Shown one piece after another: positions 1 to 64,000 of a stretch of 64,000 bases of DNA (positions are counted from its first letter, which is position 1; each line of letters begins with the position of its first letter). The translations under genes and the position numbers were made by a program. The notes beneath the pieces are model-generated. The model had not been told where the DNA came from and made no database searches. It worked only from the letters and a program-made list of their open reading frames with translations. Source of the stretch: Thermothelomyces thermophilus ATCC 42464 (lineage: Eukaryota > Ascomycota > Sordariomycetes > Sordariales > Chaetomiaceae); contig NC_016477.1 in NCBI RefSeq assembly GCF_000226095.1, positions 3,100,001 to 3,164,000 on the forward strand. Reading direction: 5' to 3'.

Positions 1-2234
1 GAAACAACGCCACCGTTATTTAAGGAACGAATAGACGGAACGCTACATTATAAAACGTAGATACCTATAGAAGACGATCTACTCGACTCGTTCCTAGAAT
101 GTTATATAATCTTTCGAGAAGAAAGGATTAACGAGGCATAGTATCAAGTAATACCCGGACTAGTAGTACCTGATGAAGTAAAAGAAAAAGACGGGAAACT
201 CTGGTACCGAGGTAAAGCGTATATCTACAATAAAGATCAATAGCTGCGAATGATTCGAGAACTCTATAAGTCGAAACTCGGAGGATACAAAGGAGTTACG
301 AAGACTGTCGTACAAGTTAAGAAACACTACGACTTTCCATAGTTAACGACACAAGTTAAGGAAGTCGTACAGAGCTATAATATCTGTAATCGAAGCAAAA
401 CGGCGCGATACAAGCCGTATAGGCTACTTCAGCTACTACTAATAGCCGACAAACTATAGAGTTTAGTTATGATAGACTTTATTATAAAGCTACCAGAATC
501 TAAGGACACGGCTATAGGGGTAATCTACGATAGTATTCTTACTATAGTAGATCGCCTGACTAAATGGATATACTTCTTTCCCTATAAGGAGTCCTAGATA
601 GCTAAACAGCTAGTAAATATAATCTATTGGCAAGTCGCATCAGTGTACGCTTAGCCACAGGAATAGATTACCGACAGAGATACCAAGTTCGCATTAAAGT
701 TCTGGCAAGCGTTAATGTAACGATTAGGCATTAATAGCAAGCTATTAACGGCATATCACCTACAGACTGACAGACAAACGGAGTAACTAAACTAAGTTAT
801 TAAGTAGTACCTCTGCTCTTACATTAACTATTAGTAAGACGACTAGGTCATGCTATTACTAATGGTATAACTCGCTTATAATATGATGCCAACGGAAACG
901 ACTAAAGTTATACCGTTCTTCGCGAACTATAGATATAAAGTAGACCTTAGGCAAGGACTAGAGGTTATAGTGCCGAGAGCAGTAGTCAAAGCAAAACAAA
1001 TGTACGTACTATACGAGAAGCTTAAAAACGAACTTGAGTTTGTCAGAACTAGAATAAAGAACTACTACGACAAACATAGGCTCGAGGGACCTCGCCTAGA
1101 GAGGGGAGACAAAGTCTATCTGGTTATACAAAACTTATGAACCAAATGACTAAGCACGAAGCTAGACTTTAAGAAGGTCAGACCCTTTATTATTAAAGAA
1201 CGAATTTCGACATCTAACTATCGACTATCGTTACTATTATCTATACGACTATAGATAGATGTTTTTTATATTTCACTTCTCGAACTAGTACTAAAAAACG
1301 CCAAGGTTGCTACGTATACCGAAGTAAAGGACAAAGAGAAAGAATAGGACGTCGAAGAAATTCTAGATTTATATATTATTAATGGGGAACTATAGTACCT
1401 AGTTAAGTAGCTCGATTTCGGACCGGAAGATAACTCATAGGAACTAGTCAAGAATTTGAACTGCCTTAAGAAACTAGAATAGTTCTATCGCCAGAACCCG
1501 GATCGACTATAGGCACTAGCTCGGACAAAATGGCCAAGTCGGCCTCCGACAAATCTAGGCCTAAAGAGGACTAGTCAAACGGGATGCTAGCACCCTAGGA
1601 CTGTATATTACTAATGACACGTGCCTTGGAATCCTGTAACCTCCGTTCTTCTGCCTCTATTTCCTCTAGAGACTATATGCCTCGACGAAAAAGCTCGGAA
1701 CCCTGCTTCTTTAAGAAACGTTTCTAGTGACAAAGATAAGCTAATCGACCGATAGCCGTCTAAAGTTAAGTTTGAAGAACGAAAAGGGCCTCTTTAGTAT
1801 TAGCCTCTTCTTATTCTATACGTTTTTATTTAGATATAATCTTTATCATTATAAAAAGATTAGCTACAAATATCAAGGTAATAACTAGGCCATGAACAAG
1901 CAGACGTTATATCGGAACTATCGTAAGAACGACCCCGACATATACACTCGCTATAGCAAGAAGAGCCTAACGCTATACGACAAGCCAAGTTCCGCTTGAA
2001 ACACTACGAACACGGTATAACGTCTACGCTAGAGGAATCAATAAAAGAAAAAAGCGCGGCGTGCTGTTAGGATTTCGAAGATCGGCGCTTAGAGATATAA
2101 TCTACTATCTTGTTAGCTACTAGCAGTGTAGAAAAAGGGGAAAACTGCGAGGTATACGTAGAAAAGGATATTGGCGCTATTTAAAACGACCTAAAGAGGG
2201 CTTTCGGGTCGAAAGCCTCAGAGGGAGGGTATCG
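1..2234 (+). mobile_element. Ty3/gypsy chromovirus copy A, internal part (left end off window), RIP-degraded
   Basis: Translation of the plus strand through many stops gives the 3' half of a gypsy polyprotein. An H2C2-type integrase zinc-finger region lies at about 240-420. The integrase core follows at about 460-860, with recognisable VDRLTKW, TDRDTKF and LQTDRQTE-like motifs. A C-terminal domain is still open at 883-1140, and a chromodomain lies at about 1345-1470 (DVEEILD, YLVK, GPEDNS). Stops are almost all TAG, replacing Gln (CAG) or Trp (TGG), including two stops where conserved chromodomain tryptophans are expected. That is the expected result of RIP acting on CpA on both strands. The element reads rightward into the LTR at 2235. 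Reverse transcriptase and gag are not in the window. It is non-coding today. The family call is firm; domain edges are approximate. Confidence 0.88.
1560..2190 (-). pseudogene. Antisense accessory ORF of gypsy copy A, Zn2Cys6-like, degraded
   Basis: Between the chromodomain and the LTR the sense strand shows no pol homology, but the minus strand reads as a damaged protein-like frame. At about 2028-1920 it gives Cys-x2-Cys-x6-Cys-x8-Tyr-x2-Cys-x6-Tyr, with a TAG inside the first pair. If the two Tyr codons (TAT and TAC) are RIP products of TGT and TGC, the spacing is that of a fungal Zn2Cys6 binuclear cluster. A charged stretch and a second Arg/Glu-rich segment follow toward 1560. Copies B and D carry a frame in the same place and orientation but with a more diverged sequence. 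Function is unknown; a DNA-binding regulator is an inference from the cysteine spacing alone. The frame edges are approximate. Confidence 0.5.
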
Positions 2235-2661
2235 TGTCACGGAAATATACATGTAGCTGCTGCCTAGGCCACTGACATAAACGGGCCAATCAAGCCAAAG
2301 AATGATAGACCAATTAGGACAGGATCACACTTAGCAAGAAATGATCCTAGCAGAGGATCACTGGCTCACGACGTGAGCCAGGTAAGCTAGTACGGAGGAT
2401 CACTACGACCGCTAGTGATCCTAGGATTATATATATATATAGATAGTCACTCGTTATAGTAGACTCTAGGAGTTTACTAGTGGTAACAATCACAATCATA
2501 GTACTCCTACCAAGCATTGCTAACTACTGTAAGAGACAACTCTAAGTGTTGTTATAAACCCTTTGGCTTCACCGAATCCCTTAGACGACCTGCCTGCCTG
2601 TCCCGCTCAATCTACCTTCGTCTGAACCCTTTTAGAAGAAGTCTGAGCTAGGTTCGTTACA
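2235..2661 (+). repeat. 3' LTR of gypsy copy A
   Basis: The LTR starts TGTCACG and ends GGTTCGTTACA (GGTTCGTCACA in the less mutated copy). It shares long blocks with the LTRs at 5295-5752, 9275-9692, 16405-16822 and 17656-18107, for example the stretch with TTGTTATAAACCCTTTGGC followed by CACCGAATCCC. Length is 427 bp. It is followed directly by the middle of the RNase H region of copy B, so A appears to have inserted into B. The matching left duplication would lie outside the window. Confidence 0.85.
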
Positions 2662-5294
2662 TTAAGGTAGAAACGGACGCTTTAGACTACGCTATTAGAG
2701 GACAATTAGGATAATAAGATAGACAAGGAAAGCTATATTCTATAGCCTTCTTTTTAAAGAAGCTCGATAGACTATATCTTAATTATCCGATCTATAACAA
2801 GGAACTATTTACGATTATCAAAGCTTTTAAGGAATAATAACTATACCTTAGTAGTACGATTAAACTAGTATAAGTATATATAGATTACAAGAACTTACGA
2901 TACTTTACGACGATAAAGGAGCTTAACGGATGACAAATACGATAGGCAAAATTCCTTATAGAATTTAACTTTAAGATCTACTATAAGAAGGGTAAAGAGA
3001 ACATATAAGCAGATATCTTAAGCCGACGAACGGATTATATAGAAGGACGAATAGAAATAATACTACTATTGTTTAAGGAACAAACAGACGGAACGCTATA
3101 TTATAAAACGTAGATACCTATAGAAGATGATCTACTTAACTCGTTCCTAGAGTGTTACGCAATCTTTCGAGAAGAAAGGATTAACGAGATATAGTATTAA
3201 GCAGCACCTAGACTACTAGTACCTAACGGAGTAGAAGAAAGAGATAGGAAACTCTAGTACCAAGGTAAAGTATATATCTACAATAGGGATTAATAGCTAC
3301 GAATGATTTGGGAACTCCATAAGTCGAAACTTAGAAGATATAAAAGAGTTACGAAGACTATTATATAAGTTAGGAAATACTATAACTTTCTATAGTTAAT
3401 GGTATAAGTTAAGGAAGTCATATAGAACTACGATATTTGTAATCGAAGTAAAATGGCATAATATAAGCCGTATAGGCTACTTTAGCCACTGCTAATAGCT
3501 AATAAACTATAGAGTTTAGTTATAATAAACTTTATTACAAAGCTACTAGAATCTAAGGATATAGTTATAGGAGTGACCTATAATAGTATTCTTACTATAG
3601 TAGATCGCCTAACTAAATAGGTATACTTCTTTCCCTATAAGGAGTCCTAGATAGCAGAATAGTTAACAGACGTAATCTATTAGCAAGTTATATTAGTATA
3701 TGCTTAGCTATAAGAATAGATTACCGATAAAGACACCAAGTTCGCGTCGAAGTTCTGGCAAGCATTAATGTAACGATTAGGCGTTAATAGCAAGCTATTA
3801 ACGGCATATTACCTATAGATTGACGGACAAATAGAGCGACTAAACCAAGTTATCGAGCAATATCTCTGTTCTTACGTTAACTACTAGCAAGATAACTAGG
3901 TCATGCTATTACTAATAGTATAACTCGCTTATAATATAACGCTAACGGAAACGACTAAAGTTACACCGTTCTTCGTAAACTATAAATATAAAGTAGACCT
4001 TAGGCAAGGACTAGAGGTTATAGTGCTAAGAGTAGCAGTCAAAGTAGAACAAATGTATATACTATATAAAAAGCTTAAAAAGGATCTCGAGTTTGTTAAG
4101 ACTAGAATAAAGAACTACTACGATAAATATAGGCTCGAAGGACCTTGCCTAGAGAGGGGAGACAAAGTCTACCTAATTATATAAAACTTATAAACCAAAC
4201 GACTAAGCATAAAGCTAGACTTTAAGAAGGTCAGACCCTTTATTATCAAAAAACGAATTTCGATATCTAACTACTAACTATTATTACTATTATCTATATA
4301 ACTATAGACGAATGTTTTTTATATTTCACTTCTCGAACTAGTACCAAAGAACGCTAAGGTTACTATATATATCGAAGCAAAGGATAAAGAGAAAGAATAG
4401 GACGTTGAAGGGATTCTAGATTTATATATTATTAATAGAGAACTATAGTACCTAGTTAAATAGCTTAATTTTAGACTAAAAAATAACTTATAGGAACCTA
4501 TTAAGAACCTAAATTACCTTAAGAAACTAAAGTAATTTTACTAGTAGAATCCTAACCGGCTATAAAAACCGGCTTTAAAGCCTATTCCCCGATAGAAAAA
4601 GAGGGGAACCTGCTAGAATTAGGACTAGGATCTAACCCGATCAACTTCTAATCAAGTATATCAAAAGCACCTAACGCCTAAGCCTAACCCGTGAGGGTCT
4701 ACGTCTCCGATATCGGCAGAGGAGTATCTAGCTCTTCCTCCTCCTCTAGACGAGCTATATTACGACGAAAAACTTCGGTACTATAATCGTATAGGGATTG
4801 CTATAAATGACGTAATTGACTTAAATGGCTTAATGTCTAAGCAAGTAACGCCTTGGTCTTAGTAATCTCCCTTAAAACCTTCTCTTGCTCTGACAAATTC
4901 GAAAGGACTAAGATAATTAGTAACCTAAGACTACGAAGAAAAATAATAAAGAACTTATAGATATCTATAACGTTTAGATTACTATACTTTTTACCTATAT
5001 AAATATAGTTTTAATATTTATTTAAACCCTCTATTATTATATAATACTTTTATAGCTTCGTATTCTAATAACGCTTGTAAGGTATAGTGACTTTGTAACC
5101 CTCTTACTTAATCTTAATTGTAATAGCGTGTTATTCGCGTTTAAAATTACGACGATTCCTAGGAATATAATTAGCTATAGCAAAAGGAAGTTAACAGAAG
5201 AAAGACGTTACCTACTAGGAAAAGGGGGTATTAGTAGTACTTAAAACAAGTCATAAGAAGCTTTTAGGTCAAAAGCCCTAAAGAGAGGGCATTA
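2662..5294 (+). mobile_element. Ty3/gypsy chromovirus copy B, RNase H to 3' end, RIP-degraded
   Basis: The plus strand starts inside an RNase H domain (VETDALDYAI, then a YNKELFTIIKAFKE-like segment, IDYKNLRYFTT, ADILSRRTDY up to about 3040). It continues through the integrase zinc finger (about 3290-3460), the integrase core (about 3520-3910), the C-terminal domain (to about 4190) and a chromodomain (about 4380-4560). It is homologous along its whole length to copies A and D, and more heavily mutated than A: TA-rich, with frequent TAG stops. The upstream part of pol is missing because copy A sits at its left edge. The element ends in the LTR at 5295-5752. Confidence 0.87.
4590..5270 (-). pseudogene. 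Antisense accessory ORF of gypsy copy B, degraded
   Basis: The minus strand here is colinear with the antisense frame of copy D (about 9790-10400 on plus). It has the same order: a basic N-terminal region, a Tyr-x2-Tyr pair followed by further Tyr residues where copy A has Cys, then a leucine-rich, probably helical stretch, then a run of Glu encoded by GAG/GAA repeats near 4735-4750. It is the same reading frame as in D but carries more stops. No function can be assigned beyond the Zn-cluster-like spacing described for copy A. Confidence 0.45.
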
Positions 5295-5752
5295 TATTAT
5301 AAGCTAACTATATACCGCGACCCGGTAGGGTATAGTAGGCTAAAGAAGCCACTAATCAAGAAGGGTATAAAGCGAGGCTGACATAGGATCGCTAGGGAGC
5401 ACGGGCTACCACGGGCGAATAATTGCCAAAAAGGGAAAGATAGCGGAGGATAGCTAGCTACTGAAGGCGATCTAAGGACAGGATAGAAGGAGACTATAAG
5501 CGATCGACAGAAGTATATATACATATAAATAGTCACTCGTTATGGTAGACTCTAGGAGTTCACTAGTGATAGCAACCCTTATAATCACAGTACTTATACC
5601 AAGCATCGTTGTTGACTACTGTGAGGGACAACTCTAGTGTTGTTATAAACCCTTTGGCTTCACCGAATCCCTTAGACGACCTGCCTGCTTATCCTGCTTA
5701 ATCTACCTTTGTCTAGACCTTTTTAGAAGAAGTCTAAGTTAGGTTCGTTATA
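5295..5752 (+). repeat. 3' LTR of gypsy copy B (458 bp)
   Basis: This is homologous to the other gypsy LTRs. Its start TATTAT aligns with TGTCAC and its end GGTTCGTTATA with GGTTCGTCACA; all of these changes are C-to-T or G-to-A. Like the solo LTR at 17656-18107, it carries an extra segment of about 30 bp (around the words ATAATCACAGTACTTATACC) that the LTRs of copy D lack. It abuts the start of the copia element C. Confidence 0.85.
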
Positions 5753-8700
5753 AAACCTTATTAGGGGGATTATCTAGGTGCTTTACTCTATACTTATACT
5801 ATCTGTTGTAATGCTCTATATAATAGTTACTATGTAATATATAACTAGTCTTGACGTAGCTAAGCGTTTAAGAGTTAATCTATAGCGCTAGATTTGTGAC
5901 TTTAATGTCGCCTTCTAGCAAGCTATCTAATATAATATCCTAGAAGTATAGGGTATATAAGGACTTTACGCCTTTCTTAACGCTATCGCTATATATATCC
6001 TATTAACCTAGGTAATAAATAAGAGGATAGAAATCGAGCTCGCTAATGGTATAGGATAGCCACTTCTAGAGCTTAGTACCCTCGTTATAATAGCCGAGAT
6101 CCTAATTAATAATGATATGTAACCTAGAGTCTCTCGGAAGTATAGAATACTCTCGACAACTTATATACTAATACTTCCTATAGCTTAGAAGAGCAGTAAG
6201 GAGAGAGGTAGAGACTCGTGTAGAGACTCTTATAGCGGTTAGCAACGTAATATAAGATGTCTCTATAAGCGTCTAAGATATCTATAGGATCTAATAGACT
6301 GCTACACCGTTAATATAGTAACGAGTAACGCTCGTACCTTTCTAACAAGGAGTATAAGAGGATTTACTAGAAGCTTGACAAGCTAAAGTAGGCTAGATTG
6401 AAAAATTAACTTATCGCTAAGTAGGGGGAGCTATCCTATTCTAGGTAGTCAGGGGCAGGATACCCTAGTTCCCTTAATACGTTAATTATTAGCCCTTAAC
6501 TACTTAGTAAGCTCTTAACTTACTATAGGGCATTTAGTATAGTTACTCTATAGCGTTATCCTCTTTTAGAAAGTACTCTATTAGACTTATATAGTATGAC
6601 CTACTTAGTTAACGATAAGAAGTTCCTTTTACTAGGGACGTTTGTTAAGGTAGAAAATCTTAAGTTTGTCAAAGTAGGTATAATAACCTTTTCTATTAGT
6701 AGGAGGGGTACTTAGGTAATTGAGAACGTTCTAAATAGACTATATCGACTACGTACTAAGAGCCTAATACTTAAGGATATTACTATCGTCGAAGGATTCT
6801 ATATTAATATTATCTTAGAAGCTCTATTACTTAAGGCAGGCGTTTGATACTATAGCTTAGATTATTTACTACGTTTCGGAACATTAGAAAATAACATTAT
6901 CCTTCGGAAGTTAGAATATAGGTATAATCTTACCTTCCTCGAATATAAGCTACTTTCCTACTACTTAAGCTTCCTAGACTATGTCTTAATTAGTAAAGCA
7001 GGTATTATAAACGTTTATATATCCTTATAGAACGTATTTACTATATATAGTGGAAAGTCCTAGATATAAGCGTCACCTACTATAAGAGAGGATACTAAGG
7101 ATCTTTAGTACTTAAGAGCTAGCTACCTTAGACTAGAAGCGTTAAAAGCGCTTATTAATAACGCTAGAAACGTCTATATTAAGGGGACAGCGCGTATTAA
7201 GTACAAGAGCTATACTCGTACTTATATAAGCAAGGTTATCTCTAGGAAAACACTACCTAAATAGAAGTCGGCATACCTATTCTAGTAAGTAGCCTAGGAT
7301 CTATTTGACTATTCTAAAGCGATTAATAAATCGTAATAACTACTTATAATTATTAACGAGTATAGTAGGAAGCTCTTCCCTTTCCTCTTAATAATAAAGT
7401 CATTAGATTAGATTATAGGAGTTATCTAGAATTTCGAGAACTAGGTAAGACGCTAATATAGGCTCGCTATCTACAAGATTAAGTAGGATAACGATACTAT
7501 GACAATTAGTTTAGCAGGGCGCGTACCGACACGTTACCAGACTTAGGCTATAGAAAGCGGTATTGATCTTAAACTCTTACCTTCGTATACCTATAAGCCT
7601 AACAGACTAGTAGAGCAAGTAAGGTAAGAGCTAATCTTATACTTAATTAAGATGCTTAATAGCGTAAATCTACCTACGAAGCTCTAGTTAGAAAGCGTAT
7701 AAGCGGTAGCGTACTTATATACGATAAGCCTAAGCTATACTTACTCGTTTAGAACTCCTAACGAAGTGCTTTATAGCTAGTTTAAATAGTATTTTTGTTA
7801 ATACGAATCTAGCTTAACAATTATATGAACTAGCGACTTATACCTAGACTAGAGTAGCATCTTTATATATAGATACTAGGTATATATTCTCTATAAGGAT
7901 AGGGAAGCTAAGTAATATATAAAGGACTTTAAGATACTACTATATAGGCTAACAAGGTATCTTATAGGATATCACGTATCTAATATCTATTGCATTTAGA
8001 TACCTAAGCTCGACAAGGTTATTATAACTTGTAATATTCGCTTTAATAAGAAGACTTTCTACTATCTAGGCAAAGAGTAACCGATAGAGTCGTCACTAGT
8101 AGTAGCAAGCCAGGAAGTCAATTAGTTCGATCTTAGCAAAGATTCCTAGGATACCGACTTTCTCTAGGAAGCGTTATAATAGACCTAATAACTAGTAAAA
8201 GACTCTATTACAGTGGCTTAGCTACCTCTATCGTAAGAGAGTCTAGTAGTAGACTAACCTCTCTAATAGGGTTAAGACTTAGGGGTAAGGAAGCTCTCTG
8301 ACACGTAGCCTATAAGCGAGCAATTAATTCTAGAGACTCTTATAGCAGAGACGTAAGTAATAGACGAACTTACCAAATAGATAGAGAGCTTTAGAGGACT
8401 CTTGACCCCTGAATATATGCCTAAGCCCTCGGTGACTTGCCTTACGCTAGCTAGTAAAGGGGATATCTACTAGGAAGTAGGAAGGTTTGAATTAGGGCCT
8501 TCCTAGTCGTTAGCTGGCTAACTAGATGCTAGGGAGAGTAGGGGAGCCGTTGAATCTGACGGAGGAATACCTTCTATAGAAGAATCTAGCGTACGTAATA
8601 AGTAGATAGAAGAGCTAGGAGCTAGGGGCGGTACTACTGATATATCGTACCTAGCTAGGCTAGAAGAGTAGAGCGTTAAGCGAAGTCTAGATTAGCTAAC

Positions 8701-9274
8701 GTATCCTTTAGAAGGTAGAAGTAAAGGAAAAGCTATTTAGCAACCTCCTATAAGGAAAGGCAGAGGCAAGAGGAGGGCTTATAAGCCTAGGGACCCTATC
8801 TAGTTAAGCGAAAGGCTATAAAATAAGGAGAGGGTTAATTATTATTACTCCTTTATCTATATAACTAAGGAATACTAGCGATAGTTCTATAAGACTTACC
8901 TACCTAATTAATAGAAAGCTTATCTAGAGGACTAGAGTATAAGAATAATATATATAGTGTTTGCTACTACTATACGATAGAAGGATACTATATGCCTTAA
9001 AGCAGCCTTAAATAAGCTACATTAATATATTAACGATCTTACTTATGTTTCTACTAACTAGAGAGACCTATATAATTACTTATTAGAATAATAGTTCAAA
9101 GATGTAGCTTACAAGAAAATATATAACTTAGAGAGTAAAGGAATATAGAAGATCGTACTATACAAGCAGGCAAAAGTATAACCTATCCTATTAAAATAGG
9201 TCTTCGTATATAAGTTTGATAAGGACGGTTTCTTAGAGAAGTACAAGGTAAGGATCTATATATAAGGAGATCTA
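5753..9274 (+). mobile_element. Ty1/copia element C, part 1 (gag, protease, integrase, start of RT), RIP-degraded
   Basis: The plus-strand frame, read through stops, shows the copia domain order. A gag-like region lies at about 5.8-6.5 kb. An aspartic protease region follows near 6.6-7.0 kb (segments such as GFYINI and EYKLLSYYLSFLDYV). The integrase lies at about 7.1-8.0 kb (IDEYSGKLF, then IKQDN in the core). A low-homology linker precedes the start of reverse transcriptase near 8.9-9.27 kb (KFDKDGFLEKYK). The RT is cut by insertion of gypsy element D after the bases ATCTA and resumes at 16823. No copia LTR is evident at the left end, where the LTR of gypsy copy B adjoins. Confidence 0.82.
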
Positions 9275-9692
9275 TATGACGAACCTAACTCAGACTTCTT
9301 CTAAAAGGGTTCAGACGAAGGTGAATTAAGTGGGACAAGCGTACAGGTCGTCTAAGGGATTCGGTGAAGCCAAAGGGTTTATAACAACACTAGAGTTGTC
9401 TCCTATAGAAGTTGCTATCACTGGTGAACTCCCGGAGTCCACTATAGCGAGTGACTATCTACATGTATATATACTTCTGTCGATCGCTTATGGTCCCCTT
9501 CTATCCTGTCCTTGGATTGCCTTTGGTAGCTAGCTATCCTCCGCTATCTTTCCCCTTTTGGCAATCGTTCGCTCGTAGTAGCTAGCGCTCCCTAGCGATC
9601 CTATGTTAGCCTCGCTTCGTGCCCTTCTTGATTGGTAGCTCATTTAGCCTCCTGTACCCTACCAGGTCGCGGTATATAATTAGCTTGTGATA
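9275..9692 (-). repeat. 3' LTR of gypsy copy D
   Basis: In window orientation it runs from TATGACGAACC to GTGATA. Aligned by eye with the other LTR of the same element (16405-16822) it has the same length, and all differences I can see are C/T or G/A transitions, so the two ends have diverged by RIP rather than by ordinary substitution. It is preceded by the target duplication ATCTA at 9270-9274. Confidence 0.92.
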
Positions 9693-9789
9693 CGATGCCC
9701 CCTCTTTAGGGCTTTCGACCCGAAAGCTTCTTATGACTTGTTTTAAATACTATTAATACCCCCTTTTCTTCTCCCTATAGGTAATGTCC

Positions 9790-10400
9790 CTCTTCCGCTA
9801 GCTTCCTTCTATTATAGCTGATTATGTTCCTAGGAACTGTCGTAATCTTAAGCGTAAATGATACGCTATTACGATTAAGATTAAGCGAGAGGGTTATAAG
9901 GTCACTATACCTTATAAGCGTTATTAGAATACGAAGCTATAAAAGCGTTATATAATAATAGAGGGTTTAAATAAATATTAGAACTATATTTATATAGGTA
10001 AGAAATATAGTAGCCCAAACGTTATAGATATCTATAGGTTCCTTACTATTTCCCTTTATAGTTCTAGGTTACTAACTATCTTAGTCCTTTCGAATTTGTC
10101 AGAGTAGGAGAAGGTTTCGAAAGAGATTACTAAGACTAAAGCGCTTCTTACTTAGATACTAAGCCGTTTAAGTCGATTATATCGTTTGTAGCAATCCTTA
10201 CGCGATCGTGGTACCGAGGTTTTTTGTCGTAGCGTAGCTTGTCTAGAGGAGGAGGAAGAGCTAGATACTCCTCTGCTAATATCGGAGACGCAGACCCTTA
10301 CGGGTTAGGCTTAGGCGTTAGGTACTTTTGACGTGCTTGATTGGGAGTTAATTAGGTTAGATCCTAGTCCTAATTTTGGTAGGTTCCCCTCTTTTTCTAT
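9790..10400 (+). pseudogene. Antisense accessory ORF of gypsy copy D (zinc-cluster-like), degraded
   Basis: On the strand opposite to gag-pol, between the 3' LTR and the chromodomain, a long frame can be followed through a few TAG stops: a basic segment (RNCRNLKRK, then ITIKIKREGYKVT), then Tyr-x2-Tyr-x8-Tyr-x8-Tyr-x2-Tyr-x6-Tyr at about 9909-10000, then a helical leucine/serine stretch, then an acidic run (EEEEELDTP) near 10240-10275. The Tyr codons are TAT or TAC, one transition away from Cys. The placement matches the antisense frames of copies A and B. It could be an intact regulatory protein in undamaged family members. That is inference; the frame itself is seen. Confidence 0.55.
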
Positions 10401-13400
10401 TAGGGAATAGGCTTTAGAGCCGGTTCTCGTAGCTAGTTAGGATTCTACCGGTAGAATTGCTCTAGTTTCTCGGGGCAACTTAGGTTCTTAACTAGTTCCT
10501 ATAAGTTATCTTCTAGTCTAAAATCAAACTATTTAACTAGATATTATAGTTCCCTATTAATAGTATATAAATCTAGAATTTCTTTAACGTCTTATTCTTT
10601 CTCTTTGTCCTTTACTTCGATATATATAGCAATCTTAGTATTCTTTGGTGCTGGTTCGAGAAGTGAAATATAAAAAATATCTGTCTATAGTCGTATAGAT
10701 AATGGTAACGATAGTCGGTAGTTAGATGTCGAAATTCATTCTTTGATAACGAAGGGTCCGACCTTTTTAAAGTCTAGCTTCGTGCTTAGTCGTTTGGTTT
10801 ACAGGTTTCGTACGATTAGGTAAACTTTGTCTCCCCTCTTTAGGCGAGGTCCCTCGAGTCCATGTTTATTATAGTAGTTCTTCATTCTAGTCCTGACAAA
10901 CTCGAGTTCCTTTTTAAGCTTCTCGTGTAGTACGTACATTTGTTCCGCTTTAACTACTGCTCTTGGCACCGTGACCTCTAGCCCTTGCCTAAGGTCTGCT
11001 TTATATCTATAGTTTGTAAAGAACGGTGTAACTTTAGTCGTTTCTGTTGGCGTTATATTATAAGCAAGTTGTGCTGTTAGTAATAGCATGACCTAGTCGT
11101 CTTACTAGTAGTTAACGTAAGAATGAAGGTATTACTTGATAACTTGGTTTAGTCGTTCTGTTTGTCTATTAGTCTGTAGGTAATATGCCGTTAATAGCTT
11201 ACTATTAATACCTAATCGTTATATTAATGCTTACTAGAACTTTAATACGAACTTAGTGTCTCTGTCGGTAATCTATTCCTATAGCTAAGCATATACTAAT
11301 ACGACTTGCTAATAGATTACGTCTACTAGCTATTTAGCTATCTAGGACTCCTTATAGGGAAAGAAGTATACCTATTTAGTCAGGTGATCTACTATAGTAA
11401 GAATACTATCGTAGATTACCCCTATAGCCGTATCCTTAGATCCTAGTAGCTTTGTAATAAAGTCTATTATAACTAAACTCTATAGTTTGTTAGCTATTAG
11501 TAGTAGCTAAAGTAGCCTATATAGCTTATATTGTGCTATTTTACTTCGATTGCAGATATTATAGCTCTATATAACTTCCTTAACTCATATTGTTAACTAT
11601 AGAAAGTCGTAATGTTTCTTGACTTGTGCGATAGTCTTCGTGACTCCTTTATATCCTCCGAGTTTCGACTTATAGAGTTTTCGAATTATTTGTAGCTATT
11701 GATCTTTATCGTAGATGTACGCTTTACCTTGGTACTAAAGTTTCCTATCTTTTTCTTTCACTTTATTAGGTACTACTAGTCTAGGTATTACTTAATACTA
11801 TGCCTTATTAACCCTTTCTTCTCGAAAGATTATATAACATTCTAGGAACGAGTCGAGTAAATCGTCTTCTACGGGTATCTATATTTCGTAATATAGCGTT
11901 CCGTCTATTCGTTCCTTGAATAATAGTAGCGTTGTTTCCGTTCGTCCTTCCGTATAATCCATTTGTCAGCTTAAGGCATCCGCTCGTGCGTTCTCTTTAC
12001 CCTTCTTGTAGCGGATCTCGAAATTGAATTCCGTAAGGAATTCTGCCTATTGTATTTGTCGTCTGTTAAGCTCCTTTGTCGTTATAAAGTATTGTAAATT
12101 CTTATAATCTATATATACTTATACTAGTTTAATTATATTACTAAGGTATAGTTGCTATTCCTTAAAAGCTTTGATAATCGTAAGTAGTTCCTTATTATAG
12201 ATTAGATAATTAAGATATAATCTATCGAGCTTCTTTAAAAAGAAGGCTATAGGATATAGCTTCCCTTATTTGTCTTATTATCCTAATTGTCCTCTGATAG
12301 CGTAATCTAAAGCGTCCGTTTCTACCTTAAATGGCTTCTTAGGGTCTAGTAGCACTAGTACTAGATCTTTAGTAATGGTATCGCGGATCTATGTAAATGC
12401 TTACTCGTATTGCTCTTCCTATTAGAATTTAGCGTTCTTCTTAGTAAGTTTATATAAAGGTCGTACGATCGCTCTAAAGTTCCTAATAAACATCCAATAA
12501 AAGTTCGTAAACCCGATGAAACTTCGTACTTCCGTAATTGACGTTGGTCGTGGCTAATCCTTAATGGCTTCGACCTTTGAAGGTTCTATCTAGATTTATC
12601 CTAGGGATATCTTGTATCCTAAAAACACCGTCTTCCTAATGTAGAATTCGCTCTTTTTCTTATTAACTAATAGCTTATACGCGTATAACGTATCTAATAT
12701 TACTCTTACGTACTTCTAGTGTTCGTCTATCGTTTTAGAGAAGATAAGTATATCGTCGAGGTAATATATTGTAAATTTGTCGAGAAAGGATCGGATAGCT
12801 TGATTAATTAGGGCTTAGAACGTTACTAGTACGTTTGTAAGTCTAAATAGCATAATAAGGTACTCGTAATAACTATAGGGTGTCCTAAAGGCCGTCTTCT
12901 ACTCGTCGCCTTCTTTAATCTATATATAGTTTTAGGCCGATAGCAAGTCAAGACGTATAAAATATTAGGCTCCTGCTAACTAATCTCGGAGCCGTGAGAT
13001 TAGCGGTAACGGGTATCGGTTTTTTATAGTCTATTTGTTAAGTTGCTAATAGTCGACGTATAACCGTAGCTTTCTATCTTTCTTAGGCATAAATAGGATT
13101 AGGTAGCCTACTAGCAATGTCAATAGGCAGATATATTCTCTTTAAAGATTCTCTTTTAAATATCACTTAAGTTCTTCATTCTATGTCTAGCTTATATAGT
13201 AAATCTTAAAGAACTTTAGTTATACTCCTTCCTTAAGCTTAATCTTATAATCCTATAGGCCGTGTTCTGGTAATCCTTCTAGATACTTCGGTTTGAATGT
13301 TAAGTGTCCTTTGTATTCCTTCGGTACTTTCCTAGTCTTGTCTCGTTTCTCGATTTTCTAATAGTATATAAACTTGGTTCCGTCTATAGCGATGCTAGCG

Positions 13401-16400
13401 ATTTCTCCTATCTTAACCTACTACTCTAGTTATAGTGCTCTACATTCGTTAACGGAGAGAATAGCTATTAGCGGTTTAGCTCGTTCCTCCTATCATAATG
13501 TCGGTGTCATTATACCGCTTCTTCTAGAGTCCGTAGTAGTCTACCTGCTACTGTTCGTCTCTTATGGTAGATCTGTAGGATATGCCTTCCTTTGAGTATT
13601 GTCTGCTCGCGATCCTTGTATACTCCCTATCTTACTGGTCAAATACAACTCCGTTTAGGGTTATAGATAGCTATTATTCTTCTAGCTAATGTCTAGGTCG
13701 TAATCTTCATGCTATAGTAATCTTAATATTATATCTTTATCGTTACCTATATTTATAATACTAAATATAATTACTATAGTTTTCCCTGCTATAGTAATAT
13801 CGATCGGTTCGATCTCCTTATATATCTATTATATTAGAAATAGCCCTTTAACTATGCTATACTTTCGCTTCATTCTCTAGGGTATCCGTAGCTAATTTAC
13901 AAGCGTTGGCGAAATTAGGTTTATCTCTACTCTACTATCTACTAGTACGAGCATTTCGTGTTATCTCCATTATACTATTATCTATAGTCGCTTATCTTAC
14001 CGCCATTGCCTAAAGATTACAGCGATTTCCCATATTTCTGCCAGGAGGTCTTAATATAGTAGTCCCTTATACTAGTTCCTCCTATACTACGCTACTACTC
14101 GCCGCTATATAGGCGTTAATGGTTTTCGGGCCCCTCGAAGGGCCTTAACCTATTTCCTAGGTTAGTGCTAACCTCTTCGGTTATTCGGCTGATAGCGGCT
14201 TTGTTAATTGTGCTCATTTCTATAAGCCATTGAGTGCTTGTAGCTTCCTACCACTAGGTCCGTTCTACTTTTCGTCGTACGTGCCATAGCTTTATTTGAA
14301 GCTCCTAGATCTGCGATTTCTTTTCGTCCACGTGGTAGAGGCAGTCGTTACTTCGGCACGAGTTCTATATATCTCGTCCTATTCCGTAGTGCCTAGGCTA
14401 GGCTCGTTTTAGTACTACCGTGATACCTTCTAGATCGCGGGCTTTGATCTTCTAGAGCAATTCGGCTGCTCTATTTCCTGTATTATAGACCTATTCCACA
14501 GGGCGGAGACTCCCGTCCTTATTTCTTTGTCAGGTCGGCTAGTAGTTGTTTTCGAATTTGTCACGAAAGTAGTATCGGCATTTGTATAATATATACTAGA
14601 ACTAGGGCACTTGTATATATGCCTTATGTCGCGGGTATAGTTATATAGCGTCGCCTAAAAGGTATTAGAATTCTTTCCTAAATCCTTCCTACTATATATA
14701 GACTATAGATACTCTAATGCTAAGGTAGGAGTATTTCTTCTAATAGCTTTCCTATATATACTTATCTTTTCCGTGGTTTGTATATATAAATTAGTACTTG
14801 GGGTTCTATATATCATAGCTAAGTTGCTAATCGTCAAAATACTCGGTGTAGCTGTCAGGCCTATCATATATTATAGGCTATTCCCTTTTAATGGTTTCTA
14901 TAATACGTCAGAGTTCCCTTATCTTGTCCCTTATCTTATCGCTCTACTAGGCAAGTCTAATCAAGCGTTTATCCTATTCGTATAGTTCCATATTAAGCTA
15001 GAAAACTTCGTTATAGTACTATTCGATTTGTTCCTAGAGGAATAGAACATTAGGTCCGGGTCTTTTGATTCCTTAGGTGTTAGTCGTTTATAATCTATCC
15101 CGCCTCTAGGTAACTATAAAACCTTACTACCTTAAGGCTAGGAGAATCGAAATTGGTAATATATACTCTCCCGCTATATCCTATTCGGCAAGACCTATTT
15201 CTAGATCTATAGTAACTAGTTTAGAGTATAGTACTTGTTTATCTTTACCGTTGTTATCATATCCGAGACTATCCGTATCGCTATCCCTATCTTCGTAGCT
15301 CGTAGCTACTACTTTGATAATATCCTTAGTGGTTTCGTTAATAGCTATAATTTTCTTTTTAAGGACTAGTTTCTAGTCTTTCTTTAGGCTTTAATATTTT
15401 CGTCTATAGTGCCCTTTCTTTTTATAGTTATAGCAAGTAATGTTAGACTTGTCTTTAGTCGTTTTCTTCTTGTCTTGCTTCTATCTTATGTCTATATCTA
15501 TAGCTCTAGGATACGTCTTATGTAAGGTGCTAACGTATGCTTGCTTTTTCTTATTGTTAGCCTTGACCGTAGTTCTATTTATCTAACCTCGTTTCTACTA
15601 TTCTCGTATATAGAGTTAATTATCGATTCTAATAGCCTATATAATATATTTGTCTAGAGTCTTAGGCTAGTTATACTTATATAGTTTATCTTTAACCTTT
15701 TCCTTTAAGCTATTATAGAATAGTTATATTAACGCCTTATTGTTAAGCTAAGACTTAAGTATATCCTATCTAAACCATATAGTATAAGAGGCTATTAACT
15801 TAGTCTATTAGAGGTTAGTAAGTCTTTCTTATATATAAATCTTCTTATCTTTATCACTAAAAACCTTCTAAAGCTCTTCTTTAAACCGGTTATAAGATTA
15901 AAAGACTACCTATATAAATACGTCTCGGTTATCTTCGTCTTCCTTAGTAAGATAATCATTCCATATAGGCTCGAACTATCTAAGTACCTTGCCCTTTAGT
16001 CTTATAGCTATATAGAGGACTTTAGCTTTATTATCTAGAAACTTGTCGTCATTAAGCCAGAAGTAGGATCAAAGGTTCGTCAGGAATCCTACAAGATCTT
16101 CCTTAGTTCCTCTATATTTACTAGGTAGTTCAATCTTAATATAGCTCACTTTAGCGCCCTTAAGTGCCTTGGTTTTGGTATAGGCCTTGTTAACTAGCTT
16201 CTACAAGTGCTTTTCGCCATTCTCGAGTTCCTTGATCTGAGCTTAAGCAACCTTGTCTCTCTAGTCTAACTCCTAAATCCGCTACTAGAGTTGACTAAGC
16301 TAGGCAAGCAGCTATTTAGCCATGATGTTAGTAGCTATATCAATGTCAAGGTCGAAATCACCTTTGTCCTAAACTATGATAGAACAAAGGGAGTGATAGC

Positions 16401-16404
16401 AACA

Positions 16405-16822
16405 TGTGACGAACCTAACTCAGACTTCTTCTAAAAGGGTTTAGACGAAGGTGAATTAAGCGGGACAAGCGTATAAGTCGTCTAAGGGATTTGGTAAAGC
16501 TAAAGGGTTTATAATAATACTAGAGTTGTCTCCTATAGAAGTTACTATCACTAGTGAACTCCCGGAGTTTACTATAGTAAGTGACTATCTATATGTATAT
16601 ATACTTCTATCGATCGCTTATAGTTCCCTTCTATCCTGTCCTTAGATTGCCTTTGGTAGCTAGCTATCCTCTGCTATCTTTCCCCTTTTGGTAATCGTTC
16701 GCTCGTGGTAGCTAGCGCTCCCTAGCGATCCTATGTCAGCCTCGCTTTGTGCCCTTCTTGATTGGTGGCTCATTCAGCCTCCTGTGCCCCACCGGGTCGT
16801 GGTATATGGTTGGCTCGTGACA
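16405..16822 (-). repeat. 5' LTR of gypsy copy D
   Basis: In window orientation it runs from TGTGACGAACC to CTCGTGACA, so the sense LTR begins TGTCACGAG and ends GGTTCGTCACA, with TGT...ACA ends as expected for a gypsy LTR. This copy has kept the least mutated termini in the window and defines the element borders. The target duplication ATCTA follows at 16823-16827. The sense internal region begins at 16404 reading leftward, with the gag ATG 82 bases further at 16323. Confidence 0.92.
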
Positions 16823-17655
16823 ATCTATAAGATATTAGCTTAATGCAAAGTACATATATAGCTACTCTAGTGGTATAGTCGTTCTATATAATAATAGCGA
16901 TTGCTATATACTTTGGCCTAGAAGTTAAGTAGTTCGATATAGTGTAAGCATTCCTTAATGCTAAATGACCGGAAGACGATCTTATTGTCCACGAATTACT
17001 AGAAGGATTTAAGTAGCCAGGGAAATGCGTAGAGTTATGAAGAGCTCTATATGGCCTAAGAGACTTGCTACTCTTATAGTATAAAGAGTTCTATAAAACG
17101 CTATCAGATCTAGGTATAGAACTATTAGGCAAAGAGAAGTACCTCTTCTTAAGCTATAATAAAGGCATTATCCTGATCTTCTATATCGACGATTTCTTGG
17201 TTTTCTTCCATAAAAGTAACGCTATAGCGGCCGAGCTAGTAATAGAAGGAATTAAAGCTCGATATAATGTCTATAAGTAAGGTAATATCAATTAGTTCCT
17301 TGGTATTAGGGTGATTCGAGACCGACCTACATATAAGATATAGCTAGTCTACGACTAATATATTAGAAAGGTAGTAAGAAGATATAGGCTAGATATGCCT
17401 AGTATGTATAAGCTGACTCCCTTAAGCTATAAAGAACTTAAGAAGTTTAAAGGGAGCGCTACTAGTATATAGATCAAAGAGTATTAAGAGCTTGTTAGAT
17501 TAATCCTATACTACGTAGTTATATTACATCTAGACATTATATATACCTATTTCATACTCTCTCAATACCTAACTAACCTAGGACTAGACTACTTGTTAGA
17601 GGTATAGCAAGTAGTAAGATATCTATTTAGGAGCTCTTACCTATCAATCTAATAT
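16823..17655 (+). mobile_element. Ty1/copia element C, part 2 (RT)
   Basis: The copia RT resumes exactly after the right LTR of element D. The plus frame gives FGLEVK, FLNAK, PEDDLIVHELLEGFK, ALYGLRD, the catalytic segment ILIFYIDDFLVFF near 17170-17215, and then FLGIRVIRD and SQYLTN. The YIDD/YVDD-type catalytic box and the LEGF and YGLRD motifs are diagnostic of Ty1/copia. TAG stops interrupt it. It is cut again by a solo gypsy LTR at 17656. Confidence 0.88.
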
Positions 17656-18107
17656 TATAACGAACCTAACTTAGACTTCTTCTAAAAGGGTTTAGACAGA
17701 GGTAAATTAAGCAGGACAAGCGTACAGGTCGTCTAAGGGATTCGGTAAAGCTAAAGGGTTTATAACAACACTAGAGTTATCTCTCACAGTAGTCAGCAAT
17801 GCTTGGTATAAGTACTATAATTATAGGTTACTATCACTAGTAAACTCCCAGAGTCCACTATAATAAGTGATTATTTATATATATATATACTTCTGTCGGT
17901 CGCTTATAGTCCCCTTCTAGCCTGCCCTAGGATCGCCTTTAGTAGCTAGCTATTCTCTGCTAATCTTCCCTTTTGGCAATTATCCGCCCGTGGTAGCCCG
18001 CGCTCCCTAGCGATCCCGTGTCAACCTCGCTCTGTGCCCTTCTTGATTGGTGGCTCGTTTAGCCTGCTGCGCCCCACCGGGTCGCGGTATATGGTTGGCT
18101 CGTGACA
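17656..18107 (-). repeat. Solo gypsy LTR with 5-bp target duplication, inside copia element C
   Basis: In window orientation it runs from TATAACGAACC to CTCGTGACA (452 bp) and is flanked on both sides by AATAT (17651-17655 and 18108-18112). No internal gypsy sequence adjoins it, so it is a solo LTR left by recombination between the two LTRs of a fifth family insertion. It carries the longer LTR form shared with copy B (about 34 bp longer than copy D). Confidence 0.9.
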
Positions 18108-18660
18108 AATATAGAGGCGAGCAAGCGCTAGAAAGTCTAATGCTTATAATCGCTAGGGACGTATTATATATAGATAATCTAGATATATAGTATTTGTTAT
18201 AAGGATATATCTTCTTCCTATTTAGAGGTCCTATTACGTAAAAGTTATTGTACTAGGATACTATTATAATGTTAAGCACTAAAGTAGAACTTCTAACGCT
18301 CTCCCTTATAGTAAGAGAGGCTATAGCACTTAAAAGGCTATTTATAGATATTGATCTTAAGCTTAGGGAACCTTAGAACATCTATTATAACAATTAGCAA
18401 ATGATAAGACTAGTAATAGCTAAGAACGAACGTATTAATACTTACCTATAGTATATAGATATCTATAATATATAGTTACGCTAGGAAGTAGCGAAAGGAA
18501 CGTTTAAAGCTATATATCCATTAACTAGTCAGATATTGGTAGATAGGCTTACTAAATGACTTAGCCGATAAGCCTTTAAGTGCTAGAAGGCTCTCCTTAA
18601 TTTTTAAGACATTAGTTATAGGCTTATATAACTAGAGGGTAGAAAATAAGTTAAATTCAT
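18108..18660 (+). mobile_element. Ty1/copia element C, part 3 (RNase H end)
   Basis: The plus frame continues the copia polyprotein after the solo LTR: an RNase H region with segments matching the usual SLTEAEY neighbourhood in degraded form, then QMIRLVIAKNERI, then EVAKGTFKAIY and LVDRLTK close to the C-terminus at about 18.6 kb. No clear copia LTR follows before the opposite-strand pseudogene begins near 18.69 kb, so the right border is uncertain by several tens of bases. Confidence 0.75.
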
Positions 18661-18689
18661 CAAATAAAATACTACCTAATACTCCCTAT

Positions 18690-19634
18690 CTACTATTATT
18701 AGCCATTGCCAGGATTAATAGCCTTGCCTTTGCCTTTATCCTAGCCAGGTAACGACATAGCGTCTAACGTATTATTGGGCGCACTAATACGAGCATTATA
18801 AGCCTCCTTGATCTTGCCTAACTAGTAAAAGATATTATATATAGAGTAGGCGATCTTCATAAAACGCGCGAGTTTAGCCTTATTAAGTTCGTACTCCTCT
18901 ATATTATCTATACCAGTATGTTTTAGGTCACTCCAAAGGACTATACGTAACTTCTTAAGATCTTATATGTAACTATTAGCGATTTGCCTACGTATTAGGG
19001 GTAGAGGTTTAGGATCTAGGGACTTATAGAAGCCTTAGCTCTATCTAGTAGAGCCTTCGTTAAATCCTTTGCTAACCTGACACAAGAAGTAAGATTACCG
19101 TTATAGTTAGTATAAGTATTACAAGAGCTATCAGACGTGTAAGCGATTAGCGTATATCTCCTTATACTTATAGAAACCATGGGTATAATGGTAGTAGCAG
19201 GAGCTAGCGCTAGAATGATCGCGACATTCGCCGAAAGAACGTCCTACTAGAGCCGACCGTATATATATTCTGTAGGGCACCTTGCAAAGCTCGCCAGCTT
19301 TGATGTCGCTATATTTAGTTAGCTTGAACGATCTAGACGTGACTAGCAAAGCGCTAGAAGCTATGACAGAGTCGTTATTAAATTAACTAGAAGAAGCCGA
19401 ACTATACAAACTTGCTTGAATCGCTAGAATCGCTAGAAAACTACAAAACCGGCAATAAAATCAATCGAACAGAGATAATAGGAACACTTACGGTTTGGAG
19501 GCTGGTTTGGAAGCTTTAGCGCGCTTACGCTTTCGAGGTGTTACGGGAGCAGGAGTCGACCTGCTAGTAGTGGCAGTGTTCGCGACGGGCGTACCCGACG
19601 AGTCATCCGTTGATTCGAGTGTAGGAGGCGTCAT
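18690..19634 (-). pseudogene. RIP-eroded host-like gene at the edge of the AT-rich block
   Basis: The minus strand has an intact GC-rich first exon, 19634-19492, starting MTPPTLESTDDSSG and ending in a basic segment RKRKRAKASKP. A canonical GTAAGT donor follows (19491) and a TTGTAG acceptor ends at 19441. Downstream the frame is AT-rich and interrupted: SFKLTKYSDIKAGELCKVPY and FGECRDHSSASS between 19349 and 19131, then KKLRIVLWSDLKHTGIDNIE and INPGNG toward 18.7 kb. I do not recognise the family. The Cys/His content (GELC, GECRDH, SSCYYHY) hints at a metal-binding segment. One end lies outside the mutated isochore and keeps normal composition. It could also be part of a further, unrecognised transposon. 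Confidence 0.45.
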
Positions 19635-22337
19635 TCTGTTGTTGTTGTTACGATTGAAACTGGTGATACTGTCGCTACTACGACTACAATGGCTATATTT
19701 GATCTATAGCTTCAAAGGAATCGCTCTACCATACTCGACTCTTTCAGACTTCCGAATACGGAAGGCAGGCCCCCTGAAGGAGCCATCGAGGTAAGAGCGA
19801 CAAAGGACACAACACCAAGAACAGTATCACCACAAAGCGTAGTTAAACGACTATCGCCTTCAACTAGGGGGTGTGTCGGAAGCTGTAGAGCTTCCAAGCG
19901 TATTAGCCACGCGTTTGCCACAGCTGTATAAGGCTGTTCAACGCATTGGCCAGTCCCTTTATCTATAAATACCACTCGTTTTGTCTCCTTTGTAGATAGC
20001 TTTAACAAGGCACTGTCTCCTTCGTACAGCCACCCACTGCAGACTGCTTTCAACGCTCCCGGAGCTCCCACTGCGTTCGGCAGTCATGGATGTAGCTTGT
20101 TGGGCGCTCACTCGCTTGGCGGGATGGCCGAGGCGCTGATGCCCGAAGGATCGCACAACGGGCCTTCCCCAGGCCTCTCCTTGTTAGCGTAGGTAACCCT
20201 CACGCATCGCCGCATCGCCGCAGCAGCCGAGCCTGTTGGTCTCCATGCTGGTCGCCGCTTTTAGCACCGTTCGGCCAGCAAAATAACTTGGTTGAGGCGC
20301 GTGTAAGATTCAGACGCCCTCTCCGCTGTTTCCTTCCCGGAGCGGCAGTGCTGCCTGAAAAAGTGTCGTCACGTACTTGCCCGCCCATGCCCATAAGCAT
20401 GATAAGTTTCGAGCACAATGATTTGCGAAACAAGCGCCGAGGACCTGCCTCACAGCAAAAGCATGCGCCAGGTGATAAGTCACTCACTACTTTACCTAAT
20501 TGTAGTTACGCGGTATGCGCAGTTCTTGTGAGCCTGCACCTAGCGGCGCTCACCCCCAAGCATCAGAACTCCCCGTTGGCTCCTTGCTGCCCTCCTTAAG
20601 GCTGCTTTAGCAACACGTCCAGGATGGTTTATAGAGGGAGCAGTGCCTCGCGTTGTCCAGTTCAGGAAAACAGCCCATCGGGGCGCCAAGGCGTTGGATT
20701 GCATGTGGTTGATGATGGCTAATCTCACACCCGGCTGCCTTCTTCCAAGTAGTGTAATAAGCATACCGCTTATTGTGCCCACCAAGTCTGTAGATGGCTA
20801 GCATGATTCATCAGGAATCCAACAGGGTGCAAGAGCGGCAAGTGTCGGGGGATGGTAAACCGAGCAGCACATAAGAAACGTGCTCTTCACCAGAAGTATT
20901 CCAGCCCGTGCAAGGAGATAGAGCGTTGGCCTAGCCCCGGAGATCTCTTGTTCGCCATCAAAGAGACCGCTCAAGGGATTGACTCTCTTACACCACCCCC
21001 TCCCCCATTCCCTTTTCCCCCCTTCCCCCCCTTCCCCCCTTCTGCTCCCCCCTTGTGCCCACCTTCAGCGATCTGACTTGTAATGTAGACATGGGACATG
21101 GTGACAGTCCGGGTCTCGAACCTGCATCTTGACTTCGCCCCAGAAAACAGGAGGTGGAGGGGCGTCCAAAATGCGCAAAAGCACCGCCCCTTGTCTCCCG
21201 GGCATTACACTACACTAGGTGCTAGTGGAGCACCGGCACAGTGCCGTGCGTTGAGGGCTGCGACGACGATCAGGGATAGGTCCGCCCGCTCGACAGCAAG
21301 CAGCGCAGCAAGTGGGCACATCCTTGGAGCGTTTGCCTTTTGGTTGTCATGGATGGGCTCTCAAAAGCATCATTGAAAAAAGGACAAAATGGTGGGGGCG
21401 AAGAGGTCGCCGAGGCTCTAGTTAATTCAATAGTGTCCCAGCGCGTCGTTCCATCATGACAACCTAATAATCTTGGGCGAGAAGAACACATGCAACAACA
21501 GCCTCCCTATTATACTCGTACAGACAGCGAGGACACCTGTAAGACCGGTGCCCCCCCGCAGCAAAAAGGAGAAAGGAGCGCGACCTTGACGTTCCATTCC
21601 CGGAAACCCGGTTCCAGTGGCCTACTCCGCGGCGGGCCTTAGCGGCGAAATCAAGCGACGCTCGAGATTTTGCTGGGATACCGCCGCTTGCTGCTCCGGC
21701 TTTCTCTCTACCCCTCCTCCATCCCTCCCACTCGCGATGGCCGATGGGGCACGAGAAGTATTTGCGGCCACACACGCCGTACGCTGCATTCAAGATTGAT
21801 CACCATGCCACTTTTGGAGTAGAGCGGATACCCTCAAGGAAAGGATCCCTTTTCACTTTTGTCCATGCTTTCCCCCTTTTCCACGCTCGCGGCACTTTGC
21901 CGGCCTGTCACCTCGTTGTCGTCCCCCGCTCGTTATTCCTGCCCAACCGCGTGGCCAGCGGACGGCTGCCCTTAGTCGCTTGCTAGCTTGCTTCGAGTCG
22001 CAGATCGCATTGGCCTGCTCCTACGGGGCGGCGGGCGACGGGAAGTGGGTAAGAAAGATGTGGGAACATGATCAGGAGCGAATTACTGAGAAAAAAGAAA
22101 AGGGAATGTGGAACACCATGTGCTACCTGTAGCACGCTGGTCCTTGATTGATGTGCCCCGAAGCTTGGTAAGGTCGGTGGCTGCTAGACTAGCGCAATCA
22201 AACTGCCTGCACACTTGTTTACAACCAATCTCGCAAAAGCGAAAAGGTTCGAAGATTTGATCAGAGAGGGTCGAAAAAGAATGAGAAAAATAAAAGAATA
22301 CAAAAGAATACAAAAAATGCAAAAGAAAAGAAAAGAA

Positions 22338-22373
<36 letters not shown>

Positions 22374-22942
22374 AAAAAAGCAAAGAAACAAGAAACAGAC
22401 AAAGTTATCTGAAAAGCCACCTGTGCCGTGAGGCAAAACCGTTCTTCTCCCATGCACCCCGTAAAGTCATGAATAATCAAAAGTCGCATATTATCCAACA
22501 ACGTCCGCGCAAACAATTAAGGGCCCAGCTTTCGTATCATGAAGACTTCATTGTCACATCCCGGTAAGAACCCGGCCCACCGGCAATGAAGAGTAAGACA
22601 CCTTTTCCCGACATGTCGTACAATGCGGAAAAAACATGAATGACCAAGACCGACAGTATGTTGTCAGAGCAATATGACGCAGGATGAGGTGAAGCAATTT
22701 CTGAGAAAGCGGGGAAGAAAAATTGAGACTTGCACTATTTCTCTCGCCATCCGAGGTGATGGAAAAAGACTCGGTAGGCTGCCCAAAGCGGCGCGATTCT
22801 TGTCGACGAATTCGGGCTATATCCCGAATCAACGACCGCAGTGAACTGCGAAAATCGCACAGCTAACCCCTTGCCGTATTATCTCTCCTTCTCCCCCAGA
22901 GGTCATCAATACCACTGCCAATCGAAAGATCTTTTTGAGGGA
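19635..22942. other. Gene-poor stretch; no supported gene
   Basis: Composition changes from AT-rich to balanced/GC-rich at about 19.4-19.7 kb. Several frames of 60-120 codons exist on both strands, but none shows a domain, a coherent intron pattern or low-complexity-free coding character. A run of C/T-rich sequence lies at 20990-21060. An AAAG microsatellite lies at about 22320-22376. The part next to 22943 probably holds the 3' UTR and terminator of the zinc-cluster gene. Confidence 0.6.
22321..22376. repeat. AAAG/AAAAG microsatellite
   Basis: Repeats of AAAAG (four units) pass into repeats of AAAG (about nine units) on the plus strand. They give poly-Lys/Glu frames on one strand and poly-Phe/Leu frames on the other, which explains several spurious reading frames here. 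Confidence 0.95.
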
Positions 22943-24421
22943 TCACGACCGCCGGTTCAGCCTTCCCAGCATGTTTCGATCAATATCGTTGACCGCGCCA
23001 CGCGGACCCGGGCCTATCAGGTTATCCAAGCTCATCGGGTTCGGCTGCCCCTTCGGTTGGGGCGCGAGCTGGGATTGCGGCTGCGGCGGCGTTTGCGACG
23101 GTCCCGCTTGGGGTGCCCGTAACGGTGGCTGTGGCGGCATGGAACGACCGGGGCTGTTCTGGCTCGCGGTCGGAGCCTGATCGGGATCATACGAGCTCTG
23201 ATGATACGAGGTATGATAACCCGTAGGCGGGGTGCCGTTGCTATTGATCGAAACAGGAGACCGCCTCCTCGGGTCCTCGTCCGCCGGAAAATTTGGAGGA
23301 GGCGGTCGGGGGCTGTGTTCCTCCTCTGGCGGGCGCGTCCGCCGGCGCCCGGGATCTCTGTCGTCATACGGGGGATATGAGCCCGTGGGAGAGTGCATTG
23401 GGGGAGTGTTGTGGTCAGACGGCGGGTATGGATAAGCGCGAGCTTGCGGAGCTGAGGCGGCCGACGGGGGCAGTGGCTGACCATAAGCCCCGTAAAGTGG
23501 CGTCCCCGGCGGGACTCCCCCAGGAACAGCCGACACCGGGACAAAGGCGGCGGAAGAATTGGACGACACCGGCTGGAATATGCAATCGATCCGGAGCTTG
23601 TCGCAATTGGCACATTTGCCGTTGGTGGTGTGCGCGTAACCACTGCAACGAATCTGCCAGGAGTCGGGTCAGTTTGGAGTCTCTTAAGAAGGGCTGAAAG
23701 GAATTTCAAATACCTTTCGCTTTCGGCAATACCGGCAGGCAATCGAAGTTCTCTGTCTGGGTGCGGACTGCTGCTGTGACGGCGGCGGCGGCGGCGGCGG
23801 CGGTGGCGGCGGCATTCCGTAAGAATACGGTGCCGGCGGCGGATATCTGTAGTAGTCGGGTCCGTACCCGCCAGCCCTTGCCGGGGGCTGCTGTTGCGCA
23901 TCGTAGTATGGATCAGGATATGGTCTCCGGTCACCGTACTGCCTCTGATCGTCATACATCCTCTGATCGTCGTACTGCCTCCTGTCGTCGTACTGTCGCC
24001 GGTCGTCATACTGCCGCCTGTCTTCGTACGGCCTACGGTCGTCAAACTGACGTGGATGCTGGGGGGGGATCGGTGGAGGGTAGCGCGCGTCCGGCTGCGG
24101 AGGGTAGCGCGCATCCGTTTGTGGAGGATACCGCGCATCCGGCGGGGGAGGGTAACCGTTAGAGGCCGGAGGTTCTGGTTGCCAACTCCTCGGGTCTGAT
24201 TGATACCTCGGATCCGCCGTGTAACTCCTATCCGGATAGCGTGGGTCTGCTTGGTATGAGGGGCCTGAAGTAGGGTAGGAGGATATTGGAGGAAGCGCGG
24301 CGCCGTCTGGGCCTACTGGGGGGAGCCGCCTTCGATCCTCGCCCTCGGGAGGTGGGTAGCGCAGGTCCTCGGCATTGTTTCGTGGAGGATCTAGCCTCCC
24401 TCGTCGATAATCATCCGCCAT
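22943..24421 (-). CDS. Proline-rich Zn2Cys6 fungal transcription factor
   Basis: Two exons are proposed: 24421-23714 and 23653-22943, with a 60-nt intron (donor GTATTT, acceptor CTGGCAG), giving 472 residues. The zinc cluster straddles the intron: Cys229-x2-Cys232-x6-Cys239-x10-Cys250-x2-Cys253-x6-Cys260, preceded by basic RQRTSIA. That is the GAL4-type DNA-binding binuclear cluster, so a nuclear regulator is likely. The N-terminal half is low-complexity: DARYPP-type repeats (95-116), tandem YDDRRQ-type repeats (126-170) and 11 consecutive prolines (204-214). The C-terminal half is Pro/Ser-rich and no fungal transcription factor domain is visible. The start is uncertain: the frame stays open upstream to the TGA at 24551-24553, with sequence of similar Arg/Ser/Tyr-rich character, so an upstream exon may exist. 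Target genes are unknown. Confidence 0.85.
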
Positions 24422-24553
24422 GCTTGCAACTAATTGTGCGCGGTACTGCCGGTACCGGCTCGTGTGGATGGGAGAGGAGGACGTCCCTCGGTGATGCTCC
24501 GGAGCGACCCTCCTCGACCGGCTGGGGGACCCGTAGCTTGACGAGTTCTTTCA

Positions 24554-25665
24554 CAAGACTAGAGACGGCGCAGATGTCTCGCTCTCCCCAGACTATTTGA
24601 ACTCCTTGCAAATGTGTTCTTCACCCTGCCACGTCCGGGGCAACCGTCCAGCTGCTGTCCAGGCGAAGGCAAACCGTGGTGGCGACTCTCTGACCCGTAA
24701 GTGCACGCAAACTCCGGGCGACCAGAGAATCCGGTGATATGGGTCACGAGTTGAGAAGAGAACCCACGAGGCGTGGCGGGGAAGTAGGCGCTATGGGCGA
24801 ATAAATAGAGCGCAAAGAAGTGCGGGTCAGCTGGGGGGGGGAGGGGGGGGGAGTAAACGGGTAATGATGTCTGGTCGCGGGAACTGGAGCGAGCCTTTTT
24901 ATCAGGAGCGGGAGTTCCCTTGTTGCTGACGGCCTGGGTCCCGAAGTTAGCGTGGATGGATGGATGCAGTGCGGGCGGACACAACCCAGCGGGGCAGAAA
25001 GGGAAAAAAAATAACTGGAACCCAGGGGCTGCATGAGAACCAGCAGAGCCCCCAGGGTGGAACGACGCAACGAAGCAGAGAGCGCAGCTCGCTGCCTAGC
25101 AGCGAATCAAGTCGCTTCCCAAGAGTCCCAGCAGCTAGTGCGAAGAGTTTCGATCGGCCACGGTGGGTAACCAAAGGAGGCACCGGCTGACAGACGACAG
25201 GGGAGCGGGACATGGATGGAAGCGGGAAGGAAACGGAAACGGGCGTAATGTGCAGTGTTAGCTGCATGCGCGTGCCCTTGGTGCGTGTGTGATGGGGTGC
25301 GGGAAGGGGGGTGAGTCCATCCGTACTAAGTAGTGTCGCAGAGCTGCGGTTGCAGAGTCGACAGGGTGGTGCGGGATGAAGTTGCGTGGGCGCACGGCCG
25401 GATTCGACCGAATGACCGAATTGGAAAGAACGCAGTCACCCAGGCTCAAGACACTGGCTGCGCTTGCAGAGAGAAGCGGACTTTGGCTTTCCACTTGTAC
25501 CCTTCGTACTCTGACCGCCTCCTTGAAGTGTATGTATGTATGTACACTCCTCCCGTTTCCAGAGCCGTGGCCAATGAAAAAAAAAGAAAAGAAAAGAAAG
25601 GGAAAGGAAAGGGAGAAAGGTCGGCGAGTAACTAAAATCGAGGCCAGCCATAAATGGTGCCTGGC

Positions 25666-25708
<43 letters not shown>

Positions 25709-25960
25709 GTTGTGTTGCGTGCAGGTGACATACCTCGGAAAAGAAGCTGGAAGTTGGTGGGCAAGGAAGGCAGGTAGACCGGTAGGCAGGGTACCTAGTG
25801 TACCAGGGATGTACCTCAGGTATGTACGGATTACTGTGTAGTGTACAGTACCCTGTTTTCCGCGGAGTGCCAACGTGACCAGATCCGTTTTCGAGTGTCT
25901 CAGCGTCGAGGAGTGGTTCGTCAAGAAAGGGAAAAGAAAATAAGCGAGTAGACTACCCAG
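24554..25960. promoter_or_regulatory. Probable promoter and 5' leader of the zinc-cluster gene
   Basis: This GC-rich stretch upstream of the minus-strand gene contains G-runs at 24831-24852, purine-rich tracts at 25577-25620 and a 40-A homopolymer at 25667-25706. I see no conserved coding frame. An upstream non-coding exon of the zinc-cluster gene may lie here, since its reading frame remains open to 24550. Confidence 0.4.
25667..25706. repeat. 40-A homopolymer
   Basis: A pure run of 40 A follows GCCTGGCC and precedes CCGTTGTG. It may be slippage-expanded or the tail of an old retroposed transcript. I see no target duplication or recognisable element body on its left side. Confidence 0.95.
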
Positions 25961-28900
25961 GCTTGGTATGTCGCTGAGGTGACTAGCTCGTCAATTTGGT
26001 ATTTTCAATCGCCGAGTAGTTGTCGTTACGCAGCCTCGACAATAGTTTCCTGGCGAGCGACGCGGCGCATCCTGGAAGAACCCAACCTTTGTTTCGGGAT
26101 GTCGGGCTGGCCCGGGGCGGACAAGGGGTTTGACGGGTTTGCTGGGAAGCGCCAAGTCCGAATCGAGTCTGGATGGACCGGCCGTCTGACAAACCGGCGT
26201 GGGCTTGCAGATTGGAAAGAGAACCGCGGAATCCCAGAAACAACTTAACGCGATTCAGTTGTGAAGCACCGACCGTCACCGGGGAAGTCGCGAAGAATTG
26301 GGAACAAAGTAAGTGGAGGGATGGATGGGCCAGCCTACTTGTATTGTAGGTACTTGCTATGATTGGAGTTCCAGCAGGGCGAGGGCCGCCGCCGCAACAG
26401 AGAGATGTTGGGTCACAGGCTCAGCGGCGCAGATCCCCTTGGCCACTGACTGTGGGCAAAGTCGAAGTTCCAAGGAGTCCCCAGCCGTTGGAAACGGTGG
26501 CTTGGAGGGATGACGGCTGGATCATGGAGGCGATGGAACTTGTGCCGGGAGCAGGTGCGGGCCGCGGTCCCATAACTAGTGTACGAGCCCTTGCCCGCGG
26601 CTGCGCACCCGCCGAAACCCATCCAGGGGTCTGTCGGTACCTTCCATTACACGCGTTGTTTCTAGGTGCCTCCATACGGTACACAGTAGGTATGTACTGG
26701 ACACACGCCCGAACCTGCAAGAATAGGTGCCTACCAAGGAAAGGGAGATTTTGGAAGATGCATTTCGTACTCCATAGGTCATTTGGTCTAATGGTACTTT
26801 GTACGCGGCATGCTCCTTCCTACCAAGTATGTACATACCTGACTTTACATGGTAGGTACGGAGTAGGTACATACCTAATACCAAGCTGCTATTGACATTA
26901 CTGGTACACTTCGATACACAACTGTACCGAATTGCAGACAGAGCGATTGACGCGGCAGGGTTTCGCACTCGTACACTCAGCTGGCCTCAATTGATTGCAG
27001 GTTTAATCTCCATAGCTGATGCCACTTTTGAGAGGAAGTGTATGTACGGACCTACACGACATCACTTAGGTACCTAGGGTGTAATATTTTGCGACGCCAC
27101 AAAAGGCGTAGCGGCACTGGCAAGGCCGCAGTTGGGGCCGCAGGGCAAGGGCCGAATCCTCATTCGTCTCGACTGCGCAAGGCAGCGCTCGGTAGAATTG
27201 CAGATGAGATTATACTGCGTAAAACTCCCATCCTGCGGCACTAGTAGATAAGGGATGATACTACCAAACGTGCTACGATGTAGCGCTGATTCCGCCAAAT
27301 GTTTATTAGAATTTAAGAAACGCTTACAAGTCGCAGTTCCGAAATTGCTTGGCCCATTGTTGGGGGCGATGTTGGGCCACATACCGATCCGTACACTGCG
27401 CAGTACGGACGTATACCGGTTGGGTGTCGGTTGGATGGGGGCCAAATAAGGGATCTGGCGATGGCAGTGCAAGATTGCGGGGAGAGAAGGGCGAGGGCAC
27501 CGAGTCTAAATAATAATGGCTCGGATATTCCGCTCTCTACTGTTATCCATACACACACTGCACGTGGAGGAATGTTTTGAGCTCCTACTGCGTAAGGCGG
27601 GCAGGTATGAAACCTGGGTTGTCTGTCTTAACCCAAGCAGGTCTGATGGCACGAAGGATAATAGAAAGCGAACGACCACGGGATAGAGAAACGCCGCCAT
27701 GTCCCAATGCGCTCGGTCACACACGTCGAGCAACACCCTTGACTTCGGCCCGATGCGTTTATCGGGTTTCCTATCGCCTTCGGTATGCACAGTGTGTTCA
27801 TGAGGGCTGGTGAAAAGAGAGGGCGCCTCTTTACAAGACGCCTTAGGCGTTGGTTCCTTATTTAAACCTTATAGCTCCGCTAGAAGCCGCCAAAGGATTC
27901 AACGGCTGGGGCGTAGCCCATGAACACGCAGGTTACTACGCGCCGCGGATCGGGACACCCTGCATCCTGCTGCACTATCCACCTAGAACTTGAGAGACGC
28001 TTCCAACTCTCAGTAGTGGTATTTTTTTTATAGACGGGATGCAAAGTCGGGACAGTTTGACGTGCGGTATCCATGCCTTGTGATGGTCGCGATGCCCGAA
28101 GTGACCTGTGTATGTGCCTATAATGCGGGTTGTGGGTTCGCTAGATGCCTTCGAAGGTTGGTATCAGAATACCGTCGGCGTAGTACCAGCCGCGAGGGAA
28201 GTTGGTGGTATCGAAGAATAACTTAGACAATCTGACATCCAGCACCAAGGCTAAAAAAGTATGACGCGAATCACAAGGTTGAAATGTCGAGAATCCATCT
28301 TGGTGCTGCGAAACATCTCCTGGCGACCCGAATGCAATGACATCTCAAACATCTGAGATCGGTCGGTTGGTACCTACCAGGTACCTACCTGATCTGAGGC
28401 ACGTACACCTGAGGCATGCGACACGGCACGCTGTCGATTATGGTACTGCGCCTATCTGAAATACCCAAGGTTTCTGAATTAAAATTATCGAAGCTCCGAT
28501 CGAAGCTCCGGCGCTCCGAGACCTGCCATAAGCCTGATGACCGAGCATTCAGGGGGCCCGCCCAACCATGATCCACGTCAACATGACGGGAGCAAGCGGC
28601 CCAGGTGAGACATGTGGCTCACCCACGGGCTTTCGCGTTGCCTTGCATCTGACATTGAATGCCACCCGTGGTACGATAGCGATGCATCCAGTCCCTTCTG
28701 ATCACCACCCCGTGGGTCATGGAAAGTATGCGTTTGTTGATGTGTTAACCCGAATGCAGAACAAGCATGCTCCGGAGTATTTGTCGTACGGGTAATTCAG
28801 GCCTGCAGTTTGGACGAAGGTGAACACAGAAGGTCGCAGGTATCGATCAAGCTCGACACCGCTTGCCAATAGAGAAGATGGGGGCCCAGATAAATGGAAA

Positions 28901-31900
28901 CATAGTAACAAGGAAGCATTCGGAATCGACAAAAACGACGGCCAAAGAAGGACAGGATGTATGGTTCCGCCGAATTGCCGCCCTCATTATCGATTTGTCG
29001 GGTTCCCAGCATGCGCGCGATCGATCGTCCTGGGTAGCAACGTCAGACGGAAACAGCGGGACGCGGCAGCATCGAAGCAACCAAAACTTCCCGTGCCGTC
29101 CCACACGTTCATAGCTTGTCTCGGCCTCTGCTGACTGGTCTCAATGGCACGCTGAACGCTGCCACACTCTCAGGCTCGAGTCACCCCGCCTGGCACAGCA
29201 TGCCCAATCGCTGACTTGTGTCTCAGCAAGACCACTCCGGTGGTCTAGACCATTTGAGGCGAACCGGCCCGGGAGATATACTTTCTTGCCGACAGCCGCA
29301 TGCCTTTCCCGTCGCATCCCGCTCTGCCGAGAAACCAGGACGCAGTCAGGAATTGGCCTCTGGGATCCAGCGGGCCTCCCCGCTTGCGCATGAGAGCGAA
29401 GATCACCAGATTGCCAGTTGTTCAGCTGCCGAATACGGCAGAGGTACAAGCGGCGACGATGCTCAACATACGTATGTATGTACATACCTACCTTATGTGC
29501 ATACCTACGGTAGGTAGGTATGTACAAAGTCCACTAGTGCGGTCCTTAGTGGATGTACTCTGTATGTAGCACATAATTACTGTACATACCAGCATGCGTC
29601 TCAAAACTGCGCCACTCACAACACATGCTCCATGTTCCGCGGGCGGGAGGAATGGCCAGATCTCAAAGCAATCGTGGACACTGTGTGGTTCCAACTGAAG
29701 AGGCAGGGGCAACTGATTGCCGCCACCGCATCCCTTCCCAAGTTGCTGAAGCCAGCGGTTGCAGGGATCCGGTTCGGCGCTACCCGAAACCTGATCTCTC
29801 CTCCTCCGCTTCCCCAGCCCACACTACTCTACTCTACTGAATACGTCGCCTGCAAATGTTCTCGTGAACAGTGGGTCGCCGCTGCTGCCGCAACTGTGGT
29901 GCTGCGTGCTGTGTGCTGTGTGTTGCGTTACGGAGTGCGCAGCTCGAAAATGTCGCAGTTGGCCTGCAGTGCCAAAGACGGGCTATCCTTGCATGACAAG
30001 GCGGCGGCGGCGACGATGACCTCCCGGTTCCAGAGTCAGCATTCGGGGGGCGCAACCGGTTTCCCCGCAACTGCTACTTGGAGGAGTCTCCTACAGGGCC
30101 TGGGCGACTCTGGTTGCCTCTTTAGTGTAGATTCGTTTGGCAACACACAGCCGGAGATGAGGGCACGACTCTCGAACCAACCGCCAACACTCCCCGCAAG
30201 CGTCCGCGGTCGAACCCCGCCTTCACGACCTTCATGTCACACTGGATCAAAACGATCGGCAACGAGTCAACACCCCCCGCCGCAGGGATTGATACACGCG
30301 AGCACACCGAGGTGGATATACAGTCCACCTTTCCCCCAAGGCCTGGCCTGTAGCAAACGGTGGTTGCAAGCGAACGTGGAGAGACGTGACGGGGCGGGCG
30401 GTGCGCATAAGATGAAGGCGCAAGCTCTTGCTAATGCAGTCGAGCACCTGCAATCCTGAGAGGCTTGAGGGAGCATGCACTCTAGTTGGATGGTTGGCAA
30501 GTCTTGCAGACAACAGTTCCCGCCCCGGCCCCCATGCCCCCGGCAGCCTCAGCGAAGGTCGGAAAAGGTCATGATAACATGCCACAACCAGCCAAAACGG
30601 GGGGGTGGGAGAGATATTGCTCTATGGCCGGTCATCGGTAGAGTCTTCCGTCATCACCCTGCAAAGAAAAGACGGGCGGCCCGCCCTCCGCCAAGAGCCT
30701 CGTATATACATATACACCACGGTACTACGGGATCCCGCCTGTGGGGGGTTCTGTATGAGCGTAGATGATTGTATCGCAAGTACGCAGCCAGCAGCGCTGC
30801 GTACAGTACAATGAGCGGTGCAGGACGATACCAACAACACTTGGGCTGGCAGCCTGTGAATGGCCGCCTCTCTCCGCTGCCAAGCAATCCTCCGGGTGGA
30901 GACAAGGATCGGATGGATCGGTGGAAAAGGCGAGCGAACTTGCGGCATGGATTCGCGTGCCGCCCGCACCTTTTTAGGCTCATCCCGTTGCCTTTCCGAC
31001 GGGGTCAGGCTCTCATTGGCTGGCTCCATCTGCATCCTGATATAGCACTTGACTGCTCCCGCATGGCAGGCCGCTGCGGGCTTCGAAGGATGATGAATTG
31101 GTTTTGGGTCACCTGGTAAGCGCGCCAATTGCTGCGGCTCTATCGCAGCTGTTCGGTCTCTCTCTCTCTCTCTCTCAGACTCCATCACATAGGGCGGCAG
31201 TGTGGGCAGGAAGGGGACGGGACCAGAAGTGGTCATCGGAGTCGTATAATAGGTGCCTCGTTAATTGGACGGACTGCGCGGCCGGAACAGCTATGTAGAT
31301 GTGTGGAGTGCGAAGCACATGAATTGTTTAGATGGACGTTACATATGGAGTACTCTGTAAAATGCGTATGTGGCGAGCATCTTCGCTTGAAGGTTTTTAC
31401 CGATCGCCTAGTGTCAGAGGTCTTTTGAGGTCTCGCCGCCGTACATACAACACAAGAAATTGCAAGGTTTGAGCAAACTCACCGAATATCTTGGCTCGGG
31501 AGCCTGAAGACAGTGTAGCTGGGCGCTGATCAGGAGTACCTAACTGGGAGCACCCCGGAACCCATACCTGGAACGCTTCAAAAAGCGAGGTAAATGACCC
31601 TCCATTCCACAATGCTACTATTGCTTTTGTTAGTTGCATTGGACGGCACAGTTCTCAGGCAGTCCGACGAGCGTGAAACTCTGCATTAATTAACCGAAGC
31701 TTCCTGCCTTTTATCATGTGCATGCATTGTCATCATCCCAACCTGGGTCGAAACCTCGGTAAGAACTTCCCTACTACCCAGTTGCTGGGGTAGAACAGTA
31801 TGCCGCAGTACTCCGTAGGTCTTTGTTGCAATTTAATTTGACCCTGGGGTTCTGCTCTCGACCAGACCCTTACCATGTAGTGCATACCAGGGAGGGAGAG

Positions 31901-34900
31901 AAAAGTTCACGTACGAATTTCAGGTGTGAGCACACCATATTAACGTTTCGCTTCCGCGAAACGGGAACAGATCAAGGGGTAGCATCGCCTCTTAGTGTAA
32001 AGTCGCATTATTCATACGCACGTTCAGCGTGGCCACTGCGCACTAATTCATAATGGTGGCTTGTTAATCAGAGCAAGAGTCTACCCTCAATTCGAACCGA
32101 CGTTGCAGACGGGAGGAACCCCTGAGCCTGTTAATACTGGTATTGGATCCAAATCTCAAAAGGCAACCCCGCAGCGTACTCCGTATACTATACAGCAAAT
32201 CGTGTACTCTGTACTCTGCGTAGTGTAGCCGGGCGAAGAAGCGGAGCAGGGGGTAATACCGCTTGCCCCAGAAAACTCATTACACGACCACTACTCCGTA
32301 CTCCGTTGTACTAAAGTCCACAGCATGGCCGATGCGACGTGGGCGACTCGAGAGCACCGGGACGGTGGGGACAGGGGACGTCCCGCGCCCGTCGTCCCCT
32401 TGCCCTGAAGTCTTTTTGGTAGGAGAGTTATTAGTTAGTGCCCGTCCATAGAGAGATGGTCCCACACGGTTTGCGGGAGGGCGGGAGACGGCCGCGCATT
32501 AGCATTCGGAGTTTGGTAATGAGCTTGAACCGTCATTCCCTTGACAATGTACTCGGACAGTATGAGAAGTCAAGAATTAAGAGTCAGAAACGACCAGATC
32601 ACGTCCGGCAACAAACAGACCGTGTGAGCTGGAGGGCCCTGGAAGGAGCAATCTCTCGGAGATGCAGCGTTTGCTCGCGCATGGCAATTTGCCACTTCCC
32701 TTACTCATCCCGGGATCCCCTTCCCGTGCCACGGCAGCAATAATACTGCGTAAGGCATCTCGTCCCCAGATCACCACTCCCGGAAAATCTGGCGACAAAA
32801 GGGAATTGGTTGTCTCACTCGTTGATGTTTGCTAATAAGGGGGTTTGAAGCCACAGGGGAGGCGCTAGTTTCTTTGAGGGATGATTCGCATGCGGGCGCA
32901 CATCCTTAGCCTCGGATGCGACCGCCATGCCCTCCAAGAACCCCAACCATGTTTAATCAGTTGACGCCTCCCGTCGCTCCGTGTTTCGACATCCCAAACG
33001 AAAGGTTTTGATTAGTGTCTGCCCCGAACCTTGGCACCGGCTCAAGATGGCATCTTACCACCAGAGCTAGTGTTAAATCCCACACAAGAAAGGTCGAGTG
33101 CATCATCAACACCACATAATTACCTCTTTCCCTCCCCACCCCGGGCGATTGAGAATGTGATTAATCAGTTGCGCCGAGACAGAACCAAGACTGCTCGCTG
33201 CAGGCGAGCCTGACTCGGGCCGGGTTGGGACTCTATGTGACAGCCGTGCTGCGAAAAAAAGCCGTAAGTAAGCCATGCCCCTTTGAAAATAAACGAACGG
33301 GATGGCAGGCAATCATTCCCTGTCTGATATAATCAAATCGGCAAAGACTGGTGGGCAGTTCGGTTCAGGCAAACAGACGGCTGCGATGTGCTGAGAGCCT
33401 AGCAGAAGAGGAAATGGGATAACCGCTGGCAATTCGGAGCCCAGCTATCGGTGCATTTGCTGACGCACTCGAGCGACGCGAGCCATCCATCCAGAACCAA
33501 GAGTCTAGGCCGCCTGCCCCCGTGGTGCATAAAAAAGCGGTCAAAACAAGCCGCCTGCAACCTTGTGTACGGCTCTCCCAAAACCCCCCCTCTCCCCCCT
33601 CCCAAAAAAAAAAAAAAAAGAAAAAAAAATAGGCACACCTCCCACTGCGATCTTGGGGCGTACCGATATCAGTACAAAAACTCGGTTCGCAATTCCGCTC
33701 TCGGTTGGTGCGCCCATTCGGCCAGCCCGCTTTTTGGTCACCCTTCTTCCCACAAAGGGCCCCATCGCAAGCAGGCCAGAACGAATCAGCGTAGGGCTTG
33801 GCCATCACGTGATCTACCCGTCCTGCGCTCCACATCCCTCCCGCGCGCCAGTCCCCGAAAGAATTGGGGATTCAAAAGTTTGCTAGCGGGGCTGGAACCT
33901 TTAGTGTAGGTGTTGGATTCCTCCCTTCTACACTACTCCGTATCAGGCTGCCAGGCTTTCAGCCTGCCCAAGGTGCCATGTAGCCCATGTCGCGGGCTCC
34001 GCTGGCTGTTGCCGAAACCAATGGACCCTCCGGTCTCAGGAAGGTCAGGAACGGAGTGTTCTCCGACTTGCTGGGCCATCCGCAATGTCGCGGAAAGCAC
34101 AAACGTGATGCGGTTGTTCGTATCGCATACTGCAGCACCAGTTCCTTGGGTGAGCAAGCATAACGGGGTTGGTTGCACTCCTGGTTGCTCTCCCGAACAC
34201 CTCGGCGCAGCCAGCAACGAAGCAGCGATGGCCCCAATCGAACTTTTGTCTGGGCGTCGCTGCTCGGTCCCTGTCCCGTCCGCTGATTGGACCCTCAGAG
34301 AATCCAACAGCATTGCTTTTTGGTTCCCGCTCTTGGCTAGCGGCGCTGGTCGGCGGTCGGGGGGGCACGAGCTGGCCAGGGGTCCCTGTCGCGCCACGTT
34401 GCGTTGCAACGGGGGCCACGAAGCTTCAGGTACCTCCGTACTTGCAGTACATCCAATCCGCGTAACTTGTATGTACATACACTCCGACAGTGTACGTACC
34501 GTACATACACTAGCGTACTTATGTGGTAACTTCCCGTCCCGCCTCGCCACATCTGTACTTGAGTATGTATTGTACACAGTATTCCGAGCTTGGTCGGATG
34601 CTTCCCTTCCTGCGATATTCGTGCACGGTTGCGTATCCGTATCTGCCAGCGCAAACCGTCGAAGCTTTGGGCACGGTATCCGGCGCCGAGAACCAGAAAC
34701 CCCGTCCCGTCAGCTGACAGAACAAGGAGCAAGCGTGAGAATGCCCGACTTGGGAATCCGCTCGGTGCCAGGGTTCTCTTTTGTGGCCTGCAGTGTGCTG
34801 CAAGTAGCATAGTGTGTAGTACCATGTAGGGCTGAACAGTCACTTGACCGCCGAAAGCCGACGGCCAACAGGAGCGCCCGGGCGTGCCCTTGACCCAGCT

Positions 34901-37900
34901 AACGCACAATCCCGGTTAGCTAGGTAGATTCCTCGCTCCAAGCCACCCTTTTCCCCGGATGACTACCATGAACTCGTCGCGACGAGCCAAAACCTCGCCA
35001 TCTAACATGGCAAATCTCGCGGAGGGGCGAAACCGAGCTATTCTCGTATCCCAACCGCGGAAGCTGTATCCCCGTAGGCTTGAGGAATGGATGAAGGAAG
35101 GGCAGAAGATCAATCCAAGTATGTACATACATACAAGTCAGTAAGCACGGCTCGGCCATCAGTCACATGCAACCCAAGGCATTCCCCCATCTCTAGTGCG
35201 TGTGGTTCTGCTGCAGGGTTCGGCCAGCCATCCCTCCTACTCCGGCCACTGCATCGACCTCCTGGGCCTAGGTCTCTTTCGCTGGAGGTGGCTTCACAGA
35301 CTTTCTGCAGGATATCTGAACCCTCATCTTCTTTCCCCGAATTCGCCAAACCTGGAAGTGGACGACTTGACTAGGCGGCGGGAGCCAACCGGTCAGTTTT
35401 ACCTTTTTTTTTTTTTTTCATACCGAGATGGTAAGTCGTGCCGAAGCAGCAGAGGGCACGTTTTGTGCTCGTCGATCCGACCGCCCGGGATTCTCCGCGT
35501 GACTGGCCCATAGGCCCTGGGGCTGGCACCTAAACATGGACTCTCAAGCGATGCGCTGGCACGCTCAGCAACGACAACAACCCCGGCCTGAGTGAGCCGG
35601 TTGTTCGTAGCAGGCATAGCCTGATTTGGGCCAGTTTCAGTCACCCAAAACGTACATACACCACTTCGCAGGCTGCACATGTCGGGACAAGTCAACCGGC
35701 GCTGCCTCAGCCCAGTACATTAGGCCACGGCTGCTCGGGTAAGACGTTTTGAACCTGGGTGTCCTTCGCCCGCCCCTGGTCACGCTTCTGGATCACAGCC
35801 GAGTTGCCGAATCAGCAGCCCCGTGGCATAACAATGAACAAGCCGGGCGCAAAACGTTCCCATGTTGTCGACGACGTTTGTGACACTATTGCAGCTCGGG
35901 TCCGGTACCACACATCTTTCACCTCGTCAAACGGATGGTCAAGCCGCGGCAAACAGCGGTGAGACTGTTGAGCCTGACTTGGTCCTATTGCCCGCCCTCG
36001 CACATGGAAAAAAGACAACGAGAGGGCCCGATAACTTGATGGTGGCGCCTCGCCTCAGCTGAACGTCGTTTCGTCATTGCCCTGTTGCGGGCTGGGGAGG
36101 GATGGCGGGCCATAACCCCATCTCGGACCGTGGGAGCGTGTTTTTTTGTGGTCCCTCACATCCACTTCGCTTTCACCTCAGCAGGCCTGGCATGGTCTTG
36201 TGCAACAAGGCCGGAGCCAAGCGAGAGGAGCGTGCCGTCATGGGTCGATCCAACGGTCAGGCAAACACCCAGTTTCACGGGGTATGACGCCTCTTACGGC
36301 CCAACGAAGGGCCTGGGAAAGGCCCCGTTGGAAGCCGCCCAATGGGCCCGTCTGGGGTTGCACCACGCCCGTGTCTCGAGCCAATGACGGAGGGCGGTGC
36401 TATTAATCCAGTGCGCTGTAACACGCTGAAGCGTACCGAGATGTGCCGCCCCAAATTGTGGGATCTGACAGTTCCTCCCGAAGCGGGTACGGGCGGGAAA
36501 CCAGTCTTGTGAGACCCCACAGGCGCACATCATCAAGCCTCCCCCGCCAAAAAGGCCAGCCCCAAGGGATACCAACCCGAAGGGGTTTCAAATAACAAAA
36601 CGGCCTACGCGGAACTGCACTGCATGCGGTGCTCCGCCGCTGCACAGCAGGGCGGTCCGCTTTTTATTACCAAGACGGCGGCGGCGACGGCGACGACAAC
36701 CAACGACGACCATCGACCGACCGAATGACGGGCCGAGCCAACAAGTTGTGGGGAGCAGAGGGGAGGTGCTCTCGCATCTTGCCGTGCCGCCCCGTGGTTC
36801 CTCTCTCCTGTTTCGTGCGACCCTGCCACCGCTCCCGTCTCCAGCCTTCCAGGTCCCCCCCTCTGTGCAGCCAACCCGCAGCAAGCCTCTTGCCATTCTG
36901 TTCGTCTTGCAGCGCAGCAATATGCCGCAGCCACCCAGCGCGGCTACCCTCTTTGAAGGGCTACTGCAGCATCCTGAAGCAGACAGGTTTTTTTTTTTTT
37001 TTTGATTTCCTTTTTGAACGCAAGCTGTCCGAGGAAGCGGGTCGGTGTCGCACAGGTTACTTGCGCATAACAGGGTACATAACACTACTGCGCGTAAGTG
37101 CGGGTCAAGGTAGAGCGGAATGTCATGTGCGGAGTTATTGTACATACATACATACAGGCAAACACAGTGATCCGTATTTAGAGCTTGAGACTGCCGCAAA
37201 AACAAAGGGGAGGGGCGAGCAGCGCTGCAGAGTCTCTCGAGAAAGAGTTAACGACCTCGACCGTACTCCGTACTTCCCTATTGTTACGTGCCAGGCAAGG
37301 GTATGGATCCGTGCAGAAGTCTGTACGGATTACACCTACCTCAGGTAGGTATGTAATCCGTACTGTACATACCTCCGTTGGACCGTTCGCTCAAGATACG
37401 TAAAGTGACCGGTGCTTAAGGTAAGGTAAATTTACCAGACACTGGGTACATAGTTACAGCCAAACGACCTCACTCATCCACACACCCCGGGGGAGGGATG
37501 GAGGGGTGTCTTCCCGTGACTGGGAACGACCGCGGACCGAAGGGCGGGGTCATGCATAATTCCCTTCCCATGGGTCGCCCCGGCGCGATCGCTTCGTACC
37601 CGTTTGTGCAAGTGGCCCCCCCAAGGCACGCGCTAAAATCTGCTTTACACTAGTCGGGGATGGGGCATCCCACCTTCTCCCGAGGTGGCGGCGTCGTTGC
37701 CTATCATGGTCAAGCGCAAAATAATGGCGTGCTGCAAGTCGGCCCTCGAGCCCTCGACTTTAGTGTAGTGTAGCCAACCTCTCGCAGGGCGGGCGCGCGT
37801 GTGTTATGTATGTTCCAGCTTCAAGGTTCTTGCGACTCCGACGACACCGCACCACACAATTTTTTTTTTTTTTTTTGAGGGGTTGGCTTTGATGGTAGAA

Positions 37901-38971
37901 CGGGGGAGGTGAGGGGAGGGAGGAGAAAGAAGGGTTGGCGCAAGGAACCGCGGTCGGACAAGGCCATCGACTGCGATGTTCTCGGTCTCCCCTTTACAAA
38001 GCACTGTACGGAGTACTAAGGTAGGTATGTGCTCCGCGCAACGGTGCTGCGTAGTAAGCAACACCGCTGGGGGCCGACCTCCCAAGTAACCAAGTTAACA
38101 TTCAAACCGCTAATTATTTGCGACCTAGGCCCCCCCTGCATTCTCATTGGGCTCCCGAGTCTCGGACTCCTCCGGTACGTATTGGTTGCATTGTCCTTCC
38201 CCAATTGCAATTCTCGCCCGTCCCGCTCCCGTCCCGTCGTGACCCGTCCGACCGCTTTGCGTTTGCTCGTGCGTGCGTGCGTGCGCGCACGCGGACGCAT
38301 CGGGTGAAAGGTTCCGTTTTTTGGGTCTTTTTTGTCGGCTAACGTTATACGAAGAGAAGAAGGGAGAGAATGTCACATTTTGAACTGGGCACTGCATTGG
38401 TGCAGATGCACAGGCAATCCCTCAACGCACTGTCAACGCAGAGGTGAGTGCAAAACTCGTACGATCGGTTTGTTAATCTGCATGTATGTACCTCTGTATG
38501 TATATATGTACAGTACAGTACATGCGCACATACCTACATTACACATCACCGCGTGTTCTTCGTCGCCCACGTCGTGTTTCAAAGGCCTGCGGTTTTCCTT
38601 TCCCTCTCGTTCACACTTTGAAGCTGTTGTAGAAGAAATCCACCAAAAGGTTCGGGCCATTATTCACGAATCCTCTCAGAGGCCGTTCTTGAACGTTGTT
38701 TGTGGACCACGTCCCATTCAGGGAGAGAAAAAGTGGCCGAGATGTTTCCGTAGAAAGCTGATTTGAATTTATTTTTGGACTGTTAGCAGCAGCAACAACA
38801 ACAGCTGTCCGTAGTTCCAAAGTATATAATACCTCCAGTTTGGCTCTTCTGGCCAGTTTTCTCGAATCCTGAAACGCGGTGGCATTTTTCCTCCGACGTT
38901 CAATAATTAGCAAACCGCTACAAGAAGAGCATTTCCATTCGCTTTGCTAACGGCCCGTCCAAGCCAACGAG
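25961..38971. other. 13-kb gene desert with dispersed palindromic words
   Basis: No frame shows a protein family, and the longest ones (29632-30459, 30622-31236, 33910-34812) lack coding character. The stretch is not AT-rich, so it is not an extension of the RIP block. It is dotted with two short self-complementary words: ACTCCGTA/TACGGAGTA (for example near 26861, 31811, 32171, 32291, 33931, 37265, 38009) and GTACATAC/GTATGTAC (near 26690, 26830, 29480, 34470, 35120, 37140, 37370, 38490). Homopolymers occur at 33606-33629, 35404-35419, 36989-37004 and 37860-37876, and a TC run at 31150-31166. Its right end must contain the promoter of the methyltransferase gene at 38972. Confidence 0.6.
29480..29525. 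repeat. Inverted repeat, 13-bp perfect arms
   Basis: GTACATACCTACC at 29480-29492 is the exact reverse complement of GGTAGGTATGTAC at 29513-29525, with a 20-bp spacer. The arms combine the GTACATAC and TACCTACC words that recur singly through the neighbouring 13 kb, so this is the clearest foldable example of the dispersed motif. Confidence 0.9.
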
Positions 38972-40739
38972 ATGTCTGCATACGCGCATCACCATCATCA
39001 TCACCACGGCCACAAAGGCACTGGGGCATCCGCTTCAAGCCATAATCACGAGTACTTCAAGTGAGTTGACCATCTACATGTAGCGGTGACGTTGATCTCT
39101 CCAAGCAGGGGAACGGGCACGCAGCCCAGCAGAGGGATCGGCCATCTGGTTATCTGACCCGACCCAGGGTCCTGAACGAACCCAAATCTCCCCCACTTAC
39201 AAGACGGAATAAGGAGCTAACATTTCTTCTATTTTGTTCTTTCTCGGTTAAGCAAGTTGGCTGCTGAGTATGATGAGAGGCATGGGAAAACACTCGACAG
39301 GTTGATCGAGGAGATCCGCGCGAGGCTCGACTTCATTGGCGTGGCCTGGGTTGACGACGACGACGACAACAACAACGGCGATGGTAGTGCCGTAGATGAT
39401 GCTACCACAAGGGCCAAGAAAAGCGAGGGAACCCTCGAAAAGACGGTGAGGCTGCTGGATTACGCCTGCGGCACTGGTGTTGGTATGCCGTCCCCCCCCC
39501 CCCCCTTTTTTTTTTTTTTTTCTATCGGACCGCAGCTGTTGTTCGTCAACTCGGCTGCTCTTCACACCCTCTCTTGAAATGGTCATTTCCATCAAGGGGC
39601 TTAGATCGAAGGCTATTCTTCTGGTGGATATTGCGTCCTTATCTTGAGCTGACGCAAAACTACAGTATCGAGGGTAAGCTGTCTTCGCCATCAACTCGAA
39701 ACCTGCCAAGCAGCTCCCCGTCCTACATGAGACGCCGACAACTTCGTGGAATGCTTCGGACACTTGCGCTCTTCGTTCTGACAGTCTGCATCCAGGCGTT
39801 GGCCCCATATACCACACAGTGTGTTGGGATCGATCTATCAGAGAACATGGCAGGCTACCCTTCTTCTTTGTTTACTTCCGTAAGGGGGGTTGTTGGGGGG
39901 AACAAACAGCTCACAACAAAACCTCCACACACGCTTCCATCATAATATAACTAACCTCTAGATATCAGGTTGCCGCTTATAACACTCGTGCGGAGAACCA
40001 AGTACGTATCACCGTCAGGTCCCCTTTCCCTTTCCCAGCCCGCAAGTCCAGACAGAGAGAGTGTGCCAGCAGTTCGAAAAGAAAAATTCTAACGCCCCCT
40101 ACCCTAGGGTCTGACCCCTTCTGAGATGCACGCCTACCATGGCAACCTCTGCGTGCCCGAGGACCCCAACCCGCCCGCGTTCGCCTCGCCCGAGTTCACC
40201 AACTTCGACGTTGCCGCCGTCGGCTTGGGGTTCCACCACTTCGACGACCCGGCTCTTGCCGCTCGAAGGCTGGCGGAGCGGCTTAAGACGGGCGGCGTGC
40301 TGATGATCTTGGACTTTCTGCCGCACGAAAAGCTCGATGTGAGTGGTCCATCATTGTCATCTTCACCACCACCATCATCATCACCACCACCATCATCATC
40401 ACCACCACCATCATCATCACCACCACCATCATCATCACCACCACCATCATCATCGCGTTACCGTATCATCATTATATTGGGGTCTTCCCCCCTCTCCCCT
40501 CTCTGGGCACAACGATACTGATGTGAACGGCCTGAACATGTACGCAGGCCTCGCACCCCGCCACGCAAACCATAACTCACCACGGCTTCACCGAGGAGCA
40601 TATCAGGCGCATCTACGAGGAGGCGGGCGTGGGCAAGGACTTTGCACTGCAGGAGCTGGCGGCCGTGTTCCACCTTTCAAAGGAGAATGGCGAGGAGGTG
40701 AAGAGAAAGATATTCATCGCCCGCGGTACCAAGGCCTGA
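38972..40739 (+). CDS. SAM-dependent methyltransferase with an 8-nt microexon
   Basis: Seven exons are proposed: 38972-39060, 39253-39482, 39666-39673, 39796-39849, 39969-40001, 40108-40338 and 40548-40739 (278 residues). The protein has a Rossmann methyltransferase core: motif I LLDYACGTGVVSRALAPYTT, then CVGIDLSENM, a post-I acidic residue in GID, and a later AVGLGFHHFDDP and LKTGGVLMILDFL. It therefore binds S-adenosylmethionine; the substrate is unknown. Residues V-S-R of motif I come from the 8-nt exon, whose flanks are near-perfect (CTGAC branch sites, TACAG and GTAAGC). Exon 4 ends either at a GC donor (39850) or, at a better GTAAGG (39880), with ten extra residues. The N-terminus carries seven consecutive histidines and exon 2 an Asp/Asn run. 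It converges on the bisphosphatase gene, 366 bp away. Most like fungal class I methyltransferases of unknown role. Confidence 0.85.
40364..40453. repeat. 18-bp minisatellite (five perfect units) in a methyltransferase intron
   Basis: The unit CACCACCACCATCATCAT is repeated five times without error in intron 6 (40339-40547). In the frame of the upstream exon it would read as repeats of PPPSSS if the intron were kept; in another frame it reads as 30 histidines. The donor GTGAGT and acceptor TACGCAG support splicing it out. Confidence 0.97.
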
Positions 40740-41105
40740 CTGGGGTGTGCGCTGTCATCCCCCGAGAAGGATGGGAATCATCGCCGTGGGATTCCAGGCA
40801 AAACTGATCGGGGAGACAGCCCTTTTTCGTTTGGGAGAACAGGCGGGTTATTATATGGCCACCTTCCAGCAATGCTGGCAGAAGCCCAGCGGCACAATCC
40901 AGGTCGCGAATTGGAAAGATAGAAGGGAGAAATGTACAAACGCAGACAATGTATGTGTCAAATCATGCCTCTGACGGGTTAGGATATTGTCCATGGCTCT
41001 ATTCCTTCGTGTATACTGCCGCTACTATACTATGCTAGGAGTTCGAGACATAGTTAGCGGGTATGTAGGCACATACGGATACGGATAGTTCAGCTCAACT
41101 AACCA
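40740..41105. terminator. Convergent 3' intergenic region between methyltransferase and bisphosphatase genes
   Basis: This holds 366 bp between two stop codons on opposite strands, and both transcripts must end here. I see no strong coding frame. An AT-richer part at about 40975-41100 is the likeliest place for the poly(A) signals; no perfect AATAAA was identified. Confidence 0.5.
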
Positions 41106-42518
41106 TTAGTTCTTTCTCCACCGTCTGGCTCGTCCCCTGCGGCTTTTGTCAACATAACAATCTCCGGAAGACACAGGGGAGAACGACCGGGGTCGAAACG
41201 GAGAGTTCGTTAATAGCGTACCGGCGATATCCACAATGAAGGCTCCACCAAGAAGGATGGCAGGCTCCTTGATATTTTGATGTTCATAGCTACATGGCAG
41301 CGGGGGGGAAGGGGTGTGTCAGCAACCTCGCGAGGACAAACAAACAACAAAAGACATCAAGGCACTGGCGGCGCATGTCATGTCGAACAGAACATCTCTC
41401 ACTCACCTCAGGGTACCAACGCCGCCGGCCTCGAGCAGAAAGGTAGGCCCGCCGTGGAGGGACTGCCCCGTCCAGCGGTGAGCGAAGGCGCGGAGGATGT
41501 GGCCGTGGGCGACGATGAGGACGTCGCCGTGGGCGTCTCCCTTCTTGTGCTCGCCCATGACGGGCGAGTGCCACTTCTCCCGGATCTCCTTGATCAGCCG
41601 GTCCAGGCGCTCCGTGATTTCGGCCGGGCTCCTGTGTGTGTGGTGAGGAGAGAGAAAGAGGGGGGGAGGGAGGCAGTAATAACCAAGAGGAAAAAGCACC
41701 CGCGCAGGGAGGAAGTACGACGGTGCCGCAACTCACTGGTTGCGCGGGGCAGTTTACTAACTTACTCTCCTCCCGGGCAGCCGTCCCTCCAAATGTCCCA
41801 GTCGGGGTTCAGCCCCTGTTCTTTCCGGCGCTGCCTGATCTCGGGCGTGGTGATGCCCTCGTACTCGCCATAGTCCCATTCCCGGATGTCCTCGGTGACC
41901 TCGACCTTGGCGTCGCACCGCGCGCCCGCGCAAAAAGTTTGTCCGTGGGCTTCCCAGGGCAGCTGGTCTTTGTAGACGACGTTGAGAAGCTCCAGGGTGC
42001 GCTGGGCGCGGCGCCTTGGCGAGACATAGCTGGAGAGGGGGAACAATATCGAAAAAAAGAATAATGGGGTCAGTTAACATGGAACTAGCTCGTTCGAGGA
42101 TAATTGGGCAAACCAGAGCCTCGCGCTTTCCGCTTGCCATAACTACCCCGGGCCGGATCGGCCGGCCTGTTTTGGGCCCGGCCCATGTCATCCAGACTCC
42201 AGACTCGACACATAGGCCAGACCCCGTAAATGTGGCCAGGCCGCAAAACCGGCACTTAATTACTCCCAGTCCGGTTTGAACAGGAAGCCCCCCGTCCTCT
42301 TTCTTTCCCCGTGCACATGGTCGAGACAAGAACACTCACATATGCGCCAGTTTACTGGGAACGATCAAGCGGTCATTGCCGACCAAAGCCTTTCCCGTCG
42401 CCAGAACCCGCTTCTCGCCATTGGAGGTGAGGGGGATATCGGTCGAACCTGTGTGGCGGCCGTTGAGCGACCACTCGGTCTCGCCGTGGCGGGCGATGAA
42501 GACGCGGGGAGTCGACAT
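41106..42518 (-). CDS. SHB17: Sedoheptulose-1,7-bisphosphatase, histidine phosphatase superfamily
   Basis: Four exons: 42518-42340, 42029-41766, 41631-41407 and 41289-41106 (283 residues), all with phase-2 junctions and GTGAGT or GTAAGT donors. The phosphohistidine motif is ARHGET (His11) and the second catalytic histidine lies in VAHGH (His190). [10 protein letters not shown] and [12 protein letters not shown] match yeast Shb17 closely, as does [17 protein letters not shown] near the C-terminus, which separates it from general phosphoglycerate mutases. Shb17 hydrolyses sedoheptulose-1,7-bisphosphate to sedoheptulose-7-phosphate, feeding the non-oxidative pentose phosphate pathway (riboneogenesis) in the cytosol. 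Compared with yeast it lacks the insertion before the second half and ends in a basic tail ([12 protein letters not shown]) I do not recall from the family. The start at 42518 is the only in-frame Met just before the RHG motif. The gene is transcribed away from the small membrane-protein gene. Confidence 0.9.
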
Positions 42519-43743
42519 GGCCGAGTACGTGGTGCTTTGATACCCCCTCTTCACACAAGAAAAAGAAAAACGAAACGAGCAGAAACACACTACTCGGTCG
42601 AGACCGAAACCGAGACAATCGAGGTCGTCGGGCGGAGGTCGTCCGGTCCGTGGCCTGAGAGGCCGGAGTAAGAGGCCAGCCCAGAGTCACAAGTTCCTTC
42701 TTCGAGACTGGCAGCCCGTTCTTTATCGGCGGTCGGTTTTGCTCTCTTCAAAAAAGTTTCAAATATTATAACTCAATGTACCGTGGTCTTGCAAAGGTGA
42801 TAGATAATATTTATTAGATATTTATTTCGTTTTGCGTTTCTGCCGTTCCAAGCCTCTTGTTGCCCACGGACAAAGTGGAGTGAGCGTGCTGAGTGGTTGA
42901 CCTCACCACGTCGAACGGCAACGAATAGCAGCCGCCGCAGGAGCTCGCTTACTCCCTCGAGTCACCTTCGCACAACAAGAGGACACACGCCGATCAAGGG
43001 GTGCAACTGACGAAGCACATCAGCCTCGAGAACACAAATTCTCGGATGCGGAATCGGCCTAATACAAGGACCAAGTGTACGCCAGAGGACTCGAGCCATT
43101 AGGTCTCAACCACCCTTCTTTTCCATACGTGTTGTAGCGTCCCGACTTGAGCGTGTTTGAATTGCATGGAGATTGACAAGGTTGCATAGTAGCCACGGAA
43201 GCGATGTGGGCCTTCTGGTTGGTCCCCAACAAGGCCGTTGGTTCGCCCGCCACCACCACTGGCGGCGGGGTGGAGCTGTTCGAACTGCTCCCGTACCCCT
43301 GCGACGGGCCGGCGCGGTTACGTCAGGCGCCGAGACATGTTCGGCTGCAAACACCGACAGCCGCCTTCTCGAGCTTCCCTTCTCCACAGGCCGCCGCTGA
43401 GGTTGACTACGACGACGGGGGCATTGGAGGTAACGGTCGTTGGCGAAGAAGAATTGCGACGAGGAGAACAAGAGGACCAGAAATACAAAAGCTGCGCAGT
43501 GCTGCGAATAAACGGACCGGGAACGGACCGGATTCAGCCCTTGCATTCCCACTGAAGAATAAGGCGAGCAAAAACACGAGAAATACAAACCAGGACTGCA
43601 TCTATCTGTGGCGCCAGTACTGGGCTTGAAACCTGGTACACAGCAGCTAGCACTTACAATCACATACGCACACACATACGAACACGCACACACACAGACA
43701 CATCAACCCGAAGTGAGCCACGCCACCACACACAAGCTCCAAA

Positions 43744-43780
<37 letters not shown>

Positions 43781-43790
43781 AAACATCACC
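42519..43790. promoter_or_regulatory. Divergent intergenic region
   Basis: This lies between the starts of the bisphosphatase gene (minus) and the small membrane-protein gene (plus), so it must carry both promoters and 5' leaders. An AT-rich patch at about 42760-42840 is the best candidate for a core promoter. A 141-codon frame at 43204-43629 lacks any domain and would be upstream of the small gene, so I treat it as leader sequence. The region ends in CA-rich sequence (43660-43700) and the poly(A) tract. Confidence 0.5.
43745..43778. repeat. 34-A homopolymer in a 5' leader
   Basis: A pure run of 34 A ends 12 bases before the start codon at 43791, so it is almost certainly transcribed as part of the 5' UTR of the small membrane-protein gene. 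Confidence 0.95.
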
Positions 43791-44605
43791 ATGCCACAAC
43801 TGCCCCCCACTGCGCGGGCAGCTGCCAGATCCGCCGCCGCAGCCGCCGCCGCCGCCGCCACACGAGCAACAGTTGCCCGGGGCCCATCACGGGCTGCCTT
43901 TTCCTCCTCGTCGCCCAGGCTGCCGGCGGACATCGTCGAGCAGAAACTAAAGGTCAAGCGCATCATCTACACGATCGGCTTCGCCGCCGTCATCATCACA
44001 GGCACCATCTACGGCGCCGGGCTCAAGACCCAGCAGGAGTGGAAAGCCGTAAGCAGCCCCGTCTATTTTGCTGGTTTTAGTCCCATTTGTTTCGTTTTCG
44101 TTTTGTGTTCCTTATCTGTTCACTGTCCTTTTGGCTATGTTCTCTTTAAACCTACCTACTTTCCTACCTACCTACCTACCTACCTACCTTCCTACTTACC
44201 TACCTACCTTCCTATCTACCTTCCTACCTACCTACCTACCTTCCTATCTACCTTCCTACCTACCTACCTTCCTACCTACCTTCCTACCTTCCTACCTACC
44301 TTCCTACCTACCTACCTACCTTCCTACCTACCTTATTAGCAGTGCAACCCACAGACGGGACCGACACTAAAAAAAAGACAACTAACTGACTCTCTCCGTG
44401 CCTTTCTCTTGGGCTGCGTTTCCGAATCCAACAGTCCAAACAGAAGCTGCAAGAGGCCACCGTCGATGAAAAGGTCGCCATGCTGGAGGCGCAGAAGGTC
44501 GACCTGCTGCGGCAGAAGGAGGAGATCGAGGGGAAGCTGGCCGAGCTGAGGGCTCGGATGAGGTCGGGGGCCGGTGATGGTGAGGGACGCCAGGCGAGGG
44601 GGTGA
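43791..44605 (+). CDS. Small single-pass membrane protein, probably mitochondrial, with C-terminal coiled coil
   Basis: Two exons, 43791-44048 and 44435-44605 (142 residues), joined across a 386-nt intron with GTAAGC donor and CCAACAG acceptor, phase 0. The N-terminus is rich in Arg/Ala/Ser without acidic residues (ARAAARSAAAAAAAAATR), as in a mitochondrial targeting sequence, ending near RAAFSSSS. One hydrophobic segment follows (about residues 61-80, IIYTIGFAAVIITGTIYGAG), then a charged heptad-like helix (SKQKLQEATVDEKVAMLEAQ and onward) likely to form a coiled coil. The most likely topology is inner membrane, one span. I do not recognise a named family; a small respiratory-complex assembly factor is only a guess. 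The C-terminal end RQARG is short and low-complexity. The start is set by TCACCATG right after the poly(A) tract. Confidence 0.8.
44151..44334. repeat. CCTA/CCTT tetranucleotide tract in an intron
   Basis: About 180 bp of CCTA units with interspersed TTCC variants fill the middle of the single intron of the small membrane-protein gene, accounting for nearly half of its unusual 386-nt length. Confidence 0.96.
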
Positions 44606-45168
44606 AGTAATGGGAAGAAAGACGCGCGGGGTGGCGGGTGGGGGAGGGGGAATGCAGGGGCGTCGAAGCGCGAGGTCACCCGGCGTCGGGGACTGAGGGG
44701 CGGGAAACCAGAGAGGACCCCTTCCTTGTGTTTGAAAGAAGACACCGGCGACTAGGAAACCATTCTTCCTAGGCCCCGTTTCAGGTGTCCGTCCGATCCG
44801 GGGTGATTAAAGGTTCGAGAGCGGAGAGAGCGGAAGCCAAGAGGGCGACAAAAGTGTCCCTGACCCGGATGTGTTGTACCAATGCAAGACAACACCGAGT
44901 CAAGGGCCTCCTCGATCAGGACTGTATAGACCCGTAGCCGTAGGTGTCTTTGACACTTCATTGTACATATGCGCAATCATACATCTCGGATACTGAACGC
45001 AGTTGTCTCCCGTCAAGTCCTGTCTACCAGAGCCGATTTTCATACCCTTCCCTGTCTCTCCCATTTGTACCGTACCGTACGCCCGATATCAAGCAGGTCC
45101 ATCAGCAACCCATTCCGCCATACTTCCCCTTCGTGGCAGATCAACGCATGTCACTGGCGACAGTCCCC
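44606..45168. terminator. Convergent 3' intergenic region
   Basis: This lies between the stop of the small membrane-protein gene (plus) and the stop of the deubiquitinase gene (minus). No coding frame with recognisable features is seen. Both transcripts terminate within these 563 bp. Confidence 0.5.
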
Positions 45169-46893
45169 TTACTCCAGAATGCCTTCCGCCGTAGGCAGAG
45201 GAATAGCCTTGTACAGAAGGATGAGCGCCGAGTGTGACTCACCGCCACCAGCCAACGCATCGATCTTGTCCGGAGTCACTTCGGTGACCCTGTCGTCGTT
45301 GAACCACCACCAGTTGCCGTCCTCCTTGCCGACCTTCCCGGTCACCGGGTCCTTGGGGCCCGTCTTCTTCACGTAGGCCGTGTAATGGCCGCTGTCGGCG
45401 CTGGCACCTTGGTGAGTCACCACCGCGCGGAGTTCGTAGATGCCCGACTTGTTGGCACCTTCGTCTTTCCGGAGCTCCGGGTCGATCAAGGCGTTCAGCT
45501 CCTTCTTGGCCTCCAGGAGCGCCGCGTCCTTCTCCGCTTCCCACTCGGCATCCGTCTTGAACGTCTCCGTCATCTCGACATCGCCGTCCGCAGAGGGGGC
45601 AGACTTCTTGCCGTCCTTCTTAGCGCTTTCCTTCTTTTCCTCGCCCTGCCCGTTGTCAAGCGTCGGGTTCCTCTTCCGGCGTTTCCGAGCCCGCTCGACA
45701 TCCTCCTCCTCCTTGCGCACCTCGCGCACCTTGTCCCTGACCGGAATGAGAGCCTTCTTCAACTCATCCGTGCAAAACTCGACCGCGTCCAGCTCGTGCG
45801 GAAACGTGACCTTGCGCATGATCTTGGCCTTCTTCTGGACGTCGCGTTTCCAGAAGAAGCGCACGAAGTGGACTGTGAGGTACTTGGGCAACCGTGAGAT
45901 CTTGGACCTCTTAGTGTACATCACGTCCCTGCCCAGGACCTCGGACCTCTTCTCGATCTTCTCCGTCAAGCCGCCGAGTAAACCGTCCCTCAGATGGGCA
46001 GTCTGGCCGTCGATGTGGCAGTTGAGCTTGAGAAACGTCTCCTTGGCCGAGGTCGGTTGCTCGCCACCTTCGCGAGCCGCCGGGTCGTCACACTCGAGCG
46101 TGCTCGAGAACTCGCCCGACATGTACTTGTCAACGAAGGAAGTCGCGCCAGCAATTTCGCCCTCGGTGGGACTCGGCCACTTTAGCTTTTGCCTCAACTG
46201 CGACACAATCTGCGACCACGCTTCTTCGGCATCCTGCTGCGCAAACCCCGGGCCCTTCTTCGATCGCTCGGCAAACTGAGGGAAGGCCATCCGAAGGGCG
46301 TTCAGGAAGGTGAATGGCGTCATGCCGCCCTGCGTCTCCGACATTTCCTTGAAGAGTTCCTTCAGCTGGTACGTAAGATCCAGCTGAGGGACCTCCGACA
46401 TGGATGTATGCTGGTGCTTCGCAAGGGCTTCCTGGAGTTCGGGGATCGAGCGCAGCGCCTGAAGCGTGGCATTGAGATAACAAGTGTTGCCCAGGTTTAC
46501 CAAGCCGGCCGGAGTGGCGCCCGCTTGCTGTGCGGCTTCGGCTTCAGTCATATCCTCGAGGAACTTGATCTTCTCGGTCGGCCGAACAACCTGGGGACCC
46601 CCCTCTCCAGGCGTACCCATCATCATGATAACCTGGCCGGGTTTCAGCCCCAGCTTGCTCATGTCGGCGTCATCCTTGAGCTGGCCACCCTTCACGAGAA
46701 TCTTCTGGCGATCGGGCTCGACACCGGTCAGGCTGTAGAGTTGGTATTTGAGGACTTCGCCGGTCGAAGAAGTGTCGACCTCGACGTCGTACTTCTTTCC
46801 TTGGTGCTTAATCACCACTACACGGCTCAGGATTAGTTTTCTGAGACGATGACACCGAAACTCCGGGCGTGCCTTACCATTGACAGTTGCCAT
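45169..46893 (-). CDS. UBP6: Proteasome-associated ubiquitin-specific protease Ubp6/USP14
   Basis: Two exons, 46893-46878 (16 nt) and 46817-45169, with a 60-nt intron (GTAAGG, GTGTAG) giving 554 residues; without splicing the frame happens to stay open but the ubiquitin-like domain is broken. The N-terminal ubiquitin-like domain (about 4-75) starts VVIKHQGKKYDVEVD. The peptidase C19 Cys box is GLVNLGNTCYLNATLQAL with Cys118, and the His box is DSGHYTAYVKK with His about 483, followed by WWWFNDDRVTEV and AGGGESHSALILLYK. This domain pair is diagnostic of Ubp6/USP14, which binds the 19S regulatory particle through its ubiquitin-like domain and removes ubiquitin from substrates. A lysine-rich insertion around residues 385-420 (ARKRRKRNP) could be disordered or a nuclear signal. 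It is divergent from ARPC4, 495 bp away. Confidence 0.96.
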   Translation of the reverse strand: MATVNGKARPEFRCHRLRKLILSRVVVIKHQGKKYDVEVDTSSTGEVLKYQLYSLTGVEPDRQKILVKGGQLKDDADMSKLGLKPGQVIMMMGTPGEGGPQVVRPTEKIKFLEDMTEAEAAQQAGATPAGLVNLGNTCYLNATLQALRSIPELQEALAKHQHTSMSEVPQLDLTYQLKELFKEMSETQGGMTPFTFLNALRMAFPQFAERSKKGPGFAQQDAEEAWSQIVSQLRQKLKWPSPTEGEIAGATSFVDKYMSGEFSSTLECDDPAAREGGEQPTSAKETFLKLNCHIDGQTAHLRDGLLGGLTEKIEKRSEVLGRDVMYTKRSKISRLPKYLTVHFVRFFWKRDVQKKAKIMRKVTFPHELDAVEFCTDELKKALIPVRDKVREVRKEEEDVERARKRRKRNPTLDNGQGEEKKESAKKDGKKSAPSADGDVEMTETFKTDAEWEAEKDAALLEAKKELNALIDPELRKDEGANKSGIYELRAVVTHQGASADSGHYTAYVKKTGPKDPVTGKVGKEDGNWWWFNDDRVTEVTPDKIDALAGGGESHSALILLYKAIPLPTAEGILE

Positions 46894-47388
46894 CTTAGAA
46901 CTCTAGGAATGAGTGCCGAGAATGGCACTCGAGGACGATTAAGAAAGATGATGTAAAGGGGAGGAGGAGGAAAACTAAGTCCCGAGCCTGTCTCTAAGGG
47001 CTTAAATCGAACACTTGAGGTTGCCCAGGACGTGCTTGCGCGGCGTAATTGTCAACCTGGAACCTGACGTGGCGGCAAACAGTGGAAGAGGAAAGAATGG
47101 GCGGCGGGGTTGTAACGGCGGGACAGGACCGCCATGGAGCCAAGCTAAGCCAAGCCGGCCTTGGAGCTCCTGGCAGGGGGTTCGGCTGCCATGATTACGT
47201 AACTCAAGATCGAACCCCTGTGCCCCGCCTTCTCCAGGCTGAGCTGCTGCCCAGTTCAAGGTATCCGCAAGTGGGAACTTATCAGCGGCCGTGACACCCA
47301 CGAACGACGACGACGACGACGAGGACGACAGCAGCGCAGACAACCAAACTCGCTGCTGGTCCATCTGATTGAGTTTCCTGCAGCAGAT
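46894..47388. promoter_or_regulatory. Bidirectional promoter region UBP6/ARPC4
   Basis: This is 495 bp between two divergent start codons. It contains a GAC/GAG run (47300-47330) and a pyrimidine-poor GC-rich core; no TATA box is evident. Both genes are housekeeping, so a shared promoter is plausible. Confidence 0.5.
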
Positions 47389-48165
47389 ATGGTGAGATTA
47401 AGCTTACCACGCAACATCAGCCTGCATTTCCAATGCAAGCCGGCAACGCAAGACCAACCGCTGACCTCTCATTGTTCCCCCGCAGTCCCAATCACTCCGC
47501 CCATACCTTCAGGCTGTCCGGAGCAGCTTGACAGCCGCCCTCTGCCTCTCAAACTTCGCATCGCAAACTGCCGAGCGGCACAATGTTCCAGAGGTCGAGG
47601 CTCGCACGTCGCCCGAGGTGCTGCTGACGCCGCTCACCATTGCGCGCAACGAGAACGAGCGCGTCCTGATCGAGCCCAGCATCAACAGCGTACGGATCAG
47701 CATCAAGATCAAGCAGGCCGACGAGATTGAGCATATTCTTGTTCACAAGTTCACCCGCTTCTTGACGCAGCGCGCCGAGTCCTTCTTCATCCTTCGCCGG
47801 AAGCCCATCAAGGTTGGACCATCCAACGATGCGCCTTGTGGACTTCGGTGATCGGCTGACAAGTATCAGGGATACGATATCTCGTTCTTGATCACGAACT
47901 TCCATACCGAGGAGATGTTGAAGCACAAGCTGGTCGATTTTATTATTCAGTTCATGGAGGAAGTAGACAAGGAGATCTCGGAGATGAAGCTATTTGTACG
48001 TCGTGCCCTCTCTGGCCCCCATCATGGCACTTGCTGACGACTCGGAACAGTTGAATGCGCGGGCGCGGTTTGTAGCAGAATCTTTCCTGACCCCGGTAAG
48101 ACCTACTCTTCCTATATGCCAAGCTTATCGTTGGCCCCTAACCTGTGCTCTCTCAGTTCGATTGA
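47389..48165 (+). CDS. ARC19: Arp2/3 complex subunit 4 (p20)
   Basis: Five coding exons: 47389-47391 (ATG alone), 47486-47812, 47870-47995, 48051-48095 and 48157-48165 (169 residues). All junctions are phase 0, and donors are GTGAGA, GTTGGA, GTACGT and GTAAGA. The product [20 protein letters not shown], then [27 protein letters not shown] and [11 protein letters not shown] with [16 protein letters not shown] at the end matches ARPC4 along its length (human 168 residues). ARPC4 is a core scaffold subunit of the Arp2/3 complex, which nucleates branched actin filaments at endocytic patches. The first coding exon holds only the start codon and the last only Phe-Asp-stop. The GTTGGA donor is weak but required by the conserved frame. 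Confidence 0.95.
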
Positions 48166-50045
48166 GTGAGGAATGTCCCCGGGTGACGTGGACATGATAT
48201 ATGCACCTACTTCTGAGACGGGACATCCTACGAAGCCAAAGAGCTGCTGTCCGCTCTAAGCATTGCGCTCGGCGTTTCGGTTGAGAGAAAAGCACACTTG
48301 AGGAGCCCGAAATGGACTCGGGCTATTTGTGAATGAGCCCTGTATGGGATCTTTACCACAAGGATGCCACCACCACCACCTCGCACATCCTCAATATACA
48401 CGACCATGATCAAAATTATCAATCTCCCAGCCTGACTGAAGAGTGGTGACCGTCGCGTGAGCGGGCACTCAGCCTGTCCTGGACCGCACAGTCAGATTCC
48501 GTGACATTATAGTTTCCTTTCGGCTCCCGCGCTCTCCCCGCCTGAAAAGAACACGAGTATTCTCGGTCTAGGGTGTTTCCCGTTTTCCGCATGGAAGTGG
48601 GAGTACAAATCTCGCTGCTGGTCCTTTTGTGCCTTGGCCATTGTCGTCACAGCTGTTCTATTCATCTCTTTTCATCGAAACAATCGGCGCCAACAGCACA
48701 CCAGGATTCATTACTCCCTACTCCCCCAATAGCCCCAGTTGTACTCCCCCACACAATCGCTGAAACACGCATTCATTTCTTGATTCTATTGTAGGCATTC
48801 TTGATTCTATTGTGTATAGCCCAAGCAACAGAACAGATTCATTCGTGTTCATATAAGGTGCCTAACAATAACCCTCCCCTACCCTCCCTCTTTTCTACTC
48901 CTCGCTCGCAACGCTGAAGTCGTTCATAGTATGCGCTGTTGTGCTCTCCGCGAACTAAAACCACCAAAACCTGCCAGAGCTTCGTGTCAACAAAGGGTCT
49001 TGACAATTCCTCGGAGCAGCCAGAAACTGTTCAGGTTAAGGTATTGCCATTACTGCCTTTCCCGTGCACCCCGAAACACTGTCAACCTCGATCAGAAAGG
49101 TCTCTGGGTTCTCCTTGATATCTGCAACAACCCAGAACTCTGCCAGTCCTGTTAGCTCCGGATCGATCTCTATTGTTTCGCGACACTCATCGCCATTCGA
49201 CTCTGCCAAAGAACACCACATTTTCAGGTGAGTACTACGATAATAACTCTCTCCTCCATTTCTCGTTTAATTTCTATATGTTCTCCATCGATCGTCTCTA
49301 CCACTACAAACCCCTGGCTTCTTTTCTTTCAAATACCCACAGTTGTTCGCCGCAAGCACCGGGCGCCGTCTTGTCTCGATCCATCCCTAGCACCAAATAT
49401 TCGAATGCTTGTACTGGCAATACTCGCAGCTGCTTCTCTTTGAAAAGTCCATCTTCATCTGTTATTTTCCACCTCGTCTTTCGAGCAGGTCTCATCTCAA
49501 GGAGCACAAAGATACCTAAGTTTTGAGAGAAACGTTTTCTCGTCTCGCTACCTTTCCGCATCTTCCCACGATTCTTCATAGAACTCGCTTCTCCTACCAC
49601 CCTCATACCCGTGCTCACACCTCTTTCTCGCTCTCCTTTGATTCACTCAAGCATTTCGAGCATTTTTTGCTACCTGCCAGCTTTCCGCAGCTGTTTCAAT
49701 CTGTCCCCAAACAGCTCAAAGCATTCAGGCCCTCTCTTGTTTCTTTCTTTCTCCCTCCTTCCCTCAACAACAGCTTTGTCACCTCCTCGGCTTCTATCAC
49801 TAGGTCAGAAACTTTATTGCTTCATCCTCGACCGCCTTTTTTTTTAACAAACGCCTCGCTGATTCGGGCACTTGACATCCCAGTGTGGAACAGAACGGTC
49901 GCCTCACGTCAGGCCTCCGGGTTCTTTGATTTCTCTTTGACTTGCCCAGCATCTCGACCCAGACGACTCAAGACCGGGCTAACACAATATATGCTCAGGC
50001 ACAGCAGGCTACCACACGTACTCGTCGCTGAACTCGCCGCTGAGT
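48166..50045. promoter_or_regulatory. ARPC4 3' end and promoter/long leader of the RRM gene
   Basis: This is 1.9 kb without a supported gene. From about 48.85 kb the plus strand becomes strongly C/T-rich (CTTT, TTTCTC, CCTTCC words up to about 49.85 kb), typical of fungal promoters and 5' leaders of highly transcribed or regulated genes. Short upstream frames are present. Introns in the leader are possible, for example donor-like GTGAGTAC at about 49227. Confidence 0.5.
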
Positions 50046-52679
50046 ATGGTGGCTGCTTTACCCAATAACAACGCGACGGTTGCTGGGGACTCGTCAGCCA
50101 CGCGTAACGACGAGATGATCAAGCAGCAGAGGTCTGGCTTTACGGCCGTCATTGAGGCTGACGACAACGACGACACCGGCGGCGGCGTCTTGCTTCGCGA
50201 TTTCGAGGATGACAACTACTCCGGCCACGGCGCGTCGACTCCGATGGGTACTAACAGTAGCAGTTCTTCTGCGAACAGTTGTGCCACGCACCCGCACAAG
50301 AATCCCTCGACCGCGTCCTTCGCAACATCGGTCCCGTCAGGCCGTTCCAACGCATTCGCGCCCATTGGTACTGGCCGCTTCTCTGAACACATGGTGACGG
50401 CCAACAACGGCGGCGCATGGTTTGCTTCCAGTGACCCCTCGGTATGTCTGAAAAAAGGGTTGTTCTTTGATATACTTGGTAAACAGACATCTGACACATC
50501 TGAACTCTTTGCCTTTAAGGGTGGTAATAAGGCCACAGGCAACAGTGTCCAGAGACACAGCGACTCAACCGTACGGGGCCGCAACTTCGTCACGGACAGC
50601 ATTCACGATCCGACTTGCGTGAGTGTGACGAACAGCTCCAACGAGAGGATGACCGTCCCGCACAAATGGTGAAACTAACAACGGACAGCTGAATGATTAT
50701 TTGCAGCCGAGCCCCCGTCATGGAATACAGCTTAGCCGCAGCCAAGGCTTCATTGATCCTTTCAACATGACCCCGATCGCCCAAGGAGGCGCGATGCAGT
50801 ACCCTCAGTCTGCCCATGCCACGGGTTACTCTTGGGGCAGTACGCCTACATACCGTACTGCAGGCAATACGTACAACACGCCGCAGACCACCGGATATGC
50901 CGCTGCTAAAGACGCCGTGTACGTGAGCATGGAGGCCACCCCGTCGCATATGCCAAAGAAGGTTGGCAAGAACCCGAGTGCAACTCCACAGTCGAGTTCG
51001 GTCTACAACCAGTACAACCAGACTGAGCCGCGCAACTTTGCGCCACGGGCCGGAGCTCAGTATTACATGCCTCCCCCTCCGGCTTTCAGCCTGGGCCATC
51101 GTGGTGCTGCTACCAAGAGGCACGAAGAGCCCCTGATCCTGGGAACGGATACCGACCCCTTCTTGTCGCCACCCCCCAGGGGCATCAACGGCCATGGCAT
51201 GTCCCAGGCTCTTGTCCTGCCGTCTGTTCCCGAGAACAATCAGCTGGCCATGGTCCATCAGGCATGGTACGACTCGGCTCCCGCCGAGATCCGCGCCATG
51301 CGCTCAGACCAGCTCAACAAGCTCACTGACGGCCCAATGGGTCTCCCGGCTCAAGAAGTTGCCCTGGACCCAGACAACTTTCCCTTCATTGAGGCTACTA
51401 CCCAAGCCAAGCCTGTCGGCCATGGTGTCGTCAAGATCAGGAACGTATGTCACGCACCATTTCCTCTCCCACACTGATGCGCGACAGTCTCGGCTGAAAT
51501 TTGCCTGTCTAATTACAGATTCCTTTTGGCACCAAGCGCGCCGAAATCATTGCCTTTCTCGGTCGCAACTCCAAGATTCTCAATGACAACCAGGAGCCGG
51601 TCCACATCATCATGGAGCGCGTCTCCTCCAAAACGCAGGACTGCTATGTCGAGTTTGTGAGCGCGCAGGATGCCGTGAGGGCCGTGGACCGCCACCGCGA
51701 CAACATGCAGAAGGGGCGCCCCTCGCGCCTGGGTGACCGCCCTGTCGAAGTACAGCTGTCGAGCCAGGCTGCTCTCATGAAGGATTTGTTCCCGCTCGCT
51801 GCCGGGGTCTGGTGGGACAATGCCAAACCGGTCATCCTGGCGCCGATTGACGGCCAGCCGTGGAAGACCTTCAAGGGTTTCGTCACCGAGGAGGAGATGA
51901 CTATGCTGGTCAAGCACGTCGAGATCCCGCAGCGGGTGAGTTCTAACTTACGTCTTTGCGTGCTGGCATGGCATCCCCAAGGCAAACTGAATCACAATCA
52001 TGCTGACCCCCCGCGGTTCGGTTGCTTGCAGTCTCCCTACTCCAAGGAGTGCCCCCAGCGTCCCTACGAGTGCATGATTTCCACGATCAAGAAGCTGCCC
52101 TGGTACATGGCCGACCACATCACGCTCCGCCAGCGCCATGCCATCTACGACGCCACCGTTAGGCTCATTGTGCTCCTGAAGCAGGCCCTGCAGCGCGAGC
52201 ATCGCAGCCACGAGACGGTCATCAACCCGCAGCTGATGAAGCGTCTGGTCACGGCCGCCATGCTGTGCCCGGGCTTCTCCGTCGTGCAGAAGGACAACAT
52301 CGCGGTGCTCGCCGACATGGAGGACGACCGCGCCCGCACGTTCAACCAGCCTCGGTTCGCCGAGCAGTGGGTGCACCTGCACGGCATCTGCCCCAGGCCC
52401 GGCACGCCCCTCGACGTGCTCGAGTGGTACATCGCCATCATCCGCGAGGAGACCACGCGCCGCGTCCACCGCAAGCACATTGTCGAGCGCAGCGAGATCC
52501 AGCGCACCGCCTGCTACACCTCGCTCTACTTTGGCTACATGTGGCACGAGATCGGCCTGCCCACCGGCAGAGAACTGGACAACCTCACCCTTCGCCAGGT
52601 CGCCCGTTGCGAGCTCGCTGTCATTGAGCGCATCTTGCGCCGGGTCTTTCCAGCCCAGGAGGAGTACGCCCTGAACTAA
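50046..52679 (+). CDS. RRM-domain RNA-binding protein
   Basis: Five exons: 50046-50441, 50520-50618, 50707-51444, 51519-51935 and 52032-52679 (765 residues), all phase 0, donors GTATGT or GTGAGT. Residues 1-400 are Ser/Thr/Asn-rich, poorly structured sequence. An RNA recognition motif spans about 405-490, with RNP2-like VVKIRNIPF (split by intron 3) and RNP1-like DCYVEFVS. A second domain-like region (about 500-560, VILAPIDGQPW, GFVTEEEMTML) precedes a long helical C-terminus (MISTIKKLPWYMADHITLRQ and onward). The layout suggests a cytoplasmic or nuclear mRNA-binding regulator; the target is unknown. The qRRM-like spacing recalls hnRNP H/F-type domains, an inference only. The first intron is a multiple of three with two usable acceptors (50486 and 50519), so isoforms without a frame change are possible. 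I chose 50519 for its CTGAC branch site. Confidence 0.88.
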
Positions 52680-54331
52680 GGGAAAAAAGTAATCTGGAGG
52701 ATCAGAAGAAGTCTCGGATTGTCCTGGGGGAGATGCATCCATATGACTTTTCCCCTCTCGGGTAGCCGCGGCATTATGTTGGTCAACATCTTATGACTCC
52801 TTGATCGTTTGTGCCGGAGATTGCAGATTGAATCCCCGGCGGCAGATCCCTCCTCTCTTGGCAGTTCAGGACATCCACCCTCCCGTACTGACGCTAACTC
52901 GTCCTGACGATCTCGCGGAATTCCCCCGCACTTCAAAACCGATTAATCCGTGCAATCTCACGGTACCATATTAGCTCATGCCAGGGACAAGACCAGCCTT
53001 GGTTTGACTCCAGCTCGCAAGCGCAGAGCCAATAACTCCCGCCTTCTTTTTTTTTTCTTTCCTACTTTTCGGTATATGACTGCCGATGTCATCTCGTCTC
53101 TAATTTTTTCTCTTTACAGCTTGGTAAGGGCAAGACCGCTTTGAGTCTTGTCGTTCTTTCGACAGCTAGCAATGAGTGGACCGAGGGTAGGGGCGCGGCG
53201 TAGACCGCTGCATATCTGCTGCGATTTACTGACAGGCCAGTCAACCCATGCCGCCTTGTCATGGAATGACATCTATCCAGCTACCTAGATACCCAAGGAA
53301 AGGTCCATATAGTGTCGGTTGACGGCCCTGTTTTTGCCCGACAGGGAGAACTTGGGAGATGATGATTCATGACACTGGCATACACTGGAACGACTCCTCT
53401 GATGGAGAGTGGATAGGCCTGCAGAGGGCAGATTATGGGCCTCTAGAGTATTACCTCTTTGTTTTCAAGAGGAGAGGAACTATCCTAGCATTATTATTAA
53501 TCGTCACATATTCCCCCTCCCCCCGGAAAAAAAAGGGCCCCAGTAGCGGAAATTGCGCACGCGTTTTGCCAGAAAGGATTGATCAAAAATGAGGCCTATG
53601 CGGTAATCTCTTCCCCAGCGCATGTGTAAAAAGAATCATGGAAAGGTTGGGCTGATGGACATGTGAGTGTAGCAATCAAAATGTCCATTGTCCAACACTC
53701 TTCACCCCCTGAATTTGTAAACAAAAGAGCGCACTATTCCCGCTTATCCGTGGAAACAGAAACATATGGCTCAGTTATCATTGTTATCATCAAAAACAAC
53801 ATCAAGTGCTTGGTATTTCACTCTCGCACAGAATTCCATACAACCAGAGCACTTTGAGCATTCTAGTAAGGAAAGGAAACAACTTACTCCGTATTCAAAA
53901 GCAGTTATTTGGGATAGGCTCCCCCATCTTGGAATAGGGGAGCACTGAAGGCCCGTGCTTCTTAAGAGCGTTTAAACGCGATGACGTCGGCATGTCCGAA
54001 GAATAGCCGACCCGAACCAGTACTACAGTAGTAATCCGTACTTTCAACCGGATTAGTTAGACGCGTCTCGCTTGTCCGTCCCACCCAAAAAAAAGTTGGA
54101 GACAAGCGGTTTCTTATCGCGATATCGATCTCTCGGATTCTCGTTTCCGCATTGCAACTGTTTCCTCCTTCAGACTCTTACACGAGCCAGCTCTCGCACA
54201 ACAATGCAAAGCCGTTGATCTGGACAACTGGAGATCAAGAGGAACCTCTAACCTTTACTCTCGGGTTGCCGACACCCGAGCACAAGGACGAAATCAAGAT
54301 CCGGTGACAGCCGACAATCCCGGTGCATCTC
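52680..54331. other. Intergenic region between RRM gene and RIM2
   Basis: This holds the 3' UTR of the RRM gene and the promoter of the carrier gene. T-rich stretches lie at 53046-53058 and 53105-53115 and a C/A run at 53515-53535; an ACTCCGTA word lies at about 53887. No coding frame with family features is seen. Confidence 0.55.
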
Positions 54332-55673
54332 ATGGCGACAGCCTCTGCCGCCAGGTCGACAATGGTCGGTGGCCCTGAAAAGAGCATGTCGCACATGTCG
54401 CATGCCGATGCCCCGCTCACACAGTCTCGCGAGATTGGCGATATCAATCCCGAGTCGCGACAGGGAGATCCGATCGTCAACCGGGCCCAATCGATATCAT
54501 TTGCGAAATCATGGAACCACATGCTGGCGGGAGGGTAAGGAACGCCCTTGGGTTTCGGATCACACAGCGAATCTAGGCCGAGCCGAGCCATGCTGACACC
54601 GCATTTTTCTTTGACGTAGGATCGGTGGCATGACGGCGGCGACCCTGACGGCGCCGCTTGATGTGCTCAAGACCAGGCTTCAGTCCGACTTCTACCAGGC
54701 GCAGATCAAGGCGTCCCGGGCCTCAATAGCCGCGCCCATGAACCCCCTGCGGACCGTCGCGTTTCATTTCAACGAGACCATGTCCATCCTCGGCGCCGTC
54801 TACCGCCAGGAGGGCCCTCGCGCGCTCTTCAAGGGCCTCGGTCCGAACCTGGTCGGCGTGATCCCGGCCCGCTCCATCAACTTCTACACGTACGGCAACG
54901 GCAAGCGCATCATCGGCGACTACTTCGACAACAAGGACTCGGCCTGGATACACCTCAGCGCGGGGGGCCTGGCCGGCATCGTCACCAGCACCGCGACCAA
55001 CCCCATCTGGATGGTCAAGACTCGCCTGCAGCTCGATAAGAACATGGCGCTCGAGAGTGGCGGCGTCACCAAGCGCAGGTACAAGAACAGCCTGGACTGC
55101 ATCCGGCAGGTGTTGCGAGACGAAGGAATTCGCGGTCTCTACAAGGGCATGAGCGCGAGCTACCTCGGCGTGGCCGAGTCGACCATGCACTGGATGCTCT
55201 ACGAGCAGATCAAGCGGTCGCTCGCGAGGAGAGAGGAGCGCATTACTCTCAGCGGGAGGCCTAAGAACTGGTGGGATCACACGGTCGATTGGACGGGCAA
55301 GTTTGGCGCCGCCGGCTTTTCCAAGTTCGTCGCGGCCGTCATCACATACCCGCACGAGGTAGGTTCCTGCTGCCAGCAGAAGCTATCCCCCCTCCCCTCC
55401 CCTCTTTCTCCCCACAACACAACACACCGGGTTTCAGGAAAATGCTGACGGGAATCCCAGGTCGCCCGCACCCGCCTGCGTCAAGCGCCCATGGCCGACG
55501 GCCGCCCGAAATACACCGGCCTCATCCAGTGCTTCAAGCTAGTCTTCAAGGAGGAGGGCATGATGGGCCTGTACGGCGGCATGACACCCCATCTGCTCCG
55601 GACAGTCCCAAGCGCGGCCATCATGTTCGGCATGTACGAGGGCATCCTCCGCCTGCTCAACACCCCGGCGTGA
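54332..55673 (+). CDS. RIM2: Mitochondrial pyrimidine nucleotide carrier, RIM2/SLC25A33-36 type
   Basis: Three exons: 54332-54534, 54620-55358 and 55461-55673 (384 residues), donors GTAAGG and GTAGGT. Three mitochondrial carrier repeats are visible through their signature motifs PLDVLKTRLQ, NPIWMVKTRLQ and YPHEVARTRLR; the third is split by intron 2 between Glu and Val. NPIW in repeat 2 and YPHE in repeat 3 are characteristic of the Rim2 group. Rim2 exchanges pyrimidine (deoxy)nucleotides across the inner mitochondrial membrane and supports mtDNA synthesis. An N-terminal Ser/Met-rich extension of about 60 residues precedes the first membrane segment (HMLAGGIGGMTAATLTAPLD). The start is the first ATG of the open frame; Met12 is an alternative. 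The gene is convergent with SNX3. Confidence 0.94.
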
Positions 55674-57449
55674 TAAAAAAAAACAACAACATTGAGACTT
55701 TGCCGGCTCCCACCCCCTCTCTCATCCCGGCGCTACGACGAAACATCCTCGAAAGCGACGAACTGTACCATCACCGTGTATAACAGAAGATTAAAAAGCG
55801 TAGCCTACTATCTCCCCTTACGTACCTCACTCTACTAATCTAAGTACCCACAGCCTCTGATTTGGCCTGGGGCAAACCGATCTGTCCGGGCGCGTGGCCC
55901 CGGGGGGGTAGGCATTCTCTCGCGCTTCTCTCGCTCCTCTAGAGAGCTTGACGCTTGAGACCTTCGACGTGCCCCCAATTAGCCTATCGACTGTCGACAG
56001 ATACGATACCCTCCTCCTATCCTGTACCATATAGAATCGCAGCAGGGACGGACATAGAAGCGGGTCTGGGTCGGTTCATGCGGCATCTGGCTGGCATTCT
56101 GTACATTTTCTCAACTTTTTTGTCTGCATTTATTTTTTTTGGCTTTGATATTGCATTGATCGGCGATATTGGCGTTTTCGACATCCCCTTTTCTCCTTGA
56201 CGGATGGAGGGAGAGAGAGAGAGAGGGAAAGAGAGAGAGAAAAAGAGAGAGAACAGCACAACGAGAAGTGCTTGTCCAAAGAACTTGGATGACGACAAAG
56301 TGGAAACGAACGGATGGAGACGTGGATACATACGCACGCGGGCGCGGACGGGATCGGCGACGGCATGGTTTTCTCATAACCCACTACTATCATCTGACTC
56401 TGGAAGGGGACATGTACGAAATGGACCGGCACGCCTGAGAGATGGCCTGCACTACGTGTGTATGTCGCAACTTTGGCCGTGGGAAAAGTCGACGCTTATC
56501 CATGCAATGTATATATATGGAAGGAGGGAGACCGAGATGGGCACATCGCAATGAGCCCGGAGAGATAAAAACAGGGGAGGGCATATTGTTTTGCAGCCGC
56601 CTGCCGGCCTGACGCGTCTCCTCTCCAGATACAATTAATTGACTGATATAACATTGTCAGTGAAGGATAGCAGCCCTGAGTGTTGTGCCGCCTCTGATGC
56701 AGCATCACGGACCTTCTCGATGAGCCACAAAGTTTGAGATTGATCTCGTTGCTGAATACGTTCAAAGTAGTCAGTCTGCAGCTATGTAGGATATCTCGCG
56801 CTGTCTGCGCCAGAGAGCCTGGCGAATGAGAGAAAACGAAGAAATATGACGAAAAGACCAGCAGGGGAAAAAAAAGAAAAACGAGAGACAGTACATAGAA
56901 GAAAGTACCCTCAAAAACCCAACTTGACTCCCCCACGCCATTGACGCGCTGAAATACATAGAACGATACACCATCCTAGCATAAGCACCTCCGCTGCCTT
57001 GAGACCATGATTGCTCCGAAGCCATGTATCCTTGCAATCTGGAGCAGTCTTCCCGAATGAGCAATCCTGCCCTTGCCCATAACCCTAAGTTGCTTTGTGT
57101 TTCCAACCTGGCACAGAGGCCGGGGAAAACGTCAAGAGAGTCAAGCCAAAACCCAATGTTAATCCCCCAGCTTATGCGCCTCAAGCCATCCCCTGGGCGG
57201 CCGTTTCCGCAATTTCCGCGGAGGCCGCGAGGGATGCCCTGGGGCGTTCGAATCCTCTCTGCGGTTGTTGGTGTCGTCCCTGTCTCTCTCTCCCCGCAGC
57301 AGTCTCCACTTGGACAGCATCAGCCTCCCCCCCGACGCGGATGATGATAATGATGGTGGTGGTGGTGGTGGTTGTTGTTGTGTTCGCGGTGGAGTAGGAG
57401 GAGGAGGAGGAGGAGGAGATGAGATGCATGGCGAGTTGCTCGTGCAGCG
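55674..57449. other. Convergent intergenic region between RIM2 and SNX3
   Basis: No gene is supported. It contains a GA-dinucleotide tract (about 56208-56254) and, near the SNX3 stop, trinucleotide runs of GGT/GTT (about 57353-57380) and GGA (about 57395-57418). These give spurious poly-Gly, poly-Val and poly-Thr frames. Both 3' ends must lie in these 1.8 kb, unusually long for a convergent pair in this window. Confidence 0.55.
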
Positions 57450-58359
57450 TCACCAGGCGTTGCGGTCCCAGTTGGGATCTGTCATATGCCATCCGGCATG
57501 GGTCAGCTTCCGTCCCCTGGATGGATGCCCGTCCGCGCCCTCACAAAAGGAGAGAAGAGAATAAGGTAAGAAGAAGGAGGAAGACGTACCCTGCACAAAG
57601 GCGGCCAGGACCTTGCTCCCCGTCTGTAGCAGCGGGTGGCCGACGACGATCTTGAGGAACTTCTCGAGGCCGGCGCGGCGGCCCTCGATCACGTCGTCGC
57701 TGAACCGGTTCGTGAACACCTTGCCGGGCAGCGGGGGGATGGTGACGCGGGCGCTCTCGCGCTCGAGAATGTCGCGGAAGTACTCAAAGTCCGAGTAGCG
57801 CCGCCGCACGCTCGAGTGGCGCACCTTGAAGGCCGGGATGTTGGTGCGGCACACGATCTCGTAGTCGGTGTACATGTGCCGGCCGATGCCATGCGTACGC
57901 GGGTTGCGGACCTGTCGTCGTGTTCTCTCCCCGCGGGGCCCCGACATCTCACCGTCGCGGGCCGGGTTCGTCGGTCAGCCTGTCTTGTTCCTTTTTTTCA
58001 TCCTTGGATTTTCACGTTGTTTTGCCGTTGCGTTGCGGCGGTTGCTGTGTTGCTCCATGTCCAGGTGGGCAAGGAAGGGGCCGGAGGGAGGGGGAAGGGA
58101 GGGGGAAGGGAGGGAGAGGGTGATGAGATGCTGAACGAACCTCGATTTCTAGGAAATTCTCGGGCGGCCCATAAATCTCGTCGAATGATTGCGGTCTCGA
58201 TTCCGGCAGTGACTGCAGGATGGGTCGGTGAAGGCGGGCAGCGGCGGCCTCGGCGGCTGACCTTGTTGCGGAGGATGTGGAGGAAGACGCCGGCGTCTGC
58301 TGCTGCTTCGAGTCGGCAGGCGCCGTTTGGGTGTTCGCATCATCCGTCTGCGACGCCAT
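57450..58359 (-). CDS. SNX3: Sorting nexin-3 (Snx3/Grd19)
   Basis: Three exons: 58359-58141, 57911-57590 and 57478-57450 (189 residues), donors GTTCGT and GTACGT, acceptors GACGACAG and ATGACAG. After a 45-residue Gln/Thr/Ser/Ala-rich leader comes [12 protein letters not shown] and a PX domain (about 74-181): [35 protein letters not shown] with the phosphoinositide-binding Arg111-Tyr112, IPPLPGKVF and [15 protein letters not shown], ending DPNWDRNAW. Near-identity to the Snx3 core supports binding of phosphatidylinositol-3-phosphate on early endosomes and retromer-dependent retrieval of cargo to the Golgi. The last exon encodes only nine residues. The first intron is 229 nt, long for this locus, with purine-rich repeats. 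Confidence 0.95.
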
Positions 58360-59239
58360 CTTGGCTATTGGTGATGATAGCGGCGGCCGTGTTACTCTCG
58401 CTCGATGTGGTGGGAGAGAGAGAGAGAGGGACTCCCCTCCTCGTTCGTTGCGGTCTACGGACTCGTCCCTGATACGACGGGGTATGTATGTAGGTAGGTA
58501 GCGCGTTTCGTGCGCTGTTTCTGGGAGGTATGTTCTCCAGTGCGTAGGTTGTCGAAGAAACTCGTGTGATGGTCGAGTTGTGGCAGAGCCGGGACGGCGC
58601 GTGATTCGAGTTGGAGGCCTTGTCGAAAGCTCAAGCCGATAAGCTGTTGAGGATGGCAAGGTGGGGTAACTTCCAGAACCGCGGATCGGTGGGGACAGCC
58701 GCAATGACCACTCGCCCGTTCAGAGCATCCTAGTACACGGAATACTCCCGACATGTGGCAGGACTACGACGTCGCTCAGCGGCAGAACATTCCGCGACAA
58801 CATAGCCACAGGTTTAGAAGTGATTTGGTTTCTGCGGGATTCCATGCAACTCAATTGCCCTCTCAAACGCCTGATGTATTCTCGTGTCTCTACCGTACTG
58901 TACATGCGTGCACACGTATAACGTACTTTGTTGCGCCTGCCACTGTCCATCATCAGGAGACTCCCATCTCTAGCACGGGCTCCGTTGCCGGTTTTCCCGC
59001 GAAGCAGGTTGACATGAGCCTCGCAACATGGGTCCTCCAAGTAACAGCCTCATAGCCTCAGTCTTGAGCTGAAGACATGCCTCATCAAGCGCACGCTCCA
59101 ACTCCGCTGAGAAGTGGTTATGGCTTCTAAGGGAAAAACCTCGCCACACCTATGCCGTGCTGCCCGGCCACCGCACTGGTAGAAACGGTTTCGGTTGACC
59201 AAGAAAGACCACGAATGTAGAAGCCCAATGCGGGCTCCT
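58360..59239. other. Intergenic region between SF3A1 3' end and SNX3 promoter
   Basis: This is 880 bp that must contain the SF3A1 3' end and, next to 58360, the SNX3 promoter (both genes on minus). A GA tract lies at 58410-58428 and a GTATGTATGTAGGTAGGTAG run at 58482-58501. No coding frame with family features is seen. Confidence 0.55.
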
Positions 59240-60961
59240 TCACTTCTTGTCGGCAAACTTTTGATGGATAGCCCGAATTTGCTCGTCGAGGTTGAAGGTC
59301 TGTAGCTGATTGATATGCGCCTGGCTCTTGCCATCCGGGTTGCCATCGAACGCGTGGAGCGCAACCTTTTTTCTCCGGGCAAGCTCCTCTTCCGAGACGG
59401 CCTGGCCGGTGGTGGTGTCGAACACATCGCTCCGCTGGCTGGCGAGACGTTTGAGGTTGTTGGCCACCTCTGCCGTAGACAGGTTGGTCGTGGCATACCG
59501 GGCTTCGGCCTTGGCCTTCTGTTCCTTCCACCGTGGATCGAGCAGCTCGACTGCAGTCCTGAGTTAGCACGACCACCGAAAAAAAAAAAAAAAAAAAGAA
59601 GAGAGAGAAAGTATGGGAGAGGGGAACTGACTTCTCATGTGCTCGTCCATCTCGTTGAGCGGGATCTGCTGCTTGCAGTTTGGACACATTGCCGTCTGCG
59701 TGCCGAACTTGCTGGCTGCTCGTTGCGCCGCGCGCGGAACATAGTTCTCCTTGATCTTCATTGGCGCAGCGCCACCGCGGGCTTCGGCCTGCGCCTGCTG
59801 CACACGCGTCCGTTCTTGCTCCTTCTCCTGTGCCTTTTGAGCCTCCTCCTCCTTCTCCTCCTCGGCAGACTTTGTGCGCGAGGCGAGAGGAACAGGCGCG
59901 CCCTGTGCCGGCGGTGGGGGCGCATTGTTGGCCTGGGCGGTGGCAGGTGCTGCTGGGGGTGGCTGCGTGGCTGGTGCTTGCGCGCCGTATGTTTGGGGCG
60001 GGTAGGCGTTGTAGCTGGTGTCTTCGAAGGGGAAGGCCTCCTCGATCCGGAGGGTAGAGCTGACCGAGACCTTGTTCTTCTCCTCCAACGAGGCGTACTG
60101 GAGGTCGTTGAGCGTCGTCGGAGGCGGGAGGTTCGCCTGATCGTCGGCCTCGGTGAAGACAATGGTCTCGACCACGACAAAGTCGTTCCAGTCGATCCGC
60201 GCAAACTCCATCTTCTTCTTCTCCTCTTCCTCCTCTTGCTTGGCCTTCTCGGCCTCTTGCCACTTCGCGTACGCGGCCCTCTGCTTCGCGCGCGCCAATA
60301 CCTTGTACTTGTCCGCAACGTTCTGCCGCAGCTGGTCGACCCGCTCCTGCTGGGCCTTGCCCCCCTCGCCGTTGACGCCGCTCTCGCGCAGGAGGATGGT
60401 GTACTGGTCAATCATGCTCTGAAAGAAGTTGTGGAATGTGTGGTTGGGTATCAGGAACTGAAATTGGGGGTTGCTCGCCTCACGCTGGGCAAGCTGTGTC
60501 ATGAATGGCCGGCCGTTTTTGGCGACGAACAGGGCAGTTAGTCGCACGATCTCCAAATCTTTCTGGCTCATACGAGGCATACGGGCTGAGAATTGGAAAT
60601 CCGGCGGCTTTGGCGGCCCCGCTGGCTTCTCCTGGGCGGGCGCGGCGGCTGCCTCTCCGACACGGCCAGCCGAGAGCGCAGTGCCCCGTCCGTTCCTGAT
60701 CTCTTCTTTGCGCCATTCGTAGTACGCGTTGTACGGGTCGGAGCTCGACATCAAGAAGCTGAACTTGGGGTTCTTGCCATGGTTGTCGCGAATCCGCTGC
60801 TCAAGGCCGGCACCACCGCGCATCACGTAACCCGCCGTTTTCTCGATGGCCTCGCGGATCTCGCCCGGTGGCGGGATGATGACGCCCGGCGGCGGCTTGA
60901 GATTGTCGAGCGCCGCCGCCGCGTCTGCGGCCGCATCGCCGTTCGTCGCCGCCACAGCCAT
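59240..60961 (-). CDS. PRP21: U2 snRNP splicing factor SF3a subunit 1 (Prp21)
   Basis: Two exons, 60961-59632 and 59550-59240, with an 81-nt intron (GTCAGT, GACTGCAG), giving 546 residues. Two SURP modules are visible at about 36-80 (IREAIEKTAGYVMRGGAGLE, NPKFSFL, DPYNAYYEW) and about 137-180 (IVRLTALFVAKNGRPFMTQL, NPQFQFL, HNFFQSMIDQY). A PRP21-like central domain follows (RIDWNDFVVVETIVF). A Pro/Ala-rich linker and a Glu/Gln-rich helix lead to the conserved CPNCKQQIPLNEMDEHM and IELLDPRWKEQK, which the intron splits. SF3a binds the U2 snRNP and is needed for branch-site recognition. The human homologue ends in a ubiquitin-like domain; here the protein stops earlier, as in other fungi. A poly(T) run lies in the intron. 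It is divergent from the mannosyltransferase gene. Confidence 0.95.
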
Positions 60962-62041
60962 TACACGTATTTTGTTGATTGCCGATTGTTGTGATGGACG
61001 CGCAGAAGCTGTTGTTCGGGTTTTCCGTGACGGCCGCTGTTCGCGCGAGTTGTTGATGGTTGCATTCCACGTACGGGCAATCCACACAGCCTAGTCGACC
61101 CCCCTTGTCGTTTTCGAGGTTTTGACTACGCTAGTTTAGTGTACGGCGGAACATGGTCCGTGCAACAGCATCCGTGGTACGCCTTACTATAGTAGTACAC
61201 TGTACGGAGTACAGAGTACTCGATAGTGTACGGATGTAATCTATACGGATTACTTGTATTACGCAGCATGCAGTATTAGGTACGGACGTTATTGCAAGGC
61301 TCCAGGATTCAATAAGGGCTTGAAGAGATTTCGATCCGACTGCCACCACACTTTATAACAATCTTATATAGCCTCGGCTCACTCCATTGGCTGGCTTTGG
61401 CTTGGTGTCGCGTACGGAATATTCGTCGTGTACGGAGTACGGAGTATGGAATACCGCTCGTACGTGCCAAGGAATCGCATCGTATCAATCAAGTGGGCTC
61501 GCCCCGGGTTGCGGACCGGGGAGTGGCTCGTGCCATGCGACAGGGAACCAATCGATGCCTGGCACAGCCCGGGAACCCACCAGCTTCGACCGTTTACAGA
61601 AGGACAAGGGTGAGTTAAGGCCACTTCAGCTCAATCAATTTTATGGCGAGATGCCTGTCAGCGTAGGCTTCAACTGCAACCCCCTTTCCGAGTCCACCTC
61701 AGCGATCTCCTATAGTAGATCGAAGCCAGGACAAGACACACTGGCGAGCTCTCTCGTCTTTCTTTTACCCCCTTCGACACCAGCCGTTCTTCTTCTGTGG
61801 TTGTCGATTGGACCTTCTGCATTTATCCTTTGTACTTCGATGGTAACCTTTTAATTGGAGCTTGACCTTTCGCGACTCTCGTTAATCCCCCGTTTCTTTA
61901 TGATCGACGCGCCTGCGGCTGCAACCGCCACGACGTTTCAACGCACGCCCTGAATTAAGCCCGACGTGCCGAAACTCGAATCGAAGCAGTCCCGCGCTGA
62001 AGTCCTGATTACCACGTCAATTCGTTGTCAAACCGCCTAGC
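60962..62041. promoter_or_regulatory. Bidirectional promoter region SF3A1/PMT2
   Basis: This is 1,080 bp between divergent starts. Its middle (about 61195-61460) is packed with TACGGAGTA and related words (GTACGGAGTACAGAGTAC, then CGGATTAC and a second TACGGAGTACGGAGTA), the same dispersed motif as in the 25.9-39 kb gene desert. No coding frame with family features is seen. Confidence 0.5.
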
Positions 62042-64000
62042 ATGGCTCGATCGGCGAGCTCCAAGCCGCCGGCCGCGAGGGCATCCCCCCCGCCGGCGCC
62101 GTCGAGCATCGATGAGAAACTCAACTCGAACGCGACGAAGCGCAAGGACGATGATTACTCCTCCGAGGGCGTCGAGGACCATGATGTCTTTCTGCTCCCG
62201 GGCTCCGACTTCAAGCTCGTCCTCGCCATAACCCTGCTAGCTGCTGCTGTGCGCTTGTTCCGCATCTACCAACCCAGCAGCGTCGTGTTCGACGAGGTCC
62301 AGTATGTTTCTCGGCGCTCGTCCTTCCCGCGCTCGTGACAGACCTTGGCTGACGCACCATACCGACAGCTTTGGCGGGTTTGCGACCAAGTACATCAAGG
62401 GCAAGTTCTTCATGGACGTGCACCCGCCGCTCGCAAAGTTGATGATCACGCTCTTCGGCTGGCTTGCCGGATTCAAGGGTAACTTCGACTTCAAGGATAT
62501 TGGAAAGGATTATGTCGAGCCCGGCGTCCCATACGTGGCCATGCGCATGTTCCCGGCCATCTGCGGCATCCTCCTGGCCCCGACCATGTTCCTGACCCTC
62601 AAGGCTGCTGGTTGCCGTACTTTCACCGCTGTCATGGGTGCCGGTCTCATCATCTTCGGTTCGTCGCATTGTTTCCTCGTTATCACGCTAGCGCGCCGCA
62701 TTGCTGATTGTTGCTCTAGAGAATGGCCTCCTCACCCAGGCGCGTCTGATTCTTCTCGACTCTCCTCTTATGATCGCCACCGCCTTCACTGTTCTCTCGT
62801 TCACGTCTTTCACTAACCAGCAGGAGCTGGGTCCCTCGCGGGCCTTCGGGTTGAGCTGGTGGTTTTGGCTTGTCATGACCGGCCTCGGCCTGGGTATGAC
62901 CGTCAGCATCAAGTGGGTTGGGCTGTTTACCATTGCCTGGGTCGGCTCCTTGACTCTGGTCCAGCTCTGGGTTCTCCTTGGCGATTACAAGCACGTTACA
63001 ATCGTATGGGCTCCCGACCTGTTCCTCACGCTCTGACGGGCTGCTAACGGCTGCACAGCGTATCTTCGCCAAGCACTTCATGGCCCGCGTCTTCTGTCTC
63101 ATCATCATTCCCTTAACTTTCTACTTGGCCATGTTCGGAATCCACTTCCTCTGCCTGCGCAATCCCGGCGATGGCGACGGCTTCATGAGTTCCGAATTCC
63201 AGTCGACTCTGAACTCCAAGGCAATGAAGAACGTCCCGGCGGACGTTCTTCTGGGTAGCCGAATCACCATCAGACATGTCAACACCCAGGGCGGTTATCT
63301 CCACTCCCACCCTCTGATGTACCCTACCGGTTCGAAGCAACAGCAGATCACCCTGTACCCCCACAAGGACGATAACAACCTGTGGCTCGTCGAGAATCAG
63401 ACCCAACCGCTTGACATCAACGGCCAGCCCATCAACGGCACCGACGCCTGGTATAAGCTCCCCGAGCCTCACTACGTCGAGAACGGCGCCATCATCCGCC
63501 TGAACCATCTCGCCACCCACCGTCGTCTCCACTCTCACGATGTCCGCCCTCCCATCACGGAGGCCGACTGGCAGAACGAAGTTTCTGCGTACGGTTACGA
63601 GGGTTTCGACGGCGATGCCAACGACTTCTTCCGCGTTGAGATCGTCAAGAAGAAGTCCAAGCCCGGCGTCGCCCAAGAACGCCTCCGCACGATCGACACC
63701 AAGTTCAGGCTCATCCACATCATGACCGGCTGCGTGCTGTTCTCCCACAAGGTGAAACTCCCCGAGTGGGCGTCGGAGCAGCAGGAAGTCACCTGTGCCC
63801 GCGGAGGGACCCTTCCCAACAGCCTGTGGTACATTGAGTACAACGATCATCCCATGCTGGGCCCGGACGCTGAGACGGTCAACTACCGCAATCCCGGCTT
63901 CTTTGGTAAGTTCTGGGAGCTGCAGAAGGTCATGTGGAAGACGAATGCTGGTCTCGTTGAATCCCACGCCTGGGACTCCCGTCCTCCGTCGTGGCCCATC
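62042..64000 (+). CDS. PMT2: Protein O-mannosyltransferase, PMT2 family (5' part; runs off window)
   Basis: Four exons so far: 62042-62301, 62369-62658, 62720-63003 and 63059-64000, still open at the edge (592 residues, no stop). Donors are GTATGT, GTTCGT and GTATGG. A cytosolic N-terminus is followed by a first membrane span (about 57-77). The lumenal loop 1 has the acidic pair Asp84-Glu85 in VVFDEVHFGG and MDVHPPLAKLM. Several further spans follow (VAMRMFPAICGILLAPTMF and onward), then a MIR domain (about 340-515) in the large lumenal loop. The family transfers mannose from dolichyl-phosphate mannose to Ser/Thr of secretory proteins in the ER; PMT2 members act as heterodimers with PMT1 members. 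The MIR segment and the sequence LWLVENQTQPL favour PMT2 over PMT1/PMT4. The remaining membrane spans lie beyond the window. Confidence 0.93.

What the first reader, a model, noticed from the sequence alone, without database searches (positions are those of the whole stretch)
1560..10400. Chromovirus family with a conserved antisense Zn2Cys6-like ORF between chromodomain and 3' LTR
All three gypsy copies (A 1560-2190 minus, B 4590-5270 minus, D 9790-10400 plus) carry, opposite to gag-pol, a degraded frame in the same place. In copy A it shows Cys-x2-Cys-x6-Cys-x8-(Tyr)-x2-Cys-x6-(Tyr), the exact spacing of a fungal binuclear zinc cluster once two TGY-to-TAY transitions are allowed. In B and D six aligned Tyr codons occupy a similar pattern (D: x2, x8, x8, x2, x6). 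A retrotransposon carrying its own antisense transcription-factor-like gene could control its own promoter or host silencing. Copies A and D look like diverged versions, so the ORF has persisted through family evolution. The frame and position are seen; function and intact state are inferred.
Basis: partly seen in the sequence, partly recalled or inferred. Interest (0 to 1): 0.85.

Follow-up and report, generated by a model that had tools for sequence, protein, structure and literature searches.

The report
Antisense zinc-cluster gene in fungal retrotransposons
Retrotransposons in this fungal genome carry, on the strand opposite their own genes, a real intron-containing gene for a small protein that looks like a fungal zinc-cluster DNA-binding protein, and relatives of that protein occur in other fungi.

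Summary
The antisense frame is a genuine gene wrecked here by RIP. Across own-genome copies the six motif codons are almost only Cys or its RIP product Tyr: C-x2-C-x6-C-x8-C-x2-C-x6-C in A-type, x2,x8,x8,x2,x6 in D/B-type. Of six frames only this one holds such a motif. In the aligned part of the exons every stop column is open in some copy, so the 'broken at non-RIP sites' test does not refute the gene.

Beyond the finding: an intron lies exactly 8 codons after the sixth Cys, same phase in both families, and the gene's 3' end overlaps the chromodomain end of pol. Of 7994 scored proteins, 174 are relatives at E<=0.001; each Cys is kept in 118-119 of 120 aligned.

Limits: Pfam Zn_clus stays below its cut-off, the canonical loop-1 lysine is missing, fold matches are weak, and zinc binding, DNA binding and antisense RNA are untested. 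Antisense accessory genes are known (brtn of Boty). The zinc-cluster character and conserved intron did not turn up in ten literature searches. Control of its own LTR is plausible but unproven.

The parts
1448..2108 (-). Copy A antisense gene: start codon place 2108-2106 (ATA here; ATG in 16, ATA in 14 of 30 copies), exon 1 2108-1898, exon 2 1848-1448
   Evidence: relatives P0001, P0002, P0004
1849..1897 (-). Intron of copy A (48 bases plus one extra T here, which makes the frame shift in this copy)
   Evidence: the stretch is absent from relatives P0001, P0002, P0004; most listed own-genome matches of P0001 begin at residues 67-71, the exon-2 start
1923..2012 (-). Six-cysteine cluster of copy A (codons with first base at 2012, 2003, 1982, 1955, 1946, 1925; reads C C C Y C Y)
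4501..5178 (-). Copy B antisense gene (all six motif codons read Tyr), intron place about 4958-4908
9814..10491 (+). Copy D antisense gene: start codon place 9814-9816 (ATA here), exon 1 9814-10033, exon 2 10085-10491
10034..10084 (+). Intron of copy D (51 bases; GT..AG in lightly mutated copies, branch-like GCTGAC/GCTAAC)
   Evidence: the gene model P0013 of the same genome is 17 codons shorter at this place
9913..10008 (+). Six-cysteine place of copy D (9913, 9922, 9949, 9976, 9985, 10006; all Tyr here)
10370..10491 (.). Tail-to-tail overlap of the antisense gene with the end of pol (minus strand, chromodomain end) in copy D
   Evidence: read
9277..9694 (-). 3' LTR of element D, about 120 bases from the antisense start
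   Evidence: the query 9275-9768 matches 16407-16820 at 91.5% over 414 bases
2235..2662 (+). 3' LTR of element A, about 125 bases from the antisense start
1165..1512 (+). pol end of element A (integrase SH3-like part and chromodomain)
   Evidence: below both cut-offs in A; the same part of three lightly mutated D-type copies matches PF00385 at E about 1e-12

Best explanation
The chromovirus families in this genome carry an accessory gene of their own on the strand opposite gag-pol, between pol and the 3' LTR. It encodes a protein of about 200 residues: a basic N-terminal helix, a binuclear zinc-cluster-like module, then a roughly 90-residue helix that would dimerise it as a coiled coil. Shown: the gene is real, conserved, intron-containing and was ruined here by RIP. 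Inferred: it is transcribed from a promoter in or next to the 3' LTR reading inward (the start lies about 120 bases from the LTR), spliced, and imported into the nucleus, where the dimer binds DNA. Having no recognisable activation domain, it most likely represses or tunes sense transcription from the LTR, or anchors element DNA to chromatin. The antisense intron survives retrotransposition because its splice signals are not read in the sense genomic RNA.
For: Gene: Cys/Tyr codons at the six places; in the aligned part of the exons no column with stops in every copy, once the lightly mutated copies are counted; ATG or ATA at the start; motif only in this frame, 0 of 2000 shuffles. Relatives: Parathielavia hyrcaniae P0002 59% over 78%, Canariomyces notabilis P0004 48% over 84%; 174 proteins at E<=0.001 among 7994 scored; each Cys in 118-119 of 120 aligned. 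Intron: same phase and 8 codons after the sixth Cys in A and D types; first two bases GT in 15 of 30 and 11 of 43 rows and AT in all others, last two AG in 24 of 30 and 40 of 43; one gene model of this genome splices it. In A-type copies all 3 indel columns after the start lie in the intron and none in the aligned exons. Place: LTR on the 5' side in 74 of 74 loci (72 distinct places), pol end on the opposite strand beyond the 3' end in 73 of 74. Fold: AlphaFold2 mean pLDDT 88.2, pTM 0.54. HAP1 (three entries), PUT3 and Pho7 are 5 of the 6 entries listed by the second structural look, Ppr1 1 of 3 for the D type. hhalign against eight canonical clusters of this genome: E 5.1e-4 over all six Cys.
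Confidence: 0.5

Rival explanations
1. The protein is real but is not a transcription regulator: it is a nucleic-acid chaperone or nuclear-import and tethering factor for the pre-integration complex, working with the chromodomain.
For: Long predicted helix and basic N-terminus, missing canonical recognition lysine; no activation or fungal transcription factor domain over its Pfam cut-off in 18 relatives tried; the gene sits next to the pol end in 73 of 74 loci.
Against: The six-Cys spacing is that of DNA-binding clusters and most of the zinc-protein rows in the weak structural lists are DNA-binding domains.
Confidence: 0.25
2. The antisense transcript matters as RNA: pairing with sense RNA it yields dsRNA and small RNAs that restrain the element, and the protein is secondary.
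For: Antisense TE transcripts with possible regulation are reported in Blumeria (PMC10648671, passages) and dsRNA is proposed for plant antisense ORFs (PMC7264820, passages).
Against: Protein-level conservation of six Cys in 118-119 of 120 proteins and, in A-type, indels in intron and leader but not in aligned exons point to a selected protein.
Confidence: 0.1
3. A recently captured host zinc-cluster gene, carried as passenger.
For: The genome holds many zinc-cluster genes (88 Zn_clus matches).
Against: Two diverged families share gene, place and intron; many candidate copies; each of the 72 distinct places fetched is linked to an LTR. Matches that were not fetched were not checked for linkage.
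Confidence: 0.05
4. Chance frame in RIP-biased DNA: TGY to TAY makes Tyr-rich frames that mimic aligned cysteines.
For: Only Tyr is seen at the six places in window copies B and D.
Against: 0 of 2000 shuffles, one frame of six; natural relatives with the same motif.
Confidence: 0.01

Closest known systems
brtn, the additional antisense gene of Boty-like retrotransposons of Botrytis cinerea (Zhao et al. 2011, Virology; paper not held, known here from its title and from passages of PMC7264820, PMC8365987, PMC4227169, PMC5987419)
   Same: Fungal Ty3/gypsy element whose pol has a chromodomain (PMC4227169); antisense gene between pol and 3' LTR (PMC7264820). A Botrytis cinerea protein (P0097) belongs to the family found here.
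   Different: Whether P0097 is BRTN, and whether the 2011 paper saw cysteines or an intron, could not be checked.
Plant antisense ORFs between pol and 3' LTR: Grande gene23, RIRE2, Retand, PvRetro13 (PMC7264820, passages)
   Same: Same place and orientation; nuclear localisation reported for gene23; an SMC-like (coiled-coil class) region reported for PvRetro13 ORF2.
   Different: Otherwise that review reports no clear similarity to other proteins for them; here a zinc-cluster-like module is recognisable.
Unplaced 'additional ORF with unknown function' in fungal or plant Gypsy elements (PMC2864245, figure-legend passage)
   Same: A further reading frame beside gag-pol in chromodomain elements.
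   Different: The passage gives neither strand nor domain; no kinship tested.
Fungal Zn(2)-Cys(6) binuclear cluster proteins (Gal4 class; HAP1, PUT3, Ppr1)
   Same: Six Cys with canonical spacing in A-type; cluster followed by a long helix; weak fold matches.
   Different: Below the Pfam cut-off, loop-1 lysine missing, loop 3 more basic, no fungal transcription factor domain over its cut-off.
HBZ of HTLV-1 (recalled; the review mentions the antisense promoter in the HTLV 3' LTR)
   Same: Works-like analogy: antisense regulator gene started near the 3' LTR of a retroelement, coiled-coil dimer.
   Different: bZIP, not zinc cluster; no kinship claimed.

Membership tests
Fungal Zn2Cys6 cluster (PF00172) | C-x2-C-x6-C-x5-12-C-x2-C-x6-8-C spacing (recalled consensus), A-type and wider family | tested here: met
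   113 of 120 aligned proteins have a readable motif; 108 of these fit (56 have 2,6,8,2,6; 29 have 2,6,9,2,6), 3 have a longer last loop (9), one has 2,7,7,2,6 and one, the D-type, 2,8,8,2,6
Fungal Zn2Cys6 cluster (PF00172) | Same spacing, D/B-type of the window | tested here: not met
   loop 1 is x8
Fungal Zn2Cys6 cluster (PF00172) | Score over Pfam's curated cut-off (21 bits) | tested here: not met
   Best 18.4 bits (P0008) among 8 proteins; best 16.4 bits among 10; no Zn_clus row for six window or locus copies
Fungal Zn2Cys6 cluster (PF00172) | Conserved lysine at loop-1 place 4 | tested here: not met
   8 of 8 canonical clusters of this genome against K/R in 9% of 112 family members
Fungal Zn2Cys6 cluster (PF00172) | Cluster fold | tested here: inconclusive
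Fungal Zn2Cys6 cluster (PF00172) | Binds two zinc ions and DNA | not testable with these tools
   needs purified protein
Antisense additional ORF between pol and 3' LTR (brtn-like, aORF-3R) | Antisense to gag-pol, next to pol's end and the 3' LTR | tested here: met
   LTR on the 5' side 74 of 74, pol end opposite 73 of 74; own genome only
Antisense additional ORF between pol and 3' LTR (brtn-like, aORF-3R) | Kept through family evolution, not a one-copy transduction | tested here: met
   202 and 417 first-look DNA candidates, 40 of each scored; two diverged families with a shared intron place
Antisense additional ORF between pol and 3' LTR (brtn-like, aORF-3R) | Sequence kinship with BRTN itself | not tested
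   BRTN sequence not at hand; a Botrytis cinerea protein is in the family (P0097)
Antisense additional ORF between pol and 3' LTR (brtn-like, aORF-3R) | Own antisense transcript | not testable with these tools
   no RNA data held
Chromovirus (Ty3/gypsy with chromodomain) | Chromodomain at the end of pol | tested here: met
   PF00385 E about 1e-12 in 3 of 3 lightly mutated D-type copies tried; window A only 14.9 bits against a cut-off of 25.1, B and D no Chromo row at E 0.1

The most novel reading that the evidence does not exclude
Ascomycete chromoviruses have long carried their own antisense-encoded, spliced, dimeric zinc-cluster regulator, of a subclass whose basic face has moved from the first to the second cysteine triad. 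It binds the element's LTR and sets the balance between sense transcription and silence, as a fungal counterpart of HBZ. Its antisense intron is a mark that the gene is expressed from the opposite strand yet inherited through sense RNA.
Probability: 0.33. Interest if true: 0.8.

Novelty: new variant of a known kind. Interest (0 to 1): 0.62.

Why it matters
Antisense accessory ORFs of LTR retrotransposons are described as having unknown function and mostly no recognisable kin (PMC7264820, passages). A conserved six-cysteine module, a long helix and intact natural relatives turn the question of what these genes do into a bench question for one class. It may also explain a set of orphan 'Zn(2)-C6' hypothetical proteins in fungal annotations as retrotransposon products. 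The intron gives a simple test for antisense expression in RNA reads that already exist.

Tried and rejected
Rejected: chance frame in RIP-biased DNA (and the relatives). Rejected: a frameshift that kills A-type copies; both indels shared by several copies lie in the intron.

Led nowhere: Pfam and NCBIfam labels. Searches gave only matches below cut-off, among them Zn_clus itself, coiled-coil families, and for P0012 DUF3716 at 15.7 bits against a cut-off of 22. IMG/VR scan: 12 pattern matches, none a relative. Foldseek against PDB. PDB sequence search: PUT3 at E 0.97 and a ribosomal protein at 0.78 only. Codon-position test on transversions: too few columns. A-type exons 7 of 495 columns against intron plus leader 3 of 165, no difference; D-type exons 12 of 529 against 10 of 95, fewer in exons. 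CGG/CCG triplets in the 560 bases before the start: 8-12 in 8 loci, against about 17 expected by my own reckoning at 50% G+C, so no support for LTR sites. The first copy alignment mixed strands and was thrown away; one search replaced it.

Literature: ten searches. No listed title or abstract start joins a zinc cluster to an antisense retrotransposon ORF. I saw passages of nine papers; the other listed papers were not opened. The 2011 brtn paper is not held, so its content is unknown to me.
Full report
What was checked. The window lies at C6:3100001-3164000 of a 38.74-Mb, 7-contig genome. Two annotated proteins of Thermothelomyces thermophilus ATCC 42464 (P0012, P0013) match it, P0012 at 100%, so that is taken to be the genome. 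Bases 1 to about 19,500 are AT-rich with RIP-type dinucleotide bias: TpA/ApT 1.4-1.9 against 0.73 in 22-60 kb. Three elements A, B and D carry the antisense frame on minus, minus and plus strand.

The frame in many copies. DNA searches of the whole genome gave 202 (D-type) and 417 (A-type) first-look candidates; 40 of each were scored and 30 of each fetched. In 30 A-type copies the six motif codons are only TGY or TAY: TGY in 28, 26, 17, 2, 12 and 4 of 30, all six in one copy. The spacing is C-x2-C-x6-C-x8-C-x2-C-x6-C. In the first 31 D-type rows (30 loci plus B) the third place was Tyr in all, and three columns inside the gene (codons 49, 178, 220 of the aligned stretch) were stops in every row read. 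With 12 lightly mutated loci added (43 rows), all six places show Cys (16, 15, 10, 23, 12, 14) and 7 rows hold all six. Codons 49 and 178 then read TGG and CAG in 6 rows each, and codon 220 reads Gln in 4 of 8 such loci. The added rows were found with P0012 and P0013, so they are biased to less mutated copies; two repeat fetches, L079 and L080, were left out. A fourth all-stop column (codon 7) lies 5' of the start. In A-type no column within the aligned exons is a stop in all copies; the last 36 codons of A-type lie outside that alignment. The motif exists in one of six frames in each family and in 0 of 2000 shuffles, with loop 1 allowed x6-x9 for D-type. The start codon is ATG in 14 and ATA in 29 of 43 D rows, ATG in 16 and ATA in 14 of 30 A copies. 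TGG to TAG, CAG to TAG, TGY to TAY and ATG to ATA are single transitions in contexts RIP prefers (established knowledge).

An intron. In 17 of 30 A-type copies, window A among them, the frame changes between the cysteines and the coiled coil through single-base insertions, each of the two main ones shared by several copies. Relatives P0001, P0002 and P0004 run straight from ...VASA to LTK..., lacking that stretch. The A-type stretch is 48 bases without the insertions. Its first two bases are GT in 15 and AT in 15 of 30 copies, its last two AG in 24, AA in 5 and GG in 1. D-type has 51 bases at the same place: GT in 11 and AT in 32 of 43, AG in 40 and AA in 3. The annotated P0013 is 17 codons shorter than the DNA at this place. 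In both types the intron is phase 1, eight codons after the sixth Cys. All three A-type indel columns after the start lie in the intron, eight more lie 5' of the start, and none in the aligned exons. In D-type two rows have insertions in the intron, one row has a three-base exon insertion and one a two-base exon gap near the 3' end. What looks like read-through of the same intron is visible in natural relatives P0019 and P0049 (by eye).

Place. In 74 of 74 fetched loci (72 distinct places) a match to the LTR proper lies on the 5' side of the gene (one search had used queries with some leader). In 73 of 74 the pol end lies on the opposite strand beyond its 3' end; L052 differs. The loci were found through the antisense region itself, so these counts do not say how many elements lack the gene. 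In lightly mutated copies the pol end matches Chromo (PF00385) at about 1e-12 in 3 of 3 tried; the window copies themselves are too damaged. The antisense stop lies inside pol, a tail-to-tail overlap of 122 bases in D (10370-10491), read. The antisense start is about 120 bases from the LTR edge, so a promoter in the LTR is likely (inference).

Relatives. An alignment of seven A-type copies found 11 proteins, among them Parathielavia hyrcaniae P0002 and Canariomyces notabilis P0004. Six D-type copies found 5. A second round, in which only the 7994 candidates sharing most words were scored, found 174 at E<=0.001, of which 120 are listed. In an alignment of 120 of the 128 gathered proteins (fragments and exon-2 models left out) each Cys is kept in 118-119, and the motif is readable by pattern in 113. 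The A and D antisense proteins are 36% identical (P0012 against P0001), while two A-type pol ends are 70 and 72% identical to that of window D: the accessory gene seems to evolve faster.

Mechanism. Shown: a conserved, intron-bearing antisense gene. Strongly suggested: a dimeric six-Cys protein. Inferred: nuclear DNA binding and control of LTR transcription, repression being more likely because no activation domain is recognisable. My estimates: gene real 0.97, zinc-cluster fold 0.85, DNA binding 0.55, control of own LTR 0.35-0.4.

Known. Antisense extra genes at this place are known: brtn of Boty (title and citing passages only) and plant ORFs whose function is unknown (PMC7264820, passages). 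PMC5987419 (passages) reports a Monilinia transcript similar to truncated Pol and BRTN. New here, as far as ten searches of an open-licence library and passages of nine papers can tell: the zinc-cluster character, the conserved antisense intron, the breadth of the family and the two spacing types.

Noticed in passing
window 1-5752: Element A looks inserted in the pol gene of element B: A's 3' LTR ends at 2662 and B's pol sequence follows directly, repeating from 3054 what A shows at 1-300.
   Followed up: partly
window 5753-9275 and 16822-17655: A copia-like RIPed element (reverse-transcriptase-like motif by eye at about 17190; a 66-residue piece gave no Pfam match) seems to be split by element D, whose LTRs are 91.5% identical and are flanked by the same 7 bases ATCTATA.
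   Followed up: partly
window 17656-18105: A further LTR of the B/D type without an adjoining element seen, a likely solo LTR.
   Followed up: no
whole genome: The two families differ in damage: 3 of 150 scored D-type matches have the P0012 stretch free of stops, while the seven best A-type matches spanning the whole gene have 11-17 stops each; the families may differ in age or RIP exposure.
   Followed up: no
The antisense protein seems to diverge much faster than the pol end it overlaps (36% against about 70-72% identity between A and D types).
   Followed up: partly
window about 19000-20000: Sharp boundary between RIPed AT-rich DNA and GC-rich genic DNA.
   Followed up: no
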